Below, in pieces: positions 1-64,000 of a DNA stretch of 64,000 nt. Numbering within the stretch: position 1 is the first letter of the stretch; every line of letters starts with the position of its first letter. The notes beneath the pieces were generated by a model. The model was not told where the DNA came from, searched no databases, and worked only from the letters and a program-made list of their open reading frames with translations. This stretch comes from Corallococcus coralloides DSM 2259 (GTDB lineage Bacteria; Myxococcota; Myxococcia; Myxococcales; Myxococcaceae). The translations under genes and the position numbers were made by a program. Location of the stretch: contig NC_017030.1 of NCBI RefSeq assembly GCF_000255295.1, positions 1-64,000 of the forward strand. Reading direction: 5' to 3'.

Positions 1-89
1 GGCCGGTTCCTTGATCAGCCGGAGAGCGGGTGTTAGCACCGCCAGACGTCCGCGGGTTCCCTCCTTCCGCGCCGTTTCTGAGCCTCCAA

Positions 90-1448
90 GTGAACGCCCT
101 CGCCCAAGCCCCTTCGCCTTCGCTTCCCAGTGCCGGCGTCATCTGGACCCGCACGCTGGAAGCCATCCGTCAGGAGGGGCTGCACTACGCCCTCACCTGG
201 CTGGAGCGGATGCGCCCCATGGAGGTGCGCGAGAACGCCCTGGTCCTGGGCGTGCCAGACCGCTTCTTCCGCGACTGGGTGGATGACCACTACCGCGCCA
301 TGCTGGAGACGCACCTGGCCCGGCTGGAGCCGTCCCTGGGCCGCGTCGCCTATGAGGTCGTCGTCGGCCCCCCGCCGTCGTCCGCGGACCTGCCGCCCGC
401 GCCCACCGTCAAGGTGAACTCGCTGCGGCCCGCGCGGCTCAACCCGCGCTTCACCTTCGACACCTACGTCGTCGCGGACAGCAACCAGCTCCCCGCCGCC
501 GCCGCGCAGGCCGTGGCCCACCGGCCGGGCCACAACTACAACCCGCTCTACATCTACGGCGGCACGGGCCTGGGCAAGACGCACCTGCTCCAGGCGGTGG
601 GCAATCACATCTGGGAGAAGGACCCCACCCAGCGCATCGTCTACCTCTCCAGCGAGCAGTTCACGAACGAGTACGTGGAGAGCGTGCGCGAGCACCGCAT
701 GACGGACTTCCGCCGGAAGTTCCGTGAAGAGTGCGACGTGCTGCTCATCGACGACATCCAGTTCCTGGGCAAGCGCGAGGAGACGCAGAAGGAGTTCTTC
801 TACACCTTCGAGACGCTCTTCGGCCTCAACAAGGCCATCGTGCTCACCAGCGACATGGTGCCCGCGGAAGTGCCCGGCATGGAGGACCGCCTGCGCAGCC
901 GCTTCGCCATGGGCCTGATGGCGGACATCCGCGAGCCCACCTACGAGACGCGCGTCGCCATCCTCCAGAAGAAGGCGGAGCAGGAGGGCCTCAACCTCCC
1001 GGACCCCGTGGCGCACTTCATCGCGAAGCACGTGCAGAAGAACGTGCGCGAACTGGAAGGCGCGCTCGTGAAGCTGTCCGCGATGCACAGCCTCACCCGG
1101 CAGCCGGTGACGGAGGAGTTCGCGTCCCAGGTGCTGCGCGACATCCTGCCCGCGCAGCGCACCGTGGACGTGGAGGCCATCCAGCGCGAGGTCGCCCGCT
1201 TCTACAAGGTGACGGTCGAAGCGCTGAAGGAGGACCGGCGCCACAAGGCGCTCGCGCACGCGCGCCAGGTGGCCATGTACCTGAGCCGCAAGCTGACGAA
1301 GAGCTCCTTCCCGGAGATCGCCTCGCGCTTCAACAAGGACCACTCCACCGTCATCTCCGCCGTGCGCAAGGTCGAAGGCCTGCGCGAGACGGACGCGGCC
1401 GTGCACCGCGACCTGTCGGAGCTGGAGACGAAGCTCGGCGGCATGTAG
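90..1448 (+). CDS. dnaA: chromosomal replication initiator protein DnaA
   Basis: AAA+ ATPase that binds DnaA boxes and opens the replication origin. From the GTG at 90 it is 452 residues, normal for the family. Domain I begins with [13 protein letters not shown]. Walker A GGTGLGKT lies near residue 157 and Walker B LLIDDIQF near 218. The C-terminal DNA-binding helix-turn-helix contains [13 protein letters not shown] near 416. An in-frame GTG at 30, preceded by GGAG at 21-24, would add 20 residues unlike DnaA, so the start is not certain. No dnaN or recF follows, which is unlike many genomes. The nearest cluster of DnaA-box-like sites is about 26 kb downstream at 27.7 kb. Identity is very secure. 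Confidence 0.97.
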
Positions 1449-1454
1449 CCCGTC

Positions 1455-1895
1455 TCAGGGTTGTGCCGGCTGTGACGGGGCGGAGACCTCTTCCAGCGTC
1501 CTGCCGCTCTCCTGGTCGCTGAGCTCCGCCGAGACGTCTCCCAGCGAGAGGATGCCCACCAGCCGCTTGGCCCGGTTCAACACCAGGATGCGGCGGATCT
1601 GCGAAGCCCTCATCTTCTGGGCTGCCTGGGTGAGGTCGTCGTCGTCGTAGACGAACTCCACGCCCCGGGTCATCGCCTGGGCCACCTGGGTGCGCTCTGC
1701 GTCCAGTCCCTGCGCCACCGCGCGGATGACGATGTCCCGGTCCGTGACGATGCCCACCAGCTGGTCGCCGTCACACACGGGGATGGGGCCCACGTTCAGC
1801 AGGCGCATCTTCTCCGCGGCCATCCTCAGGGAATCAGACGGGCGGACGACCTCCACGTCGGATGTCATTACGTCGCTCACTCGTTGCGTTGCCAT
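1455..1895 (-). CDS. tandem CBS-domain protein
   Basis: A 146-residue stand-alone CBS-pair protein. CBS 1 ([17 protein letters not shown] to about residue 62) contains the typical [16 protein letters not shown] 2 (about 73-128) contains [21 protein letters not shown] pairs bind adenine nucleotides and usually act as cytoplasmic energy or redox sensors; the partner here is unknown. An AGGAGAG ribosome binding site sits just upstream of the ATG at 1895, which decides the start against longer readings. It converges on dnaA with only 6 bp between stops and is divergent from the lipoprotein gene at 2080. Confidence 0.9.
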
Positions 1896-2079
1896 GGCGT
1901 CTCTCCTGTGGGGTTCCTCCTTCAGCGTGAGCACCGGCCTGTCCGCTGGCATGAGCCGCCATCGCGCGCGTCTGTCCATTTCCCCGGGCCTCGGGCATGC
2001 TGGGGCTTCGCGGGCCTTGTGGGGCTCGCGCATCGGGGCGCCCGGCCGGAGGCGCTCCCCCTCGTGCAGTGCCTCCGAC

Positions 2080-2895
2080 ATGCCCTCCATCCCCTGGTTG
2101 CGTGCTTCCGGCCTTGCTGTCGCCGTGCTGTGTCTGTCTGCCTGTGACGGCGGCTCGGACACCACCGAGCTGCGCTTCGGCATCAACCCGTCGATCTACA
2201 CGCGTCCGCTGGCGGAGGAGTCCTCGCCATCCCGGCGGACGGCGATGGACGCCCCGCTCGCGGCGCCCACCTTCTCCTCGGACGATGGCCTCAAGTTCAC
2301 GGTGGAGTCCGCCAACGCCACGCTGTTCGACGTGCGTCTGTATTTGCCTCCCGGGCGCGAGTGCTCGGACTACGAGGGCCAGCTGGATCCATTGGTCACC
2401 TGCACCGACTCGGCGGACGGCAAGCCCGGGACGCTGAGCGTGCGGGAGCCCCTGGACGTGGATTGGATGAACGCCACCATCCTTCCGGACTGGCCGCTCC
2501 GCATCCCCCAGGGGACCTATGGCTCCGTCGAGGCCCGCCTGGGCCAGAACACGCCCGCGCTCCCCAGCTTCAGCATGGCCGCGAGCTTCACCTGGAAGGA
2601 CCAGCGCCATGTCCTGAAAGTGGCCTTCCCCTCCACCGCGACCCTGCGCTTCGAGGCACGAGATCCCCTGGACATCCTCAGCGGGGGTGAAAGCGCGCTC
2701 GTGGTGGGCAGCCTGGACTTGACCACGTGGCTCGACTTCATCCCCGTGGAGGCCTGTCTGGAGTCAGGGGACCTGACCCTGGACGGCACCACGCTGCGCC
2801 TGGAGACCGGGAAGGGTGATTGCGCGGACGCCGCCGTGCGCATGCAAGACCAGATTGAAACCAGCGCCAGGCTGTTCCGCGCTTCCCACCGGTGA
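2080..2895 (+). CDS. putative lipoprotein, paralogue of the next gene
   Basis: A 271-residue exported protein with a signal peptide and an LSAC lipobox (Cys22), so it is probably anchored in the outer membrane. The mature part has a TLFDVRLYLPPGRECSDYEGQL segment, a central stretch predicted to be beta-rich and paired cysteines. Its order of motifs (FDVRLYL, then GTYGSVEARLGQN, then EACLESGDLTLDG) matches the following gene (SDIRLEL, STYRRLDFVLGQN, LACYQNGDW), so the two are tandem paralogues. The next gene starts 4 bp after this stop, suggesting co-transcription. The family is not one I can name. The start is set by the signal peptide; no clear ribosome binding site precedes it. Confidence 0.8.
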   Translation: MPSIPWLRASGLAVAVLCLSACDGGSDTTELRFGINPSIYTRPLAEESSPSRRTAMDAPLAAPTFSSDDGLKFTVESANATLFDVRLYLPPGRECSDYEGQLDPLVTCTDSADGKPGTLSVREPLDVDWMNATILPDWPLRIPQGTYGSVEARLGQNTPALPSFSMAASFTWKDQRHVLKVAFPSTATLRFEARDPLDILSGGESALVVGSLDLTTWLDFIPVEACLESGDLTLDGTTLRLETGKGDCADAAVRMQDQIETSARLFRASHR

Positions 2896-2899
2896 ACCC

Positions 2900-3667
2900 A
2901 TGCCCATGCCTTCCCGTTGGATGTGTCTGTCTTTGATGACCCTGGGGCTGTCCGGCTGTAACACCGGAACCCATACCCGGCTCATCTTCTCGCTGAACTC
3001 GAACTCGCCAGGCGGGGCTTCCCTGGCGGTTCCGGCCTCCGGCGTCCGGGCCATGACGGATCCGGGCGGGCCTCCCGAATTCGGGTCCGGCGACGGCATG
3101 CGCTTCCAGTTGGTGGATGCCAGCGTCCGCGTGTCCGACATCCGTCTGGAATTGGCCGGGGGGCTCGGCTGCGACGACGTGCGCGAACAGCTCCCGGAGG
3201 GCACCGGGTGCGTGCAGCCCGAAGGTTCCCCGGCCACGGTCACGCTCGCGGGTCCGTTCGCCATCAACCTGCCGTCCGGAGAGGCCTTCCAGGCCGTGCT
3301 GGAGATTCCCCCCAGCACCTACCGGCGGCTCGACTTCGTGTTGGGGCAGAACGGCTTCACGGCCCAGACCCTCCATGCCGGGGATTCCACCTGGGGCATG
3401 GACCTGGCCCTGCCGGAAGGCACGGCCATGGCCTCCGAGGCCGCCTCGGACCTCACGCTGGAGGAGGGCGGCTCCCTGCGCGTGCTGTTCAACCAGGATG
3501 CCTGGCTGAAGGAGCTGCCGCTGCTGGCGTGCTACCAGAACGGGGACTGGCCCCGGCCGGGCCCCAAGCGGAGCCTGGACGAGGTGGGCGGCGAGTGCCA
3601 GGGCGCCGGGGACCGGGTGCGCGACGCCATCCGCACCCAGCTCAAGCTGCAGACCCGTTCCTTCTGA
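2900..3667 (+). CDS. putative lipoprotein, tandem paralogue
   Basis: A 255-residue lipoprotein with LSGC lipobox (Cys20). It shares the DIRLEL and RLDFVLGQN motifs and the cysteine pattern with the upstream gene, and begins 4 bp after that gene's stop. A duplication within one operon is the simplest explanation. The product probably sits on the periplasmic or outer face of an outer membrane. There is no enzymatic motif. A second ATG two codons downstream (2906) could serve as start equally well. Confidence 0.8.
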   Translation: MPMPSRWMCLSLMTLGLSGCNTGTHTRLIFSLNSNSPGGASLAVPASGVRAMTDPGGPPEFGSGDGMRFQLVDASVRVSDIRLELAGGLGCDDVREQLPEGTGCVQPEGSPATVTLAGPFAINLPSGEAFQAVLEIPPSTYRRLDFVLGQNGFTAQTLHAGDSTWGMDLALPEGTAMASEAASDLTLEEGGSLRVLFNQDAWLKELPLLACYQNGDWPRPGPKRSLDEVGGECQGAGDRVRDAIRTQLKLQTRSF

Positions 3668-3676
3668 CCCCCGCGG

Positions 3677-4498
3677 TCAGAAGTGGATCCGGTCGGTCAA
3701 CAACAGCAGCAGGACGAACCCCCACAGCAGCGGGCTGACCAGTCCCAGGACCAGGCCCATCAGGGCCTGGTTCCGGCGGCCGATGGGCGGCGTGGCCTTC
3801 GGGTCCACGCGTCTCAGCGCCACCACGCCGCAAATCACCGCCACGGGCGCGATCATGGGCATGAACAGCGCGCTGAAACCGAACCGGGAGGCCTGACGCG
3901 CCATCGGATTGTTGAACCGCTCGTTCCACAGCGCCTGCAGCGTCCCGGGCGGCACCGGCAGCCGGAAGAAGAGCTGGTTGCGCACGTCGCGGTGGATGCG
4001 CAGCGCGAAGATCAGTCCAAGACTGACGCACAGGGCGTAGAGAAAGCGCCCATCCCGGTGCAGGAAATCCGCCGCCACGGCCATCACCAGCGGCGTGACG
4101 ATCAGGGCATGCCGCGCCCAGCGCCGGCCCAGGAAGAAGGCCACGCCCACCGGTACGGGCACGAGCAGCAGGAGCGTGAACAGGGATTCCTTCGTCGCGC
4201 GCAGCCCCCACTGCGCCAGCGCGGCGGCGGTGGTCACGCAGAGCAGCAGCGTCACGCCCCCCACCATCCACGCCCATCCATCACGCCTGCCCCAATAGCG
4301 CTGGCGCAGGGTCTCCAGGTAGTTCACGTCCGGGCGCGCCGCGCAGGCCTGGCAGTACAGCCGCGCGCCCAGGCCCGACACGGACGTGGCGCAGTCCGCG
4401 CAGAAGAAGCTCCCGCAGCGGGAACACGTGCCGCCCGCGGGCAGGTCCGGGTGGACGGCGCAGCGGCCCTGCTGGGAGAGGGGCACCTCCAGGCTCAT
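3677..4498 (-). CDS. B-box-type zinc-finger membrane protein
   Basis: A 273-residue protein. The N-terminal metal-binding module has C13, H16, C25, C28, C33, C36, C49 and C52 in a B-box-like arrangement. It is followed by several membrane helices between about residues 75 and 270. The last part (GVVALRRVDPKATPPIGRRNQALMGLVLGL) resembles DUF4190-type membrane regions, in which small proteins pair a zinc finger with two terminal helices. Function is unknown; in this family a cytosolic zinc module tethered to the inner membrane is usual. The gene ends 9 bp from the convergent lipoprotein operon and is divergent from the M16 peptidase operon at 4622. Confidence 0.8.
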   Translation of the reverse strand: MSLEVPLSQQGRCAVHPDLPAGGTCSRCGSFFCADCATSVSGLGARLYCQACAARPDVNYLETLRQRYWGRRDGWAWMVGGVTLLLCVTTAAALAQWGLRATKESLFTLLLLVPVPVGVAFFLGRRWARHALIVTPLVMAVAADFLHRDGRFLYALCVSLGLIFALRIHRDVRNQLFFRLPVPPGTLQALWNERFNNPMARQASRFGFSALFMPMIAPVAVICGVVALRRVDPKATPPIGRRNQALMGLVLGLVSPLLWGFVLLLLLTDRIHF

Positions 4499-4621
4499 GG
4501 CCGCAGTGTCGCACGGCGAGCAACACCCGGCATCCCCGAGCCCACCCCGTCTCCTTCCGGCTTACAGGCCCCAGGGCGCGTGCTAAGCGCGCGAGAGAAC
4601 GTCCTGAACCGTGGAGGAACC

Positions 4622-6037
4622 TTGTCCCGATTGAAGGCCCTCGCCGCAGCGGCCCTGTTCGTGGGGCTTCCGGCGCTCGCACAGACCCCCGAGGCGAAGC
4701 CGCTGGAGCCCGGCCGCGAAAACCTGGCCATCCCGTATGAGAAGTACACGCTGCCCAACGGCCTGGAGGTCATCCTCTCCGTGGACCGCAAGCTGCCCGT
4801 GGTGGCCGTCAACATCTGGTACCACGTGGGCGCCTACGACGAGACGCCGGGCCGCACCGGGTTCGCGCACCTCTTCGAGCACATGATGTTCCAGGGCTCC
4901 AAGCATGTGCCGGACGACGTGCACATCGGCCTCTTGGAGCAGGCGGGCGCCACGGACCTCAACGGCACCACCAGCTTCGACCGCACCAACTACTACGAGA
5001 CCGTGCCCAGCAACCTGCTGGAGACGGCGCTGTGGTTGGAGAGCGACCGCATGGGCTTCCTGCTGGACTCGCTCACGGAGAAGAGCCTCCAGACGCAGAA
5101 GGAGGTCGTGAAGAACGAGCGCCGCCAGGGCGTGGAGACGGCGCCCTACGGCGAGGCGCAGGAGAAGGCGTGGCAGGCGCTGTTCCCCGCGCCGCACCCG
5201 TACTCCGGCAACGTGATTGGGTCCATGAAGGACCTGGACGCGGCCACGGTGGATGACGTGAAGGCGTTCTTCCGCAAGTGGTACGCGCCCGCCAACGCGA
5301 CGCTCGCCATCGTGGGCGACTTCGACCCCGCGAAGGCCAAGGCGCTGGTGGAGAAGTACTTCGCCACGCTGCCCTCGGGGCCCAAGCCCCAGCGTCCGGA
5401 CGTGAAGCCCGTGAAGGTCACGCGCGAGACGGTCATCCGCCACGACGAGAAGGTGGCCACGCTGCCCCTGCTCACCATGTCCTGGCTCACCGCCCCGTAC
5501 CTGAAGCCCGGAGATGCGACGGCGGACGTGCTGGCCACCGCGCTGGGCACGGGCCGCGCGAGCCGCCTGTTCCGCCGGCTGGTGCTGGACAAGCAACTGG
5601 CGCAGACCGTGGAGGCCGTGCAGCAGAGCCAGGGCGCGCAGTCCGTCTTCTCCATCGAGGCGGTGGCCCGGCCCGGCGTCACCACGGACCAGTTGAAGAA
5701 GGAGATCGACGCGGTGCTGGACGAGGTCCGCAAGGACGGCGTCACGCAGGAGGAGATCGTCCGCGCGCGCACCCGCTATGACACGCGGCAGCTGGCGGGT
5801 CTGCAGGCGGTGGGCGGCTCCGGCAGCAAGTCCGACACGCTCCAGAGCTACAACCAGTTCGTGGGCGAGCCCAGCTACGTCGCGCAGGACCTGGCGCGCT
5901 ACCAGGACGTTACCCCCGACGCGGTGAAGCAGTTCGCCAACGACGTGCTGCGCCCCGACGCGCGCGTCGTGCTCCACGCGGTGCCATCCGCCGGCAAGGC
6001 CGCGCCGTCTTCCGCTCCGGGCAAGGAGGCCCGCTAG
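4622..6037 (+). CDS. M16 family zinc metallopeptidase (catalytic partner)
   Basis: A secreted insulinase-like peptidase of 471 residues. The inverted zinc motif HLFEH (H83, E86, H87) and the distal ligand Glu166 in VVKNERRQ are present, about 79 residues apart as usual in M16. A signal peptide (LSRLKALAAAALFVGLPALAQ) precedes the domain, so it should act in the cell envelope. The start is a TTG at 4622 chosen because GGAGG at 4613-4617 lies 4 bases upstream. The next gene, an M16 homologue without the motif, starts 2 bp after the stop. The two probably form a heterodimer, as in mitochondrial processing peptidase. Confidence 0.92.
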   Translation: MSRLKALAAAALFVGLPALAQTPEAKPLEPGRENLAIPYEKYTLPNGLEVILSVDRKLPVVAVNIWYHVGAYDETPGRTGFAHLFEHMMFQGSKHVPDDVHIGLLEQAGATDLNGTTSFDRTNYYETVPSNLLETALWLESDRMGFLLDSLTEKSLQTQKEVVKNERRQGVETAPYGEAQEKAWQALFPAPHPYSGNVIGSMKDLDAATVDDVKAFFRKWYAPANATLAIVGDFDPAKAKALVEKYFATLPSGPKPQRPDVKPVKVTRETVIRHDEKVATLPLLTMSWLTAPYLKPGDATADVLATALGTGRASRLFRRLVLDKQLAQTVEAVQQSQGAQSVFSIEAVARPGVTTDQLKKEIDAVLDEVRKDGVTQEEIVRARTRYDTRQLAGLQAVGGSGSKSDTLQSYNQFVGEPSYVAQDLARYQDVTPDAVKQFANDVLRPDARVVLHAVPSAGKAAPSSAPGKEAR

Positions 6038-6039
6038 TC

Positions 6040-7551
6040 ATGCACCGCCGAATCCTCACTGCCCTCCTCACGCTGTCCGTCGCCGGCTGCGCCACCACGA
6101 AGCCCGCGGAGACGCCGGCTGAAACGGCGCCGGCCGCGCAGCCGCAAACCCAGACACCCGCTGCGGACGCGGAGGCGTTCCGCGAGCAGCAGCCCAAGCC
6201 CGGCAAGCCGCCGGAGCTGGTGCTGCCCACCTTCGAGCAGGCGAAGCTGGACAACGGCCTCACCGTCATCGTCAGCACGCGCAAGGAATTGCCGCTGGTG
6301 TTCGTGGGCATCGCCTTCGCCGCGGGCGTGTCGCAGGAGCCCGCCGCGAAGCTGGGCATCGCGGATCTGTCCTACCGGATGCTGCTGGAGGGCGCGGGCA
6401 AGCGCGACACGGTGGCGCTGGACAACGCGTTCGCGGACCTGGGCGTGTCGCCCGCGCTGTCGGTGGACCCGGACGGCGCCTTCGTGGGCGCGCGCGTGCT
6501 CACCACCAACGTGGACGCGGCGATGAGCCTGCTGTCGGACGTCGTCCTGCGGCCCACCTTCGACGCGAAGGCCTTCGAGCGGCGCAAGAAGCAGCAGCTG
6601 GGTGAGCTGGTGCGCCGCATGGGCGACCCGAACTTCCTGGCGCAGCAGGCCTACTACCAGGCCGTGTTCGGCGCGGACCACCCGTACGGCCATACGTCCG
6701 GCGGTACGCCGAAGACGGTGGAGTCGCTCACGCTGGCGGACGCGAAGAACTTCTACACGAAGAACACGGGCCCTCGCGCCGCCGCGCTCATCATGACCGG
6801 CGACGTGACGCTCCAGCAGGCGGTGGAGTGGGGGAAGAAGTACTTCGGCGGGTGGAAGGGTGGGGCCGTGGCGCCCAAGCCGCCGCCCGCGCCGCCCGCG
6901 CCGCCGCGTCAGCAGGTGCGCGTGGTGCCCAAGCCGGGCCTGGAGCAGACGGTGGTGCTGGTGGGGCGTCCCGGCCTCGCCTCGGGCCACCCGGACGAGT
7001 ACCCGCTGGAGCTGGCGACCACGGTGTTCGGCGGCTTCTTCGGCAGCCGGCTCAACATGAACATCCGCGAGGACAAGGGCTACAGCTACGGCGCCAACGC
7101 GAGCCTGGGCACGCGCCTGGGCGTGGGACCGCTCACCGCGTACGCGGCCGTGCGGCGCGACGTGACGGGCCCGGCGCTCAACGAGTTCATCAAGGAGCTG
7201 GCCGGCATCAAGTCCAACCCCATCACGGAGAAGGAGCTGGCGGCCGCGCGCGAAGGCCTCATCCGCGCGTTCCCGGGCGCCTTCGAGACGGTGGAGGGCC
7301 TGGGCGGCAGCGCCGCGCAGCTCTACTTCCACCGCCGGCCGATGGATGAGTTCAAGCGCACCGTGGAGGGACTGGAGAACGCCAGCGCCGCGGAGGTGCA
7401 GCGCGTGGCCGAGTCCTACCTGGACCCCGCCAACATGCAGGTGGTGCTCGTGGGCGACCCGCTGGTCATCCAGGAGCAGGTGACGCCGCTCAACCTGGGC
7501 AAGCTCACGCTGGTGGAGACGCCGGCGTCGGAGTCACCTGCGCCCAAGTAG
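6040..7551 (+). CDS. M16 family peptidase homologue, inactive lipoprotein partner
   Basis: A 503-residue lipoprotein with a VAGC lipobox (Cys17), then a Pro/Ala/Thr-rich linker to about residue 60, then two M16 half-domains. At the place of HxxEH the sequence reads LSYRMLLEG, so zinc ligands are missing and catalysis is not expected. M16 pairs of one active and one inactive chain are well known, and the 2-bp spacing to the active gene supports a complex anchored by this subunit. A long Pro-Ala run (KPPPAPPAPP, near residue 285) separates the two halves. The strong terminator at 7580-7618 ends the operon. Confidence 0.9.
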   Translation: MHRRILTALLTLSVAGCATTKPAETPAETAPAAQPQTQTPAADAEAFREQQPKPGKPPELVLPTFEQAKLDNGLTVIVSTRKELPLVFVGIAFAAGVSQEPAAKLGIADLSYRMLLEGAGKRDTVALDNAFADLGVSPALSVDPDGAFVGARVLTTNVDAAMSLLSDVVLRPTFDAKAFERRKKQQLGELVRRMGDPNFLAQQAYYQAVFGADHPYGHTSGGTPKTVESLTLADAKNFYTKNTGPRAAALIMTGDVTLQQAVEWGKKYFGGWKGGAVAPKPPPAPPAPPRQQVRVVPKPGLEQTVVLVGRPGLASGHPDEYPLELATTVFGGFFGSRLNMNIREDKGYSYGANASLGTRLGVGPLTAYAAVRRDVTGPALNEFIKELAGIKSNPITEKELAAAREGLIRAFPGAFETVEGLGGSAAQLYFHRRPMDEFKRTVEGLENASAAEVQRVAESYLDPANMQVVLVGDPLVIQEQVTPLNLGKLTLVETPASESPAPK

Positions 7552-7579
7552 CCGGGCGCTTCGCTTTGAAGCATTGAAG

Positions 7580-7618
7580 CCGGGGTCCCGACATGGGTGT
7601 CGGGGCCCCGGTTTTTTT
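7580..7618 (+). terminator. Rho-independent terminator of the M16 operon
   Basis: A 13-bp stem (7580-7592 with 7599-7611, one G-T pair) closes a 6-base loop and is followed by seven T residues (7612-7618). It lies 28 bases after the M16 stop and abuts the stop of the convergent gene at 7618, so it may serve both. Confidence 0.93.
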
Positions 7619-7899
7619 CATTCCCGGGTGGGCTCGTTCTCTTCCTGGCGGGCTTCGGCCTTGAGGCGGCCGCGATCCTCGCGCTCCTCGTCATCGACGT
7701 CGTCGAGGACGCTCTGGGGGTTGTTGCGAGGCCCGCCGACGGGGCCGTCGCTGTCGAGGGCGAACTTCTGCTCCTCGGTGGAGTGCTTGGCGTCGTCCGC
7801 GTACAGGGGCTTGGTGTCGTCCGCCTCCAGCCCCCGCTCCACGCGGTCCTTGGCGAAGCCGGGCTTGTGGGCGGTGTCGCTCTTCTTGCGGGTGGCCAT
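7618..7899 (-). CDS. small acidic hydrophilic protein, unknown function
   Basis: A 93-residue soluble protein rich in Asp, Glu, Lys and Arg, with no hydrophobic core, signal peptide or membrane helix; it is probably disordered. Notable segments are MATRKKSDTAHKPGFAKDRVE and the very acidic VLDDVDDEEREDRG. The ATG at 7899 is preceded by CCGGAG, which supports this start. Its 3' end coincides with the terminator of the convergent M16 operon. I do not recognise a family. It is divergent from the threonine leader region. Confidence 0.7.
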   Translation of the reverse strand: MATRKKSDTAHKPGFAKDRVERGLEADDTKPLYADDAKHSTEEQKFALDSDGPVGGPRNNPQSVLDDVDDEEREDRGRLKAEARQEENEPTRE

Positions 7900-8007
7900 G
7901 GGTTGCTCCGGAAGGTGGTGGGACAGCTCACACACGCTCAATGTCGGCAGCCCTGGCCGCGAGCACCACGGTGGGGACCGTGGAGCGGGGGGCTGGTCGC
8001 CTGCCCC

Positions 8008-8037
8008 CTGACCTTGGCGCGCGGAAGCGGCTAGGAT
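8008..8037 (+). promoter_or_regulatory. possible vegetative promoter of the threonine leader
   Basis: CTGACC (8008-8013) and TAGGAT (8032-8037) are 18 bp apart and match four of six bases each of the sigma-70-type boxes. Initiation near 8044 would put the transcript start just ahead of the leader ORFs. Weak by sequence alone; position is the main support. Confidence 0.35.
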
Positions 8038-8118
8038 GGGGACTCCATGGTCGGACGCAGCGGGAACAACCAGCGGCACGAGGGGACGACGTCCTCCGTG
8101 GGCGCGCGCGTCCAGACC

Positions 8119-8178
8119 ATGCTGACCGAGACTTGCACTCGCACCGGCCTGACTCCTCGCGGAGCGCGGACCGCCTGA
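8119..8178 (+). CDS. threonine-rich leader peptide of an attenuator (thrL-like)
   Basis: A 19-residue ORF, MLTETCTRTGLTPRGARTA, with six threonines, five of them within ten codons (8125-8154) as ACC, ACT, ACT, ACC and ACT. It lies upstream of an aspartokinase-homoserine dehydrogenase gene and ends 42 bases before a terminator hairpin. This is the arrangement of thrL in enteric bacteria, where ribosome stalling at Thr codons controls readthrough. In-frame upstream starts also exist: GTG at 8098 and ATG at 8047, the latter giving 43 residues with nine threonines and preceded by GGGGA at 8038-8042. Which start is used cannot be decided; no strong ribosome binding site precedes 8119. Confidence 0.7.
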   Translation: MLTETCTRTGLTPRGARTA

Positions 8179-8250
8179 CTTCCGAAGCGGACCTCCTGAA
8201 GGTCCCCCTTCCGAACCCGGCCCCGCGCTCCTCCCGAGCGCGGGGCTTTT
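8162..8250 (+). promoter_or_regulatory. threonine transcription attenuator: antiterminator and terminator
   Basis: The octamer GAGCGCGG at 8162-8169, inside the last codons of the leader peptide, is identical to the 3' arm of the terminator at 8236-8243. Both can pair with CCGCGCTC at 8223-8230. A ribosome stalled on the Thr codons (ending at 8154) leaves 8162-8169 free to form the antiterminator. A ribosome that reaches the stop at 8176-8178 covers it and lets the terminator form. A small extra hairpin GGACC/GGTCC (8189-8193 with 8201-8205) lies between and could be a pause or spacer element. The logic follows the enteric thr attenuator; the mechanism here is inferred. Confidence 0.72.
8221..8250 (+). 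terminator. attenuator terminator hairpin
   Basis: A perfect 10-bp GC-rich stem (8221-8230 with 8236-8245), a 5-base loop CTCCC and a following TTTT at 8247-8250. It stands 106 bases before the thrA start with no other gene between, so it should act on thrA transcription. Confidence 0.8.
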
Positions 8251-8355
8251 GCGTTGCCCCACCTGCCAGTCGCCAACCCCGAGGACCCGTATGACGCCGC
8301 TTCCGATGTGCCGTCCCAGCCACCGAGTCCCGACGTTCCGAGAGGAGGCCGTGTC

Positions 8356-10812
8356 ATGCGCGTGATGAAATTCGGTGGCACCAGTGTCGGAGATGCGGAG
8401 CGGATGCGCGGCGTGGTGGCGCTGGTGGAGGAGGCGCGCAAGGCCGAGCGGGTGATGGTGGTGGCCTCCGCGGTGTCGGGCATCACGAATCTGTTGGTGG
8501 AGGCTGCGAAGGTGGCGCAGGAGGGCGAGTCCGTGCAGGAGGCCTGCGCCCGGTTCGACGACACGCACTCCGCCATCGCGAAGGCGCTGAGCGTGGACCT
8601 GAAGCCCGCGCAGACGCGTCCGCTGGCGGAGGGGTTGGTGGCGCTTGGCGTCGAGCTGCGCGGGCTGTTGCAGGGCGTGGGGCTCCTGCGGGAGTGCTCG
8701 CCGTCGGTGCTGGCGCACCTGTCGGGGCTGGGGGAGCGGGCGTCGTGTTTGCTGCTCGCGGCGCTGCTGGAGGCACGGGGGCTTTCGCCCGTGAGCCTGG
8801 ACCCGAGGCAGGTGCTGGTGTGTTCAGGAGACCCGCTACAGGCGACGCCCCGGGTGGAGGAGATCCGCGCGCGGTTCGCGACGCTGCGTGAGGGCGGGCC
8901 GGGGCTGATGTTGATGCCGGGCTTCTTCGGTGGGGATGCGCGCGGCAAGACGATGTCGCTGGGGCGGGGAGGGTCGGACTACTCGGCGGCGCTGGCGGCG
9001 TCGGCGCTGGATGCGCGGCTGTTGGAGATCTGGACGGACGTGGACGGCATCTTCAGCGCGGATCCGCGGCTGGTGCCGGAGGCGTTCACGCTGGAGGAGG
9101 TGAGCTTCGAGGAGGCGATGGAGCTGGCCTACTTCGGGGCGAAGGTGCTGCATCCGAAGACGATTGCTCCCGCGAGGGAGCGGGGCATCCCGGTGCGGGT
9201 GTGCAACAGCTTCCGGCCCGAGCATCCGGGCACGCGGGTGACGGCCACGGCGCCGGCTTCACGGCACCCGGTGCGGGGGTTGTCGTTCCTGCCGGACATC
9301 GCGCTCATCAACATCGCGGGCGCGGGGTTGAAGGGTGTGCCGGGCACGGCCGCGCGCGTCTTCGAGGCGATGGCGCTGGCGTCCATCTCCGTGGTGCTGA
9401 TCACCCAGGGCTCCAGCGAGTCCTCCATCAGCTTCTGCGTGGGGGAGACGGAGGCCACGCGGGCGGTGCTGGCGCTGGAGGACGAGTTCGAGGTGGAGCG
9501 CGAGGCGGGGAAGGTAGACCCCATCGAGCACCAGCCGGGGCTCGCGGTGTTGAGCATCGTGGGAGACGGGATGCGGCACCGGGTGGGCGTGGCGGGGACG
9601 TTCTTCAGCGCGCTGGCGGACGTGGATTGCAGCATCGCGGCCATCGCGCAGGGGTCGAGCGAGCGGAGCATCTCCGCGGTGATTTCTCGCGAGGACGGGC
9701 CGCGAGCGATGGCCCACGTGCACCGCAAGGCCTTTGGCACCACGGAGGTGGTGGAGCTGCTGGTGGCGGGCGTGGGCACGGTGGGCGGGGAGCTGTTGCG
9801 GCAGATTCATCAGCAGGCGCCGAAGCTGCGGGCACACGGGTTGGATTTGCGCGTGTGTGCCATTGCGAATAGCAGACACAGCCTGGTGGCGCCGGAGGGT
9901 GTGGCGCTGGATGGATGGAAGGCGCGGCTGGAGGCAAGCGAGTCTGGTTTCACGTTGGACACGTTCCAAGCGTGGGCGAAGGCGAGGCGTCCGGGCCGGC
10001 CCATCTTCGTGGACTGCACGAGCAGCGAGGACGTGGCGCTGGGGTATCCGGCGTTGATGGCGTCCGGGCTGCACGTGGTGACGGCGAACAAGAAGGCCAA
10101 TGCGGGGCGGCAGGAGCACTGGAGGGCGCTGCGGGAGACGGCGGTGCGGCACCAGCGGAAGTTCCTCTACGAGACGAACGTGGGGGCGGGGCTGCCGGTC
10201 ATCGACACGTTGAAGAACATGCTGCGCACGGGAGACACGGTGCACCGGGTGGAGGGCATCCTGTCGGGTTCGCTGTCGTTCATCCTGGGGCTGACGGAGG
10301 CCGGGGTGCCGCTGTCGAAGGCCGTGGGCACGGCGATGGAGAAGGGCTTCACGGAGCCGGATCCGCGCGACGACCTGGAGGGCACGGACGTGGCGCGCAA
10401 GGTGCTCATCCTCGCGCGCGAGCTGGGGCGGTCGCTGGAGCTGGAGGAGGTGGCGCTGGCGTCGCTGTTGCCGGAGGAGTTCGACGCGAAGGGGCCGCTG
10501 CCGGAGTTCCTGGCGCGGCTGCCGCAGGCGGATGAGATCTTCCAGAGACGGGTGGATGCGCACCGGAAGGAAGGCAAGGTGCTGCGCTACGTGGGCAGCG
10601 TGGGGCCGGAGGGCGTGCGCGTGGGCCTGGTGCCGGTGCCACTGGAGCATCCGCTGGCGGCGGTGAAGGGCGGCGAGAACGCGCTGAGCTTCCTGTCGGA
10701 GCGGTACAGCCCCACGCCGCTGGTGATTCGAGGCTACGGCGCGGGCGCGGCGGTGACGGCGGCGGGAGTGCTCGCGGATGTATTGCGATTGGTGGAGGGG
10801 CCGTTGCCCTGA
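8356..10812 (+). CDS. thrA: bifunctional aspartokinase / homoserine dehydrogenase (ThrA type)
   Basis: Catalyses the first and third steps from aspartate to homoserine, feeding threonine and methionine. It is 818 residues, close to E. coli ThrA. The aspartokinase begins MRVMKFGGTSVGDA (KFGGTS at 5-10). A regulatory region with two ACT-like stretches (DIALINIAGAG..., GLAVLSIVGDG...) spans about 310-460. The homoserine dehydrogenase NAD-binding site VAGVGTVGGELL is near 470, followed by TANKKAN near 577 and the catalytic domain to the end. AGGAGG at 8343-8348 sits 7 bases before the ATG at 8356. The upstream threonine leader suggests control by attenuation, probably added to feedback inhibition through the ACT region. 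No thrB or thrC is adjacent. Confidence 0.96.
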   Translation: MRVMKFGGTSVGDAERMRGVVALVEEARKAERVMVVASAVSGITNLLVEAAKVAQEGESVQEACARFDDTHSAIAKALSVDLKPAQTRPLAEGLVALGVELRGLLQGVGLLRECSPSVLAHLSGLGERASCLLLAALLEARGLSPVSLDPRQVLVCSGDPLQATPRVEEIRARFATLREGGPGLMLMPGFFGGDARGKTMSLGRGGSDYSAALAASALDARLLEIWTDVDGIFSADPRLVPEAFTLEEVSFEEAMELAYFGAKVLHPKTIAPARERGIPVRVCNSFRPEHPGTRVTATAPASRHPVRGLSFLPDIALINIAGAGLKGVPGTAARVFEAMALASISVVLITQGSSESSISFCVGETEATRAVLALEDEFEVEREAGKVDPIEHQPGLAVLSIVGDGMRHRVGVAGTFFSALADVDCSIAAIAQGSSERSISAVISREDGPRAMAHVHRKAFGTTEVVELLVAGVGTVGGELLRQIHQQAPKLRAHGLDLRVCAIANSRHSLVAPEGVALDGWKARLEASESGFTLDTFQAWAKARRPGRPIFVDCTSSEDVALGYPALMASGLHVVTANKKANAGRQEHWRALRETAVRHQRKFLYETNVGAGLPVIDTLKNMLRTGDTVHRVEGILSGSLSFILGLTEAGVPLSKAVGTAMEKGFTEPDPRDDLEGTDVARKVLILARELGRSLELEEVALASLLPEEFDAKGPLPEFLARLPQADEIFQRRVDAHRKEGKVLRYVGSVGPEGVRVGLVPVPLEHPLAAVKGGENALSFLSERYSPTPLVIRGYGAGAAVTAAGVLADVLRLVEGPLP

Positions 10813-10818
10813 GCGCGG

Positions 10819-10860
10819 GTGTCGTGGATGGCGGCGTGCGCATCCAGCACGCCGCTTCTG
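10819..10860 (+). pseudogene. relic of a sitA lipoprotein signal sequence
   Basis: Codons from 10819 read VSWMAACASSTPLL, matching the end of the signal peptide and the lipobox of the two intact sitA genes downstream (LWMAACASSTPLQ). About 30 of 33 bases at 10825-10857 match the corresponding codons. No other part of a sitA gene remains on either side, so it is a recombination scar 7 bp after thrA. Confidence 0.65.
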
Positions 10861-10862
10861 TT

Positions 10863-11345
10863 TCACTCCCGAGTGTCTTCGGCGGCTCGTGTGACCAGGA
10901 TTTCTTGGAGCATCCCAGGAAGTCTCACGAGGCCGTGGTGCGTGAAGACACGGTGATTCGCATTGGGCGTATAGCCTTCGGGAGTGATTCGTCCGGATTC
11001 GACGGTGAAGTAGCCGATGATGTCCTCGGGAGGCACACGCTCCCCACCGGGGGGCAGCCGTTGATCCGAGATGTAGAGCCACCCCTTGCCGATGCGTTGT
11101 GCCTCGGCCTGGGCGCCTGGATCGGCTGGAGCGCACTCGCGGACGATCTGGTGGAGCAGTGCCACGAAGGCTGGGTTCACCTCGAAGCCATCGGGCCCTC
11201 CGTGAGGGTCATGTAGCGTGCCCGCGATCGCGTGGAGGGGGAGTCCTCCAGCCAGGAATCGCTCTGGCGGCAGCACGGAGATGATCCTCGAAGTCACCTG
11301 CTGCTCGTTGCTCTTCTTCCCGAATAGCGTCTTCCAGAAACCCAT
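10863..11345 (-). CDS. hypothetical protein, 160 residues
   Basis: A soluble protein starting MGFWKTLFGKKSNEQQ. It has no signal peptide, membrane segment or catalytic motif that I recognise. The middle (GGPDGFEVNPAFVALLHQIVRE) looks alpha-helical. The section ERVPPEDIIGYFTVESGRITPEGYTPN is repeat-free and polar. It lies on the opposite strand between the sitA relic and the first sitA6 cassette, so it probably arrived or moved with that island; immunity or cargo roles are possible but unsupported. No strong ribosome binding site is visible before the ATG at 11345. Confidence 0.7.
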   Translation of the reverse strand: MGFWKTLFGKKSNEQQVTSRIISVLPPERFLAGGLPLHAIAGTLHDPHGGPDGFEVNPAFVALLHQIVRECAPADPGAQAEAQRIGKGWLYISDQRLPPGGERVPPEDIIGYFTVESGRITPEGYTPNANHRVFTHHGLVRLPGMLQEILVTRAAEDTRE

Positions 11346-11401
11346 GCGCTGACGCTACCACCGTGGCGGGGACGCACTGGTCTACGGGTAGGCTTTCCAT
11401 C

Positions 11402-12052
11402 ATGAGGAAAAGCCTGACGTTCTGTGCGCTGTTGCTATGGGTGGCGGCGTGCGCGTCCAGCACGCCGCTCCAGCAGCGGTGGGACGAAGCCGAGGCGGAG
11501 TGCGGTGCCGCGAGCAGCGACGCCTGTGTGACCCTGGTGTGTGGGGACACGGCCTGCGGCTTCTTCCGGTGCGAGGACGTGCCCGGGGAGGTGGTGCTGG
11601 CCCGGGGACTGCCGCCCCGGCCGCCACCCGTGGCCGTGGCTCCTGCCCCCGGAAGCGGGCCCCGGCGTAACTGGGGCGCCAGCATGGGCCTGCCGGGCGA
11701 CCCGGAACCCGTGATGGTGTTCCCCTGGTACGGGAACCCCAAGCCCGTGCCTCCTCAGCGGCAGCTACCGGCTGGGAAGTTCGAGAAGCACCACATCTTC
11801 CCGCAGGCGCGGGACCTTGCTGAATGGTTCAAGAGAAAGGAGATCGACATCCACCAGTACACGATCCCCATTCCCGTGCATGTCCACCGACGCATTCACA
11901 GCAATGGGCCCAGTGGGGGCATGTGGAATGAAGCCTGGCGCGAGTTCAAGAACGCGAACGACCTCGCTCCTCCTCAAGAAATCTTCAAGCATGCCGGGGA
12001 ACTGATCTATCGCTTCCAGCTCCTGGGTGGCCCCATCCAGCGGTACAACTGA
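11402..12052 (+). CDS. SitA6-family polymorphic toxin lipoprotein, copy 1
   Basis: A 216-residue lipoprotein of the Myxococcus TIGR02269/SitA type. The signal peptide ends in VAAC (Cys17). A Cys-containing domain (EAEAECGAASSDACVTLVCGDTACGFF) and a Pro-rich linker (RPPPVAVAPAPGSGP) lead to the C-terminal effector with KHHIFPQ near residue 130, HQYTIPIPVHVHRRIHSNGPSGG and WNEAWREF. The HH motif suggests an HNH/endonuclease-VII-like nuclease. In M. xanthus, SitA lipoproteins are passed between kin by TraA/TraB outer-membrane exchange and poison recipients lacking the partner immunity protein. The gene at 12082 is that partner. No sitB-like gene precedes it. Function here is inferred from family. 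Confidence 0.85.
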   Translation: MRKSLTFCALLLWVAACASSTPLQQRWDEAEAECGAASSDACVTLVCGDTACGFFRCEDVPGEVVLARGLPPRPPPVAVAPAPGSGPRRNWGASMGLPGDPEPVMVFPWYGNPKPVPPQRQLPAGKFEKHHIFPQARDLAEWFKRKEIDIHQYTIPIPVHVHRRIHSNGPSGGMWNEAWREFKNANDLAPPQEIFKHAGELIYRFQLLGGPIQRYN

Positions 12053-12081
12053 TTCTTCATCCATCCGAGGCATGACAGTCC

Positions 12082-12810
12082 ATGATCCACTTCTTCTGGC
12101 TGCGCAACGACGAGGCAGTCACCTCCCGTTACAGCGGAGACTTCGATGCGGCACACAGGTGGGGACTTCCTGGCCTTAAAGATTGTCCGGGGTGCGGCCT
12201 GACGTGGAGCGGCTCAGGGCGTCAATACCCCGCTGTGAACCTTTCGCTCATCCCCGAGCATTGGGAATTCGAGGAGCCCCGAGCCGAGCCGTTTCACGAG
12301 CTCGTCCGTCTCCGGGAACTGGTGCGCCCACTGGTGCCACCGGATGCATCGCTTCCTCCCGGAACAAGCTTCGGTCCGCTCACGGGCACTGCGTCCGGTC
12401 AGTTCGGGCCGTTCACCTGGCAGGGGACCTCGCTGATGCTCATCCGCCGTGACGCACTCGACGGTCTCCAGGCCGCAGGCATCCGTGGACTGCTGGGGTG
12501 CAAGACGGAGCTGCGGTTCCGGCAGAAGACGCCTCCGGACATCCTCGAACTCCAGATCGAACCGCGCGGCCTCCTGCACCGCGACTGCCTTCCTCCCGAC
12601 CTGGCGCCGCCCTGTCCCACCTGCGGACATCAGTACTTTCGTCGTCCGGACGACCCCATCCTCGACGGTGCTTCATTGCCCACGGACAGGGACCTGTTCC
12701 GCTTGGACAACTTCAGCACCATGATCATCGGCACGGGCCGCTTCAAGGACGCGGTGGAGCAGTGCGGTTGGACCGGCATCTCCTTCCGCGAACTGCCCGT
12801 GCGTTCCTGA
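12082..12810 (+). CDS. SitI6-family double-CXXCG immunity protein, copy 1
   Basis: A 242-residue soluble protein with two CXXCG motifs (CPGCG at 35-39 and CPTCG near 178), the hallmark of the Myxococcus double-CXXCG paralogous family. The four cysteine pairs probably bind zinc. It follows sitA6 copy 1 by 29 bp on the same strand, the normal toxin-immunity order, and should protect the cell from that toxin. GLLGCKTELRFRQKTPP and GISFRELPVR are almost unchanged in the second copy, while the middle region differs, which would fit specificity for different SitA tails. Confidence 0.85.
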   Translation: MIHFFWLRNDEAVTSRYSGDFDAAHRWGLPGLKDCPGCGLTWSGSGRQYPAVNLSLIPEHWEFEEPRAEPFHELVRLRELVRPLVPPDASLPPGTSFGPLTGTASGQFGPFTWQGTSLMLIRRDALDGLQAAGIRGLLGCKTELRFRQKTPPDILELQIEPRGLLHRDCLPPDLAPPCPTCGHQYFRRPDDPILDGASLPTDRDLFRLDNFSTMIIGTGRFKDAVEQCGWTGISFRELPVRS

Positions 12811-12818
12811 GGCGCCGG

Positions 12819-13415
12819 TCACCTGGCGGATCGAACTGCCTTGTCCGTGGCCTTCAGGTCGAAGGCTTCAGGGTCGAAGGAACCGCCGACCCACTCCAGC
12901 AGTTCTTCGTGCTCCTCGTCCTCCGGGTCTTGAAGTGCCTCCAGCAGTTCTTCATAGCCAGGGGTGCCACCGCAGTCGTCAGGCGGAGCAGCACGTGCTC
13001 CCGCGATACAAGCGGGATAGCGCCTACCGGATTCAGGGGGCTGGACCTTCTTGACGCGGATGCGGTGCACCCAATCGTCACCGAGATCGTAGATGTAGCC
13101 GAAGACGCTGCGAGCACGCTGGCCGAGATCCGCGACGGTGTACTTGCGTTCATCCAACAGCGGTGGACCGCCAAGACTGAAGTCATCGGCATCCCCCTCG
13201 GCCAGGTGGCCGTACTGTTGTCTTGAGACGTCCTCGAACACGTGCATGTGGCTGTTGGTCCAGCCGAAGGCTGCTTGCAGAATGGCGTGCAACTTCGAGA
13301 GCGGTGTGTCGCTTCGGACATGGAGTTCTCGCCAGATCGCGGGTGCAATGTCTATCAACTCGACGTGCAGCACGTGAATCGATGGTTTGACAGCCGTCTT
13401 CTTTCGGTTGGCCAT
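12819..13415 (-). CDS. plasmid pRiA4b ORF-3-like family protein
   Basis: A 198-residue protein whose HVLHVELIDIAPAIWRELHV opening, FGWTNSHMHVF and the FGYIYDLGDDWVHRIRVKKV block are diagnostic of the pRiA4b ORF-3-like family (often in mobile or accessory DNA; function unknown). The C-terminus is acidic (DPEDEEHEELLEWVGG). It lies antisense between the two sit cassettes, 8 bp from the end of sitI6 copy 1. Its codon use is less GC3-extreme than core genes, in keeping with transfer. An in-frame ATG at 13445 would add ten residues; 13415 is preferred because GAGG lies 9 bases upstream. Confidence 0.82.
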   Translation of the reverse strand: MANRKKTAVKPSIHVLHVELIDIAPAIWRELHVRSDTPLSKLHAILQAAFGWTNSHMHVFEDVSRQQYGHLAEGDADDFSLGGPPLLDERKYTVADLGQRARSVFGYIYDLGDDWVHRIRVKKVQPPESGRRYPACIAGARAAPPDDCGGTPGYEELLEALQDPEDEEHEELLEWVGGSFDPEAFDLKATDKAVRSAR

Positions 13416-13517
13416 GAGTGGAGGCCTCGTAATCGTCCCCGCCATGGAGAGAAATCGTCCCAACGATGGATGGAATGGATCGCGTTGAGAATGACACGGT
13501 CGATTAGGCTTTCCGTC

Positions 13518-14162
13518 ATGAGGAAAAGCCTGACGTTCTGTGTGCTGGCGCTGTGGATGGCAGCGTGCGCGTCCAGTACGCCGCTCCAGCAGCGCTGGGA
13601 TGAAGCCGAGGCGGAGTGCGGTGACGCGAGCAGCGACGCCTGTGTGACCCTGGTGTGTGGGGACACGGCCTGCGGCTTCTTCCGGTGCGAGGACGTGCCC
13701 GGGGAGGTGGTGCTGGCCCGGGGACTGCCGCCCCGGCCGCCACCCGTGGCTCCCGCGCCAGGAAGCGGGCCCCGGCGTAACTGGGGCGCCAGCATGGGCC
13801 TGCCGGGTAATGCGGAACCCGTCATGGTGTTCCCCTGGTACGGGAGCCCCAAGCCCGTGCCTCCTCAGCGACGATTGCCGGCGGGGAAGTTCGAGAAGCA
13901 CCACATCTTCCCGCAGGAACAACGCCTGGCTGAGTGGTTCAAGGAGCGAGGCGTCGACATCCACCAGTACACGATCCCCATTCCCGTGCATGTCCACCGG
14001 CGCATCCACAGCAATGGGCCCAGCGGGGGCATGTGGAATGAAGCCTGGCGCGAGTTCCGTGGAGCTAACAGGTTCGCCACGCCTCCAGAGATCTTCAAAC
14101 ACGCTGGAGAACTCATCTATCGGTTTCAGCTGTTGGGTGGTCCCATCGAGAGGTACAACTGA
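13518..14162 (+). CDS. SitA6-family polymorphic toxin lipoprotein, copy 2
   Basis: A 214-residue paralogue of the gene at 11402: same lipobox (MAAC, Cys17), Cys domain, Pro-rich linker and KHHIFPQ effector. Residues up to the HHIFPQ motif are nearly identical. Changes cluster after it (EQRLAEWFKERGV against ARDLAEWFKRKEI; RGANRFATPPEIF against KNANDLAPPQEIF). Drift confined to the tail is typical of toxin-immunity diversification. The partner immunity gene starts 26 bp downstream. The function is inferred as for copy 1. Confidence 0.85.
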   Translation: MRKSLTFCVLALWMAACASSTPLQQRWDEAEAECGDASSDACVTLVCGDTACGFFRCEDVPGEVVLARGLPPRPPPVAPAPGSGPRRNWGASMGLPGNAEPVMVFPWYGSPKPVPPQRRLPAGKFEKHHIFPQEQRLAEWFKERGVDIHQYTIPIPVHVHRRIHSNGPSGGMWNEAWREFRGANRFATPPEIFKHAGELIYRFQLLGGPIERYN

Positions 14163-14188
14163 CCTCTGTTGATTCGATTCCAGAGACC

Positions 14189-14914
14189 ATGATCCGCTTC
14201 TTTGAGCTTCGTCGCGACAAAGCAGTCTGGAACTCCTTCAAAGGGGATTTCGATGCCGCACCGAAGTGGCGCCTGCCTGGCATCAAGGATTGCCCGGGAT
14301 GTGGCGCCACCTGGTCCACCTGGGGAGACCATTACCCTGCGGTAGACCTGTCGGATCTTCCCGAACGAGGCGAGTTCGAAGAAGCCCGGCCCGAGCCCTT
14401 CCACGAGTTCGCGCGTCTCCGGGAGCTGGTACGCCCACTGGCGCCCCCAGGCTCCGAGCTTGCTCCCGGAACGACCTTCGGCCCGCTGGTAGGTCGTGCA
14501 TGGGGCCAGTTCGCTCCCTTCTCGGGCCTGGATAGCTGTTGGATCCTCGTGCGCAGCGATGCCTTCGACAGCCTCCAGGCAGCCGGCATCCGTGGACTCC
14601 TCGGCTGCAAGACAGAGCTGCGGTTCCGGCAGAAGACGCCTCCGGAAGTTCTTGAGCTTCAACTCGAACTGCGCGGCCGGATGCACCGCGACTGCCTTCC
14701 CCCCGACCTGGAACCGCCCTGTCCCACTTGTGGTCGCGTAGGCCTCCGCCTCCCGGACGACCTCATCCTCGACGCGGCCTCCATGCCCACGGACATCGAC
14801 CTCTTCCGCCTGGGCGACTACGGCACCGTCCTCATTGGCACGGACCGCTTCAAGGACGCGGTGGAGCAGGGCGGTTGGGCCGGCATCTCCTTCCGTGAGC
14901 TCCCGGTCCGCTGA
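14189..14914 (+). CDS. SitI6-family double-CXXCG immunity protein, copy 2
   Basis: A 241-residue homologue of the gene at 12082, with CPGCG near residue 35 and CPTCG near 179. It follows sitA6 copy 2. The two immunity proteins differ more than the two toxins do, particularly over about 50-110 (LSDLPERGEFEEARPEPFHEF, SGLDSCWILVRSDAF). The gene ends 5 bp from the convergent PhoD-like gene, which marks the right edge of the island. Confidence 0.85.
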   Translation: MIRFFELRRDKAVWNSFKGDFDAAPKWRLPGIKDCPGCGATWSTWGDHYPAVDLSDLPERGEFEEARPEPFHEFARLRELVRPLAPPGSELAPGTTFGPLVGRAWGQFAPFSGLDSCWILVRSDAFDSLQAAGIRGLLGCKTELRFRQKTPPEVLELQLELRGRMHRDCLPPDLEPPCPTCGRVGLRLPDDLILDAASMPTDIDLFRLGDYGTVLIGTDRFKDAVEQGGWAGISFRELPVR

Positions 14915-14919
14915 AGCCC

Positions 14920-16713
14920 TCAGCCCACGGTGGGGAAGGGAGGTGGCTCCACCACCACCTCCATGGGCAGGTTCTCCTTCTCCGCGATCCACTTCACCCA
15001 CAGCTTCGGACGCGCGGTCGTGTCTCGGTGCTTGGGCCGCTCCAGCCGGATGGACAGCCAGTTGCGGTCCCGCAGGTACAGCTCCTTGCCCACCGGCAAC
15101 AGCTCCGTCTGCAGGAACCCTGGCAGGTCCTCTCGGGAATCCTCTGACAACGCCAGCATCCCCTTGAACGTGAGCCATCCCGGCGGCGGATGCACGATGG
15201 GGGATGACGTCGCCTGTTCGATGAACACCTCTCCCACCGTGCCCAGCGCGGGCACCAGGTGGTCCGGATTGCGGGAACGCACGCGCGCCCTCGCTCCGAC
15301 GTGCACGTCCCCGGACAACACCGTCACCGCGCAGTAGGACTTCCTCGCCAGCGAGAACAGGTTCATCAACAACCGCGTGCGCTCGCCCCGGTGCACCGAG
15401 GACTCCCACTGGTCCAACAGGTCGTCGCGCAGCTCGACGCCCCCTCCGGTCATCCGCTCCATCGCCGGACCGAAACGCAGGTGCACCAACGGCACCGATG
15501 ACACCACCAGCACGTGCCGCGCCTTCTTCCCGTTCTCCGGACGCTGTCGGTGCTCTTCTCGCCATGCGTCGAAGGCATCCCACTGTGAGCGGCTCATCAC
15601 CGTGAACTCGGTCTGCGGATGCGCGTCCCCGGTGTCCAGCACCCGGCTGGTCCGCCCGCTCCTCAGGTCCAGCAACACCACGTCCAGGTCGCAGTCCGCC
15701 GTGGAGAAACAGAACGTCTGGAAATAGTGCTGCGCGGGCTTCACCACGCCCCGGTCGTCCGGCTCGCGTGCCTTCGCCGGCTGCTCCAGCCAGCCCCGCT
15801 GGAAGGCTTCGAATGCCCGCGCCGCCGCGCTGTAGAGGGCCCGGTACCAGGGCGCCTGCTGGAGGTCCTCGTGCGAGCCCCACCCGTCGAAGATGTCGTG
15901 GTCGTCCCACATGAACAGCCCCGGCACCCTCCGTAGCAACGGCGCGATGCCCTGGCTGCCGCCCCACCGCTCCCGATAGAGCCAGGCGTATTCCGCGAAC
16001 AGCTTCTCCGACAGCCCGTCCGGCACCGGCAGCTTCAACCGCTCCGACCGGGGCAGCTTCATGAACGCGTTCAACACATCCAGCGTGTTGTGCAGCGAGT
16101 CCGCGTAGAGCTGATCCCCACCCCCGAGCAGCAGTTGGAAGCCCGGCGTCTTCGCCGGATCCACCGGATCTCTCTGATGCTGTTGCAGCATCCGGTCCCA
16201 CAGCGCGAAGGGCTGCGCCAGGTTGCTCCAATCACTCGCACGGCTGGCGCCGTTGCAGGAGAAGAACGCGATGTTCGGCGACACGCCCTTCGCGGGGACG
16301 ACCACGTCGGACACCACCAGCGGCTCTGGCGGGATGACCTTCGAGGACCACGGCCGGTTGTCTCGCGGCGTCGGACGCTCAAAGGTCACCGGCTTGCCGG
16401 GCGTGTCTGGCGATTCGAAGTGATAGGACAATCGCTGGGCCACGTCCGTGCGCGGCAGGATGACCTCCCAGCGCCACACCACGCCCCGGGTGTCCTTGGG
16501 CAGGGTGGTGAGGTCCGCGGCGGGCTTCGCCTCGTCGAAGACGGCGACCCGCTTGCCCTTCGCGTCCCGGAAGCACAGCCTCAACGCCGGAGGCTTCTTC
16601 GCTGACGTGCTGTCCAGGAACACGTTGACGAAGAAGCTCCACACGTCGTGGGATTTCGGGTCTGGCGTGGCCTGCGCCCGGGCGTACAGGATGGGTCCCA
16701 GCAAGAGCTTCAT
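14920..16713 (-). CDS. PhoD-like alkaline phosphatase / metallophosphoesterase
   Basis: A 597-residue protein of the PhoD-like metallophosphatase family. Metal-binding signatures are visible: FFSCNG near residue 157, GGGDQLYAD near 208, WDDHDIFDGWGS near 275 and LSGDVHVGA near 475. The family hydrolyses phosphodi- and monoesters using iron and calcium. The usual Tat or Sec signal peptide is missing (the start is MKLLLGPILYARAQATPDPKS), so a cytoplasmic location is likely, or the substrate differs from that of exported PhoD. It converges on the sit island. Confidence 0.85.
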   Translation of the reverse strand: MKLLLGPILYARAQATPDPKSHDVWSFFVNVFLDSTSAKKPPALRLCFRDAKGKRVAVFDEAKPAADLTTLPKDTRGVVWRWEVILPRTDVAQRLSYHFESPDTPGKPVTFERPTPRDNRPWSSKVIPPEPLVVSDVVVPAKGVSPNIAFFSCNGASRASDWSNLAQPFALWDRMLQQHQRDPVDPAKTPGFQLLLGGGDQLYADSLHNTLDVLNAFMKLPRSERLKLPVPDGLSEKLFAEYAWLYRERWGGSQGIAPLLRRVPGLFMWDDHDIFDGWGSHEDLQQAPWYRALYSAAARAFEAFQRGWLEQPAKAREPDDRGVVKPAQHYFQTFCFSTADCDLDVVLLDLRSGRTSRVLDTGDAHPQTEFTVMSRSQWDAFDAWREEHRQRPENGKKARHVLVVSSVPLVHLRFGPAMERMTGGGVELRDDLLDQWESSVHRGERTRLLMNLFSLARKSYCAVTVLSGDVHVGARARVRSRNPDHLVPALGTVGEVFIEQATSSPIVHPPPGWLTFKGMLALSEDSREDLPGFLQTELLPVGKELYLRDRNWLSIRLERPKHRDTTARPKLWVKWIAEKENLPMEVVVEPPPFPTVG

Positions 16714-16758
16714 GGGGAAAGCCTTGCATGGACACCCCCTCCCGTCGACGAAGGCGCC

Positions 16759-17175
16759 TCACCCCTTCGGCGGAGGCACCGCGAGCGGCTGGTACGTGCC
16801 GAAGCTCCAGACGTTTCCCTCGGGGTCCAGCGCGCTGAAGTCTCGCGAGCCGTAGTCCGTGTCGTGCAGCTCCATCGCGATGCTCGCGCCCGCCGCCTTC
16901 GCTCGCGCGTACAGCGCATCCGGGTCCGTCACCACCACGTAGATGCCCTGGTTCTTCAGGGGCACGTCCTTCGACGCGGCCATCTTCAGCCGGCCGCCCT
17001 CCGAGCCACCGAACATCACGAGCCCGTGGCCCAGCGTCAGCTCCGCGTGGGCGATGGCGCCGTCAGGCTTGCGGTAGACGACCCGCTCTTCACAGCCGAA
17101 GGCCTGCTTCAGGAAGCGCAGGGCGGATTCGGGGTCGGCGTAGTGGAGGAAGGGATACAGGCTGGGCAGGGACAT
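16759..17175 (-). CDS. VOC (glyoxalase/bleomycin-resistance fold) protein
   Basis: A 138-residue single-domain VOC protein: MSLPSLYPFLHYADPESALRFL, GHGLVMFGG, IYVVVTDPDALYARAKAAGA and SRDFSALDPEGNVWSFGTY are the usual strand-helix signatures, closest to PhnB/YdcJ-like glyoxalase relatives. The substrate is unknown. The ATG at 17175 is preferred over the GTG at 17196 because AAAGGA lies between them, correctly spaced for 17175. It is the first gene after an AraC regulator on the same strand, separated by about 65 bp. Confidence 0.86.
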   Translation of the reverse strand: MSLPSLYPFLHYADPESALRFLKQAFGCEERVVYRKPDGAIAHAELTLGHGLVMFGGSEGGRLKMAASKDVPLKNQGIYVVVTDPDALYARAKAAGASIAMELHDTDYGSRDFSALDPEGNVWSFGTYQPLAVPPPKG

Positions 17176-17240
17176 GGTGTGATTTCCTTTCACCACGCAT
17201 CCTGCCCATCCGCCCCCGGTCCTTCTTGGACGGATTTTAC

Positions 17241-18098
17241 CTACGCGCCGGATTCGAACCCACCCGCGTCCGGAAGCGCACGGCGCAGGAGGGCGGACGG
17301 CGGCCCGCCGGTGAACTGGCGGAAGTCCCGGTTCAGGTGCGCCTGGTCGAAGTAGCCCAGCTCCAGCGCCAGCTCCGCCCAGCGCACCGGGCCTCCGGAC
17401 TTGATGCGCTCCACCGCCCGGTCGAAGCGCAACAGGCGCGCAAGCCTTCGCGGAGGCAGCCCCACCTGCTCATGGAACTGGTGGATGAGGTGCTTGTGGC
17501 TGTGGCCCAGCTCGCTCGCCAGCGTGGAGATGTCCACCTGGCCTCCCGTCCGCTGGATGCGCTCCACCGCCCACTTCACGCCCGCGTCCACCGCGGGCCC
17601 CCGCTCCGCGCGCTTCAGCAGGAACGCGTCCGCGATGGCGAAGCGCGCCGCCCAGTCCGGCGCCTCCGCCAGGGACTCCACCAGCCGCCGCGCCTCGCCG
17701 CCCCACAGGTCCTCCAGGCCCGTCACCCGGTGGGACAGCTCGTGCATGGGCAGGCCGAAGAGGCGCCGGGCCCCCAGCGGCGTGAGGTTCACCTGGAGCC
17801 CGTGGGACTCGCCGTTGTGCTCGGTGGTGCTCCAGCGCTCGTCCAGCCCCGCGACGAAGCCGGAGCGATGCCGCGTCACCCCGCCCACGTCGTCCAGGTG
17901 CTTCAGCAGCGGACCGAACTCCAGGATGAGCACCACCTGCACCCCGGGCAGCTCCTGCCGCCGCATGGGCTGGGGCATGGCCTCACGAAAGCCGCAGTAG
18001 TCCCGCACGAGCGGCGCCAGCGCCGGGGGCGGCGTGGCCAGCGCCATCTCCCAGCCGCCCCGCTCGGACGCGTGGCGCACCACGCGGATGCGATGCAT
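17241..18098 (-). CDS. AraC-family transcriptional regulator
   Basis: A 285-residue regulator. The C-terminal double helix-turn-helix is clear: GGQVDISTLASELGHSHKHLIHQFHEQVGLPPRRLARLLRF, then the second helix pair WAELALELGYFDQAHLNRDFRQFTGGPPSALL. The N-terminal sensor (about 1-160) is cupin-like in length. The start at 18098 (MHRIRVVRHASERGG) lies 11 bp after the stop of the alpha/beta hydrolase at 18110, so the two are likely one operon and the hydrolase may be related to the signal. It probably controls its own operon or the VOC gene downstream. Confidence 0.88.
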   Translation of the reverse strand: MHRIRVVRHASERGGWEMALATPPPALAPLVRDYCGFREAMPQPMRRQELPGVQVVLILEFGPLLKHLDDVGGVTRHRSGFVAGLDERWSTTEHNGESHGLQVNLTPLGARRLFGLPMHELSHRVTGLEDLWGGEARRLVESLAEAPDWAARFAIADAFLLKRAERGPAVDAGVKWAVERIQRTGGQVDISTLASELGHSHKHLIHQFHEQVGLPPRRLARLLRFDRAVERIKSGGPVRWAELALELGYFDQAHLNRDFRQFTGGPPSALLRRALPDAGGFESGA

Positions 18099-18109
18099 GC
18101 CGCGGAAGA

Positions 18110-19129
18110 CTACTTCGAAACCTTGCGCAGGAAGTCCAGCAGGGCCGAGTGCCACTTCTCCGGCGACTCGAAGTGGGGGATGTGGCCCACGTTCGGGAGC
18201 TCCACCAGCGTGGCGCCCGGGATGGCCGCGGCGGTCTTCTTCCCCAGCGCCGGGTACTGCCCCAGCTTCGGCAGGAGCGCGGGCGGCACGCTGCCCTTGC
18301 CCACCACCGTGCGGTCCTCCTGACCAATCACCACCAGCGTGGGCACCTTCACGAACGGGAACTCGTGCACCACCGGCTGCTCGTAGATCATCGTCTGCGT
18401 CGCCGCGGACACCCAGGCCAGGCGCGGGTACTCACCGCTGAGCGTCTGGCGGTAGAGGACCTGGACGTATTCGTCGTACTCGGGCTTCCACTTCACGTAG
18501 TAGCCGCGCTGGTACTTGCGCAGCCCCTCCTCCGTGGCCTTCAGGTTCTCCTGGTAGAGGTCCTCGGTGGACTTCCAGGGGACGGACTCGCGGTAGTCCT
18601 CCAGGCCGATGGGGTTCTCCAGCACCAGCTGCGTCGTCACCTCCGGGTACATCAGCGCGAAGCGCGTCGCGAGCATGCCGCCCATGCTGTGGCCCACCAC
18701 CGCGGCCTGCTTCACCCCCACCTCCTCCAGCACCTGCCGCGTCAGCGACGCGAGCGTGTGGAAGCTGTACGCGATGGCCGGCTTGGACGACTTGCCGAAG
18801 CCGATCTGGTCCGGCACCACGACGCGGTATCCCGCGTTGGTGAGAACGCGAAGGGTGTCCTTCCAGTACGCGCCAAAGAAGTTCTTGCCGTGCAGCAGCA
18901 CCACGGTGCGCCCGTTGGCGTTGCCCGTGGGCTTCACGTCCATGTACGCCATGCGCAGGTCCTGGCCCTCCAGCTTCACAGGCAGGAACTGCACGGGCGC
19001 GGGGTAGGGGTAGCCCTCCATGGCGATCCCCAGCGCCTCCGGGGCGCGCTTGGACTCCTGTGCGTTCGCGGCGGGCGCGGAGAGCAGCAGGGCGGACAGG
19101 AGCAGGGCGGGGACGCGGACGGACGGCAT
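18110..19129 (-). CDS. exported alpha/beta hydrolase
   Basis: A 339-residue alpha/beta-hydrolase with a signal peptide (MPSVRVPALLLSALLLSAPAANA). It has the oxyanion segment VVLLHGKNFFG, the nucleophile elbow GHSMGG, a likely acid in GQEDRTV and a C-terminal His in NVGHIPHFE. The lid region is long (EDYRESVPWKSTEDLYQENL). It is probably an esterase or lipase acting in the periplasm or outside. AAAGGAG just upstream of 19129 selects this ATG over one at 19180. It is the first gene of an operon with the AraC regulator. Confidence 0.9.
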   Translation of the reverse strand: MPSVRVPALLLSALLLSAPAANAQESKRAPEALGIAMEGYPYPAPVQFLPVKLEGQDLRMAYMDVKPTGNANGRTVVLLHGKNFFGAYWKDTLRVLTNAGYRVVVPDQIGFGKSSKPAIAYSFHTLASLTRQVLEEVGVKQAAVVGHSMGGMLATRFALMYPEVTTQLVLENPIGLEDYRESVPWKSTEDLYQENLKATEEGLRKYQRGYYVKWKPEYDEYVQVLYRQTLSGEYPRLAWVSAATQTMIYEQPVVHEFPFVKVPTLVVIGQEDRTVVGKGSVPPALLPKLGQYPALGKKTAAAIPGATLVELPNVGHIPHFESPEKWHSALLDFLRKVSK

Positions 19130-19198
19130 GGGGCTCCTTTGGCAACGGGACGCGAGGGAACGGCAGTCTGGCCGGGACATTCCCCCGCGTCGCGGATT

Positions 19199-19636
19199 TC
19201 AGAACGCCCCGCCCTCGCGAAGGTTGATTCCGTACTCCAGGTAGCCCTTGAGGCAGAGCATCATGTGCATCCAGCCACCCGCGTTGCCGTAGGACGCCGT
19301 GATGCCCTTCTCATCCGGCCTCCATCCGGACTCGCTGATCTTCACCATCGTGTTGCTTGCGTCCAACGGCACGAAGCGCATCTCCACGCGCGTGTTGTAG
19401 CCATCGTCCGTGGGCCACTCGAAGACGATGCGCTCGTTGGGAAGCACCTCGCGCGCGATGACGTCGAACTCGCCCGGCGCCTCCGCGAAGCTCCACTTCA
19501 CCGTGGTGCCCGCCGCCAGCGGACCGCTGCTCGTCTTCACGAAGTAGCCGCTCAGCTTCGCGGGGTTCACCACCGCCTCGAACACCTGCGCCACCGGCTT
19601 GCGGATCTTCAACTGCACCTGGAACTTCGGCTCCAT
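19199..19636 (-). CDS. SRPBCC (AHSA1-type) domain protein
   Basis: A 145-residue START/Bet v1-fold protein of the activator-of-Hsp90-ATPase-like group: FQVQLKIRKPVAQVFEAVVNPAKLSGYF at the start, then FEWPTDDGYNTRVEMRF and the long C-terminal helix GGWMHMMLCLKGYLEYG. Such proteins bind hydrophobic ligands and are typically encoded next to an ArsR regulator, as here (divergent, 56 bp between starts). It is probably controlled by that regulator through the palindrome at 19677-19692. Confidence 0.88.
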   Translation of the reverse strand: MEPKFQVQLKIRKPVAQVFEAVVNPAKLSGYFVKTSSGPLAAGTTVKWSFAEAPGEFDVIAREVLPNERIVFEWPTDDGYNTRVEMRFVPLDASNTMVKISESGWRPDEKGITASYGNAGGWMHMMLCLKGYLEYGINLREGGAF

Positions 19637-19676
19637 GCGGCACCCCCTGCCGTGAACTGGTCCTGCCCGCAAATAG

Positions 19677-19692
19677 GTTATATAAATATAAC
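19677..19692. promoter_or_regulatory. ArsR operator/promoter palindrome
   Basis: GTTATATAAATATAAC: 7-bp perfect arms around AA, ending one base before the ArsR ATG at 19693. It is strikingly AT-rich in this genome and includes TATAAA, a plausible -10 box. An ArsR dimer bound here would block both divergent genes. Confidence 0.72.
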
Positions 19693-20028
19693 ATGTCAAG
19701 GAGTGACGACCGGGACGACCTCATCTTCAAGGCGCTGGCGGACTCGCGCCGGCGGGCCATCCTGGACCTGTTGAAGGACGCGCCCCGGACCACCGGGGAG
19801 CTGTGCGAGCACTTCGAGAAGACCCTGGACCGCTGCACCGTGATGCAGCACCTGAAGGTCCTGGAGAAGGCGGAGCTGGTGCTGTCCCACAAGGAGGGGC
19901 GCACGCGGTGGAACCACCTCAACGCGGCGCCCATCCAGGACATCCACGCGCGGTGGATCAGCTCCTACGCGACCCACGCGGTGAAGCTGCTGACGAAGCT
20001 GAAGCGGGACCTGGAGGAGGAGGACTGA
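19693..20028 (+). CDS. ArsR-family winged-helix regulator
   Basis: A 111-residue winged-helix repressor: DLIFKALADSRRRAILDLLKDAPRTTGELCEHF, recognition helix region LDRCTVMQHLKVLEKAELVLSHKEGRTRWNHL. The metal-binding CVC motif of true ArsR is absent, fitting the subgroup paired with SRPBCC proteins. The ATG directly follows an AT-rich palindrome with a -10-like TATAAA and there is no ribosome binding site, so the mRNA is likely leaderless and self-repressed. It ends 12 bp from the convergent MFS gene. Confidence 0.9.
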   Translation: MSRSDDRDDLIFKALADSRRRAILDLLKDAPRTTGELCEHFEKTLDRCTVMQHLKVLEKAELVLSHKEGRTRWNHLNAAPIQDIHARWISSYATHAVKLLTKLKRDLEEED

Positions 20029-20044
20029 CGCGGACGCGCGTCAG
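20025..20044. other. hairpin spanning two convergent stop codons
   Basis: CTGACGCG (20025-20032) and CGCGTCAG (20037-20044) form an 8-bp perfect inverted repeat that includes the stop codons of the ArsR gene and of the MFS gene. There is no T tract, so its role as a terminator is uncertain. Confidence 0.4.
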
Positions 20045-21321
20045 TGCGCGCTGTCGGAGAACGGCTGGACTTCAGCCTGGGCCGGGACCAGGGGCTCGTT
20101 CTCGAAGCGCGCGGGCTTGAGCAGGCGCGTGGTGAGCACCAGCGCGAGGAAGATGGCGCTGCACCCGATGGTCACGAAGCGCAGGTGCATGCGGTCCGCC
20201 AGCGCGCCCTGGAACCAGACGCCCAGCGAATAGCCCGCGCCCAGCACCATGCTGTAGAGGCTGCCCATGCGCGCCTGCAACTCACGGGGCACACGGCCCT
20301 GGCAGGACGCGCTCAGGCTGCTCATCAGGATGAGGTAGTTGGCGCCGAGGAAGAAGATGCACACCGCCGCCACCTGGAGCGTGGGCGCCAGCCAGTACAC
20401 GCCCGACAGCACCGCGATGGTCGTCGCCGAGTAGCCGCGCAGCTTGCGCTGCCCGAAGAGCTCCGCGAGCGTGCCCACGCACAAGGCCGCCGTCACCGCG
20501 CCCGCGCCCTGGCATGTCACCAGCAGCGACGTGGCCGCCGCGCCCTGGCCCAGCTCACGGATGGCGAACACCGGCACCAGGCCGATGAAGGGCGCCACCA
20601 GCGCGGCCACGAAGAAGGTGGCCGCCAGCACCAGCGAGATGTCCTCGTCGTCGCGCGCCACGGTGATGCCGCGGCGGATGCCATCCCAGAGCGGCTCGCG
20701 CTTCACGGACGCGTCGCGTGCGGGCGGCACCACGCGCCACAGCGCCACCAGCACCGCGAAGAAGGACAGCGTGTTCGCGAGCAGCGCCCACGCGGGCCCG
20801 CCCGCCTGCAACACCAACGCGGCCAGCGTGGGCCCCATGATGCGGCCCAGGTTGAACTGCGCGGAGTTGAGGCTGGTGGACAGGTGCAAATCCTCCGGCG
20901 GCACCAGCTCCGCCAGCAGCGCGGAGAAGGCCGGATAGGTGAGCGTGCTCACGCACCCGTTGAGGAACGAGATGACGCCGATGACGGACACCGACAGCTG
21001 CCCGCGGAACGCCAGCACCGTCAGCACGGCCGCGAGCGCCGCCTGGAGCAGCGCGCCCACCGCCGCGTACGCGCGCCGGTCGAAGCGGTCCGCCAGCGCG
21101 CCACCCACCGGCGCCAGCACCACCGCGGGCAGGAAGGACAGCGCGACGATGGCGCCCGTCCACTCCGCGCGACCCGTGGTCTGCGTGACGTACACGCCCA
21201 TCGCCACCGTCTCCATCCAGGTGCCGATGTTGGAGATGAGCGCGCCCAGCCACACGGCGAAATAGCCGGGGTATTCGAAGGGGCGCAGCGAAGTCAGTCG
21301 TGGGAGTCGATGGGCAGGCAC
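20041..21321 (-). CDS. MFS transporter, EntS-like
   Basis: A 12-helix major facilitator protein of 426 residues from the GTG at 21321 (VPAHRLPRLTSLRPFEYPGYFAVWLGALISNIGTWM). The opening NIGTWMETVAMGVYV, the ALADRFDRRAYAAVGA loop (motif A region) and SFLNGCVSTLTYPAFSALLAELVP match the MFS_3/enterobactin-exporter-like group, generally drug or siderophore exporters. There is an in-frame start at 21399 that adds 26 Arg/Ala-rich residues; no ribosome binding site favours either. No siderophore genes are nearby, so the substrate is unknown. Confidence 0.88.
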   Translation of the reverse strand: MPAHRLPRLTSLRPFEYPGYFAVWLGALISNIGTWMETVAMGVYVTQTTGRAEWTGAIVALSFLPAVVLAPVGGALADRFDRRAYAAVGALLQAALAAVLTVLAFRGQLSVSVIGVISFLNGCVSTLTYPAFSALLAELVPPEDLHLSTSLNSAQFNLGRIMGPTLAALVLQAGGPAWALLANTLSFFAVLVALWRVVPPARDASVKREPLWDGIRRGITVARDDEDISLVLAATFFVAALVAPFIGLVPVFAIRELGQGAAATSLLVTCQGAGAVTAALCVGTLAELFGQRKLRGYSATTIAVLSGVYWLAPTLQVAAVCIFFLGANYLILMSSLSASCQGRVPRELQARMGSLYSMVLGAGYSLGVWFQGALADRMHLRFVTIGCSAIFLALVLTTRLLKPARFENEPLVPAQAEVQPFSDSAH

Positions 21322-21471
21322 GTCGATGGCTGTCTTAGCGCACGCCGCCCACGCATGCCTTGCACGGCGCGGCACGCTTGGAGGCGCAATGAAGCGCACG
21401 GCAGCCCAGGCAGCAGCCCGGCTTCAACAAAGCGCGCATTCCCTGACGGTGATGCGCGATGCGTGACACAC

Positions 21472-21504
21472 AAAACACCCACGGAGGTGCTGCGTCCGTG
21501 GGTG
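21472..21504 (-). terminator. Rho-independent terminator after the CapA-like gene
   Basis: A perfect 10-bp stem (21476-21485 with 21495-21504) with a 9-base loop. Read on the minus strand it is followed by TTTTG (21475 down to 21471). It lies 31 bases past the stop of the gene ending at 21535. Confidence 0.85.
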
Positions 21505-21534
21505 CGGGTGCGGCGTTGTCGTGAAGGCTCGGCG

Positions 21535-23343
21535 CTACGGCGCGGTGCTGGAGGCCGTGACGGGCGACTTGCGCGGAGAGAGGCGGCCGTCGTCCGCGAT
21601 GCGGGCGCCCGTGTCGGGGAAGTCCTCGGTGGTGAGCTTGCGCACCAGCGAGACGACGTTGGCGGCCGGGTCCGGCTGGGTGATGCCTTCGCCAATCTGC
21701 TTCGTGGGGAGGATGCGGCCATTGGAGAAGCCGCCACGGCTGTCCAGCTCCACCTCCAGGATCATGCCCAGGCCCTGCGGCCCCTTGAGGTTGAAGCGGC
21801 CGTAGGTGGCGAAGTTGCCCATGGAGTAGGCGATGAGGCGGCCCTGGTAGAACTCCATGGCGCGCGCGACGTGCGGGCCGTGGCCGAGCACCAGGTGCGC
21901 GCCCGCGTCCACCACGGCGTGGGTGAAGACGCGCAGGTCGCCGCGGTCCTCGCCGAAGAACATCTCCCTGCCGGCCGGCACGTGCAGGGCCTTGCCGCCC
22001 TCCGCGCCGCCGTGGAAGGAGACGATGACGATGTCGTGCGTGGCGGCGGTCTGCTTCACCAGCGCGGTGGCGGTGGGCAGGTTGTTGAGGTGGTTGCAGC
22101 CCGCGGACGTGTGGAAGGCCACGAGTCCAATCTTCAGGCCGTTGCGCTCCACGGTGGCCACGCTGCCCGGCGGACCGCTCCAGGCGATGCCCAGCGCGTC
22201 CAGGGTGGACTCGGTGGCGCGGCGGCACTCCTCGCCAAAGTCGCCGGAGTGGTTGTTCGCGGTGGAGACCACGTCCACGCCGGCTTCCTTCAGGTAGTCG
22301 CCGAAGGAGGTGGGGGAGCGGAACGCGTAGCAGTTCGCGGGCGAGCGGCACTTGGTGGTCTTGCCGGTGTCGCAGAGCGGCCCTTCCAGGTTCACGAAGG
22401 TGAGGTCCGCGTCCTCCAGCAGGGGACGCACGGCCGCGATGACGCTGCCGCCGCCCTCGGGGGGCAGGTAGCCCTCTGGCACGGTGGTGCCGAGCATCAG
22501 GTCACCGGCGGCGCGGATGCGCAGCTTCGCGCCCGGGGGCGGGGGAGGGCGGGGCGTGCTGTCCACGGGCTGCGCGAGCTTCGCCTGGAGCGCGGCCTGG
22601 TTGCGGGCCTGCGTGAGCGCGCCCTCCAGGTCCGGCTGGTTGGGATTGAGCGCGCGCACCTGCGTCCACTGCGTGAGGGAGTCCGCCCAGCGGCCCTCGA
22701 CGGAGTGCGCCCAGCCGAGTTCCCAGCGGCAGTCGGCGCGGGACGGCGCGGCCTGCACGCACGCGGACAGCTCCGCGATGGCGGTGCGCGAGTCCTTGGA
22801 CTGGAGGGCGGCCACGCCCCGGGCGTAGTGCTCGTCCGGGTTGCCCACGGTGGCGAGGCCGGACGCGCCGGCCTTGCCGTGCATCGCGAGGGCCGCGGCG
22901 CGCAGGGCACCGACGCTGGCCTCCACGGCGATGCGGCCCGCTTCGGAGAGGGATTCTGTCTGGCTTTGCGCGGCGCCCGTGGCCGGCACCGTGTTCGACT
23001 CGGGGGGCGGCGTCGGGATGGACTCGGCGACGCCCGCGGGCATCCGCACGGAGACAGGCGTCTCGGAGCCGCTGGAACGGTTCCGCGTGGCGGCCGTCAC
23101 GGACGCGAGGCCCGCCGCATCCAGCTGGCGCGTACCACCCGGCTTCCCCGTCGCCCCTCGCACGGACGCGAGGCCCGCGACTTCGATCCGCCCGGCGCTC
23201 GTATCCCGGATGACGGAGCGCACGGAGGCCATGCCCGCCGCGGTGAGGCGCGCGGTGCTGGAGGACTCGGCTGTGGAGAAGTTGGGGACAGACGCGGCGG
23301 GCGCGGCGAGCGCCAGCATCAGCAGGACGGACGGGGGGGCCAT
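21535..23343 (-). CDS. CapA/PgsA-type metallophosphatase-fold protein with TPR-like region
   Basis: A 602-residue exported protein. After a signal peptide (MAPPSVLLMLALAAPAAS) come three imperfect copies of an AGLASVR-type segment (about 35-100), a TPR-like region (HYARGVAALQSKDSRTAIAELSACVQAAPSRADCRWELGWAHSVEG, about 195-255), then the CapA domain from about 300: GDLMLGT, FVNLEGPLCD, STANNHSGDFG, VIVSFHGGAEGG and GHGPHVARAM. CapA/PgsA domains occur in poly-gamma-glutamate synthesis, yet no PgsB/C genes are nearby, so a phosphoesterase role in the envelope is as likely. A terminator follows at 21472. Confidence 0.85.
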   Translation of the reverse strand: MAPPSVLLMLALAAPAASVPNFSTAESSSTARLTAAGMASVRSVIRDTSAGRIEVAGLASVRGATGKPGGTRQLDAAGLASVTAATRNRSSGSETPVSVRMPAGVAESIPTPPPESNTVPATGAAQSQTESLSEAGRIAVEASVGALRAAALAMHGKAGASGLATVGNPDEHYARGVAALQSKDSRTAIAELSACVQAAPSRADCRWELGWAHSVEGRWADSLTQWTQVRALNPNQPDLEGALTQARNQAALQAKLAQPVDSTPRPPPPPGAKLRIRAAGDLMLGTTVPEGYLPPEGGGSVIAAVRPLLEDADLTFVNLEGPLCDTGKTTKCRSPANCYAFRSPTSFGDYLKEAGVDVVSTANNHSGDFGEECRRATESTLDALGIAWSGPPGSVATVERNGLKIGLVAFHTSAGCNHLNNLPTATALVKQTAATHDIVIVSFHGGAEGGKALHVPAGREMFFGEDRGDLRVFTHAVVDAGAHLVLGHGPHVARAMEFYQGRLIAYSMGNFATYGRFNLKGPQGLGMILEVELDSRGGFSNGRILPTKQIGEGITQPDPAANVVSLVRKLTTEDFPDTGARIADDGRLSPRKSPVTASSTAP

Positions 23344-23454
23344 GGCCCGCGCATCTTACGGGATGAAGCGGGGGCAGGGGCGCTGCCCACGGGCCCGGTT
23401 CGCTGGCAGCCGGGCAGGCAACACCCCCACACCCCCTGAAGGCCCTGGCCCCGG

Positions 23455-23961
23455 CTACCCGAGCGCGTCGAGCAGCACCGAGCCCCGGCGCTGACGCGGC
23501 AGCAGCCGGAAGTGCCTCAGCTCCCTGCGCTTCACCCGCTGCTCCAGCGCGCTGTGCAGGGACAGCCGCCCGGGCCCTCGCATCAGCGTCCCGAGCGCGA
23601 TGGCGATGAGCGCCAGGTTGAACTCGTAGCCGCCCTTGGTCATGTCGAAGCCGTTCTTCCTGTGCACCTTCGCGATGGCCATCGCCTGCGTGACGATGAC
23701 GGACACCGCCGTGAAGCGCGTCGCGATGCCCAGGATGGAGCTCACCCCGGCCACCAGCTCCGTGATGCCCGTGGCCAGCAGCCACGGCTTGCCGGGCTTG
23801 ATTCCCAGCTGCTCGAACATGCCCGCTTGCTGCTCCATGCCTTCCTTCTTCAGCTTCGCCAGGCCGTGATGAATCATCGTCGCGCCCAGCGACAGGCGCG
23901 GAGGCAGCAACGCGGCCGACTTCAGCAGCGACGGTTGTTCGTTGAGCATCGTCACGTTCAT
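23455..23961 (-). CDS. DoxX family membrane protein
   Basis: A 168-residue four-helix membrane protein of the DoxX family: LLPPRLSLGATMIHHGLAKL, PWLLATGITELVAGVSSILGIATRF, VIVTQAMAIAKVHRKNGFD and YEFNLALIAIALGTLMRGPG are the family blocks. DoxX proteins are linked to quinone or thiosulfate redox and to oxidative-stress complexes; the role here is unknown. AGGAGAG precedes the ATG at 23961. The Arg-rich C-terminal tail (VKRRELRHFRLLPRQRRG) is longer than usual. Confidence 0.9.
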   Translation of the reverse strand: MNVTMLNEQPSLLKSAALLPPRLSLGATMIHHGLAKLKKEGMEQQAGMFEQLGIKPGKPWLLATGITELVAGVSSILGIATRFTAVSVIVTQAMAIAKVHRKNGFDMTKGGYEFNLALIAIALGTLMRGPGRLSLHSALEQRVKRRELRHFRLLPRQRRGSVLLDALG

Positions 23962-24075
23962 GGGGCTCTCCTCGTCGGACGCGGACGTCCGGTGGGTGAA
24001 GTGCCCTTTACGTTGTGACGCATCCGCCCATCCGGCCCCGACGCTCGCAGGGCCCGACGCCCAGCGGCCGGGCGC

Positions 24076-24855
24076 TCAACCCCCGTTTCGCTCCGCCAGC
24101 GGCACATCCATCAGCGCCGCCACCTCCGCGCTGTAGCCGCCGGGTCCCTCGCCATGGACGATGAGCGGCGCACGCACCGACAGGCCCCGGTCTTGGTCCC
24201 TCAATGCCTGCACCAGGAAGCGCGTAGCGGGCGCATCCACCCGCGCATGCACGGCTCTCAGCACCCGGGGGAACAACCGCGCGCTCGCGAGCACCCCCAG
24301 CACCTCCGCCAGCCGCGCCGCCGGATACACCAGGCTCACGCCACCACCGGGCCGCAGGGCATGCCGGGCCGCCGCGACCACGGACGGCGCATCACACGCC
24401 ACCTCCGACTTGGAGACGGCCCGCTCCGCGTCCGGGCTCACCACGCCCGCCTCGGCCCGGCGGAACGGCGGGTTGGACACCACCTGCCCATAGGCCCCGG
24501 ACGTGAACAGCGACCGTGCCTGCCGCAGGTCCCCGAGCACCGGCCGCACCCGGCCCTCGCACCCGTTGAGCGCCACCGCGCGCGTCAGCCGTTCGTGCAC
24601 GGCGGGCTGAAGCTCCAGCGCATCCACCGGGCCCGCGACGCCGAACTGCTTCACCAGCAGCAGCGACACCACGCCGCTGCCCGCGCCCAGCTCCAGCACG
24701 GGCCCGGGCAGGTCTTGCCCTTCCGTGGCCGCGAAGTGCGCCAGCAGCACCGCGTCCAACGTGAAGCGGTAGCCCGTGCGGCGCTGGAACACGCGCACGT
24801 CCGCGGTGCCAATGGAGTCCAGCGTCTCGCCGTCCTCCAGCCTGACGGGCCCCAC
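24076..24855 (-). CDS. SAM-dependent methyltransferase, TrmN6-like
   Basis: A 259-residue N6-adenine-type methyltransferase. After a GYRFTLDAVLLAHFA opening typical of tRNA1(Val) A37 methyltransferases come motif I LELGAGSGVVSLLL, the acidic DALELQ and the catalytic SNPPFRR (NPPF). The likely substrate is tRNA adenine. It starts (GTG at 24855) 2 bp after the glutathione synthetase stop, so both are probably one transcript. No strong ribosome binding site; translational coupling is plausible. Confidence 0.87.
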   Translation of the reverse strand: MGPVRLEDGETLDSIGTADVRVFQRRTGYRFTLDAVLLAHFAATEGQDLPGPVLELGAGSGVVSLLLVKQFGVAGPVDALELQPAVHERLTRAVALNGCEGRVRPVLGDLRQARSLFTSGAYGQVVSNPPFRRAEAGVVSPDAERAVSKSEVACDAPSVVAAARHALRPGGGVSLVYPAARLAEVLGVLASARLFPRVLRAVHARVDAPATRFLVQALRDQDRGLSVRAPLIVHGEGPGGYSAEVAALMDVPLAERNGG

Positions 24856-24857
24856 GG

Positions 24858-25811
24858 TCAGCGCGCGCCGTGCATCCGCTCGGCCACGTCCAGCACGCGC
24901 GCCTCGCAGGAGACGCCGTCCAGGTGGCTGGCCTCCACCAGGCCCGTGGGGCTGGTGACGTTCACCTCCGTGAGGTAGTCGCCCAGCACGTCGATGCCCA
25001 CCAGCGTCAGCCCCTTCTCCTGGAGCGACGGCTTGAGGCGCTTGCAGATGAGCAGGTCGCGCTCGGTGATCTCCGCCTTCATCGGCGTGCCGCCCGCGGC
25101 CATGTTGCCCCGGTGGTCCGCATCCGACGGCACGCGCAGCACCGCGCCCACCGGGTCTCCATCCACCAGGATGATGCGCTTGTCGCCCAGGCGGCTCTCC
25201 GGCACGTACGCCTGCGCGAGGATGGGCTCCTTCCCGCCCTGCGTGAGCAGCTCCACCATGGAGCGCGCGTTGCGGTCCCCCGGCGCGAGGAACAGGATGC
25301 CCTTGCCCCCGAACCCGTCGATGGGCTTCAGGATGGTGCCCTGCGGGTTCTTCGCCGCGAACTCCAGCACCACGGACAGCTCGCGCGTGACGCGCGTCTC
25401 CGGCATCAGGTCCGGGAAGTTCAGCGTGAAGAGCTTCTCGTTCGCGTCGCGGATGCCGGAGGGGTTGTTGATGAAGATGGGGGAACGGTCCGGACACAGC
25501 TCCACCAGCTGCGTGGCGTGCAGATAGTCCGCGTCCACCGGCGGGTCCTTGCGCAGGAAGAGCACGTCCAGCTTCGACAGCGGCCGCACGTCCTCGCTCA
25601 GCACGTCGAAGTGGTGCCCCACCTCACGCCGCACCTTCACCCGGCGCATGCGCGCCTCCGAGCACCGGCCGTTGAAGCGCAACCACCCCTGTTCGAAGTA
25701 GTAGACGTCGTGCCCCCGCCGCTGTGCCTCCAGCATCAGCGAGAACGTCGTGTCGTGGTCCACCCGCACGCTCTCGAGCGGGTCCATCAGGAAGCCAAGG
25801 GAGAGGGCCAT
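24858..25811 (-). CDS. gshB: glutathione synthetase
   Basis: ATP-grasp ligase joining gamma-glutamylcysteine and glycine. It is 317 residues, standard for the bacterial GshB type. The N-terminal domain starts MALSLGFLMDPLESVRVDHDTTFSLMLEA. The glycine-rich ATP-grasp loop KPIDGFGGKGILFL is near residue 168, followed by AQAYVPESRLGDKRIILVDG and VGIDVLGDYLTEVNVTSPTGL, which carries the metal and substrate residues. No gshA was found in the window. The methyltransferase follows with almost no gap. Confidence 0.94.
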   Translation of the reverse strand: MALSLGFLMDPLESVRVDHDTTFSLMLEAQRRGHDVYYFEQGWLRFNGRCSEARMRRVKVRREVGHHFDVLSEDVRPLSKLDVLFLRKDPPVDADYLHATQLVELCPDRSPIFINNPSGIRDANEKLFTLNFPDLMPETRVTRELSVVLEFAAKNPQGTILKPIDGFGGKGILFLAPGDRNARSMVELLTQGGKEPILAQAYVPESRLGDKRIILVDGDPVGAVLRVPSDADHRGNMAAGGTPMKAEITERDLLICKRLKPSLQEKGLTLVGIDVLGDYLTEVNVTSPTGLVEASHLDGVSCEARVLDVAERMHGAR

Positions 25812-25893
25812 GTGAGGGCGGAAGATAGCGGACGCCCTCCGCCCGTGCCGCTCCTTCGAGCGTGTCTTCGTCCAAGCCGGAACGGACGGGGCT

Positions 25894-27552
25894 CTAGCGG
25901 CCCGGCAGCTCCTTCAGCTTGAGGTTGAGGCGCACGGGCTTGCCCGCCTCCACCGGCACGGCGAGCACGCGGCGCTTCTTGTCCTCGCCCACCAGAATCA
26001 GCTCCGCCTGCCCCACCGGCAGGGAGTGCTTCACCAGCGGCGCGCGGCCCAGGGACTTGTTCCTGAAGAAGATCTCGGCGGGCTCATCCAGGAAGAGCGT
26101 CACCTCGCCCTTGCTCTTGCGGCCGCGGCTGCCCCGGTTGGCGGTGGCATCGTCCCGGTCGTTGTCCCGGTCCTTCACGCCCGCCCGGTCGCGGTCCTTG
26201 GTGTCCTTGGGGTCCTTGTCACCGCGGTCCCTGGGGTCCTTGTCCTTGTCCGGCTCCGCGACGTCCAGGTCCTCGCCGGGCACGGGGGCATTGGGCGGCC
26301 GGATGGGGACCATGGCGCCCAGGCTCATGGGCGGGGGAGGGGGCGCCTTCTCCTCGGCCTCCAGCAGCTGGGTGAGCCGGAACGCGCCGTAGGCCAGGCC
26401 CAGGAACAGCGACAAGGACAGCAGCGCCCACACCGCGCCCAGCTTCGAGCGCTTCACCGGAGGCGCGGTCTCATCACTGCCGGGGCTCTCCGCGCGCAGC
26501 TTCGCGATCTCCGCCTTCTTGCGCGCCTCCACGACACTGAGCGCGGTGGCCTTGCGCTCCGGCAGGTAGGGGCCGTCATCCTTCTGGAGCGCCCGCTTCG
26601 CCGACGCCAGCACCTGGCTGCTGGTGGTGACGTCCGCGCTCTCCAGCAGGGACCGCGTGGCCGCCATGCGCTCCGCGAACAGGCTCTTCATGAGCGCGGC
26701 GCGCTGGTCCGCGTCCATCAGCTTGCCGCCGGCCGCCTTCTCGATGGCGCGCGCCATGTCCCGCCCGGACGGGTAGCGGCGGTCCACGTTGCGCTCCAGC
26801 GCGCGCATCACCACGCGGGAGATGTCCTCGGAGATGTGCGGCAAGAGCACGGACGGCCACGGGATGGCGTCCTCGAGGATCTTCACCATCTCGTCGCGCT
26901 CGGTCTTGCCCGCGAAGAGCCGCTCGCCGGTGATGAGCTCGTGCATCACCACGCCCACGGAGAACAGGTCGCTCCTGCCATCCAGCGGATCGCCGCGCAC
27001 CTGCTCCGGAGACATGTACCCGGTGGTGCCCTTCACCGTGCCCACGCTGGTGCGCTCCAGGCTGTTCTTCGCCTTGGCGATGCCGAAGTCGAGCAGCTTC
27101 ACGGTGCCGTCGTACGTCACCATGATGTTCTTCTGCGCCACGTCGCGGTGGATGACGGGGCTCGCCTCACCGCCGGGGGACGTGAAGGTGTGCGCGTAGT
27201 GCAGCGCCAGGCAGACGTCGCGGGCCACGGACAGGGTGAAGGCCAGCGGCACCGGCTGGCGCTTCTTCATGCACGCGCTGGTCACCTGGTTCAGGTTCTG
27301 CCCGCCGATGAACTCCATGGCCAGGTAGAGCCCGTCGTCCTCCTCCCCCAGGTCGAACACCTGCGCGATGTTCGGGTGGTTGAAGGCCGCGGTGATGCGC
27401 GCCTCGTCCAGGAACATGCGGACGAACTGATCATTGGAGCGCGCGTCCGGGAGGATGCGCTTGATGACCACGTACTTGCGGAAGCCGCCCGGGCCCGACG
27501 TGTAGCCCAGGAACAGCTCCGCCATGCCGCCCACGGTCAGCTGCGTGAGCAC
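25894..27552 (-). CDS. membrane-anchored Ser/Thr protein kinase with PEGA-like tail
   Basis: Hanks-type kinase. From the GTG at 27552 it is 552 residues: glycine loop region TVGGMAELFLG, catalytic Lys in VVIKRIL, HRDVAQKNIM, DFGIAKA and the activation segment GTTGYMSPEQVRGDPLDGRSDLFS. A membrane helix (GAVWALLSLSLFLGLAYGAF) near residue 385 is followed by a linker of KD repeats (DPRDRGDKDPKDTKDRDRAG) and a PEGA-like domain. The kinase should be cytosolic and the tail periplasmic. The reading frame runs further upstream through HRGERIGKYEVL, the conserved first strand, but has no ATG, GTG or TTG there. The true start is therefore unclear (see findings). Confidence 0.9.
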   Translation of the reverse strand: MLTQLTVGGMAELFLGYTSGPGGFRKYVVIKRILPDARSNDQFVRMFLDEARITAAFNHPNIAQVFDLGEEDDGLYLAMEFIGGQNLNQVTSACMKKRQPVPLAFTLSVARDVCLALHYAHTFTSPGGEASPVIHRDVAQKNIMVTYDGTVKLLDFGIAKAKNSLERTSVGTVKGTTGYMSPEQVRGDPLDGRSDLFSVGVVMHELITGERLFAGKTERDEMVKILEDAIPWPSVLLPHISEDISRVVMRALERNVDRRYPSGRDMARAIEKAAGGKLMDADQRAALMKSLFAERMAATRSLLESADVTTSSQVLASAKRALQKDDGPYLPERKATALSVVEARKKAEIAKLRAESPGSDETAPPVKRSKLGAVWALLSLSLFLGLAYGAFRLTQLLEAEEKAPPPPPMSLGAMVPIRPPNAPVPGEDLDVAEPDKDKDPRDRGDKDPKDTKDRDRAGVKDRDNDRDDATANRGSRGRKSKGEVTLFLDEPAEIFFRNKSLGRAPLVKHSLPVGQAELILVGEDKKRRVLAVPVEAGKPVRLNLKLKELPGR

Positions 27553-27655
27553 CTCGTACTTCCCGATGCGCTCGCCCCGATGGAAGTCGATGAGCTCATC
27601 CTCCAGCGCCTTGGGAAAAGGGCGCCCGCGTCGTAAGAAAGCCGGGCCGGACCAT

Positions 27656-27992
27656 AACAGGGCTGTTGCATCCGGGGTCCTTCCTTGCCGGGGTCATGCC
27701 CCCCAGGTCCCTGTGGATCACCTGTGGATGGTGTGGATGGACCTGTGGACAACCGGGGGCTCGGAAGCCCCCTTGTGGATGCCCGGGGGAAACCGGCAAT
27801 TTGCCCACATGTAGCAGATCGCCGATTCGTGAATGAATCCGCGAGCTTGCTGACTTGTCCCCAACTCGGCTTCCCCTACCTCTTCCACCAGTTGATCAAC
27901 ACTCCAATTAGACTGGTGAAAAGAAGAGGGGCCCGTGCACAAGTCGGAAACCGACAGGCATCCCGACAGGCATCCGGCGACGGGACACGCTG
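27656..27992. other. gene-free region with DnaA-box cluster, candidate oriC
   Basis: Five nonamers resembling the inverse of TTATCCACA lie in one orientation: 27712-27720 TGTGGATCA, 27723-27731 TGTGGATGG, 27732-27740 TGTGGATGG, 27744-27752 TGTGGACAA and 27774-27782 TGTGGATGC. Weaker sites in the other orientation are TTGCCCACA at 27801 and TTGTCCCCA near 27855. An AT-richer stretch follows (27891-27930, 23 of 40 bases A or T, in a roughly 70 percent GC genome), suited to duplex opening. No ORF with supporting signals occupies the region. Confidence 0.6.
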
Positions 27993-28319
27993 CTACAGGA
28001 GCGTGGCGCGAAGCCGCTCCAACAGCCCGGGCAGTTCCTGGAGCAGCTGCCGGTCCAGGTCCTCCAGCGCGGCGCGGTGCATGACCAGGTCCTCCGGCTC
28101 CCGGTCCGCGGCCATCATGCGCTGCAGGCCCCTCAGGCGCTGGTTGCGCTGGACCAGGCGGGCCAGGGTGTCGTCCAGCTCCTCGGCGAGCGCCGAGTCC
28201 AGGTGCAGCTCCTGGCCCACCAGCTCCCGCAGCTGCTCCACGCGGTAGGTGAGCTCCCAGCTCTCCTCGTAGCCCGCGCGCCGGGGCAGCATCTGCCCAT
28301 ACGTCCACCGCTCGTTCAC
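27993..28319 (-). CDS. hypothetical coiled-coil protein, 108 residues
   Basis: A mostly helical soluble protein (LTYRVEQLRELVGQELHLDSALAEELDDTLARLVQRNQRLRGLQRMM, then LEDLDRQLLQELPGLLERLRATL), Leu/Arg/Glu-rich and probably coiled-coil. The GTG at 28319 follows GAGG by 6 bases; a TTG at 28322 is an alternative. It begins 9 bp after the stop of the gene at 28329, so the two form an operon. I do not recognise the family. It is the gene nearest to the origin candidate. Confidence 0.72.
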   Translation of the reverse strand: MNERWTYGQMLPRRAGYEESWELTYRVEQLRELVGQELHLDSALAEELDDTLARLVQRNQRLRGLQRMMAADREPEDLVMHRAALEDLDRQLLQELPGLLERLRATLL

Positions 28320-28328
28320 CAAGGTCCT

Positions 28329-28619
28329 CTAGTGCGGCCGGGGCCGGGTGAGGCCCGTCAGGGACAGCCGGGTGCGCATGGGGTCCAGCTCCACGTGCAT
28401 CCGGCAGTCCGCCACGTCCAGGCGCAGGGTGTAGGGAGGACAGGGCGTGTGCCCCGAGTGGTTCTCGGAAGCCTGGGTGCCCATGCGGAACAACTCGGCC
28501 AGCACCGCCCGCCGGACCTCCGCCGACAGGCCGTCCACGGTGGATTGCACACCCCGGGCGATGAGCACCGTGAATGCCTGCAATCCTGGAGAATCGTGCG
28601 GCGGGCCGGCCAGGGTCAT
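28329..28619 (-). CDS. hypothetical protein, 96 residues
   Basis: A small soluble protein: an N-terminal helical part (LIARGVQSTVDGLSAEVRRAVLAELFRMG) and a beta-rich end (YTLRLDVADCRMHVELDPMRTRLSLTGL). There is no signal peptide or membrane segment. It is first in a two-gene operon with the coiled-coil protein at 28319. It is divergent from the large lipoprotein at 28807, with a 14-bp palindrome between. Family unknown. Confidence 0.7.
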   Translation of the reverse strand: MTLAGPPHDSPGLQAFTVLIARGVQSTVDGLSAEVRRAVLAELFRMGTQASENHSGHTPCPPYTLRLDVADCRMHVELDPMRTRLSLTGLTRPRPH

Positions 28620-28649
28620 CCCCGCGCCCGTTGCCAGAACCGTACCCTG

Positions 28650-28663
28650 CGACAGGCCTGTCG
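28650..28663. promoter_or_regulatory. perfect 14-bp palindrome between divergent genes
   Basis: CGACAGGCCTGTCG is fully self-complementary. It sits 31 bp before the start of the 28619 gene and 143 bp before the 28807 gene, a position suited to an operator. The binding protein is unknown. Confidence 0.4.
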
Positions 28664-28806
28664 TTCCGGGGGGTTGGAAGGGCTCGAAACCCTTGGGGCT
28701 GAAAAAAACTCAGGCACGGAAGTGCCCAATCCTGAAACCCCGGCGGGTGGGGTGCCGTGGGACACGGGGATGGAGAGGGGTGTAAAGGCAGGGCGAGGAG
28801 GGCACG

Positions 28807-30984
28807 ATGGCGCGCACGCGGACGGTGGGCAGTGGGGGCCTGACGGTGGCCCTGGCAATGGCCCTGGCGGCCCTGGTGGCCTTCGGAAGCGCCTGCCGGG
28901 AGGAACCCCCGCTGACGGGCGCCCGGAGCCTCCTACGGGTCTCCCAGGAGGCCGTGACGTTCCCGGCCAGCTACCCCCAGGTGGAGCGGGTGGTGGAGCT
29001 CCGGGTGGTGAACGCGGGCCGGACGACGCTGGACGTGGAGTGGACGGCGCTGGCCGCCCCCTTCGCCGCGGACGGGCTGCCCACGCGGATGGCGCCGGGC
29101 GAGGTCCCGGTCCGGCTGTCCTACCGGCCGGAGGCCACGGGCGTGCTGACGGCCACGCTGGTGGGCCGGGCGCCGGGGGGCGGGGAGGTGCGGGTGGAGC
29201 TGCGCGGGGAGTCGAACCCGTACCCGGACTGCCCCACGCCGGTGGCCTGCCACACCGCCACGTTCGACGTGGCGATGGAGAAGTGCGTGGAGGCCGCGGA
29301 GCCGGACGGCACGGCGTGCGACCCGGGCAACGCGTGCATCCAGGGCGCCACGTGCACGGCCGGGCGGTGCAAGGGGACGGAGCGCGTCTGCGACGACGGC
29401 AACGCGTGCACCACGGACGTGTGCAACCCGCTGGACGGCTGCACGTCGGTGCCGGCGCCGCCGTGCCCGGGGGATGGCAGGTGCCAGGTGGGCGCGTGCG
29501 ACCCGAAGGTGGGGTGCACGCTGGCGAAGGCGCCGGACGGGACGTTCTGCGGCCCGGAGCGCGGCTGTGACGCGGCGGACGTGTGCCTGGACGGGACGTG
29601 CCAGCGCCGCGACCCGCCGGACAACTTCACCTGCGCCCCGGCCAGCCCCTGCCAGGGACCGGGGAAGTGCAAGGGCTCCGTCTGCGAGCGCCCCGCCGCG
29701 ACGGCGCTGACGCCGGACTGGACCTACGACGCGGACTCCAACGGCGAGGCGCTGCACGACCTGCTGGTGGGGCCCAGGGGGGACGTGACGCTGGTGGGCT
29801 TCTTCGTGCCGGCGCTGCTGGACGCGGCGGGCCCGGTGCCGGTGCGCGCGAGCACGTCCGGGCGCCGGTGCATGCTGTGGAACGACCGGCTGTTGTGCAT
29901 GGACCTGCCGCTGTCCGGACAGGTGTCGTTGTTGGACCGGGTGACGGGCTCGCCTCGGTGGACGTTCGACCTGGCGAAGGCGCGGCCGGACTTCACGCAG
30001 GGTTTGACGACGGTGTTCATGGCGCGCTTGGGAGTGATGCAGCCGGACCGGCTGGCGGCGCTCTTCGAGGCGTACCCGGCGGGCACGTCTCGCGACACGC
30101 TGTGCCGGCAGTACTTCCTGGTGGTGTTGGATGCCTTTGGGCGGATGGTGTCCGCGCAGGCGTTGCAGGATCCACTGCTGTCGGAGTGCAACCACCCGCA
30201 CCCGTACGGCGTGGCATCCGACGCGGCGGGCGATCTGTATGTGGCGTTCGGGCCCACGCAGAACGTGGGGGCGCCGCTGTATCCGGGAGCGCCGACGTTG
30301 TTGATGGCGTTCTCGCAGGACGGGGTGCCGCGCTGGCGCAAGACGGAGGCCTTCGCCGCGGGTGAGCTGGCCATCGTGAACGGCATCCTGCTCAACGAGC
30401 GCTCCACCCAGGCGCTGCGCACACAGGACGGGCAGGCGGTGGGTTCACAGACCTTCCCCCGGCGGCTGGGCCGCGCGCTGGCGACCGCCGCGCACGTGAT
30501 TCCCTCTCCCTCCGAGGACCCCACCGTGGGCGGGTGGACGCTGGAGGGCTATGCGTTGCCCAATCTCACGCCGTCCTGGACGCACGGGTTCCAGGGGTGG
30601 CCGGGGCCGGTGGCGCCAGAGGCGCGGCTGGCGAGCTGGACGACCTGGCCGGGCCAGCCGCCGGAGACGGTGGTGGTGGGCACGGGCATGAACGCGGCGG
30701 GGCCGGTGCTGTTCGCGGTGAGCGCGAAGGACGGCAGCGAGGTGTTCCAGTGCCCGGTGCCGAACGCGGACACGCCCGCGCAGTTCCTGGAGCTGGGGCC
30801 GGACAGCGTGGTGATGATGGACGGGGCGGACGAGTGCGGCGATTGCGATCCGCCCTTCGCCTACAGCCGGGCCCGCTTCCGGCGCTTCCCCATCCCCGGC
30901 CTGAAGCCCGCGGAGGAACCCTGGCCCGGAACGTTCGGCGGGCCAGGGCACGACCATCACGAGGACCCGGTGCGCGGGCGCTGA
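28807..30984 (+). CDS. Cys-rich surface lipoprotein with ASH-like and beta-propeller-like regions
   Basis: A 725-residue lipoprotein (GSAC lipobox, Cys30). An immunoglobulin-like domain of the ASH/SPD-2 kind (about 45-140: VERVVELRVVNAGRTTLDVEW, VRLSYRPEATGVLTATLVG) is followed by a cysteine-rich segment (about 145-300) with units like CDDGNACTTDVC and GTACDPGNACI, typical of myxobacterial surface proteins. A long C-terminal half (about 310-690) with WTYDADSN, WTFDLAKA and EVFQCPVP looks like PQQ-type propeller blades. It ends GGPGHDHHEDPVRGR. GAGGAGG before the ATG is a strong ribosome binding site. It is probably an outer-membrane or extracellular adhesive or sensory protein. Confidence 0.8.
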   Translation: MARTRTVGSGGLTVALAMALAALVAFGSACREEPPLTGARSLLRVSQEAVTFPASYPQVERVVELRVVNAGRTTLDVEWTALAAPFAADGLPTRMAPGEVPVRLSYRPEATGVLTATLVGRAPGGGEVRVELRGESNPYPDCPTPVACHTATFDVAMEKCVEAAEPDGTACDPGNACIQGATCTAGRCKGTERVCDDGNACTTDVCNPLDGCTSVPAPPCPGDGRCQVGACDPKVGCTLAKAPDGTFCGPERGCDAADVCLDGTCQRRDPPDNFTCAPASPCQGPGKCKGSVCERPAATALTPDWTYDADSNGEALHDLLVGPRGDVTLVGFFVPALLDAAGPVPVRASTSGRRCMLWNDRLLCMDLPLSGQVSLLDRVTGSPRWTFDLAKARPDFTQGLTTVFMARLGVMQPDRLAALFEAYPAGTSRDTLCRQYFLVVLDAFGRMVSAQALQDPLLSECNHPHPYGVASDAAGDLYVAFGPTQNVGAPLYPGAPTLLMAFSQDGVPRWRKTEAFAAGELAIVNGILLNERSTQALRTQDGQAVGSQTFPRRLGRALATAAHVIPSPSEDPTVGGWTLEGYALPNLTPSWTHGFQGWPGPVAPEARLASWTTWPGQPPETVVVGTGMNAAGPVLFAVSAKDGSEVFQCPVPNADTPAQFLELGPDSVVMMDGADECGDCDPPFAYSRARFRRFPIPGLKPAEEPWPGTFGGPGHDHHEDPVRGR

Positions 30985-31000
30985 GTCCTCATGACGTGCA

Positions 31001-31942
31001 TCACGGCGTGAGCGCGGTCCAGTCGCTGTTGGGCACGGCGACGGAGAAGTTGTACGTGCCGTTGGTCCAGCACAGGCCGTAGGGCCCCAGCTGGCTGCTG
31101 TTGCTCGCGTCCAGCGCGGGCCAGGCGCTCACGGTGTAGAGCTGGATGCCAGAGGAGCGCACGCGCGGGAACGCGGGGCAGCGCTGCGCCACGTCCATCA
31201 GGTAGTGCGATTCCCACATCGTCCAGCCGGTGGCGAAGCCGGAGTTGCCGCAGATGGGCGTCAGCTTCTCCTCCCAGAGCCCCAGGGTGAAGTTGTAGAG
31301 CAGGCCGTGCGCGCAGCCGTTGCCGTCCTTGTAGGCCTCCGTGAAGTAGCGCTCCTCGCCGTCCAGCACGCGCACGTACTTGCCCTTCCACGTCGCGTCC
31401 ATGCCCTCGAAGGTCTGCCAGCCGGTGGCGCCGTCGAAGCCGCAGTGGTCCCAGAAGCCGTGCGCGTGCGCCGTCGTCGCCATGCCCGAATAGCGCCAGT
31501 GCGCCGTCACCGTCTCCACGCATGAGTAGCCCGCCGGCATGTGCGTGGGCGCATAGATGGTCGTCCCGATCGCGTTGTCCGGGATGACCAGGTCCGTCTG
31601 CGCGTCGTTGGCCGCGAAGATGCCCTGGCCCTGGTTCACCCAGAAGCCCCGGTCGCCGGAGCCCGGGAAGATGTCCGGGATGGGATCGCGCGGACGCGGA
31701 CGGCTGGAGCGCTCCGGCAGCCGCGCCGCCGCGCCCTTCAACACCTCGTTCGCCTGCGGCTGGGTGTTGGGAATCGCCTGGCCGTGCACCTTCTCGTCGA
31801 AGGGCTGCGGCGCCGCCGTCAGCTCCTGACCTTCCGGCACCGGCACGCCGTACGGCAGATGGGCGGTCGCGTCCTCCGCCAGCACCGGCGCGCCCACCAG
31901 CCCCACCACCACCGTCACGGCCTTCCACGATGTTCCACGCAT
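31001..31942 (-). CDS. secreted protein of unknown function
   Basis: A 313-residue exported protein with a signal peptide MRGTSWKAVTVVVGLVGAPVLAE. A proline-rich stretch (LPERSSRPRPRDPIPDIFPG) precedes a beta-rich domain with many Trp, Tyr and Cys (CVETVTAHWRYSGMATTAHAHGFWDHCG, YVRVLDGEERYFTEAYKDGNGC, GLLYNFTLGLWEEKL, GYGLCWTNGTYNFSVAVPN-like end). It looks like a sugar-binding or sialidase-like fold, but this is only an impression. An SD (GGAGAGGG) 7 bases before the ATG lies within the hairpin at 31950-31974. It converges on the lipoprotein gene at 28807. Confidence 0.78.
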   Translation of the reverse strand: MRGTSWKAVTVVVGLVGAPVLAEDATAHLPYGVPVPEGQELTAAPQPFDEKVHGQAIPNTQPQANEVLKGAAARLPERSSRPRPRDPIPDIFPGSGDRGFWVNQGQGIFAANDAQTDLVIPDNAIGTTIYAPTHMPAGYSCVETVTAHWRYSGMATTAHAHGFWDHCGFDGATGWQTFEGMDATWKGKYVRVLDGEERYFTEAYKDGNGCAHGLLYNFTLGLWEEKLTPICGNSGFATGWTMWESHYLMDVAQRCPAFPRVRSSGIQLYTVSAWPALDASNSSQLGPYGLCWTNGTYNFSVAVPNSDWTALTP

Positions 31943-31949
31943 GTGTTGT

Positions 31950-31974
31950 CCCTCTCCGTTTGGAGTTGAGAGGG
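31950..31974 (-). promoter_or_regulatory. 5'-UTR hairpin covering the ribosome binding site
   Basis: CCCTCTC (31950-31956) and GAGAGGG (31968-31974) form a perfect 7-bp stem with an 11-base loop. On the minus strand the stem includes the GGAGAGGG ribosome binding site of the gene starting at 31942, so folding could block translation. An AT-rich promoter-like region (31975-32012) lies upstream. Confidence 0.5.
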
Positions 31975-32012
31975 ATTAAAGCAGCTTAAACAGTAAAAAT
32001 AGCAATAGTGGA

Positions 32013-32729
32013 TTACCGTCTACTGCTCAGGTCCAGGATGCGCCCCTCGCGCAATGTTCCATCTGTATCGAGCGTGAGGGGCAGGCCCACCGCGGTGACG
32101 TGTTCGGGCCGTGTGAGCATGAGCCATCCCAGCCACGCGCAGAGTGCGGCATCCAGCTGGTCGTGCGTGCACGTCCCCGCGTCCTCGAAGCGCAGACCGG
32201 AGGACTCCAGCAGGGACTGTCTCCGGGCGCGTCCCTCCGGCGTGGACTTTGCCCCCAACTTCTCCACAGCCAGCGCGCGCCAGGTGGCGCCGGGGAAGGC
32301 TTCGAACAGGCGCGCGTCCGACAGCGACGGCGTGTCCAGGTCCAGCATGGGCAATCGGGCATGGGCCCGCAGCGCGGCGAACAGCAGCACGCTGCCGCGC
32401 ACGAAGCCCGCGAAGGGCGCACCGGGCAGGGGCAGCATGTCTGGGGTGCGGCCCGGGGCGCGCAGCCGCGCTTCCGCGTCCCGCACCTTCGCGCGGGGGG
32501 TCGCCAGTGCCTGCGGCCCGTCCACCACCACCACGTCACCGGGCCTCACGGCGAAGGCCTCCGCGAGCGCCTCCGGGTCCAGCGCGTGCCCGGCCCGTGC
32601 CGTGGGCCAGACGCGCTGGGAGAAGCGCACGCGGCCATCACCGTCCACGGTGGCCTCGTCCACGGGGCGGGGCGCGCGGGCGAAGGGGTCCGTCAGGTCC
32701 CAGCCCACGAAGCGGCGCGCGTCCGTCAT
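32013..32729 (-). CDS. DUF429 domain protein
   Basis: A 238-residue protein of the DUF429 group: RRFVGWDLTDPFA with an actin/RNase H-like first strand, VVVVDGPQALATP with an acidic residue in the next motif, ARLFEAFPGATWRALAVEKLGAKS and THDQLDAALCAWLGWLM near the end. These proteins are predicted RNase H-fold nucleases of unknown role. AAGG precedes the ATG at 32729, chosen over an ORF start at 32759. It is divergent from the aldo/keto reductase gene. Confidence 0.85.
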   Translation of the reverse strand: MTDARRFVGWDLTDPFARAPRPVDEATVDGDGRVRFSQRVWPTARAGHALDPEALAEAFAVRPGDVVVVDGPQALATPRAKVRDAEARLRAPGRTPDMLPLPGAPFAGFVRGSVLLFAALRAHARLPMLDLDTPSLSDARLFEAFPGATWRALAVEKLGAKSTPEGRARRQSLLESSGLRFEDAGTCTHDQLDAALCAWLGWLMLTRPEHVTAVGLPLTLDTDGTLREGRILDLSSRR

Positions 32730-32807
32730 CGCGTGCCTTCGTGCTGCGGGACCGAGCACCGGACGTTAAGAGGGGCCGCCTTCACTTCCACCCAAGGTGA
32801 CACGCAC

Positions 32808-33827
32808 ATGCACTACCGTCCGCTGGGCCGCACCGGCCTGTTTGTCTCTGAACTGTGTTTCGGCGCCATGACCTTCGGTGGCGAGGGCTACTGGAAGAAC
32901 ATCGGGCAGCAGGGACAGGCGGAGGCCGACGCGCTGGTGGGCCGGTGCCTGGACGCGGGCATCAACTTCTTCGACACCGCGAACGTGTATTCGTACGGGC
33001 AGTCGGAGGAGCTGCTCGGCAAGGCGTTGGCACAGAAGCGTTCGCAGGTGGTGCTGGCCACCAAGGTGCGCGGCCGCATGGGCCCGGGCCAGAACGAGAC
33101 CGGCCTGTCGCGCTACCACATCTTCGACTCCGTGCACGCGAGCCTGAAGCGCCTGGGCACGGACCACATCGACCTCTTGCAGATCCACGGCTACGACGTG
33201 GCCACGCCGCTGGAGGAGACGCTGCGCGCGCTGGACGACCTCGTGCGCCAGGGCAAGGTGCGCTACCTGGGTGCGTCCAACCTGGCCGCGTGGCAGCTGA
33301 TGAAGGCGCTGGGCCTGAGCGACCACCGCGGCCTGTCCCGCTTCGAATCGCTCCAGGCGTACTACTCCATCGCCGGCCGCGACCTGGAGCGCGAGCTGGT
33401 GCCGCTGATGAAGGACCAGCAGGTGGGCCTGATGGTGTGGAGTCCGCTCGCGGGCGGCTTCCTCTCCGGCAAGTACCGCCGCAACGCCGAAGGCCCCGAG
33501 GGCGCCCGCCGCACCACCTTCGACTTCCCGCCCGTGGACCGCGAGCGCGCGTACAACGCCATCGACGTGATGGATGAGGTCGCGAAGGAGACGGGCACCA
33601 CCGTGGCGCGCGTGGCGCTCGCGTGGCTGCTGCACCAGCCGCACGTCACCACTGTCATCCTCGGCGCGAAGACGCAGGCCCAGCTGGAGGACAACCTGGC
33701 CGCGTCCGAGCTGCGCCTCAGCCCCGAGCAGCTCGCGAAGCTGGACGCCGTCTCCAAGCTGCCCCCCGAGTACCCGGGCTGGATGGTGGAGCGTCAGAAC
33801 GCGGACCGCTTGCCCCCGGCTCGCTGA
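32808..33827 (+). CDS. aldo/keto reductase
   Basis: A 339-residue NADPH-dependent oxidoreductase. MHYRPLGRTGLFVSELCFGAMTFGG, catalytic Asp and Tyr in NFFDTANVYSYGQSEELLGKAL, Lys in VLATKVRG, and His in LLQIHGYD make the AKR tetrad. The C-terminal SPLAGGFLSGKY and ALAWLLHQPHVTTVILGAKTQAQLEDNL are the phosphate-binding parts. It acts on aldehydes or ketones; the substrate is unknown. AAGGTG upstream of the ATG at 32808 supports the start. No operon partner. Confidence 0.94.
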   Translation: MHYRPLGRTGLFVSELCFGAMTFGGEGYWKNIGQQGQAEADALVGRCLDAGINFFDTANVYSYGQSEELLGKALAQKRSQVVLATKVRGRMGPGQNETGLSRYHIFDSVHASLKRLGTDHIDLLQIHGYDVATPLEETLRALDDLVRQGKVRYLGASNLAAWQLMKALGLSDHRGLSRFESLQAYYSIAGRDLERELVPLMKDQQVGLMVWSPLAGGFLSGKYRRNAEGPEGARRTTFDFPPVDRERAYNAIDVMDEVAKETGTTVARVALAWLLHQPHVTTVILGAKTQAQLEDNLAASELRLSPEQLAKLDAVSKLPPEYPGWMVERQNADRLPPAR

Positions 33828-34258
33828 GCAGGTTGCTCGCGGAGTCCCGCGCGTGCGGAGTTTTCCATTATCGCTGGATGGACCCGACCTGACGCGTCTC
33901 AACGACGCACCGTGTGAAAGCGATGCGTTCGTTTTTACAGTCCGTCGGGGACGGCAGGCGCGGAGAGGCGCGGGTTCCCCTGCGAGTCTCGTGGCGAAAG
34001 CGACGCAGGGTGTTTGGGATTGGGACGGGTTCCCGATATCTTGGGGACTGCGAAGCGTTCGGTCACTCGAGCGCGTTCCATGGGGCCCATGTGCCTGTTC
34101 GGTCGCACTCCGGTGCGGCCGGCATCCACGTGGAAGGTAGGACGGTCGCCCGGATGACCTTGGAGGTCCGGTGTGCGGCGTCTCTTTTAGCTTCGTGGGG
34201 GGCCTATCCGGGCCCCGGGTGTTCCCCGGGGCCCGGCTAACCTTTCCCGGGTCCGCTG
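33828..34258. other. 431-bp intergenic region without a gene
   Basis: No ORF with a plausible start and protein-like composition was found. Near the right end, a 12-bp perfect GC stem (34208-34219 with 34225-34236, loop TGTTC) sits 22 bases past the stop of the gene at 34259. It lacks a U tract, so it is a hairpin of unclear role. Short duplicated GAAAGCGA-G-CG-type patches (near 33915 and 34001) are present. An RNA gene here cannot be shown or excluded. Confidence 0.5.
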
Positions 34259-34981
34259 CTAGTTGGAGGCGTCGAGGCGCGAACCGCCGCTGACGTCCAC
34301 GTTGGCGTTCTGGGGCCGCTTCGACAGGCGGATGATGCTGCCGCCGGAGGCGTCACCGGAGACGCTGGCGGGGGCATCGGCCTCCACGATGGAGCCGCCG
34401 CTGGCCTCCACCTGCAGCGCGGAGAGGCCCTGGAGTTTCTGGGCATGCACCTGCGCGCCGCCGCTGGCCTCGGCGTCCAGATGGGTGGCGCGGCCGCTGA
34501 GGGTGATTTCGGAGCCGCCGCTGGACTCGGCCTCCACGTTCTTGGCGTCCACGCCGCTCACCCTGAGCACCGCGCCGCCGCTGGCCTCCGCGTCGAACTC
34601 ATCGGACGCGGTGACCTCCGCGTTCATGTGGCTGCCGCCGCTGGCCTCCACATGGTCGATGCGGGGCGAGGACACGATGAGCTTCACCGTGCCGTTGAGG
34701 CGGCTCCAGCCCTTGCGCTCCACGTTCGTGGTGAGGATGCCGTCCTCGACCTTCAACTGGATGCGGGAGAGGTTCTCAGGGGAGCCCTCCAGGCGGACGG
34801 ACTTGGGGCCCACCTTCACCTCCGCGTGCATGCCGTGACCCACGGAGACGCCGTGGAAGTCCTCCACCTGGCGCGTCTCCCCGGAGCCCTGGGAGGGTTT
34901 GACCGCCTCCTCCGCGTGGGCGGTGCAGGCGGTGGTGGCGAGGCAGCAGGCGGCGAGCAGGGACAGCGAGGACATCCTCAT
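34259..34981 (-). CDS. GIN-domain (DUF2807) head protein
   Basis: A 240-residue exported protein, signal peptide MRMSSLSLLAACCLATTACTAHAE. The rest is a GIN-type beta-helix: VEDFHGVSVGHGMHAEVKVGP, then a ladder of at least six turns each carrying ASGG, SSGG or VSGG spaced 15-22 residues apart. Such proteins are periplasmic or surface-exposed beta-solenoids of unknown function. The gene is followed by the GC-rich hairpin at 34208-34236. It lies between the aldo/keto reductase and kinase genes without an obvious partner. Confidence 0.88.
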   Translation of the reverse strand: MRMSSLSLLAACCLATTACTAHAEEAVKPSQGSGETRQVEDFHGVSVGHGMHAEVKVGPKSVRLEGSPENLSRIQLKVEDGILTTNVERKGWSRLNGTVKLIVSSPRIDHVEASGGSHMNAEVTASDEFDAEASGGAVLRVSGVDAKNVEAESSGGSEITLSGRATHLDAEASGGAQVHAQKLQGLSALQVEASGGSIVEADAPASVSGDASGGSIIRLSKRPQNANVDVSGGSRLDASN

Positions 34982-35078
34982 GGGCGGCTCCGGGCGAGGC
35001 GCGAGGACGTGGGAGCACGTCCCGGCGGAATGCCTCGGGTACGGAGGACCCCAGCAGGTGATTGCGTGGCGTCGCGAG

Positions 35079-35103
35079 AACCTGTCCGACAGTCGGACAG
35101 GTT
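35079..35103. promoter_or_regulatory. 25-bp perfect palindrome at the kinase stop codon
   Basis: AACCTGTCCGAC, a central A, then GTCGGACAGGTT. The right end overlaps the stop codon (35103-35105) of the kinase gene. The one-base centre argues against a stable hairpin and for a protein-binding site, though a transcript-end hairpin is possible. A half-site CTGTCCGAC recurs at 38312-38320, about 140 bp upstream of the same kinase gene. Confidence 0.45.
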
Positions 35104-38100
35104 CAGGGATTGGCCAGCATCTCCAGGGGGACGCGGACGGAGGTGGTGTCGTCCGGTTTGATCTCCACCAGGAGCTTCAAGGGGCGGCCGGTGCCGTCCA
35201 TGAGCTTCAGGGTGTGCCTGCCCACCGGGAGGGCGACCTTGGTGAGCGGGGTCTCGCCCAGGGAACGGCCGGCCAGGGACACGCGGGCGGAGGGTTCCGT
35301 GACGAGGGTGAGGAAGCCCTGGGGCGCGGCCGCTTCGGTGGCGCCCTCATCCGGGGCGGGGAGGTCGGTTTCCGAGTCGTCGACGGGCGCGGCGGTGCGG
35401 GACTTTCCGCGGGCCGGGGTGGTCGCCGGGTCGCTGGCGTCGCGCTTGGCCTTGCGGACGGGGGTGCGCGTCTTCGCCTTCGGCGCCTGGGTGTCGTCGG
35501 TGGCGGTGTCGTCGCTGGGAGGCTGCGGGTCCGTGGGAACAGCGGGTTCGGCGGGAGGCGTGACCTGGGCGACCGCGGTGGAGGGTTCCGGCGCGGTGGG
35601 TTCGGTGGGGGCGGGCTTCTGGGCCTCGGGCTCGGAAGGAGGCGGTGGAGAAGTTGTGGATGAGTTCGTGTCCGGCTTGCGCGAGGGCGCGGAGCTCCAC
35701 AGCGAGGACACGCGGCCGCCGTCGAGTCCCAGGGCGACGGTGGTGGCGAGGCCCGCGATGGCGAGGAACACGATGCCGGCCGCGATGAGTCCGCCCCTGC
35801 CACGGCGGGGGGCGGGGGCATCGGCGAGGAAGTCGTGCGGTTCGGTGGGGCGGCCGGAGGCGCGCGCCGGGGTGGCTCGGACGGGAGGCGAGGACTTGCG
35901 GGAGGACGGCGAGCGGCGGACCGCGGGCGTCTTCTCGGGGGCCTCTTCGGGAGGCAGGGACGGCACGCGGGAGATGGCCGTCTCGTTGTCGTTCAGCAGG
36001 GCCTGTGGCGCGGTGTGGGGCTGGGTGACGCGGAGGCTGTCCTGCGTGGCGGACCGTGAAGGCCGGGGACGGGAGTCCTCGGCGCTGGTGTTCGAGGCGT
36101 CGCGAGGAGGGCGGGGACGTGAGTCTTCCGCGCTGTTGTTCGAAGCCTCGCGAGCCGACCGGGCACGTGCAGCGTCGGCGGCCCCGGTCGCGCCATCGCG
36201 GCCAGACCGCGCACGCGCATCGTCGGAGCCGTTCGCGGCATCACGGCCCGACCGGGCACGCGCGTCGTCGGAGCCGTTCGCGGCATCACGGCCCGACCGG
36301 GCACGCGCATCGTCAGAGGATCCACTCGCGGCATCACGAGGAGGACGGGGACGGGAATCCTCAGCGGACCCATTCGCGGCATCCCGCGCGGAGCGGGACC
36401 GCGCATCCTCACCGGACGCACTGAAGGCCTCACGCGGCGGTTTGGGCCGAGCCTCCTCGGGAGGCGCGTTGAAGGCTTCACGCGGCGGACGGGGCCGCGA
36501 GTCCTCGGCGGATCCATGGGCCGCATCACGGCCGCCGCGCGAACGCGGATCCTCGGAGCCATTGGCGGAGTCCCGCCCGGAGCGCTGCCGTGCGTCGTCC
36601 GAGGCTCCCTCCCGAGCGGACCGGGAACGGCCTTCCTCGGACTCCCGTCCACCTCGAGCACGCGGCTCGTCGGACGGCGGCACGAAGGCCGGCGGCTCCT
36701 TCGAAGGCCGCGCCTTCGGGTCCTCGGCAGGCTGCGCGCCCATGCGCGACAGCGGCGTGAGGATGGTCTCCCCTTCGACATAACCGGGGGACGCCGTCAC
36801 GGGCGCCGTGATGCGCAGCGACGAATCCAGCATCACCGGAGGCAGGGCCGGCTGGGTGCGCACGCCCGGTTCGGAATCATCGGGCTGCGCGGACATCTCA
36901 TTCGTGGGCGGAGGCGGCCGGAGCGTCTCCGTGGGAGGCGACACCCGGCGCGAGGACGGCTGCGCCGCCGGCTTGCGGACCGCCAGCTCCTCCGTCGTGT
37001 TGCGGCGGCCCCCCACTCCAGCAGTGGGAGCCGGCGCCTTCGCCGGAGCGGGAGCCTTGGCGGGCGCCGGTGGCGCGCGAGGCGGCGGCGCGCTCGCGGG
37101 CGGAAGCGTGGCCGGCTCCGGGACATCCCCACCCCGGGCGAGCACCTGCGCCACCTGCGTCTCGCTGGAGGTGCCGTCCCCGGTCGACTGCCCGCTCATG
37201 AGCAGCAGGCGGGTCTGGTCACGGCGCTCGGCGAACAGCCGCAGCATCAGTTCGCTGCTCTGTTCGGGGTGCCAGATGCGCTGGCCCACGGCGCGCTCGA
37301 TGGCGCGGGCGAACTCCAGCGTGGTGCCGTAGCGGTCCTCGCGCCGCTTCGCGAGCGCCTTGAGGACGATGGCGTCCAGCTCCGGCGGTACTTCCTTGTT
37401 CACGCGCGAGGGCGGGGGCACGTCGCCGCTCAGCACGGCGTTCATCATGGCTTCAGCGCTCTTCGCGTAGAAGAGGCGCATGCCGGTGAGGCACTCGTGC
37501 AGCACCACGCCCAGGCTGAACAGGTCGCTGCGGGCGTCCAGCGGGTCGCCCATGATCTGTTCCGGGGACATGTAGCCGCTGGTGCCCTTCACCATGCCCA
37601 CGGCGGTGCGGCCCGCGCGCGCCAGGCTCTTGGCGATGCCGAAGTCCAGCAGCTTGGTGACGCCCTCGTACGTCACCATGATGTTCTTCTCGGCGACGTC
37701 GCGGTGGACGACGGGCGAGGGCCGGCCCAGCGGGTCGGTGAAGCTGTGCGCGTAGTTGAGCGCCACGGCCGTGTCGCGCACGGCCATCAGGCTCAGGCCG
37801 ATGGGGATGGGCTCGTGGGCGGTGCGGCACGCGCGGGCCACCTCCACCAGCGTGGCGCCCGGGACGAACTCCATGGCGAGGAACAGCTCGCCGTCCGCCA
37901 CGTCCAGGTCGTACACGTGGGCGATGTGCGGGTGGTTGAACGCGGCCGTGACCTTGGCCTCGTCCAGGAACATCCGGACGAACTCCTCCTCGCCGCGGAT
38001 GTCGGGGAGGATCTGCTTCAGCACCACCATCTTGCGGAAGCCGGCCAGGCCCTTCTGGGCCGCGAGGAAAATCTCCGCCATCCCGCCTGTCGACAGGCGG

Positions 38101-38174
38101 CAGAGCACCTCGTACTTGCCCAGCACCCGGCCACGGAACCCGTCCGGGGTGAGCGTCAGCGTCGTCCCAGCCAT
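35103..38174 (-). CDS. Ser/Thr protein kinase with repeat linker, TM helix and PEGA domain
   Basis: A 1023-residue Hanks-type kinase. The kinase domain (about 18-300) has STGGMAEIFLA, VVLKQIL, HRDVAEKNIM, DFGIAKS and GTSGYMSPEQIMGDPLDARSDLFS. A Pro/Ala linker and a long Arg/Asp/Ser-rich tandem-repeat region (about 505-705) lead to one membrane helix (GLIAAGIVFLAIAGLATTVALGL, near 795), a Pro-rich external segment and a C-terminal PEGA domain (GFLTLVTEPSARVSLAGRSLGETPL to the end). Cytosolic signalling with the PEGA domain in the periplasm is expected. The charged repeats could be a phosphorylated or unstructured spacer. It shares its plan with the kinase at 25894. Confidence 0.93.
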   Translation of the reverse strand: MAGTTLTLTPDGFRGRVLGKYEVLCRLSTGGMAEIFLAAQKGLAGFRKMVVLKQILPDIRGEEEFVRMFLDEAKVTAAFNHPHIAHVYDLDVADGELFLAMEFVPGATLVEVARACRTAHEPIPIGLSLMAVRDTAVALNYAHSFTDPLGRPSPVVHRDVAEKNIMVTYEGVTKLLDFGIAKSLARAGRTAVGMVKGTSGYMSPEQIMGDPLDARSDLFSLGVVLHECLTGMRLFYAKSAEAMMNAVLSGDVPPPSRVNKEVPPELDAIVLKALAKRREDRYGTTLEFARAIERAVGQRIWHPEQSSELMLRLFAERRDQTRLLLMSGQSTGDGTSSETQVAQVLARGGDVPEPATLPPASAPPPRAPPAPAKAPAPAKAPAPTAGVGGRRNTTEELAVRKPAAQPSSRRVSPPTETLRPPPPTNEMSAQPDDSEPGVRTQPALPPVMLDSSLRITAPVTASPGYVEGETILTPLSRMGAQPAEDPKARPSKEPPAFVPPSDEPRARGGRESEEGRSRSAREGASDDARQRSGRDSANGSEDPRSRGGRDAAHGSAEDSRPRPPREAFNAPPEEARPKPPREAFSASGEDARSRSARDAANGSAEDSRPRPPRDAASGSSDDARARSGRDAANGSDDARARSGRDAANGSDDARARSGRDGATGAADAARARSAREASNNSAEDSRPRPPRDASNTSAEDSRPRPSRSATQDSLRVTQPHTAPQALLNDNETAISRVPSLPPEEAPEKTPAVRRSPSSRKSSPPVRATPARASGRPTEPHDFLADAPAPRRGRGGLIAAGIVFLAIAGLATTVALGLDGGRVSSLWSSAPSRKPDTNSSTTSPPPPSEPEAQKPAPTEPTAPEPSTAVAQVTPPAEPAVPTDPQPPSDDTATDDTQAPKAKTRTPVRKAKRDASDPATTPARGKSRTAAPVDDSETDLPAPDEGATEAAAPQGFLTLVTEPSARVSLAGRSLGETPLTKVALPVGRHTLKLMDGTGRPLKLLVEIKPDDTTSVRVPLEMLANP
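36058..36668 (-). repeat. 45-bp tandem repeats inside the kinase gene
   Basis: About a dozen 15-codon units of the form xxDARxRxxRDAxNGS. Two neighbouring copies at about 36211-36300 (DDARARSGRDAANGS) are virtually identical at the DNA level. The region codes for a highly charged low-complexity linker and is likely prone to length change by slippage. Confidence 0.85.
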
Positions 38175-38380
38175 TGAAGGGGTCCGACTCTACACCGGGG
38201 CAGGCACCGGCGCGAAAGGCCCGGGACCCCGTTTCTGGCCGGATGCCAGGGTTTATGAGGATGTGCCTCCGTCCGGGCAGGACAGGGTTTCCGGAACGGA
38301 AGACGCGCGAACTGTCCGACATCGGGGGGGCTGCCTCGGGACGGACGGACAGGGGGAAGGGGGCCACTACTGTCCGTGCC

Positions 38381-38689
38381 ATGCGGCCGCGAGCCCGTCA
38401 GGCAGGGAGGTGGGGACGGCGCGTGGGGGTGCTCCTGGGATGGGGTGGGGCGGAGGCGAAGGGGCTCCACGTGGAGTACGACCTGCAGACGCCGCTGTTC
38501 CTGGACCGCACGTACCTGTTCGTGTCGCCCAACCGCTTCCGGCTGGAGGGGGCGTTGTCGCATCCGTTCGGTGAGACGCCGGCGCAGCGGGAAACGTTGA
38601 GCGTGGAGGCGGCGGCGAATCCCCGCTGGGCGGCCGGATTCGGCGTGTTCGCCAGACAGAAAGTGGGAAGCCCCCCTGGCTTCCAATGA
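38381..38689 (+). CDS. short exported-type protein, possibly a truncated beta-barrel gene
   Basis: A 102-residue ORF. MRPRARQAGRWGRRVGVLLGWGGAEA resembles a damaged signal peptide. The mature part GLHVEYDLQTPLFLDRTYLFVSPNRFRLEGALSHPFGETPAQRETLSVEA has strand-like alternation as in an outer-membrane protein's first strands. The sequence then stops abruptly after FGVFARQKVGSPPGFQ, directly before the accessory SMI1 gene. A 3' truncation by the insertion of foreign DNA is a likely explanation. No ribosome binding site is visible. Confidence 0.45.
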   Translation: MRPRARQAGRWGRRVGVLLGWGGAEAKGLHVEYDLQTPLFLDRTYLFVSPNRFRLEGALSHPFGETPAQRETLSVEAAANPRWAAGFGVFARQKVGSPPGFQ

Positions 38690-38692
38690 CAG

Positions 38693-39139
38693 TCATTCGA
38701 GGCCGGCTTCGTCCGATGTCACGAGATCGTCTATGAACGACGAAAACGACGGCGCGATGAGGGTGCGCGCGCGAGCCTGATTTTCGGCGGCATCAAGCTG
38801 CTCGTCCCAGATGTCATGGACACAGTAAAAGACTTCATCGTCCCGACCGAGGCAGAGGTAGTTGCCGCCTTCGTCGATGGCGAAGGGGAACAGGTCCTGG
38901 GCCAAGGCCTTCTTGTCCACGCCTGTTTTGTACGCCTGGATCGCTTCAGGCAATGAGAGAAACTCGTGGATGATTTTGTATTCGAAATTGCAATAATCGA
39001 AGCAGCAGACTGAGGGCACACCGCCGTTGATCGTCGCGTAGAATGTTGCCAGCCCGCCAGGAAGAGTGCGGCCGAGCTGGGCTTGGGCCGAGGCGAGATC
39101 AGACGGGTCGACTGGCTCGCCTGCTTCCGAGAATTTCAA
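38693..39139 (-). CDS. SMI1/KNR4 (SUKH) family protein
   Basis: A 148-residue SUKH-fold protein: LASAQAQLGRTLPGGLATFYATINGGVPS, FEYKIIHEFLSLPEA, DLFPFAIDEGGNYLCLG, EVFYCVHDIWDE and APSFSSFIDDLV follow the family order. SUKH proteins are frequent immunity proteins against nucleases and other polymorphic toxins. No toxin gene is adjacent. AT-richer codons (TTGTATTCGAAATTGCAATAATC-like stretch near 38975) contrast with its neighbours, a sign of transfer. The start is a TTG at 39139; no ATG fits. Confidence 0.85.
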   Translation of the reverse strand: MKFSEAGEPVDPSDLASAQAQLGRTLPGGLATFYATINGGVPSVCCFDYCNFEYKIIHEFLSLPEAIQAYKTGVDKKALAQDLFPFAIDEGGNYLCLGRDDEVFYCVHDIWDEQLDAAENQARARTLIAPSFSSFIDDLVTSDEAGLE

Positions 39140-39185
39140 TCCCGCATGTTCTGTCTCCCGATCGCATGGCGGCTGCGGTTGGCTT

Positions 39186-39599
39186 CTAGCGCATCATCGC
39201 GTCGAGCTGGGAGCGGGGGTCGGCCTTCTGCCGTGCGCGGTACTCAAGGACATCCTTGCTGTAGACGCGGCGATGGGTGCCCGTGCGATGGAAGGGAATC
39301 CGGCCCTCGTCGAGCAGCTGCACCAGGTACTGCCGCGAGACGTTGAGCAGGTTCGCGGCCTGCTGGGTCGTGAGCTCCTTGTGGACGGGGACCACGGTGA
39401 CGGCATCCCCCGACGCCAGGATGGCGATCAGCTGCTGCATCAGCACGAGCACCTCCGTCGGCAGCCGCACGGACTCATGGTTCGGGCCGAGCAGCGAGAA
39501 GAGCGGGAGTCCGCCGCCCTTGTCTTCCAGCTCCCGAGGGATGAGCTGCGCGAGCTTCCGCACCTGTTCCAGCGTCATGTCACGGGTGGGCGAAGTCAC
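39186..39599 (-). CDS. excisionase-type helix-turn-helix protein, antitoxin-like
   Basis: A 137-residue protein with a C-terminal MerR/excisionase helix-turn-helix (LTTQQAANLLNVSRQYLVQLLDEGRIPFHRTGTHRRVYSKDVLEY). This architecture is usual for antitoxins that pair with PIN-domain toxins encoded immediately downstream. Here the downstream gene is an SMI1-type protein instead, so the toxin is missing. CAGGAGG sits 5 bases before the GTG at 39599, which decides the start against an ATG at 39638. Confidence 0.83.
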   Translation of the reverse strand: MTSPTRDMTLEQVRKLAQLIPRELEDKGGGLPLFSLLGPNHESVRLPTEVLVLMQQLIAILASGDAVTVVPVHKELTTQQAANLLNVSRQYLVQLLDEGRIPFHRTGTHRRVYSKDVLEYRARQKADPRSQLDAMMR

Positions 39600-39710
39600 G
39601 GGTTCCTCCTGGCGTGGCTCTGCGGAAAGCAGGTCCATATCCGACGCAAACGCAAGGAGCCCACTGACGTCAGGTCAGGATGGCACCCCATCTGTCGTCG
39701 TAGCCGCAAC

Positions 39711-41663
39711 ATGCATCCCAACATCTCCCCGCTTACCCGTGAGGTGGGCTACGACGGCACCGACATGGACACCTCCGCTTCCCCGCGCACCGTCACCGGC
39801 CGCGTCGACGTGCATCCTCGTGGCTTCGGCTTCCTCACAGTGCAGAAGCCCGGCACCCCGGAGGTGCTGTCCGCCTTCATTCCTCCTCCGGACCTGAACC
39901 CCCTCTTCGCGGGTGACGTCGTCTCCGCCACCGTGACCGCGTCCGGCGAGGGCCGGTGGACCGCGTCCGGCCTGTCGCTCGTGGAGCGCACCCGCACCGT
40001 CGTCTACGGCGAGGTCGTGTCGCGCAAGGGCGCCTTCTTCCTACGCATCGACAAGGAGGTGTCCAACACCGACTGGCCCCTGGACCCGGGCACCACCCCC
40101 GTCCAGCACAACGACGCCGTCGTCGCCCGCATCGCGGACGGCAAGGTCGTCCTCCTCTACCGTCTGGAGCCCGGAGCGGACCGTTCCCTGGAGCGGGTCA
40201 TCGCCCGCCACGGCCTCCACCGGGACTTCCCATCAGAGGTCGTCCAGGAAGCCCTTCGCGCGAAGGAGGCCCCCCATGCCCTGGGCGGTTCCCGGCGCGA
40301 CCTGCGCTCCATTCCCACCGTCACCGTGGACGCGCCGTCCACCCGTGACATCGACGACGCCATCTCCGTGCTGCCCGCGGGCCCTGACGGCGCCGTGCGC
40401 CTGCTCGTGTCCATCGCGGACGTGAGCGAGTCCGTGAAGGAGAACACCCCCCTGGACCTGGAGGCCCGAGCCCGCGCCACCAGCGTGTACCTGGCCGGCC
40501 GCGTGCTCCCCATGCTCCCGGAGGAACTGTCCGCGCACTGGCTCAGCCTCGTGCCCAACGAGGAGCGCCACTGTCTCACCGTCGAATTGCGCATCGACCC
40601 CGACGGCCGTGTCACCGCCGCGGATGTCTATGAAAGCCTCATCCGGTCCTGGGCGCGGCTGAACTACGACGAGGTCGCGGCCTTCCTCGACGACAACTCC
40701 ATCTCTCCCGCGATGGAGCCCGTGCGTGAGGCCATGCCCTGGTTCCGCCTGGCATCCGCGCGGCTCGCCGTGTCCCGAGCGGCCCGGGGCGGCATGACCA
40801 TGTCCCGCGACGAGGCGCGCTTTACCTTCGACACGGCCACTGGCGCCGTGTCCGGACTGGCCGGAGAGAAGGACACCTCCGCGCACAACATGATCGAGCG
40901 CTTCATGGTCGCGGCCAATGAAGCCATCGCCACCTGGCTGATGACCCGTGGCGTGCCCACCGTGTACCGCGTGCATGAACAGCCGGATCCGCAGCGCGTG
41001 GCGGACGTGAACGCGTTCGCGTTGCACTCGGGGTTCGCGGCGGGCTTTGGCGCGCAGATCACCCCACTGGCCCTGGCCGCGTTCGACCGGCAGATCTCCG
41101 GAGCGAAGGCGGAGGCCGCGCTGCGCTCCGTACTGCGCCGCTCGCTGGGCCCGTCCCGCTACACCGTGAAGCCGGGCCCGCACTTCGGGCTCGCGGCGCC
41201 GCTGTATCTGCACTTCACGTCGCCCATCCGCCGGTACGCGGACCTGGCCGTGCATCGGCTCATCAAGGCATACCTCCACGGCCGGCGTGACTTCGTGCAC
41301 GAGGACCCGGAGATTGAAAAGCTCTCCCAGCACATCAACGTGCGAGCCCGCTCCGCCAACCGCGCGGAGGCGGACCGTCACCACGAGCTGGAAGCGCGCT
41401 TCATGTCCACGCGCATCGGACAGCAGTTCCCCGCGCGCATCGTGCGCGTGAAGCCCTTTGGCCTCGTCGCGCAGCTGGATGGCATGTGGGTGGAGGGCAT
41501 GGTGCCGGCGGAAGGACTCGCCGGTGGCCCCTACCGCCCGGACACGCGCGAGCTGTCCATGGTGGGCAAGACGCGGACCTTCACCGTGGGCATGCCCATC
41601 AACGTGAAGGTCGTCTCCACGGATGAGCAATTGGGCCGGGTGGAGTTCGCCCTGGTCGAATAG
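39711..41663 (+). CDS. RNase II/R family 3'-5' exoribonuclease
   Basis: A 650-residue RNB exonuclease. A cold-shock-like domain (TGRVDVHPRGFGFLTV) is followed by the RNB catalytic domain with the metal site DAPSTRDIDDAISV (Asp residues near 205-215), PMLPEELSAHWLSLVPNEERHCLTVE and LYLHFTSPIRRYADLAVHRLIKAYL. A C-terminal S1-like domain (PARIVRVKPFGLVAQLDGMWVEGMV) completes the RNase R plan, shorter than E. coli RNase R. It degrades structured RNA processively. ATG 39765 (MDTSASPR) is an alternative start; neither has a clear ribosome binding site. Confidence 0.93.
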   Translation: MHPNISPLTREVGYDGTDMDTSASPRTVTGRVDVHPRGFGFLTVQKPGTPEVLSAFIPPPDLNPLFAGDVVSATVTASGEGRWTASGLSLVERTRTVVYGEVVSRKGAFFLRIDKEVSNTDWPLDPGTTPVQHNDAVVARIADGKVVLLYRLEPGADRSLERVIARHGLHRDFPSEVVQEALRAKEAPHALGGSRRDLRSIPTVTVDAPSTRDIDDAISVLPAGPDGAVRLLVSIADVSESVKENTPLDLEARARATSVYLAGRVLPMLPEELSAHWLSLVPNEERHCLTVELRIDPDGRVTAADVYESLIRSWARLNYDEVAAFLDDNSISPAMEPVREAMPWFRLASARLAVSRAARGGMTMSRDEARFTFDTATGAVSGLAGEKDTSAHNMIERFMVAANEAIATWLMTRGVPTVYRVHEQPDPQRVADVNAFALHSGFAAGFGAQITPLALAAFDRQISGAKAEAALRSVLRRSLGPSRYTVKPGPHFGLAAPLYLHFTSPIRRYADLAVHRLIKAYLHGRRDFVHEDPEIEKLSQHINVRARSANRAEADRHHELEARFMSTRIGQQFPARIVRVKPFGLVAQLDGMWVEGMVPAEGLAGGPYRPDTRELSMVGKTRTFTVGMPINVKVVSTDEQLGRVEFALVE

Positions 41664-41665
41664 CC

Positions 41666-42115
41666 ATGAGCGCGATATCCGCCAAGGACATCGACGGTTA
41701 CGAATTCGATTGGCTCGCGAGCGACGTGGATGGACATGTCGCTCTGCTGAGCACGGCGGGGGGAGGTTATGTGCCGCGCGAAGTCCTGCAGGACACGAAC
41801 GCCCTGGATGCCGCCATCAATGCCATCCTCACGTCAGCTGTCTCTTCTGACGTGCGCTTCGCCCCGAGCGTGGCGGAGGGCTGCGAGAACACCTGGCGGA
41901 TGATGGCGGAACGAGGTGTGTTCGCGTTCGACGCGGATCCGTATGGGGGACCGTACAAGCGGGTGGCCATGCCCGAGCGTCCCATCCGGGTCGAGGAGTT
42001 GGCTGAGGCCGCCAGACCCTTGGTGCGCAGGATGTCCCTCGAAGGTCTGCGGTTCTCCGAGCTCGAGAAGATCGACAACGACGTCCTGGTGCGACGGGAC
42101 AGACTGAACCCATGA
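41666..42115 (+). CDS. hypothetical protein, possible immunity gene
   Basis: A 149-residue soluble protein (KDIDGYEFDWLASDVDGHVALLSTAGGGYVP, PYGGPYKRVAMPERPIRVEELA). It starts 2 bp after the RNase gene and overlaps the next gene by 4 bases (ATGA). There is no signal peptide. The small acidic make-up and position at the head of a chain of short unknown genes are like orphan immunity genes of myxobacteria, but this is inference. Family not named. Confidence 0.72.
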   Translation: MSAISAKDIDGYEFDWLASDVDGHVALLSTAGGGYVPREVLQDTNALDAAINAILTSAVSSDVRFAPSVAEGCENTWRMMAERGVFAFDADPYGGPYKRVAMPERPIRVEELAEAARPLVRRMSLEGLRFSELEKIDNDVLVRRDRLNP

Positions 42116-42660
42116 GTGAACCGACGGACCATGTGTGGGAGGTGCTGGATGAAGGCCCTGGCGCGCAGACCTCTCCACGGCATTTCTTCCCCGGGAACAC
42201 CGCTGGGGGACAAGACGGCTTGCTGGTGCGGGTCACGCCAGCAGGCGGTGCACCCTGGCTGGGCATGTTCGCGTTCGGGAACATGAAGGGTGCGGGAGTC
42301 AGCCGCGTCCTCGCCATGCCGGACCCAGAGAAGCTCTGTGTCGTGTCACGAGGCGCGGGCTACCTCGTCACAGTCCAGGACCCCAGCGTCTGGGAAGCGG
42401 TCCAGGTGATGCCCGTGATGGACGTCCGCGCCGTGCCTTCAGCGGGGGTCGTGGTGTTCGCGGACTTCACCGAGATGGTGGCCTATGGCGCGGAAGGCCT
42501 GCGGTGGCGGACGAAGCGGCTGTCATGGGATGGCTTGAAGATCGTCCAGGTGACGGAGCGCTCCATCATCGGTGAGTACTGGGACATGCGGACGGAGATG
42601 ATGCAGACGTTCGAGGTCGACCTCGCCACCGGTGCCCAGAAGGGCGGCGTGGATGAGTGA
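42112..42660 (+). CDS. hypothetical protein, 182 residues
   Basis: A soluble protein overlapping the previous gene by ATGA. The C-terminal half is beta-rich with recognisable repeats of short strands: VVVFADFTEMVAYGAEGLRWRTKRLSWDGLKIVQVTERSIIGEYWD, and ends in FEVDLATGAQKGGVDE. It resembles a partial propeller. No catalytic motif. The operon position suggests a shared function with the flanking small ORFs; unknown. Confidence 0.72.
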   Translation: MSEPTDHVWEVLDEGPGAQTSPRHFFPGNTAGGQDGLLVRVTPAGGAPWLGMFAFGNMKGAGVSRVLAMPDPEKLCVVSRGAGYLVTVQDPSVWEAVQVMPVMDVRAVPSAGVVVFADFTEMVAYGAEGLRWRTKRLSWDGLKIVQVTERSIIGEYWDMRTEMMQTFEVDLATGAQKGGVDE

Positions 42661-42784
42661 GGGCCTGAGCGGCGTGTTCTCGATTCCTGATGAGCTTGAC
42701 TCGTATCAAGGAAGCGATGCCCGGCTGGTGTTGCGCCTGGGCGATTCAATCCATCTGGATTGGTCAAGCCTTCGAAAAGAGTGA
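42653..42784 (+). CDS. 43-residue small ORF in the same chain
   Basis: Starting with an ATG that overlaps the stop of the previous gene, the codons give MSEGLSGVFSIPDELDSYQG and on to SIHLDWSSLRKE before TGA at 42782. The overlapping start, identical strand and normal residue mix favour a real small gene or the N-terminal fragment of an interrupted one. Confidence 0.45.
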   Translation: MSEGLSGVFSIPDELDSYQGSDARLVLRLGDSIHLDWSSLRKE

Positions 42785-42794
42785 CAACGCCACG

Positions 42795-42998
42795 ATGATC
42801 TCAGAGACGAGCAAGGCCTGGATCCAGGCCGGGAAACTCCTCGCGGAGAACCCAGCGGCGCAGGTCCGTTGCCCGGAGAAGGGAGACGGCTTCCTCACCG
42901 TTCACGATGAGGCCATTTCAGGACAGCCGACGCGGTTCGAGCGGTATCTGGTCTGCGATGTCTGCGGAGCACGCAACGTGATGCTCATGCCGGCGTAG
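42795..42998 (+). CDS. small protein with a CxxC pair
   Basis: A 67-residue protein from the ATG at 42795: AWIQAGKLLAENPAAQVRCPEKGDGFLTVHDE, then RFERYLVCDVCGARNVMLM. Cysteines at VRC and CDVC may bind zinc or form a redox pair. It is the last gene of the 41666 chain and converges on the SH3 gene with a single base between stops. Longer in-frame extension upstream to 42690 is possible but its residues look non-coding. Confidence 0.6.
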   Translation: MISETSKAWIQAGKLLAENPAAQVRCPEKGDGFLTVHDEAISGQPTRFERYLVCDVCGARNVMLMPA

Positions 42999-42999
42999 C

Positions 43000-43737
43000 T
43001 CACCCCGCCAGCGGCAACCCGTCCGTGGACTCCACCAGGACGTTGCCGGGCACCCAGCCCACCAGCCCGGTGGACGACCTCACCAGGTACAGGACCTCTC
43101 CCTTCGCGGGGACGCTCGCGGCCAGCACCTTCACCTTCGTGCCCTGCGCCGTCGTGGCCACCACCGCGGAGCCCGTGCGGCTCTGCGTCAGCGGGAAGGA
43201 CTTCTTCACCGTGGCCGTGACCTCTTCGCCCGGCGCGTACGTCACCGCGTACAGCTCCTGCGGCACGTGCACCAGCTTCCACGCCTTGCGGTCCAGCGTG
43301 TACTTGTCCCGCTTCTGCCAGAAGCCCATCCACCGGTCGACCAGGACGATGCCGTTGCCCTTCGCCTCCGTCAGCGCGTGCACGTCCCCCAGCAGCTTCA
43401 CCGCCTTGCCGTCGTAGCCGTAGACGAAGTAGCGGTGACCGTCGTCCATCTCCCCCAGCGTCTGGACCAGCAGCTCCTTCCACTTGTCGCCCGTGTCCAG
43501 GTCCACCACCTGGAAGCCCGGGACCTCGTTGCCGGATGCATCGCCGTTCAACGTCGCGCCGCCCACCTTCAACGTGAACTTGCCGTCCTTCCCCGGCGTG
43601 AGCGACACCGCCTCCGGCTTGCCGTCCCCGTCCAGGTCCACCTGCGCGGACTTCACGAATTCGCTGTTCTGCGCGGAAGCAGGCGCACCGGCGAACAGCA
43701 CGGCGGACGACAACACGGCCAGCAGGGACGTCTTCAC
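43000..43737 (-). CDS. exported SH3-domain protein
   Basis: A 245-residue secreted protein with a signal peptide MKTSLLAVLSSAVLFAGAPASA. An FG-GAP/VCBS-like part (VKSAQVDLDGDGKPEAVSLTPG, GFQVVDLDTGDKWKELLVQ) is followed by a C-terminal bacterial SH3b domain (GSAVVATTAQGTKVKVLAASVPAKGEVLYLVRSSTGLVGWVPG). SH3b domains bind cell wall peptides, so it may act at the envelope surface. Ends one base from the convergent small-ORF chain. Confidence 0.85.
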   Translation of the reverse strand: MKTSLLAVLSSAVLFAGAPASAQNSEFVKSAQVDLDGDGKPEAVSLTPGKDGKFTLKVGGATLNGDASGNEVPGFQVVDLDTGDKWKELLVQTLGEMDDGHRYFVYGYDGKAVKLLGDVHALTEAKGNGIVLVDRWMGFWQKRDKYTLDRKAWKLVHVPQELYAVTYAPGEEVTATVKKSFPLTQSRTGSAVVATTAQGTKVKVLAASVPAKGEVLYLVRSSTGLVGWVPGNVLVESTDGLPLAG

Positions 43738-43809
43738 GGGAGCAGGACCTCGGTCGGAGAGCAGGACCGCGCCACGCTAGCCGCCCGCCAGGCCCCCCGA
43801 CACCCGCTT

Positions 43810-44298
43810 TCACCCCGAGCGGCGGAAGCGACCCCGGAAGTGCTGGTCCAGGTACACCTCCGCGTGCGCCAGGGATTCTCGTGTCTCAGGAGCCAAGGTC
43901 AGGGAGGCCGCGGCCACCCGGGCCTGACGCATCGCGGGGCCCCTTCCGCCCTCAGCGGAACCCACACCGCCCACCACCGCGTCCACCTTGGCGTGCGCGG
44001 TGTCCACGACGCCCTTCGCCTCCTCCAGGGACACCTCTCCCTCCGCCAGCGCGTTGAACAGCTGGCAGCGGTAGCGGCGGCAGGCCTCCGGACGCTCCTC
44101 ATAGACCGTGCAGCACAGGCCCTCCAGGGCGGCGCAGCGCTGGGGCAGCACCGCCGTGCCGTCCTCCTTCACCGCCAGCGACAGGCCTCGCTGGCGCAGG
44201 GCTTCCGCCTCGGGGGGGCGCAGCGGCACCTGGGTGAAGAGGGTGCCGTCACAGCACATGCCGCAGTGGAGACAGAGGGTGGACAGGGCGGAGGACAT
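43810..44298 (-). CDS. YkgJ-type cysteine cluster protein
   Basis: A 162-residue protein with the CxxCxxCC motif (CLHCGMCCDGTLF), then CAALEGLCCTVYEERPEACRRYRCQLF, which together make the zinc or iron-sulfur chelating cluster of YkgJ family proteins. The function in bacteria is uncertain. The ATG at 44298 (MSSALSTLCLHCG) is preferred; an upstream ATG at 44340 (MTRLPTRR) is possible. No gene on the same strand is near. Confidence 0.85.
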   Translation of the reverse strand: MSSALSTLCLHCGMCCDGTLFTQVPLRPPEAEALRQRGLSLAVKEDGTAVLPQRCAALEGLCCTVYEERPEACRRYRCQLFNALAEGEVSLEEAKGVVDTAHAKVDAVVGGVGSAEGGRGPAMRQARVAAASLTLAPETRESLAHAEVYLDQHFRGRFRRSG

Positions 44299-44721
44299 GG
44301 CGTGCTCGGGGGGATAACGCCTCGTGGGGAGGCGAGTCATCCCCGACGTGTGTCGCACCGGCCTCCGTCCTCCGAGGCAAGTCATGTGTCACCAGTAGAC
44401 ATGCGACATGTCCCTCGTGTTCCATGTGTCGGAATCACCCTGTGTTTCCGGGGTCCGCACGACCCGAGGGGAGGGACAGAGCTGCACCTGTCTTGGAAGG
44501 CCATGCGCCTGTCCGTGATGGAAATCCCCGTCTGGTGAGAAACCAATTAGCGACACTCCAATGCGTGGCCGCCAATCCAGCACGAAGGTCTAAGTGCACA
44601 AGGGATGAATGATCTCCACTCTGTGGGAATCCGAGTTCCCCGGGTCACGCGTAACTGGGGACAACACAGTTTCTTCGGACGTCGTAAGATCATGCCCCGT
44701 AGGACATCAGGGAGCCCCCGC
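44299..44721. other. intergenic region between divergent genes
   Basis: About 420 bp between the YkgJ-type gene (minus) and the PilZ gene (plus). It is less GC-rich than coding DNA and contains several copies of ATGTG/CATG-like patches near 44385-44430. GGAG at 44711-44714 is the ribosome binding site for the PilZ gene. No promoter or other structure can be named with confidence. Confidence 0.5.
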
Positions 44722-46764
44722 ATGCACACTGACACTCACGACGCGCCGGCCGGCCGCGAAGCCCTCCTCGGATATCGGGTGGGAACCGAGCTCAGCGCGG
44801 CGGCCTCGTTTGGCGCGGACTTCTCTCCCGGTCGTCTGGTGCAGCTGTCGCTGGAGCACCTGACGCTCCACCTGGAGTCGCGCGCGGTGCCCCGCAAGGG
44901 ACAGGCCGCGTCCGTGGTGGTGGGTGAGGGCGAGCGGTGGGCCACCGCGCTGGACGCGGAAGTGATTGGCGTCAACGCCATGCGCCCGGAGGTGAGCCTG
45001 CGCTTCGTCGCGCCGCCGCTGGACGCGGGCCGCCGCATCGTGGGCCTGCTGGAGTCGCTGCGTGACAACGGCCTCTTGCTCACGCCGGAGACGCGGCCGG
45101 TGTGGCGCGAGCAGATCGACCACGCGGACCGCGTCACGCGCATCTGCGAAGCGCTCGCGTCCCGCCAGGCCCGCGGCGTGCTGCGCTCGCGCGATGGCCA
45201 GACCGTGGCGGAGGTCACCTGCGCCTTCTTCGAGCCGCTCCAGGACGCGTTCGGCTGGCAGCTGCACGGCGTGCTTCCCCCCGGGCCCCTCACCCTGGAG
45301 GCGTTCGGCTACTCCAGCGTGGTGCACTTCCAGGTGGACGGCGCGCGCGTGGAGGGCGGGCTGCTCTTGATGCCGGCGCCCACGTCGCTGGTGCGCTTCC
45401 GCCACCGCTGGCTGCGCCGCACGCAGGCCCACGCGTCCTGCACGGTGGAGTTCGACCATCCGCTCTGGCCCCAGGTGCACGTGCACCGCGGCCTGCTGGA
45501 TGTCTCCTACGAAGGCCTGTCCTTCCTCACGGAGCCCGGCGAGGACCTGATGTACCCGGGCCTGCGCCTGCCGGTGATGGAGGTCGGGCTGGAGGGCCAC
45601 GCGCCGGTGCGCCTGCGCGCGGAGGTGCGCAACATCTCCAGCACGCCCCACGGCCGCCGCTGCGGCGTGAGCGTCCGGCCCCTGGACGCCGAAGGGGCCC
45701 GCGCGTGGCGCGCGCTGGTGGAGGCCCAGGCCCACCCCACCACCAAGGTGGAGGGCGACTGGAACGACGCCACCTGGAAGCTCTTCGAGCGCTCCGGCTA
45801 CTTCCGCCTCCCGGGCAAGGAGCCGGAGAAGTTCACCAGCCTGCGCGACCAGTTCGACCGCGCGCAGAACAAGCTCCAGGAGGAGCCGCTTTTGGGCTAC
45901 CGCGTGGTGCGCCCCGCGGAGGACGGCATGGAGGCCACGCTGTCCGTGCTCAAGCCCTACGCGGGCAGCTGGATGGCGCACCAGCTGGCGCGGCACCAGC
46001 CCCCGGGCAGCCGCTCCACCGCGCGCGAGGCCCTGCGCGACATCTACCTGCGCGGCTACGAGCCCACCCAGGCGGACCCGGAGGTGAAGTGGTTCTTCGC
46101 CTACTGCGAGGCGAACGTGCGCTGGGTGCGCTACACGAAGTTCGACTTCGCCACCTGGTACGCGCACACCGGCCAGACGTGCCTCGTGCCCTTCCGCCTG
46201 ATGGAGGGCGAGGTGGACAGCACCTGGACGCAGCCCGCGAACATCACCCTGGGCAATCCCACCCAGGAGGAGCGCGGCAGCTTCTTCGCCCGCGTGGCCG
46301 GCACCCGCCCGGAGGCCTACAGAGAAGCGCTGGACCTGGTGCCGGAGCGCTTCGACCTGGAGACCACGCGCACCGGCTGGGGTGACGCGGGCCTGTCCCG
46401 CGAGCGCGAACTGGTGGTGGCCCGTCATGAAGGCCGCGCCGTGGCCTTCGCGGTGTTCGAGTCCGCGCAGCCGGGCTTGAACCTCTTCAACGTGCTGGAC
46501 GGCGTGCGCCTGGTGCCGCTGGAGGACGACGCGCGGCCGGAGGTGCAGGACGCGTTCGTGGCGCTCCTGGGCCGCGCGGCGGAGTGGTACCGCGCGCGCG
46601 ACCGCAAGGTGTTCGTCCACTACGTGGAGGCCACCTGCGTGGAGTACGCGGAGCGCGTGTCCCTGGCGGACCTGGGCGACGGCAAGCTGTGGGTGATGTC
46701 CGCCCGCCTGCTGCCGGAGTTCCTGGAGCACCTCTGCGAGTCCACCACGCCGCGCGCGGCGTAG
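44722..46764 (+). CDS. PilZ-domain protein with GNAT-like C-terminal region
   Basis: A 680-residue protein. A PilZ domain around residues 225-345 shows the Arg-rich RHRWLRRTQAHASCTVEF and the DxSxxG motif DVSYEGLSF near 260, the c-di-GMP-binding pattern. A related strand-rich repeat precedes it (about 1-110). The C-terminal region (about 360-680) includes LPGKEPEKFTSLRDQF, NITLGNPTQEERGSFFARVAG and YRARDRKVFVHYVEATCVEYAERV, with the look of a GNAT-type acyltransferase fold. A c-di-GMP-controlled enzyme is a reasonable hypothesis. The ATG at 44722 follows GGAG by 7 bases; an upstream ATG at 44692 is less favoured. Confidence 0.75.
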   Translation: MHTDTHDAPAGREALLGYRVGTELSAAASFGADFSPGRLVQLSLEHLTLHLESRAVPRKGQAASVVVGEGERWATALDAEVIGVNAMRPEVSLRFVAPPLDAGRRIVGLLESLRDNGLLLTPETRPVWREQIDHADRVTRICEALASRQARGVLRSRDGQTVAEVTCAFFEPLQDAFGWQLHGVLPPGPLTLEAFGYSSVVHFQVDGARVEGGLLLMPAPTSLVRFRHRWLRRTQAHASCTVEFDHPLWPQVHVHRGLLDVSYEGLSFLTEPGEDLMYPGLRLPVMEVGLEGHAPVRLRAEVRNISSTPHGRRCGVSVRPLDAEGARAWRALVEAQAHPTTKVEGDWNDATWKLFERSGYFRLPGKEPEKFTSLRDQFDRAQNKLQEEPLLGYRVVRPAEDGMEATLSVLKPYAGSWMAHQLARHQPPGSRSTAREALRDIYLRGYEPTQADPEVKWFFAYCEANVRWVRYTKFDFATWYAHTGQTCLVPFRLMEGEVDSTWTQPANITLGNPTQEERGSFFARVAGTRPEAYREALDLVPERFDLETTRTGWGDAGLSRERELVVARHEGRAVAFAVFESAQPGLNLFNVLDGVRLVPLEDDARPEVQDAFVALLGRAAEWYRARDRKVFVHYVEATCVEYAERVSLADLGDGKLWVMSARLLPEFLEHLCESTTPRAA

Positions 46765-46785
46765 TGGCTCGCGAGGGCGGGGGGC

Positions 46786-47775
46786 CTACAGCCCCTCGTC
46801 GTCCGGGTCCGGATAGGACTCCAGCTCCTCTTCCTCCTCCTCCACCGGGGCGGGCGCCTTGGCGTGGCGCCCCTTGCTGCTCTTGCCCTCGTGCGCGGGA
46901 GCGCCGAAGTCCGAGTCCGGGCCCACGATGTAGCCCTGGCGCCCCTGCTGGATGCGGCGCAGGAGCCCCTCCTGCTCCAGCGCCTCCAGGAGGCGCGCGA
47001 AGGTGGAGAAGCCGTGGTCGCGCTCGTCGAAGTCGGGCTCCTTGCGGACGATGGTCTCCTTGATGAGCGACGGGTTGAGCGGGCCGGTCGCGCGGCGCAG
47101 CAGGCTCTGCACCACCTCGCGCGCGACGGCGGGCACCTCCGCCTTGGGCTTGCCGCCCTTGGACTCGCCGCCTTCCTTGCCGTTCTTGGCGTCGTGGCCC
47201 TTGTCGTGGCCCTTCCCGCCCCGCTTGCCGCCCTTGCCCTCGTCGGACTTGGAGCCCCGGCCGCCGTGGTCCTTGTCCTTGTCCTTGTGCGAGGACTCGC
47301 CCCGGTGCTTGGGCTTCATGTAGATGAACTGGTCGCACGCCCGCACGAACATCTGGGAGCTGGCCTCGCGCACGGCCAGGCCAATGACGGTGCGGCCGTT
47401 CTCACGCAGCTTGTACGCCAGGGGGCAGAAGTCGCTGTCGCCGGAGGCGATGACGAAGGTGTCAATCTGCTCGCGCGCGTAGCACAGCTCCAGCGCGTCG
47501 ATGACCAGGCGCATGTCCGCGCTGTTCTTGCCGGCGCGGGTGGAGGGGGGCACGTCCACCAGCTCCACGCCCACGTCGTGCAGGCGCTGCTTCGCGTCCT
47601 CGAAGCGCGACCAATTGCAGTACGCGCGGCGGAAGACGACCTTGCCCTGCTCCAGGAGCTGGTCCAGGGCGGGCTGCAGGTCGAAGTTGTTGGCGCTGAT
47701 GCCGGTGTTGGTGACCAGGTTCTCGAAGTCGATGAAGAGGGCGATGCGGTGCTGCTCGTCGGTGCGTCCAGCCAA
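46786..47775 (-). CDS. NYN-domain nuclease-like protein with LOTUS/OST-HTH tail
   Basis: A 329-residue protein. The N-terminal NYN (PIN-like) domain has FIDFENL, KNSADMRLVIDAL and VIASGDSDFCPLAYKLRENG, holding the acidic catalytic residues, so a ribonuclease is likely. A Lys/Gly/Asp-rich linker (HKDKDKDHGGRGSKSDEGKG) follows. The C-terminal helix-turn-helix (VVQSLLRRATGPLNPSLIKETIVRKEP, DHGFSTFARLLEALEQEGLLRR) is of the LOTUS/OST-HTH kind, which binds RNA, and the end is acidic. The start is a TTG at 47775 with GAGG 5 bases upstream. Confidence 0.85.
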   Translation of the reverse strand: MAGRTDEQHRIALFIDFENLVTNTGISANNFDLQPALDQLLEQGKVVFRRAYCNWSRFEDAKQRLHDVGVELVDVPPSTRAGKNSADMRLVIDALELCYAREQIDTFVIASGDSDFCPLAYKLRENGRTVIGLAVREASSQMFVRACDQFIYMKPKHRGESSHKDKDKDHGGRGSKSDEGKGGKRGGKGHDKGHDAKNGKEGGESKGGKPKAEVPAVAREVVQSLLRRATGPLNPSLIKETIVRKEPDFDERDHGFSTFARLLEALEQEGLLRRIQQGRQGYIVGPDSDFGAPAHEGKSSKGRHAKAPAPVEEEEEELESYPDPDDEGL

Positions 47776-47947
47776 AGGTGCCTCGTATTCGTATGCGAGC
47801 GGTCCTTGGCTCGCGTGCGCGCCACCCTACTGTGGGGAAGCGGCCTCACGCACGGCCCGTGTTCCGCCGCTGAACATTCAGTGCTGCCCACCCTACGTTT
47901 AGGCCTGAGCCCGGGGGCAGCGCCCCCGTGACACGGGAGGTATCACC

Positions 47948-48412
47948 ATGATGCACGGATTCCCCAGACGTTGGCGAGCCATGGCGTGGACAGCGCCTGC
48001 GCTCGGTCTCTTGTTGTGCGCGGGTCCGGCGCTGGCGAGTGAACCCACGGTCAGCAAGGGGGGCGACCAGTCCGGGAACCAGCCGTCGACCAACATCGAG
48101 TCCGCGAGCACCAGCCGGTCGAACGTCGTCAACACCATCCCCACCCTGACGCCGAGCATCGTCTCCCCGGGCCTGCCCGTGCGGCAGATCACCCCGGACC
48201 CGGACAAGATGCGTCAGGTCAGCGGGCCGGTGGTGAAGCGCTCCGGAATGACCCTGTACGTGAAGGACGTGACCGGGCCGGTGGTGCCCTTGGACATGAC
48301 CAACCTGACCATCTACAAGCAACCGGAGAAGGGACAGCAGGTCCTGGCCCTCTACCAGGTGGATGAGACGGACAACGTGGCCCTGTCCCTCCAGGGGGAG
48401 AGGCAGGACTAG
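47948..48412 (+). CDS. small secreted protein of unknown function
   Basis: A 154-residue exported protein (MMHGFPRRWRAMAWTAPALGLLLCAGPALA signal). The mature part is Ser/Thr-rich (NIESASTSRSNVVNTIPTLTP) and ends in a beta-rich section (MTLYVKDVTGPVVPLDMTNLTIYKQP, VLALYQVDETDNVALSL). GGGAGG upstream of the ATG is a good ribosome binding site. Its stop overlaps the stop of the convergent ABC gene by 4 bases (CTAG). Family unknown. Confidence 0.75.
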   Translation: MMHGFPRRWRAMAWTAPALGLLLCAGPALASEPTVSKGGDQSGNQPSTNIESASTSRSNVVNTIPTLTPSIVSPGLPVRQITPDPDKMRQVSGPVVKRSGMTLYVKDVTGPVVPLDMTNLTIYKQPEKGQQVLALYQVDETDNVALSLQGERQD

Positions 48413-49425
48413 TTCGGCTTCGCGCCGCCGCGCACCTCGTCCAGGACGCTCAGGTCCACGAGCCCCGCGACATCGTCACCGGGGATGAAGCCCAGTGACT
48501 TCGCGTGCTCGGCGGACGTCTTCAGCGCGGCGGGCACCGGGTCCAGGCTCGGCTCCAGGCGGGAGAACGCGTCCTGGAGCACGGGCGCCGGCAGGGGCTT
48601 GCGCGTGAGCTGGCCGAAGGCGGCGTTGACGGACGTGGCGAAGGCCGCCGGGTCCGCGCGCCAGCGCTCGGTGAGCCGCACGTGGATGCCCAGCAGCGCC
48701 GCGATGCGCGGGCGCTGCGTCTCCAGCACCTTCTTCGTCGTCACCACCACCGTGGTGGGGAAGCGCTTGTCCGGCCAGAGGTCGCGCTCGTCCACCAGGA
48801 TGTGACCGCCCCCTTCGGCGAGCATGCGCGCGCCCCAGGGCTCGGGTACCCACGCCCCCTCGATGGCGCCCTGGAGGTACTGGGCCAGGATGTCCGGGTT
48901 GCTGATGGGAATCACCTGCACGTCGCCGCCCGCGTCCGTGGCGATGCTCAGCTTCTGGGCCTTCAGCCAGTGGCGCAGGGCGATGTCCTGGGTGTTGCCA
49001 AGTTGTGGAGTCGCCAGCTTCTTGCCCTTGAGCTCCGCGGCCGTCTTCACGTTCTTCACCACCAGCACCGCGCCGCCGTTCACCGCGCCCGCGATGATGC
49101 GCAGCTCCTTGCCGGCCTTGAGGTACGTGTTGATGGCGGGGCCCGGGCCCACGTAGGCCACGTCCACGGAGCCCGCCACCAGCGCCTCCATGGCCGCGGG
49201 GCCCGCGTTGAACTGCCGCACCTCCACGTGGCCCATGCCGGGCTGGGAGCCGAAGAGCCCCTCCGCGTTCGCCACCAACGCCTGCGCGTGCGTGATGTTG
49301 GGGAAGAAGGCCACGCGCAGGGGCGCGTTGGCACCGGAGGGCGTGTCCTTCTTGCAGGACGTGACACCCGTCAGGAGGACGGCGCAGACACCGAGGAGCA
49401 GGGACAGCGGACGCGCGGAAGCCAT
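48409..49425 (-). CDS. ABC transporter substrate-binding lipoprotein, SsuA/TauA-like
   Basis: A 338-residue lipoprotein (VTSC lipobox, Cys24). After LRVAFFPNITHAQALVANAEGLFG come the NMT1/SsuA-type motifs GHVEVRQFNAGPAAMEALVAGSVDVAYVGPGPAINTYLKAG and GKKLATPQLGNTQDIALRHWLK. It binds an aliphatic sulfonate, taurine, nitrate-like or thiamine-precursor-like ligand; the family does not fix which. It is the last gene of a three-gene operon with permease (49494) and ATPase (50269). It ends overlapping the convergent secreted-protein gene. Confidence 0.9.
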   Translation of the reverse strand: MASARPLSLLLGVCAVLLTGVTSCKKDTPSGANAPLRVAFFPNITHAQALVANAEGLFGSQPGMGHVEVRQFNAGPAAMEALVAGSVDVAYVGPGPAINTYLKAGKELRIIAGAVNGGAVLVVKNVKTAAELKGKKLATPQLGNTQDIALRHWLKAQKLSIATDAGGDVQVIPISNPDILAQYLQGAIEGAWVPEPWGARMLAEGGGHILVDERDLWPDKRFPTTVVVTTKKVLETQRPRIAALLGIHVRLTERWRADPAAFATSVNAAFGQLTRKPLPAPVLQDAFSRLEPSLDPVPAALKTSAEHAKSLGFIPGDDVAGLVDLSVLDEVRGGAKPN

Positions 49426-49493
49426 GGTGCGTCACGCTATTGGAGATTCCCCACCTGTTATCAATGCCCGTGAGTGCGGAAGCGTCTTTGGGC

Positions 49494-50255
49494 TCACACG
49501 GACGCCGTCAGGCCCCACCGGCGCCTCAGGCGCGTCTCCACCGTCTGGAAGAGGACGCGGTCCACCGTGATGCCAATGAGGATGATGGCCAGCATCACCG
49601 CCATCACCTGGGACACGTCCATCAGCTCGCGGCCCATGGTGAGCAGCTGGCCCAGGCCGCCGGAGACGAAGAGCAGCTCGCCCGCGAGCAGCGCGCGCCA
49701 CGCGAAGCTCCACCCCAGCTTGAGGCCGGTGACGATACCGGGCAGCGCGCCGGGCAGGAGCACGCCGAAGTAGAAGCGCAGGCCCCGCACGCCCAGGGTG
49801 CTGGCCACGCGGGCCAGCTGCGGATCCAGGCCGTTGACCGCGTCCTCGGTGGCGATGGCGATGCCCAGCACGCTGCCCATCACCACCACGAAGAGGATGG
49901 CGCTGTCGTTGAGGCCGAACCACAAGAGGGCCAGCGGCAGCCAGCAGATGGAGGGCAGGGCCTGCAACCCCATCACCACCGGCTTCACCGCGTTGCGGAA
50001 GAAGGACAGCCGCGCGATGCAGAGCCCCAGCGGGACGCCGATGCACACGGACATGAGGTAGGCGTGCGTCAGCCGGCCCAGCGAGCGCAGCGTGGCGCCG
50101 CCCAGCTGTCCGTCGCGGGCCATGGCGATGAGCGTCCGGACCACCTCCAGCGGCCCGGGGAACAGGTGCTTGTTCCACACGCCCGAGCGGGACAGCCCCT
50201 CCCAGAGCACGAAGAGCAGCGCGATCATCCCCAGCTTCTGCGCCCATTTCAGCAT
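49494..50255 (-). CDS. ABC transporter permease, SsuC/TauC-like
   Basis: A 253-residue inner membrane permease with about six helices. The EAA-like loop ATEDAVNGLDPQLARVASTLGVRGLRFYFGVLLPGALPGIVTGLKLGWSFAWRALLAGELLF is diagnostic of the sulfonate/nitrate/taurine permease family. It begins 13 bp after the ATPase gene and precedes the binding protein by 68 bp, the usual SsuBCA-type set in a different order. Confidence 0.92.
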   Translation of the reverse strand: MLKWAQKLGMIALLFVLWEGLSRSGVWNKHLFPGPLEVVRTLIAMARDGQLGGATLRSLGRLTHAYLMSVCIGVPLGLCIARLSFFRNAVKPVVMGLQALPSICWLPLALLWFGLNDSAILFVVVMGSVLGIAIATEDAVNGLDPQLARVASTLGVRGLRFYFGVLLPGALPGIVTGLKLGWSFAWRALLAGELLFVSGGLGQLLTMGRELMDVSQVMAVMLAIILIGITVDRVLFQTVETRLRRRWGLTASV

Positions 50256-50268
50256 GGCGGTGTCCCCT

Positions 50269-51186
50269 CTAACGGCCGCTCACGACGCTGGCGCGAGGCA
50301 GGCTGGACGGCGTGCGCGTGCGGTGCTGCACGGGCTCCGCGGGCGGGGCCTCCTCGGCGTGCTCCTCCGAGGCGCGCAGGCGGTGGCGGATGTCGCGCGC
50401 CATGGCGTCCAGGGACGGGTCCTCCAGCGAGCGCGGCATGGGCAGGTGGATCTCCAGGTCCTCCACCACGCGGCCCGGCCGGGGCGCCATCAGCACCACG
50501 CGGGTGCCCAGCATCAGCGCCTCCTGCACGTCGTGGGTGACGAACACCACCGTCTTGCCGGAGCGCAGCCAGATGGATTGCAGCATCTCCTGCATGTGCA
50601 CGCGCGTCTGGGCGTCCAGCGCGCCAAAGGGTTCGTCCATCAGCAGCACGGTGGGGTCCACCGCGAGCGCCCGGGCCAGGCTGGCGCGCATCTTCATGCC
50701 GCCGGAGAGCTGGTGGGGCAGCGTGTCCTCGAAGCCCTCCAGGCGCACGCGCTGGATGAAGGCGTTGGCCCGCTCGCGGCGCTCGGCGCGGGGCACGCCC
50801 CGGGCGGCCAGCGCGAAGGTGATGTTGCCGCGCACGGTGAGCCACGGGAACAGCGCGGCCTCCTGGAACATGAGCAGCCGGTCCGGCCCGGGCCCGTGGA
50901 TGGGCTTGCCGTCAATGGCCACGCGGCCGCCGGTGGGCACCACGTGGCCGGCGAGCGCGTAGAGCAGCGTGGACTTGCCACAGCCGGAGGGCCCGAGCAG
51001 GCAGACGAACTCACCCGAGCGGACGTTGAGGTTCACGTCCTTCAGCGCCACGACCTTGTTGGCGTAGTGGTGGTCCAGCCGGGCGATGGAGATCTTCGCC
51101 CGGTCCGCTTCCACGTTCGCGGGCCGCAGGAATGAGGGCGCCGCCCGGCGCAGGCCCCGCATCCGCTCGATGAGGCGTCGAAACAT
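50269..51186 (-). CDS. ABC transporter ATP-binding protein, SsuB/TauB-like
   Basis: A 305-residue ATPase. Walker A GPSGCGKST, Q-loop MFQEAALFPWLTV, signature LSGGMKMRASLARAL, Walker B VLLMDEPFGALD and H-loop VFVTHDVQEALMLG are all present. It belongs to the nitrate/sulfonate/taurine transporter class by the FVTHDVQEALMLGTRVVLMAPRPGRV ending. The N-terminal extension MFRRLIERMRGLRR (30 residues) is basic and unusual. The start is the ATG at 51186; a longer reading to 51255 lacks support. First gene of the operon. Confidence 0.93.
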   Translation of the reverse strand: MFRRLIERMRGLRRAAPSFLRPANVEADRAKISIARLDHHYANKVVALKDVNLNVRSGEFVCLLGPSGCGKSTLLYALAGHVVPTGGRVAIDGKPIHGPGPDRLLMFQEAALFPWLTVRGNITFALAARGVPRAERRERANAFIQRVRLEGFEDTLPHQLSGGMKMRASLARALAVDPTVLLMDEPFGALDAQTRVHMQEMLQSIWLRSGKTVVFVTHDVQEALMLGTRVVLMAPRPGRVVEDLEIHLPMPRSLEDPSLDAMARDIRHRLRASEEHAEEAPPAEPVQHRTRTPSSLPRASVVSGR

Positions 51187-51319
51187 TCGCCACAACCTAT
51201 TCACCTGCCCCGCGGTCGCACAGGAGGGGCCTGGAAGCGGGCAGGCGCCTTTCACTGTAGGACAGGAAGTGAAGTCCGCGGCGCCCGTCCGGCTGCTTTT
51301 CGACGCGCTCTGTCGTCCG

Positions 51320-51865
51320 TCAGGAGACGGCGGCCCGCTCCGCCTTGCGGTGCGCCAGCGTGCGGGAGAGCAGCCACAGGCTCAGGGCGAGCACGCCCAG
51401 GCCCACGCCAAAGAAGGCGCCGCCCACGCGCAGCGAGGCCTTGCGGTCGTCCTGGAACACCGCGAGCGCGTCCGTGCGGGGACCCGCGAGGTAGCGCCGC
51501 ACGGTGTCCGCGAAGGCCTGGGCCTCCGGCTCCTCCTGCGTCCACTGGTAGGCGAGCGGCTGGACGCCGGAGGTCGTCTGCAGCTGGGCCCGGAAGATGG
51601 GCGCCGCGCCCTTGCGGGTGCTGCGGCTGCGGGCCACCTCCACTCCCTGGATGTCCCCGGGCGCGTAGCGGCCCACCTCCTCCTGGCCCAGCCAGCTGGA
51701 GCGGCTGAGGACACACGGGCCCTGGGGTTCGCATCTCAGGTCCATGCGCGCGTTCTGGCCGAGGAAGAACACCCCCAGCACCAGGAAGGGCAGGGCGAGC
51801 ATCAGGAAGGCCGTGGCACCGATGGCGGTGGCGCGGCTGCGTCGGTAGGCGGGGGGCGCACGCAC
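51320..51865 (-). CDS. two-helix membrane protein, unknown
   Basis: A 181-residue protein with membrane helices at about residues 17-37 (GATAFLMLALPFLVLGVFFLG) and 145-166 (GGAFFGVGLGVLALSLWLL). The loop between them is extracytoplasmic or cytosolic and polar (MDLRCEPQGPCVLSRSSWLG). It resembles DUF3592-type membrane proteins in layout. It lies 134 bp upstream of the ABC ATPase gene on the same strand, but no functional link can be shown. Confidence 0.75.
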   Translation of the reverse strand: MRAPPAYRRSRATAIGATAFLMLALPFLVLGVFFLGQNARMDLRCEPQGPCVLSRSSWLGQEEVGRYAPGDIQGVEVARSRSTRKGAAPIFRAQLQTTSGVQPLAYQWTQEEPEAQAFADTVRRYLAGPRTDALAVFQDDRKASLRVGGAFFGVGLGVLALSLWLLSRTLAHRKAERAAVS

Positions 51866-52018
51866 GGCCTGTTTCTATAGACCCGCGCGCCCCAGGGGGG
51901 CAGTGCTTTCGAGTGTCACCCTCCAGGCAGGCGGACGGGCACTTGCGACATGGCGTCCAAGTCCGCACCCCTTGTCCAGGGACCTTCAGCACTTCGCCCG
52001 GAAGGAGTCTTCCATCCC

Positions 52019-53113
52019 ATGAAGGCCGTGGCCGTCATGTTCCCCTCGCGCGAGGTGCGCGTCCTCGACGTTCCCGAACCGCGGCTGCACTCGCCCACCC
52101 AGGTCAAGGTGCGCACGCTGGAGGTGGGCGTGTGCGGCACCGACCAGGACATCCTGAAGGGCCACCACGGCGCGGCGCCCAAAGGGGTGGACCACCTCAT
52201 CCTGGGCCACGAGTGCCTGGGCGAGGTGATGGAGGTGGGCGCGCACGTGCAGGGCCTGAAGCCGGGGGACCTGGTGGTGCCCCGGGTGCGCAGGCCCTGT
52301 CCGCATGCGCACTGCCCCGCGTGCAGCCATGGCCACCCGGACTTCTGCGTGACGGGGGACTACACGGAGCGCGGCATCCAGGGCGCGCATGGCTTCTGCG
52401 CGGAGCACTTCGTGGAGGACGCGGCCTACCTGCACAAGGCGGATGACTCCTTGCGCGGCGTGGCCGTGCTCGCCGAGCCGCTCACCATCGCGGAGAAGGG
52501 CCTGCGCGAGCTTTCGCACATCCAGTCCCGCCTGCCGTGGAAGCTGAACCCCGGCAAGGCGCTGGTGCTGGGCGCGGGGCCGGTGGCGCAGCTGGGCGCC
52601 ATGGCGCTGATGCGCGCGGGCTTCGACGTGACGGTGTACTCGCGCAGCCCCAAGCCCAATGAGAAGGCCGCCGCGTCCGAGGCGGTGGGCGCGCCGTACA
52701 TCTCCTCGAAGGAGGTGACGGTGGAGGCGTTGAAGAAGCAGCTGGGCGGCGTGGGCATCATCTACGAGGCGACGGGGGCGTCGAAGGTGGCCTTCGACTC
52801 GCTCCAGGTGCTGGAGGAGAACGGCGTGCTCATCTTCACCGGCGTGCCCGGACGCGAGGAGCCGCTGGAGCTGCAAGGTGACCAGGTGCTGGGGCAGCTC
52901 GTCCTGGGCAACCGGGTGATGTTCGGCACGGTGAACGCGTCGGACAGCGACTTCCGTGAAGCGCTGGAGGACCTGGCCCGCTTCCGCGCGAAGTGGCCGG
53001 GGAGGCTGGAGGCGCTCATCACCCAGCGCCACCCGCCGTCGGAGTTCGCGAAGGTGGTGGAGGCCAAGGGCGGCATCAAGCACGTCATCTCGTTCCAGGA
53101 GCATGCCCGGTGA
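52019..53113 (+). CDS. glucose dehydrogenase-like zinc-dependent alcohol dehydrogenase
   Basis: A 364-residue medium-chain dehydrogenase. Catalytic zinc Cys in [12 protein letters not shown], then [12 protein letters not shown], the structural zinc lobe [19 protein letters not shown], nucleotide-binding [14 protein letters not shown] and a C-terminal domain as in archaeal-type glucose 1-dehydrogenases ([32 protein letters not shown]). It probably oxidises glucose or related sugars. Its stop overlaps the GTG start of the GH15 gene (GTGA), so the products are probably linked: the glycosidase may release glucose that this enzyme oxidises. The ATG at 52019 is chosen over an ORF start at 51950. 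Confidence 0.9.
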
Positions 53114-54963
53114 ATCCCCACCACGAGGACCTGAAGGGCGGCATCGCCATCGAGGACCACGGCATCATCGGCGACCTGCGCACGGTGGCGCTGGTGGGCA
53201 ACGAGGGCACCATCGACTGGCTGTGCTACCCGCACTTCGACAGCCCCAGCATCTTCGCGGCGCTGCTGGACCCGGAGAAGGGCGGGTACTGGCGCGTGTC
53301 CCCGGAGCCGGACGGGGTGATGAAGCGGCAGTTCTACTGGCCGGACACCAACGTGCTGGTGACGCGCTTCTACACGCCGAACGGCGTGGGAGAGCTCATC
53401 GACCTGATGCCCCTGGGGAAGGGAGCGAGGGCGGAGGGGCGCGAGGTCCTGCGGCGCATCCGCGTGGTGCGCGGGGAGATGTCCTTCCGCATGGAGTGCT
53501 TCCCGGCGTTCAACTACGCCCGGGACGAGCATGAGACGCACGTGGTGAAGGGCGGCGCGGCCTTCCTCTCCAGGACGCTGAGCATGCAGCTGGTGACGCC
53601 CATCCCGCTGAAGCAGGAGAAGAACGGCGTCGTCGCGCACTTCACGCTGAAGGAGAGCCAGTCCGCCGTCTTCACCCTGCGCGAGGGCGGCGTGGAGGGC
53701 TGCCACCACCACCTGCACACGCACGACTCCGCGGAGAAGCTCTTCCGCGACACGGTGGACTACTGGCGCCACTGGGTGTCCAAGTGCAAGTACACGGGGC
53801 GGTGGCGGGAGATGGTGCAGCGCTCGGCGCTGGCCCTGAAGCTGATGACCTTCGAGCCGTCCGGGGCCATCATCGCGGCGCCCACGTGCAGCCTGCCGGA
53901 GTCCCCGGGCGGCACGCGCAACTGGGACTACCGCTTCTGCTGGCTGAGGGACGCCGCGTTCACCGTCTACGCATTCATCCGCATCGGCTTCAACGAGGAG
54001 GCCGAGGCGTTCATGCGCTGGGTGGAGGCGCGCTGCGCGGAGAACGGGGACGGACCGCTGCCCCTGATGTTCCGTCTGGACGGCACCCGGGTGCCGGAGG
54101 AGCAGCAGCTGCACCACCTGCGCGGCTATGGCGGCGCCAGTCCGGTGCGCATTGGCAACGCGGCGGCGGACCAGTTGCAGCTGGACATCTACGGCGAGCT
54201 GATGGACTCCGTGTACCTGTCCAACAAGTACGCGGTGCCCATCTCGTATGACTTCTGGAGTCACCTGCGGCGGCTGGTGGATTGGCTGTGCGACCACTGG
54301 CAGATGGAGGACGAGGGCATCTGGGAGATTCGCGGCTCGCGCCGGCACTTCGTCTATTCGAAGCTGATGTGCTGGGTGGCGGTGGACCGGGCCATCCGGC
54401 TCGCGGACAAGCGCAGCCTGCCGGCGGACCGGGCGAAGTGGCTGAAGACGCGCGACGCCATCTTCGAGGAGATCATGGACAAGGGCTGGTGCAAGGAGAG
54501 GGGCGCCTTCATCCAGGCCTACGGGCATGACGCGCTGGACGCGGCGAACCTCCTGATGCCGCTGGTGTTCTTCCTGTCGCCGGTGGATCCGCGGATGCTC
54601 TCCACGCTGGACGTCATCCGCAAGCCGCCGCGGGACGGGGGCCTGACGTCGGACGGCCTGGTGTTCCGCTACGACACGGACAAGAAGCTGGATGGGATTG
54701 AGGGCAGCGAAGGCACCTTCAACCTGTGCAGCTTCTGGCTGGTGGAGGCGATGACGCGCGCGAGTCCGGTGCGGCCGGACCTCTTGGACGAGGCGCGGCT
54801 CATCTTCGAGCGGATGCAGGGCTACGCGAACCACCTGGGGCTGTACGCGGAGCAGACCGGCATGTCCGGCGAGGCGATGGGCAACTTCCCGCAGGCGCTG
54901 ACGCATCTGTCGCTCATCAGCGCCGCATACAACCTGGACCGGACGTTGGGCCGCCACGATTGA
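53110..54963 (+). CDS. GH15 family glycoside hydrolase (glucoamylase/trehalase type)
   Basis: A 617-residue cytosolic GH15 enzyme. The N-terminal domain ([41 protein letters not shown]) is of the trehalase/glucodextranase kind. The (alpha/alpha)6 barrel contains [44 protein letters not shown] (probable catalytic Glu) and [23 protein letters not shown]. There is no signal peptide, so the substrate is probably intracellular trehalose or maltodextrin. The start GTG overlaps the dehydrogenase stop; App1-like follows 32 bp later. Confidence 0.93.
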
Positions 54964-54995
54964 CGGAGGGGACGGTAGACTCGCGCGCACCCGCC

Positions 54996-56138
54996 ATGCC
55001 CGACCTGTACCCGCTGCTGTTCCGCTTCGCCGTCAAGGCGGATGCCCACTACGACGTGCTGAGCCGCCGCGTGCGCAAGGGGCTGGGCATCGCCCCGCCG
55101 CTGCGCATCCTGCCGTACCGGGGCTACGGCACCCCGGAGCGCGTGGTCATCAAGGCGCGCGTGCTGGAGGAGCGCAAGGTGACGCCCCAGCGCCAGCGCC
55201 ACACGCTGTGGAGCAGCGCCGTGGCCTCCTACAAGCGCTACATGACGCGCGAGATCTCCAGCGCGCACGTGGCGGTGCGCTGGGGGGACAAGCGCTGGGA
55301 GGGCGTGACGGACGAGGAGGGCTTCCTGGAGCTGTGGGTGCCACCTCCCGAAGGCGTGCGCTCCGGCTGGCACATGGTGGAGCTGGAGCTCCTGTCCCCG
55401 GAGGCCGAGGGCGTGCCGCGCGTGTCCGCGCCGGTGCGGGTGGCGGGGACGAGCGCGGAGTTGGGCGTCATCAGCGACATCGACGACACGGTCATCGCCA
55501 CGGGGGTGACGGATCCGCTCAAGCGCGCGTGGGCGCTGTTCCTCACGGAGCACCGGGTGCGGCTGCCCTTCCCGGGCGTGGACGCGTTCTACGCGGCGCT
55601 CCAGGCGGGCGCGAGCGGCGGGGCGGACAACCCCATCTTCTACGTGTCCAGCAGCCCGTGGAACCTCTACGAGCACCTGGACGAGTTCCTCGCCATCCAC
55701 CGCATCCCCATTGGCCCGCTGCTCTTGCGCGACTGGGGCCTGTCAAAGCATGGGTTCGCGCCGGGCGGGGGACACGGGCACAAGCTGGACAAGATTCGCG
55801 GCGTGCTGGAGACGCTGTCGCATCTGCCCTTCGTGCTGATTGGGGACAGCGGCCAGGAGGACGCGGAGCACTACCGCACCATCGTGCGCGAGTACCCGGA
55901 CCGCATCCGCTGCGTCTACATCCGCAACGTGCCGGGGCGCTCCAAGCGCGGCGAGGAGATGGCGGCCATCGCGAACGACATCCGCGACGCGGGCAGTGAG
56001 CTGGTCGCCGTGGACGACACGGTGGCCGCCGCGAGGCACGCGGCGCGCGCCGGGTGGATCCGCTGGGAGGAGGTCCCGGAGGTGGAGGCCCACCGCCGCG
56101 AGGACGCCGCACGGAGCGCCCTGGGAGAACGGGGCTGA
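54996..56138 (+). CDS. App1-family phosphatase (DUF2183)
   Basis: A 380-residue protein. The middle contains an HAD-like motif VISDIDDTVIATGVTDPLKRAWALFL (DxDxT), then YVSSSPWNLYEHLDEFL, and KLDKIRGVLETLSHLPFVLIGDSGQEDAEHYRTIV, which together define the App1/DUF2183 phosphatidate phosphatase family. The C-terminus continues YIRNVPGRSKRGEEMAAIANDIRDAG. It is a lipid or phosphoester phosphatase of uncertain substrate. The association with glucose dehydrogenase and GH15 is tight but functionally unexplained. The start ATG at 54996 lies 32 bp after the GH15 stop. Confidence 0.88.
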   Translation: MPDLYPLLFRFAVKADAHYDVLSRRVRKGLGIAPPLRILPYRGYGTPERVVIKARVLEERKVTPQRQRHTLWSSAVASYKRYMTREISSAHVAVRWGDKRWEGVTDEEGFLELWVPPPEGVRSGWHMVELELLSPEAEGVPRVSAPVRVAGTSAELGVISDIDDTVIATGVTDPLKRAWALFLTEHRVRLPFPGVDAFYAALQAGASGGADNPIFYVSSSPWNLYEHLDEFLAIHRIPIGPLLLRDWGLSKHGFAPGGGHGHKLDKIRGVLETLSHLPFVLIGDSGQEDAEHYRTIVREYPDRIRCVYIRNVPGRSKRGEEMAAIANDIRDAGSELVAVDDTVAAARHAARAGWIRWEEVPEVEAHRREDAARSALGERG

Positions 56139-56149
56139 AGATTTCCAAC

Positions 56150-56179
56150 CGCACGTGTCACGGCGCGGTGACACGTGCG
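56150..56179. other. 12-bp perfect inverted repeat after the App1-like gene
   Basis: CGCACGTGTCAC (56150-56161), loop GGCGCG, GTGACACGTGCG (56168-56179). It starts 12 bases after the operon's stop codon, which suits a transcript-end hairpin, though no T tract follows. It could also be an operator for the lipoprotein gene at 56265. Confidence 0.5.
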
Positions 56180-56264
56180 CATGAAACAGGTTGAGGCTTG
56201 AGGGTGGGGAGGGGGCTGTGGCACACGCGGGCCTCCCTCGTTTCATCCCCCCGAGGTCGTCGAC

Positions 56265-56837
56265 ATGTCGCGAAACACCCTGAAGTGGTCCGTGCTGGCG
56301 TCCGCGCTGTTCCTGGGTGCGTGCAACAACACGCCGCCCGAGCCGACGCCGGAGCCCACCCAGTCCGTGCGCACGGCGGAGTCGAAGCTGAGCCAGATCG
56401 AGCTGGAGTGGGAAGGTCCCACGCCGCTGCTCGAGTCCATCATGGAGGCCGGCAACGACGAGTGCGACACGCACAACAACTGGTGTGACGGCACGCTGGA
56501 CGTGTACGGCTTCCCCTGGTCGTCCACGCAGGCGCCCACGCTGTCGGACGCGGTGGAGTCCGTGTTCGCGCTGTCGCAGGACTACAGCTACTACCCCTGG
56601 GAGGACCGGGGCACGGTGCCGTTCAGCACGCTGTCCGACGCGCTCTTCTTCTTCGACGCGCTGGACCCGCACCTGCTCACGGAGATTGGCAACGGCACGG
56701 AGCAGGTGCAGATCCGCTACTTCTACTCCACGTACCTGGTGGCTCCGGGCGCGTCTGACTGGAACCACCTGTTCATCGTGCTGTTCCCCCAGTCGCACCG
56801 CGTGGCGGTGTTCAATCTGGTGAACCACGAGATCTGA
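56265..56837 (+). CDS. lipoprotein of unknown function
   Basis: A 190-residue lipoprotein (LGAC lipobox, Cys20), followed by a Pro/Glu-rich linker (NNTPPEPTPEPTQSVRTAES). The domain (IELEWEGPTPLLESIMEAGNDECDTHNNWCDGTLDVYGFPW, FSTLSDALFFFDALDPHLLTEIGNGTEQVQIRYFYSTYLVAPG) has two cysteines that may bridge and many aromatics. It is periplasmic or outer-membrane anchored. No family recognised. It converges on ppk1 with 13 bp between. Confidence 0.78.
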   Translation: MSRNTLKWSVLASALFLGACNNTPPEPTPEPTQSVRTAESKLSQIELEWEGPTPLLESIMEAGNDECDTHNNWCDGTLDVYGFPWSSTQAPTLSDAVESVFALSQDYSYYPWEDRGTVPFSTLSDALFFFDALDPHLLTEIGNGTEQVQIRYFYSTYLVAPGASDWNHLFIVLFPQSHRVAVFNLVNHEI

Positions 56838-56850
56838 GCCGTAGAGGGCT

Positions 56851-59016
56851 TCAGCCCACGGGGCGCCCGCTCTGCATCTGCACCATGCGGATGGCGCGCT
56901 CCATGAGCTCCCCCTGGGCGGAGCGCTTGTCATTGGGCGTGGCGGCGGTGCGCCGCCGCCACGTGCCGTCCGAGCCCAGCTCCCACGCGCCGCTGGTGTC
57001 CACCATGCAGCGCTCCACCACGTCCTTCACCTGCGCGGCCAGGGTGGGGTCCTCCACCGGCGCCAATATCTCCACCCGGTGGTCCAGGTTGCGCGGCATC
57101 ATGTCCGCGGACCCGATGTAGCACCGCGACGTCGCGCCCCGCTCGAAGGCGTAGATGCGCGGGTGCTCCAGGAAGCGGCCCAGGTTGGACACCACCCGGA
57201 TGTGCTCCGACACGCCCGGCACCCCCGGCCTCAAGCAGCAGATGCCGCGCACGTTGAGGTCCACGCGCACGCCCACGCGGGACGCGTCGTAGAGCGCGCG
57301 GATGATGCCCGGGTCCACCAGCGCGTTCATCTTCATCATGATGCGCGCGGGCGTCTCCGGCGTGTGCGCCGCCTGGGTCTTCTTGATCTCCTCCATCAGC
57401 CCTTCCCGCATGGTCAGCGGCGCTACCAGCAGCTTGCGGAAGGAGCGCGGCCGGCCGAAGCCGGTGAGGAAGTTGAAGACGTCCGCCACGTCCGCGCCAA
57501 TCTCCGGGTCCGTGGTGAACAACCCCAGGTCCGTGTAGAGCCGCGCCGTCTTCGGGTTGTAGTTGCCCGTGCCGATGTGCACGTAGTGCCGCACCCGCTC
57601 GCCCTCGCGCCGCACGATGAGGATGGCCTTCGCGTGCGTCTTCAGGCTGGGAATCCCATACACGACGTGCACACCCGCCTCTTCCAGCGCGTTCGCCCAG
57701 CGGATGTTGGTGCGCTCGTCGAATCGCGCCTTCAACTCCACCATGCACACCGCCTGCTTGCCGTGCTCCGTCGCGCGGATGAGCGCGGGCACCAGCGGGG
57801 AGCTGTCCGACGTGCGGTACACCGTCTGCTTCAGCGCCAGCACGTCCGGGTCCTCCACCGCCTCGCTCACGAAGCGCTCCACGGAGCTGCCGAAGGACTC
57901 GTAGGGGTGGTGCACCAGGAGGTCGCCCCGGCGCATCGCGGACATCACCGTGCCCCCGCCGTCCGGGGACTCGTTGTCCGTGCGCAGCCGCGCCTGCGTC
58001 ACCGGCGTCCACGGCGGGTCGCGCAGCTCGGAGAAGCCCGGCGTCATCGCCAGCGACATCACGTCCGCCAGGTCCAGCAGGCCGTGCTCCTCGTACACCT
58101 GCCGCGGCTCCAGCGTCAGCGCCTCCACCAGCGGCTCCAGCAGCTTCGCGTTCATCCCCGCCTGGATCTCCAGGCGGATGACGTCCCCGAAGCGGCGCTG
58201 GCTGAGCTCCGTCTCCACCGCCTTGAGCAGGTCCTCCGCGTCCTCGGACACGGTGTAGTCCGCGTCGCGCGTCACGCGGAACAGGCTCCAGTTGAGGACC
58301 TCCATCCCGGGGAACAGGTCCCCCAGGTGCTGCGCGATGATCTCCTCCAGCGGCACGAAGAGCGAGCCCCCCTTGAGCGGCACGAAGCGGGGCAATATCT
58401 CCTTGGGCACCTTCACCCGCGCCACGCTCTCCTCCTCCGCCACCGGGTCGCGCAGGAGCACCGCGAGGCTCAGGGAGAGGTTGGAGATGTACGGGAAGTG
58501 CCGCCCCAGCCCGATGGCCAGCGGCGTGAGCACGGGGAAGATCTGCTCGCGGAAGCGCTGCTCCATCTGCGCGCGTTGATCCGCGTCCAGCTCCTTCATG
58601 GACAGGATGCGCAGCCCCTTCTCCGCCAGCGCGGGGCGCAGGACCTTCTCGAAGCAGTCCGCGTGGCGCCGGCCCTGCTCCAGGATGCCCGTGTGCAGCC
58701 TGTCCAGCGTGTCGCCCGGGGACGCGCCGTCCGGCACCAGGCGGCCCACGCGCGCGGCGAGCTGCTCGTGCAGCCGCGCCACGCGGATCATGAAGAACTC
58801 ATCCAGGTTGCGCGCATAGATGGAGGTGAACTTCAGCCGCTCCATCAGCGGCATCTCCGGCGACTCGGCCAGCTGCAGCACCCGGTCGTTGAAGGCCAGC
58901 CACGACAGCTCCCGGTTGAAGAACAGGTCGCTGTCCGGCACCTCCGTGCCCGGGGGGACGACGTCCCGGTCTACGGGCTTCTGGGGGGTGCCTTTCGCGG
59001 CGGCGCGCTTCGCCAT
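56851..59016 (-). CDS. ppk: polyphosphate kinase 1
   Basis: Makes and reverses long-chain polyphosphate from ATP. A 721-residue PPK1: N-terminal DSDLFFNRELSWLAFNDRVLQLAESP, then SIYARNLDEFFMIRVARL. The catalytic core has SLKTHAKAILIVRREGERVRHYVHIGTGNYNPKTARLYTDLGL, which contains the phosphohistidine. The C-terminal phospholipase-D-like domains follow (NVRGICCLRPGVPGVSEHIRVVSNLG, ADMMPRNLDHRVEILAP). GAGGAG lies 9 bases before the ATG at 59016. Its N-terminus is slightly longer (AKRAAAKGTPQKPVDRD) than usual. Polyphosphate is important for stress and development in myxobacteria. No ppx is adjacent. Confidence 0.96.
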   Translation of the reverse strand: MAKRAAAKGTPQKPVDRDVVPPGTEVPDSDLFFNRELSWLAFNDRVLQLAESPEMPLMERLKFTSIYARNLDEFFMIRVARLHEQLAARVGRLVPDGASPGDTLDRLHTGILEQGRRHADCFEKVLRPALAEKGLRILSMKELDADQRAQMEQRFREQIFPVLTPLAIGLGRHFPYISNLSLSLAVLLRDPVAEEESVARVKVPKEILPRFVPLKGGSLFVPLEEIIAQHLGDLFPGMEVLNWSLFRVTRDADYTVSEDAEDLLKAVETELSQRRFGDVIRLEIQAGMNAKLLEPLVEALTLEPRQVYEEHGLLDLADVMSLAMTPGFSELRDPPWTPVTQARLRTDNESPDGGGTVMSAMRRGDLLVHHPYESFGSSVERFVSEAVEDPDVLALKQTVYRTSDSSPLVPALIRATEHGKQAVCMVELKARFDERTNIRWANALEEAGVHVVYGIPSLKTHAKAILIVRREGERVRHYVHIGTGNYNPKTARLYTDLGLFTTDPEIGADVADVFNFLTGFGRPRSFRKLLVAPLTMREGLMEEIKKTQAAHTPETPARIMMKMNALVDPGIIRALYDASRVGVRVDLNVRGICCLRPGVPGVSEHIRVVSNLGRFLEHPRIYAFERGATSRCYIGSADMMPRNLDHRVEILAPVEDPTLAAQVKDVVERCMVDTSGAWELGSDGTWRRRTAATPNDKRSAQGELMERAIRMVQMQSGRPVG

Positions 59017-59227
59017 GGTGTGTGACTCCTCGAGATGAGCCTCAGGGTGTGCCCTCTAGCAGTCCCGCACCGCCCCGATTGTGAACTCGCACGCCTGGCC
59101 CGGAACCGGACATCCGGGCGTATCCCACCCTGGACGACCCCGTCAGTGGCCGGCGAGGCGTACGGGCTGTGGACTCCCCGGCAGTCCATCGCTTGAATCC
59201 GGCGGGCACTGACGGCATTCAAGAAGG

Positions 59228-59728
59228 GTGAGCACTCCCCATCCCTCCTTCCCGGTCACTCCGGACGGCGCCCCGGCGGACACCTCTCCGGACGCCCTGT
59301 TCACGGCCTTCCGCGAAGGGTCCAAGAAGAAGTCCAGCCTCTTCACCTTCACCTGGTTCGTGGCCGCGGCGGTGCCCGTGGTGCTCGCCCTGGGCTTCTT
59401 CACCCTCTGGCGTGCCAACGGGACGTCCTTCTCCGTCGTCACGCCGCACGGCATCAAGGTGCTGCGCGCGGGGATGACGACCCAGGAGGTCGGGGGCCTG
59501 CTGGGCAACCCGCTCACGCTCCAGAAGAAGGGCGACCAGGACTGCTACCGCTACGGCCGGCCCAACTTCGTGAACGAGGTCTTCGTCGTGTACTCGGTCT
59601 GCTACGAGCAGGGGCAGGTGCGCGACGTGCTCACGCACCAGTACTCGGCCTGGCAGATAGACCCCGCGACGGGGGCCTTCATCGCCCCCGGTCAGCAGCC
59701 GCCCGCGCCCAAGAACCCGGCGGGGTAG
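59228..59728 (+). CDS. membrane protein with SmpA/OmlA-like periplasmic domain
   Basis: A 166-residue protein with one membrane helix (FTFTWFVAAAVPVVLALGFFTLW, near 40-62) and a following region GIKVLRAGMTTQEVGGLLGNPLTLQKKGDQDCYRYGRP that has the VxxGMTxxEVxxLLGxP motif of SmpA/OmlA (BamE-like) proteins. The C-terminus is proline-rich. The start is a GTG at 59228 with a weak AAGAAGG upstream. It may be a periplasmic anchor or sensor; function unknown. Confidence 0.72.
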   Translation: MSTPHPSFPVTPDGAPADTSPDALFTAFREGSKKKSSLFTFTWFVAAAVPVVLALGFFTLWRANGTSFSVVTPHGIKVLRAGMTTQEVGGLLGNPLTLQKKGDQDCYRYGRPNFVNEVFVVYSVCYEQGQVRDVLTHQYSAWQIDPATGAFIAPGQQPPAPKNPAG

Positions 59729-59767
59729 CCACCCGGGCTCCGGAGCAGGAGGGAACGGCCCCGGCCC

Positions 59768-60979
59768 TCAGGCGAGCGCCGCCTCGGCGCCCTCGAAGGT
59801 CACCTTCGCCTGCGTCATCACGTGCTCCACGGCGAGCAGGTGCCACGCGACGTCCATCATCTGCGCGGACGCGGTCGGGTCCAGCATGGACTCGCGCAGC
59901 TGCGCCTCGGTGATGCCGAAGGGCTCCGAGGACTCCTTGAGCAACTCCAGCGCATACTGCGGCGTGAGCTGGAGCTTGTCCCGCTGCGCGATGGCACGCA
60001 GCACCAGGGCAATCTTGAGGCGGCGCTCCACGTCGTCGCGGATGCCCGGGTGGTGCAGCCAGCCGTCCAGCGCCTCCTGCTGCTCCTCCAGGCTGAAGAA
60101 CTTCTGCGCCAGCACCTCGCCCTCCGCCTGCAGCCAGCGGCGGCGGATCTCCTCGTCCACCAGCTGCTTGGGCACGGTGACGTCGGCGCGGGCGACGATT
60201 TCGTCCATCACCCGGTTGCGCGCGTCCACCCAGAGCATGTCGGCCATCTCGCCCTCCATCTCCTCCACGATGGAGCTCATGACCTCTTCGTGCGTGGAGC
60301 CGCGGCCCAGCTGCTGGAGGAACGCGTCCGACTCCGTGTCGGGCATGCGCACCTCGCGCGCGCCGCGCACGTCCACCAGGAAGCGGGCCGGCATGCCGCG
60401 CAGCTGCTCCGCCGGGTAGTTGTCCGGCAGCACCAGCCCCACCTCCACGCTGTCACCCACGCTGGCTTCCGCGATGACCTCCGCGAAGCCGGGCAGCATC
60501 ACCTGGGGGGCCAGCTCCATCCAGTAGCCCATGCGGGTGCTCAGCGGGATGAGGCGGCCGTTGGCGTAGCCCAGGATGTCCAGCCGGACGTCGTCGCCCA
60601 TGGCCAGCGCCTCGCCTTCCGCGCGCTCGCGGACCTGCGCCTTCGCGCGGGCCAGCTCGTGGAAGCGCTCCAGCAGATCCTCTTCCGTGAGGTCCTCGCC
60701 CTGGGGCACGCGGATGTTCAGGTTCTCCAGCGAGGGAGCCTTCACCTCCGGCAGGTCCGCCTGGTGGCCCAGGCCGGGCGCCACGGGAAGCCGCTGCACC
60801 AGCTGCTGCACGGGGGCCTGCGCCGGGGCGGCGGGCGCTTCCGGAGGCCTGGGGCTGGCGGGGGACTTGGGAGCGGCGGCGGCGGACTTCGCCGGCTTCG
60901 CCGGGGTGGAAGACGGGCCGGACGCCTTGGCGGCGGGGGCGGCTGACGGCTTCGCGGGAGGGTTCTTCTTCGTGGCCAC
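59768..60979 (-). CDS. trigger-factor-like protein without ribosome-binding domain
   Basis: A 403-residue protein. It begins with about 75 Ala/Pro/Lys/Ser-rich residues. From about 100 it follows trigger factor: an FKBP-type PPIase-like part (GDDVRLDILGYANGRLIPL, MLPGFAEVIAEASVGDSVEVGLVLPDNYPAEQLRGMPARFLVDVRG) and the C-terminal chaperone arm (HEEVMSSIVEEMEGEMADMLWVDARNRVMDEIVARADVTVPKQLVDEEIRRRW). The N-terminal ribosome-binding GFRxGKxP motif is missing. AGGAGG sits 7 bases before the GTG at 60979, so the motif is not simply upstream. It may be a secondary chaperone not bound to ribosomes. Confidence 0.82.
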   Translation of the reverse strand: MATKKNPPAKPSAAPAAKASGPSSTPAKPAKSAAAAPKSPASPRPPEAPAAPAQAPVQQLVQRLPVAPGLGHQADLPEVKAPSLENLNIRVPQGEDLTEEDLLERFHELARAKAQVRERAEGEALAMGDDVRLDILGYANGRLIPLSTRMGYWMELAPQVMLPGFAEVIAEASVGDSVEVGLVLPDNYPAEQLRGMPARFLVDVRGAREVRMPDTESDAFLQQLGRGSTHEEVMSSIVEEMEGEMADMLWVDARNRVMDEIVARADVTVPKQLVDEEIRRRWLQAEGEVLAQKFFSLEEQQEALDGWLHHPGIRDDVERRLKIALVLRAIAQRDKLQLTPQYALELLKESSEPFGITEAQLRESMLDPTASAQMMDVAWHLLAVEHVMTQAKVTFEGAEAALA

Positions 60980-61062
60980 CGGAGGGCCTCCTGGCAGGTA
61001 GCGACCGTGGTCCCAGAGGGGATTGAAACGTACGCGTCTCACACGGTCACGGTGCCTACCAG

Positions 61063-61106
61063 AAAACGCCCCCCCGGGGACATCCCCGGGCGTTTGCCGC
61101 CCGGGG
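61063..61106 (-). terminator. terminator-like pair of hairpins
   Basis: On the minus strand, downstream of the stop at 61136, a 9-bp perfect stem (61098-61106 with 61084-61092, loop 61093-61097) is followed by an alternative 7-bp stem (61084-61090 with 61073-61079), GC-rich sequence and TTTT at 61066-61063. They overlap and are mutually exclusive. Probably a terminator for the gene at 61136-62149. Confidence 0.6.
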
Positions 61107-61135
61107 CCCTGCGGTTACCGCGTCACTTCACCGGC

Positions 61136-62149
61136 TTAGCCGAACAGGCCGCCAACGAAGCTGGAGACGGCGGAGACGGCGGCGCCCACCTGGCTGACCA
61201 CCGGGATGTTGGTGGCGGCGGCGATGGAGCCCACGGCGGTGATGACGCCCGTGACCTTCTTGGTGGTGCTGGCGTTCGGGTCGCGCAGGGTGGAGACCGC
61301 GTTCGCCGTGTCGAAGGCGGCGATGGCGATGTTCGCGCCCGGGGCGAAGCGGCCAGCGGCCTTGGCCAGGGTGCCCCCGGCGGCCTTGGCGGCGGCGGTC
61401 GCACCGGCCTTGGCGGCGGCCTTGCCACCCTCGGACAGCGCGGCGCGGGCGGCGGCGCGGGACGCGGTGCCCGTGGCGGCCTTCAGGGCCACGCCGGACT
61501 CGCTGACGGCGGTCTTCAGGGCGGTGCGCACGCCGTTCTTGATGGCGGAGGAAGCGCCACCCTCGAAGGCGGCCTTGGCGGCGGCACCGGCGGCGGCGCG
61601 GGCCAGCTTGGGGCCGGCGCCCGGGACCGCGGCCTTGAAGGCGCCGCTGGCGGCCTTGTACGCGCTGCCGAACTTGTTCACGTCGCGGGCCAGCTCCAGG
61701 CCGCCCTTGACGGTGCTGACCGCCGTCTTGCCGGCGGTGGCGACGGAGCCCAGCGCCTTGTTCCAGTCCTCGCTGGAGCCGGAGCGCACGGCGTTGCGCA
61801 CGTCGGAGATGGCCGTGCCGGCCTGGCCCACCAGCTTCGCGGCGTTGGTGATGGTGCCGATGGCGCCGCCCGCGATGCCCAGCTTGCCCTTGAGGTCGAG
61901 CTTGGTCTTCGGGTCCGTGGCCTTGGAGACCAGCTTGTCGACGTTGCCCTTCAGCGTCGCCTTGAAGCCGTCCGTCTTCAGGCTCTTGACGTTGTCGAAG
62001 CCGTCCTTCACGGCCGTCTTCACCTTGTTGAAGGTGTCGTAGCCCTTCTTCGCCTGCGTCCCGATGTCCTTCGCCGCCTTGATGGGGTCCTGCTGGACCT
62101 GGCGGATGGTGTTGGAGACGGCACTGCGGGCGCGGTTGATGAGGCTCAT
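61136..62149 (-). CDS. Ala-rich amphipathic protein with hydrophobic C-terminal hairpin
   Basis: A 337-residue protein, about a quarter Ala, with no signal peptide. Residues 1-70 are charged (MSLINRARSAVSNTIRQVQQDPIKAAKDIGTQAKKGYDTF). The middle (150-270) is rich in helical A/K/G motifs (AKLARAAAGAAAKAAFEGG-like, TALKTAVSESGVALKAATGTASRAAARAALSEGGKAAAKAG). The end is a hydrophobic hairpin (VTGVITAVGSIAAATNIPVVSQVGAAVSAVSSFVGGLFG). This resembles a membrane-inserting or pore-forming end as in some colicin-like proteins, or a storage/scaffold protein. No partner or immunity gene is seen and the family is not recognised. Confidence 0.65.
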   Translation of the reverse strand: MSLINRARSAVSNTIRQVQQDPIKAAKDIGTQAKKGYDTFNKVKTAVKDGFDNVKSLKTDGFKATLKGNVDKLVSKATDPKTKLDLKGKLGIAGGAIGTITNAAKLVGQAGTAISDVRNAVRSGSSEDWNKALGSVATAGKTAVSTVKGGLELARDVNKFGSAYKAASGAFKAAVPGAGPKLARAAAGAAAKAAFEGGASSAIKNGVRTALKTAVSESGVALKAATGTASRAAARAALSEGGKAAAKAGATAAAKAAGGTLAKAAGRFAPGANIAIAAFDTANAVSTLRDPNASTTKKVTGVITAVGSIAAATNIPVVSQVGAAVSAVSSFVGGLFG

Positions 62150-62302
62150 GTGGGGCTCACTCGTCGGAGTTCGAGGAATGGTTTGGAAGGGCTACTGACG
62201 TCTTGAGGGGATTATCGCAGCAGCCGTCGATCAGTTGCGTAGCACCTCACATGTGCTGAAAAGGTGGGTGCGGGACATCGGTTGTGGCACGGTGCGTCAG
62301 CG

Positions 62303-64000
62303 TCAGCGGCAGTCGGGGTCCGCGTCGTCGGCCCGGCCATCCGCGTCGTTGTCCGCGCCGTCATGGCAGTGGCCGGCCTCGGACGGGACCCATTCGGTGA
62401 CGTGGAGGGTGTAGCGGATGGGGGTGTCCCGGTCCGGCCGGGCCATGCCGTCCACCACCACCAGCACGGACTGCCCCTGGGCCAGGGTGAGCTTCAGCGC
62501 CGGGGCGGCCTTGGTGGTGGGATGTGGGTGCGCGGAGCAGCCCAGCTCCGTGCCCCGGCAGCCGGTGAGGAGGTACAGGGCGTGGCCGCCCGCGTCCGGG
62601 TCGTTGCCGGGCGAGGTGTCGAAGACGAAGGTGCCAGCCTTCGGCGCCGTCCACAGGTGGGCGCGGTCCTGCTGGAGCAGCGCGCCGCAGGTGCCCTGGA
62701 AGCCGTCGCCGGAGAGGGCCGTCTCGCCCTGGAAGGTGACGGGCAGGGCGCTGCCCAGGTCATGGTGGGCGCAGCCCTGGCCCTTGCAGCGGGGCTCGTC
62801 GCGGCACTCGGTGTCCGCGCAGTCCACCCAGCGGTCCCCGTCGTTGTCCATGCCGTCGAAGCAGGCGCCGGCCTCGGTGGCGCGCAGCTCGTCGATGTGC
62901 AGCTCGAAGGCACCTTGCGTGAAGGACCCGCCGGCCACGGCGTCCACCGTCACCAGGACCCGCTGGCCCTGCGCCAGCGCCACCGCCACCCGGGATCCGC
63001 CGCCGTAGCTGATGCCGCCCGTGGCGCACGCCAGCTCCTCGCCGCCGCAGCCGTCCGCGTACACGGCGATGACGGACCGCACCGCCGAGCGGGCCGTGTC
63101 GAAGGTGAAGGTGCCGGCCTTCGGCGCCGTCCACAGATAGCCCCGGTCCGGAGCACCCGCGCCTCCGCACGAGGCGGCATGGTCGTCCCGGGCCTCCACG
63201 GTGGAGCCCTTCAGCGACACCGGCAGCGCGCTGCCCAGGTCCCGGTCCACGCACACGGGCTCCGGAGGCGCGCAGACGTGGGGCACGCCCGTGCCGCCGC
63301 AGGTCTCCGGCGCCGCGCACGCGCCGCAGTCGAGCGTGCCGCCGCAGCCATCCGCCACCGCGCCGCACGTCGCCCCCAGGAAGCCGCAGGTGGCCGGCCG
63401 GCATCCCGGGACCGCGCAGACGTTGGGCACGCCGCCCGCGCCGCAGGTGAGTCCCTCGCCGCACGCGCCGCACTCGAGTGTCCCGCCGCAGCCGTCCGCG
63501 ACCCGGCCGCAGTTCTTGCCCAGGGCCTCGCAGGTGGACGGCGTGCACGCGGCCTTGCCGCAGACGTTGGGCGTGCCCGCGCCGCCGCAGGTCTCGGACG
63601 CGAGGCAGCCTCCGCACTCCAGCACCGCGCCGCAGCCGTCGGACACGCGGCCGCAGTTCGCCCCCAGGGCCGCGCAGGTCGTGGGCACGCAGCTGCCGGC
63701 GCCGCAGACGTTGGCCTCGCCCGCGCCGCCGCACGTCGCGTCGGCCGCGCAGGCGCCGCACTCCAGGACGCCGCCGCAGCCGTCCAGCACCTCGCCGCAG
63801 CTCTTCCCCAGCGCGGCGCAGGTGGCCGCCTGGCACAGCGGGGCCGCGCAGACGTTGGCCACGCCGCCCGCGCCGCAGGTGAGTCCCTCGCCGCACGCAC
63901 CGCAGTCGAGCACCCCGCCGCAGCCGTCGGACACGGTGCCGCAGTTCTTGCCCAGCGCCTCGCAGGTGGTGGGGACGCACGGCGCACGGCCGCACACGTT
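62303..64000 (-). CDS. Cys-rich repeat surface protein, N-terminus beyond window
   Basis: The frame is open to the edge, so only the C-terminal 565 residues or so are seen. From the N-terminal side: five tandem 48-residue Cys-rich units (each with CxPxTCxxLGxxCGxVxDGCGG and CGAC), then two PPC-like beta domains (LGSALPVSLKGSTVEARDDHAAS, LWTAPKAGTFTFDTARS; LGSALPVTFQGETALSGDG, LWTAPKAGTFVFDTSPG), each followed by a CxDGxDNDxDGxxDxxDxDC calcium-binding-like motif (ACFDGMDNDGDRWVDCADTEC; HCHDGADNDADGRADDADPDC at the end). This is a typical extracellular or surface protein of myxobacteria, possibly adhesive. No anchoring sequence is at the C-terminus. Confidence 0.85.
   Translation of the reverse strand, partial: NVCGRAPCVPTTCEALGKNCGTVSDGCGGVLDCGACGEGLTCGAGGVANVCAAPLCQAATCAALGKSCGEVLDGCGGVLECGACAADATCGGAGEANVCGAGSCVPTTCAALGANCGRVSDGCGAVLECGGCLASETCGGAGTPNVCGKAACTPSTCEALGKNCGRVADGCGGTLECGACGEGLTCGAGGVPNVCAVPGCRPATCGFLGATCGAVADGCGGTLDCGACAAPETCGGTGVPHVCAPPEPVCVDRDLGSALPVSLKGSTVEARDDHAASCGGAGAPDRGYLWTAPKAGTFTFDTARSAVRSVIAVYADGCGGEELACATGGISYGGGSRVAVALAQGQRVLVTVDAVAGGSFTQGAFELHIDELRATEAGACFDGMDNDGDRWVDCADTECRDEPRCKGQGCAHHDLGSALPVTFQGETALSGDGFQGTCGALLQQDRAHLWTAPKAGTFVFDTSPGNDPDAGGHALYLLTGCRGTELGCSAHPHPTTKAAPALKLTLAQGQSVLVVVDGMARPDRDTPIRYTLHVTEWVPSEAGHCHDGADNDADGRADDADPDCR
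63278..64000 (-). repeat. five tandem 144-bp Cys-rich repeats
   Basis: Each unit of 48 codons carries eight cysteines in the same places (variants of CGRAPCVPTTCEALGKNC to GAGGVANV). DNA identity between units is high, with shared stretches such as the CCGCCGCAGCCGTC run, so length change by recombination is likely. At least one more unit may lie beyond 64000. Confidence 0.85.

Follow-up and report, generated by a model that had tools for sequence, protein, structure and literature searches.

The window, a stretch of 64,000 nucleotides from Corallococcus coralloides DSM 2259, contains thrA at 8356-10812 on the forward strand, a gene coding for a bifunctional aspartate kinase/homoserine dehydrogenase I (AK-HSD) of the PRK09436 family (NF006959, 995.7 bits with a cut-off of 726). 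Its start at 8356, proposed in an earlier preliminary description of this DNA, was confirmed, and it is the gene considered below as the regulated one. The next sizeable gene-like ORF downstream, 10863-11345, lies on the opposite strand. Farther on, the window carries genes for a SitA6-family polymorphic toxin lipoprotein (11396-12049), a SitI6 double-CXXCG immunity protein (12082-12807) and, nearby, a second SitA6 copy (13530-14159; TIGR02269 and TIGR02264), the SitA6 pair being likely a duplication. On the other side of thrA there is an ORF at 6040-7551 that matches the YfmF family only weakly, without reaching the cut-off, followed by a strong terminator-like hairpin of 18 pairs (7576-7615) which separates this ORF from the thrA leader.

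The leader region includes, all on the forward strand, a putative promoter, a Thr-rich short ORF (L1), an intrinsic terminator and a second short ORF (L2). L1 (8047-8178) reads MVGRSGNNQRHEGTTSSVGARVQTMLTETCTRTGLTPRGARTA up to its stop codon and is a putative threonine leader peptide ORF possessing nine Thr among 43 codons. The preliminary description had taken the frame 8119-8178 as the leader, with the sequence MLTETCTRTGLTPRGARTA and Thr as residues 3, 5, 7, 9, 12 and 18, and had mentioned a longer in-frame ORF from ATG 8047; coordinates, letters and Thr counts of both were verified and 39 of the 40 genomes compared preserve the Thr-rich frame, but the ATG at 8119 is not conserved. Other codons stand there in most aligned relatives and the frame stays open further upstream, as far as a conserved ATG or GTG, so that 8119 was rejected and, judging from the alignment, the true start of L1 is ATG 8047.

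The comparison was based on ThrA orthologs of at least 78% identity, found in Corallococcus and in the genus containing Myxococcus and Pyxidicoccus (hereafter Myxococcus/Pyxidicoccus). Usable DNA upstream of orthologous thrA was obtained for 40 Myxococcaceae genomes, namely 14 of 16 from Corallococcus and 26 of 27 from Myxococcus/Pyxidicoccus, leaving out G020 and G023, in which the thrA start was not found, and G056 with its 62 nt of upstream DNA. Counts given for 38 leaders (12 from Corallococcus and 26 from Myxococcus/Pyxidicoccus) also leave out G021, where L1 is intact and the octamer described below has one mismatch, and G024 (locus L011). The latter is a natural variant with a 10-nt deletion which frameshifts L1 and places its new end inside the terminator hairpin, where ribosomes would be expected to block the terminator and hence to cause constitutive readthrough.

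L1 begins with ATG in all 12 Corallococcus leaders, and with ATG in 12 and GTG in 14 of those from Myxococcus/Pyxidicoccus. Every one of the 38 leaders contains 9-15 Thr, with 9-11 in the Corallococcus peptides of 41-43 residues and 10-15 in the Myxococcus/Pyxidicoccus peptides of 41-48 residues, the latter having consecutive Thr runs of 5-13. Thr is encoded in these 26 leaders by ACC (149 codons), ACG (147) and ACT (40), a mixture of third bases arguing against a pure trinucleotide repeat. No clear amino-acid constraint over the whole of L1 was seen in pairwise counts in either Myxococcaceae group, the omega-like values being 1.47 in Corallococcus and 0.69 in Myxococcus/Pyxidicoccus, which was counted against an attenuator.

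The putative promoter (8008-8037) consists of a -35 box CTGACC (8008-8013), an 18-nt spacer and a -10 box TAGGAT (8032-8037). A simple sigma-70 scan found no promoter at this place; a [CT]TGAC box is located 37-40 nt upstream of the L1 start in 35 of the 38 leaders (9/12 in Corallococcus and 26/26 in Myxococcus/Pyxidicoccus). As the start at 8047 sits 10 nt past the putative -10 box and the box-to-start spacing places the predicted 5′ end on the start codon or close to it, the L1 mRNA is probably leaderless.

The elements needed for two alternative RNA structures can be read directly from the DNA. Antiterminator arm 2 (8161-8169, GGAGCGCGG) lies in the last leader codons and ends 6 nt before the stop, and arm 3 (8223-8231, CCGCGCTCC) is a potential partner of either arm 2, giving the antiterminator, or arm 4, giving the terminator. 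The intrinsic terminator (8219-8250, -26.5 kcal/mol) has a 12-bp stem (8219-8247) and a 4-T tract. The octamer GAGCGCGG at 8162-8169 is, as described earlier, repeated in the 3′ arm of the terminator, and either copy can pair with CCGCGCTC at 8223-8230; the antiterminator pairing in fact reaches 9 bp, joining 8161-8169 with 8223-8231. A possible protector hairpin 1:2 was also noted at 8148-8169, with an energy of -7.3 kcal/mol in the window.

These arms are well kept among the orthologs, with the octamer found in 38 of 40 and the terminator 5′ arm motif in all 40. Standard arm 2-arm 3 pairs occupy 333 of 342 cells over the 38 leaders, nine genomes sharing one A-U to G-U change plus a lost end pair, and the pairing of the leader end with arm 3 is better than in dinucleotide shuffles in each of the 38 (p from 0 to 0.023, 300 shuffles each). 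Mean energies in Corallococcus and Myxococcus/Pyxidicoccus are, respectively, -22.7 and -22.4 kcal/mol for the antiterminator, -26.8 and -23.8 kcal/mol for the terminator and -7.3 and -10.1 kcal/mol for the protector hairpin. The preliminary description had held that relatives lacking Thr enrichment or pairing arms would speak against its model; when examined, the relatives turned out to have both, but the covariation which it had also anticipated within the Myxococcaceae was not seen in the 38 leaders, the arms being almost invariant, and this counts against the model.

All 38 leaders have 6 nt between the end of the octamer and the stop, though the stop codon is TGA in Corallococcus and TAG in Myxococcus/Pyxidicoccus, while the distance from the stop to the terminator varies from 27 to 43 nt. 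With this fixed spacing, the octamer would be covered by a ribosome that has reached the stop but left exposed by one standing on any Thr codon as far as 8145, and on this geometry the spacing is what attenuation requires.

Predicted folds agree with such a mechanism in part. With the footprint of a stalled ribosome removed and arm 4 absent, the window RNA forms the 2:3 structure, and with a ribosome at the stop 2:3 cannot form. In the fold of the window RNA with arm 4 still lacking, the protector hairpin was not favoured. The terminator wins in the predicted equilibrium fold of the full RNA in each state tried, which was counted against the model; once arm 4 exists the terminator prevails, so antitermination must be kinetic, as it likewise is in enteric attenuators. 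The nascent window RNA is predicted to favour 2:3 even without any ribosome, leaving unsupported the expected branch in which absence of translation leads to termination and arguing against full textbook behaviour, and the T tract of only four T in the window was also counted against the model.

The features typical of leader-peptide attenuators, i.e. a short ORF rich in the regulated amino acid, an intervening terminator and a mutually exclusive antiterminator, are all recognizable at this locus, and it very probably acts as a ribosome-mediated transcription attenuator of thrA, with charged tRNA-Thr as the signal sensed. The preliminary description had suggested enteric-type Thr attenuation upstream of thrA, and ortholog conservation together with the geometry supports this. 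The ORFs, the arms and the terminator, with their conservation and spacing, and the frame of L2 are seen in the sequences; the promoter and leaderless start as well as ribosome stalling, readthrough and translational coupling are inferred and would act as follows. Transcription would begin at or just before ATG 8047, with a ribosome loading immediately and trailing the RNA polymerase. When Thr is scarce, the ribosome would stall within the Thr codons at 8116-8145, leaving arm 2 (8161-8169) free to pair with arm 3 (8223-8231) while arm 4 is still to come, so that the terminator would be blocked and thrA transcribed; the next Thr codon, 8152-8154, is near enough that a ribosome stalled on it may partly cover arm 2. 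When Thr is ample, the ribosome would reach the stop at 8176-8178 and cover arm 2, arms 3 and 4 would form the terminator and transcription would end near 8250. After readthrough, L2 would be translated and, with its stop overlapping the thrA start, ribosomes would probably re-initiate on thrA. In plain terms, the enzyme is probably made only at low threonine, by the same principle as in enteric bacteria.

L2 (8291-8365) reads MTPLPMCRPSHRVPTFREEAVSCA before its stop codon, which overlaps the thrA start in another frame. It is preceded by a Shine-Dalgarno-like GAGGA (8281-8285), 38 of 40 genomes having AGG or GGA 5-14 nt upstream of L2, and contains the Shine-Dalgarno sequence AGGAGG of thrA (8343-8348), GAGG or AGGT being found before thrA in 39 of 40. 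The ATG of L2, its frame and its overlap with thrA are all kept in 40 of 40 genomes, the distance between the L2 and thrA starts taking seven values, every one of which is 2 mod 3, while the flanking spacers take all residues mod 3 (19/14/7 of 40 and 14/13/11 of 38). An N-terminal part of thrA was considered and ruled out, L2 being in a different frame in all 40 genomes. The amino acids of L2 are under little or no constraint (0.82 and 0.98), so that it seems to be the frame and the stop that matter and not the product, and L2 is probably coupled translationally to thrA, as far as this pattern of conservation can indicate. The first Thr of L2 is codon 2 in 16 genomes, codon 3 in nine, codon 4 in eight and later in seven. 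L2, the likely leaderless start and the Acidobacteriota match described below were absent from the preliminary description, of whose account of the locus the attenuator was retained.

It was also considered that control might be mainly translational, with translation of L2 opening a hairpin in which the thrA start is hidden, and with the upstream elements merely setting a basal level. L2 is kept in all 40 genomes, as would suit such a role, and in the predicted fold the ATGs of L2 and thrA are both nearly always paired (unpaired probability of 0.13 or less) in 10 of 14 Corallococcus genomes. However, the same double pairing was predicted in just 2 of 26 Myxococcus/Pyxidicoccus genomes, with the thrA ATG alone paired in 4 of 26, the near absence of constraint on the L2 amino acids does not favour such a role, and the terminator and L1 are left unexplained, making this reading very unlikely.

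That the hairpin merely ends an upstream transcript or a small RNA, as ordinary terminators do, with the Thr-rich ORF in front of it having arisen by chance or by expansion of an ACN repeat, appears even less probable than translational control. GC-rich genomes do carry long frames by chance, the ACN runs of Myxococcus look repeat-like and four small-RNA families match the hairpin weakly, far below threshold. Short ORFs with at least six Thr in the last 19 residues were searched for in the 64,000-nt window, along with a terminator-like hairpin following them: seven such ORFs were found, and the hairpin follows one of them, L1, with the six others having no terminator. In 100 dinucleotide shuffles the mean number of such Thr-rich ORFs was 0.34 and the arrangement with a hairpin appeared in none. 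Chance or repeat expansion is also at odds with the mixed third bases of the Thr codons, their position directly before the arm and the octamer-stop spacing fixed in all 38 leaders, as well as with the similar layout that Acidobacteriota repeat with different leader sequences, and an upstream terminator is at odds with the upstream gene having its own terminator-like hairpin at 7576-7615. Another sensor, be it a Thr- or protein-binding riboswitch or Rho, with the peptide being incidental, is the least credible of the alternatives: a small GGACC/GGTCC hairpin was seen by eye between leader and terminator in several Corallococcus members, but the window has no Rfam riboswitch match, and the leader-terminator spacers vary in length and sequence while the Thr codons, octamer and stop spacing are kept.

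The distribution of the leader arrangement was followed beyond the Myxococcaceae. ThrA proteins of 56-59% identity occur in 19 of 297 genomes, belonging to the phylum of a Holophagaceae MAG, and together with two genomes labelled Acidobacteriota and the deltaproteobacterial MAG G197 they form a related set of 22 genomes (ThrA identity 53-59%). In 20 of these 22, nearly all Acidobacteriota, a Thr leader and a terminator lie upstream of thrA, G197 and G198 being those without them. Among the last 25 residues of these 20 leaders 3-7 are Thr, most leaders of the set end in RGA or RGT, and the terminator of the 20 lies 20-31 nt past the stop. The order is similar to that in the window, i.e. a TTGAC box (19/22, about 36 nt before the leader ATG where counted by eye), a Thr leader, a terminator and an orthologous thrA. 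Differences are that these leaders usually contain Ile (17/20) and that many of the loci have no separate L2, thrA starting in its place; L218 has no recognised start motif. The leader-arm 3 pairing, with different arm letters, beats shuffles at p < 0.05 in 10 of 21 rows outside the Myxococcaceae, a result counted against the model and obtained with looser hairpin limits than in the first scan, by which L208 was added.

At many of the Acidobacteriota loci L189 and L193-L209 the terminator is directly followed by thrA, beginning MQPTPIRVMKFGG or much the same, and in some Myxococcus/Pyxidicoccus genomes L2 begins MQPTPQ, which by eye resembles this start. The start of L2 may thus be an old thrA start homologous to that of Acidobacteriota.

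More distant homologs gave negative results. The leader arrangement was found in none of the 10 more distant Acidobacteriota ThrA loci scanned. A perfect-stem detector showed no Thr-rich ORF with a hairpin in the 35 scannable regions (of 41) upstream of distant Myxococcota AK-HSD homologs of 33-43% identity, and a second Myxococcota scan gave 0 of 20 regions (eight repeating genes of the first scan, and L176 having 51 nt upstream only). Nor did the same detector find a terminator-like hairpin upstream of two thrC-like genes, the AK-HSD paralog of the same genome or its trpE-, ilvB- and leuA-like genes. Besides thrA, this genome carries the second AK-HSD homolog, G000:C1:8091393-8093573 (39% identity), and a lone aspartate kinase (5881658-5882647). 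Since the detector demands perfect stems it misses real attenuators, having flagged 23 of 80 loci, and the absences in distant homologs are thus weak; a rule requiring at least five Thr in the last 25 residues of a leader ORF picked out a leader at 46 of the 55 gammaproteobacterial loci, the sample comprising the 72 loci L041-L112 minus 17 which were Bacteroidota, KSB1 or truncated. One Bacteroidota locus, L074, was weakly flagged with 4 Thr in 15.

In a tree of 90 ThrA proteins, built by a quick method with a midpoint root and having several long branches, 14 gammaproteobacterial, 22 related and 15 Myxococcaceae rows share one side of a branch with a support of 100, the paralogs and Bacteroidota falling outside it. 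Among the 14 gammaproteobacterial rows, 13 have a leader ORF satisfying the five-Thr rule and L043 has three Thr. From the sequences compared it is plausible that the thrL-thrA arrangement arose once and was then transferred, though it may also have arisen by convergence.

The leaders differ in their Ile content. Ile occurs in the last 25 residues of 46 of 46 detected gammaproteobacterial leaders and 17 of 20 from the related set, but in 0 of 38 from Myxococcaceae, 8 of which have Ile further upstream. Composition as the sole cause was rejected, as the upstream regions are similar in GC content (66.7% in Acidobacteriota versus 70.5% and 69.5%) and ThrA has an Ile fraction of 0.035-0.036 in all three sets (Acidobacteriota and the two Myxococcaceae), yet the leaders stand at 17/20 versus 0/38; gammaproteobacterial ThrA is richer in Ile (0.063), which makes that leader comparison weaker. 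The E. coli thr leader answers to both Thr and Ile, Ile being made from Thr. The Ile pathway gene ilvC was found above the cut-off in 20 of 22 related genomes, G197 and G198, exactly those without the attenuator, being the exceptions, and in 0 of 16 Corallococcus and 0 of 27 Myxococcus/Pyxidicoccus genomes, four of which gave short sub-threshold matches. Leader Ile codons thus track the presence of ilvC, which was counted in favour of the attenuator. In the genome of the window no leuA or ilvB match exceeded the cut-off, the leuA model passing in just 9 of 14 control genomes, and threonine ammonia-lyase (ilvA) is present above the cut-off; it could be catabolic, and its presence is a point against a simple lost-pathway reading. 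A leader tuned to Thr alone suits a lineage in which the remainder of the Ile pathway is lacking, as a correlation only, based on very few evolutionary changes.

A more elaborate scheme would combine two-stage Thr control, in which, once L1 has allowed readthrough, a ribosome stalled at an early Thr codon of L2 keeps the thrA-start hairpin open so that Thr scarcity also switches on translation, with movement of a thrL-thrA cassette between phyla and retuning of its sensor to Thr alone after the loss of Ile synthesis. We regard this combination as speculative and rather unlikely as a whole.

The simpler attenuator would extend classical Thr attenuation to two further phyla and provide a test system in the laboratory genus Myxococcus. 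Terminal Ile is lacking where ilvC was not detected, which suggests reading attenuators as sensors that evolution may retune, and L2 offers a test case for short frames which overlap a gene start and couple or regulate its translation. In the open-access papers searched, no description of a Thr attenuator was found for either myxobacteria or Acidobacteriota, in line with the preliminary description, whose author knew of none in this order. Myxobacteria were counted as Proteobacteria in 2010. In the account given by a survey of that year, leader-peptide systems were known only in Proteobacteria and Actinobacteria, plus its own case in Firmicutes, and predicted attenuators are mentioned for Acidobacteria without a function (PMC2965389).

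Short leader genes near structural genes have been proposed to aid them through ribosome re-initiation, according to the "antenna" idea (PMC4833913). L2 likewise ends at the start of a structural gene, but it overlaps the thrA start and stands behind a separate attenuator, whereas the "antenna" genes are described as being about 10 bp away (PMC4833913). A precedent for a leaderless leader-peptide mRNA is the Sinorhizobium meliloti trpL transcript, reported to begin at the leader ATG (PMC7298713). L1, predicted to be probably leaderless too, resembles it in this respect, but the trpL attenuator, as described there, is an alphaproteobacterial one with Trp as its signal and trpE(G) as its target (PMC7298713).

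The closest known system is the enterobacterial thrL (RF00506), which shares with the window a Thr-rich leader ending like the terminator 3′ arm, a terminator and a thrA gene of the PRK09436 family. The resemblance of the last leader codons to the terminator 3′ arm is a known property of E. coli thrL. The Rfam RF00506 Thr_leader covariance model gave no match above the gathering threshold in the window, and among the loci tested it matched only gammaproteobacterial ones (6/10, versus 0/4 from Myxococcaceae and 0/4 from Acidobacteriota). Unlike RF00506 members, the Myxococcaceae leaders, including that of the window, have no Ile in the last 25 residues, are probably leaderless and are followed by a second ORF overlapping thrA, and the window attenuator appears to control thrA alone, unlike the enterobacterial thr operon leader. 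By its predicted mechanism the locus is a new member of the leader-peptide attenuators lying outside RF00506; the mechanism is old, and what is probably new is the lineage, the Thr-only sensor and the second ORF with its predicted coupling to thrA.
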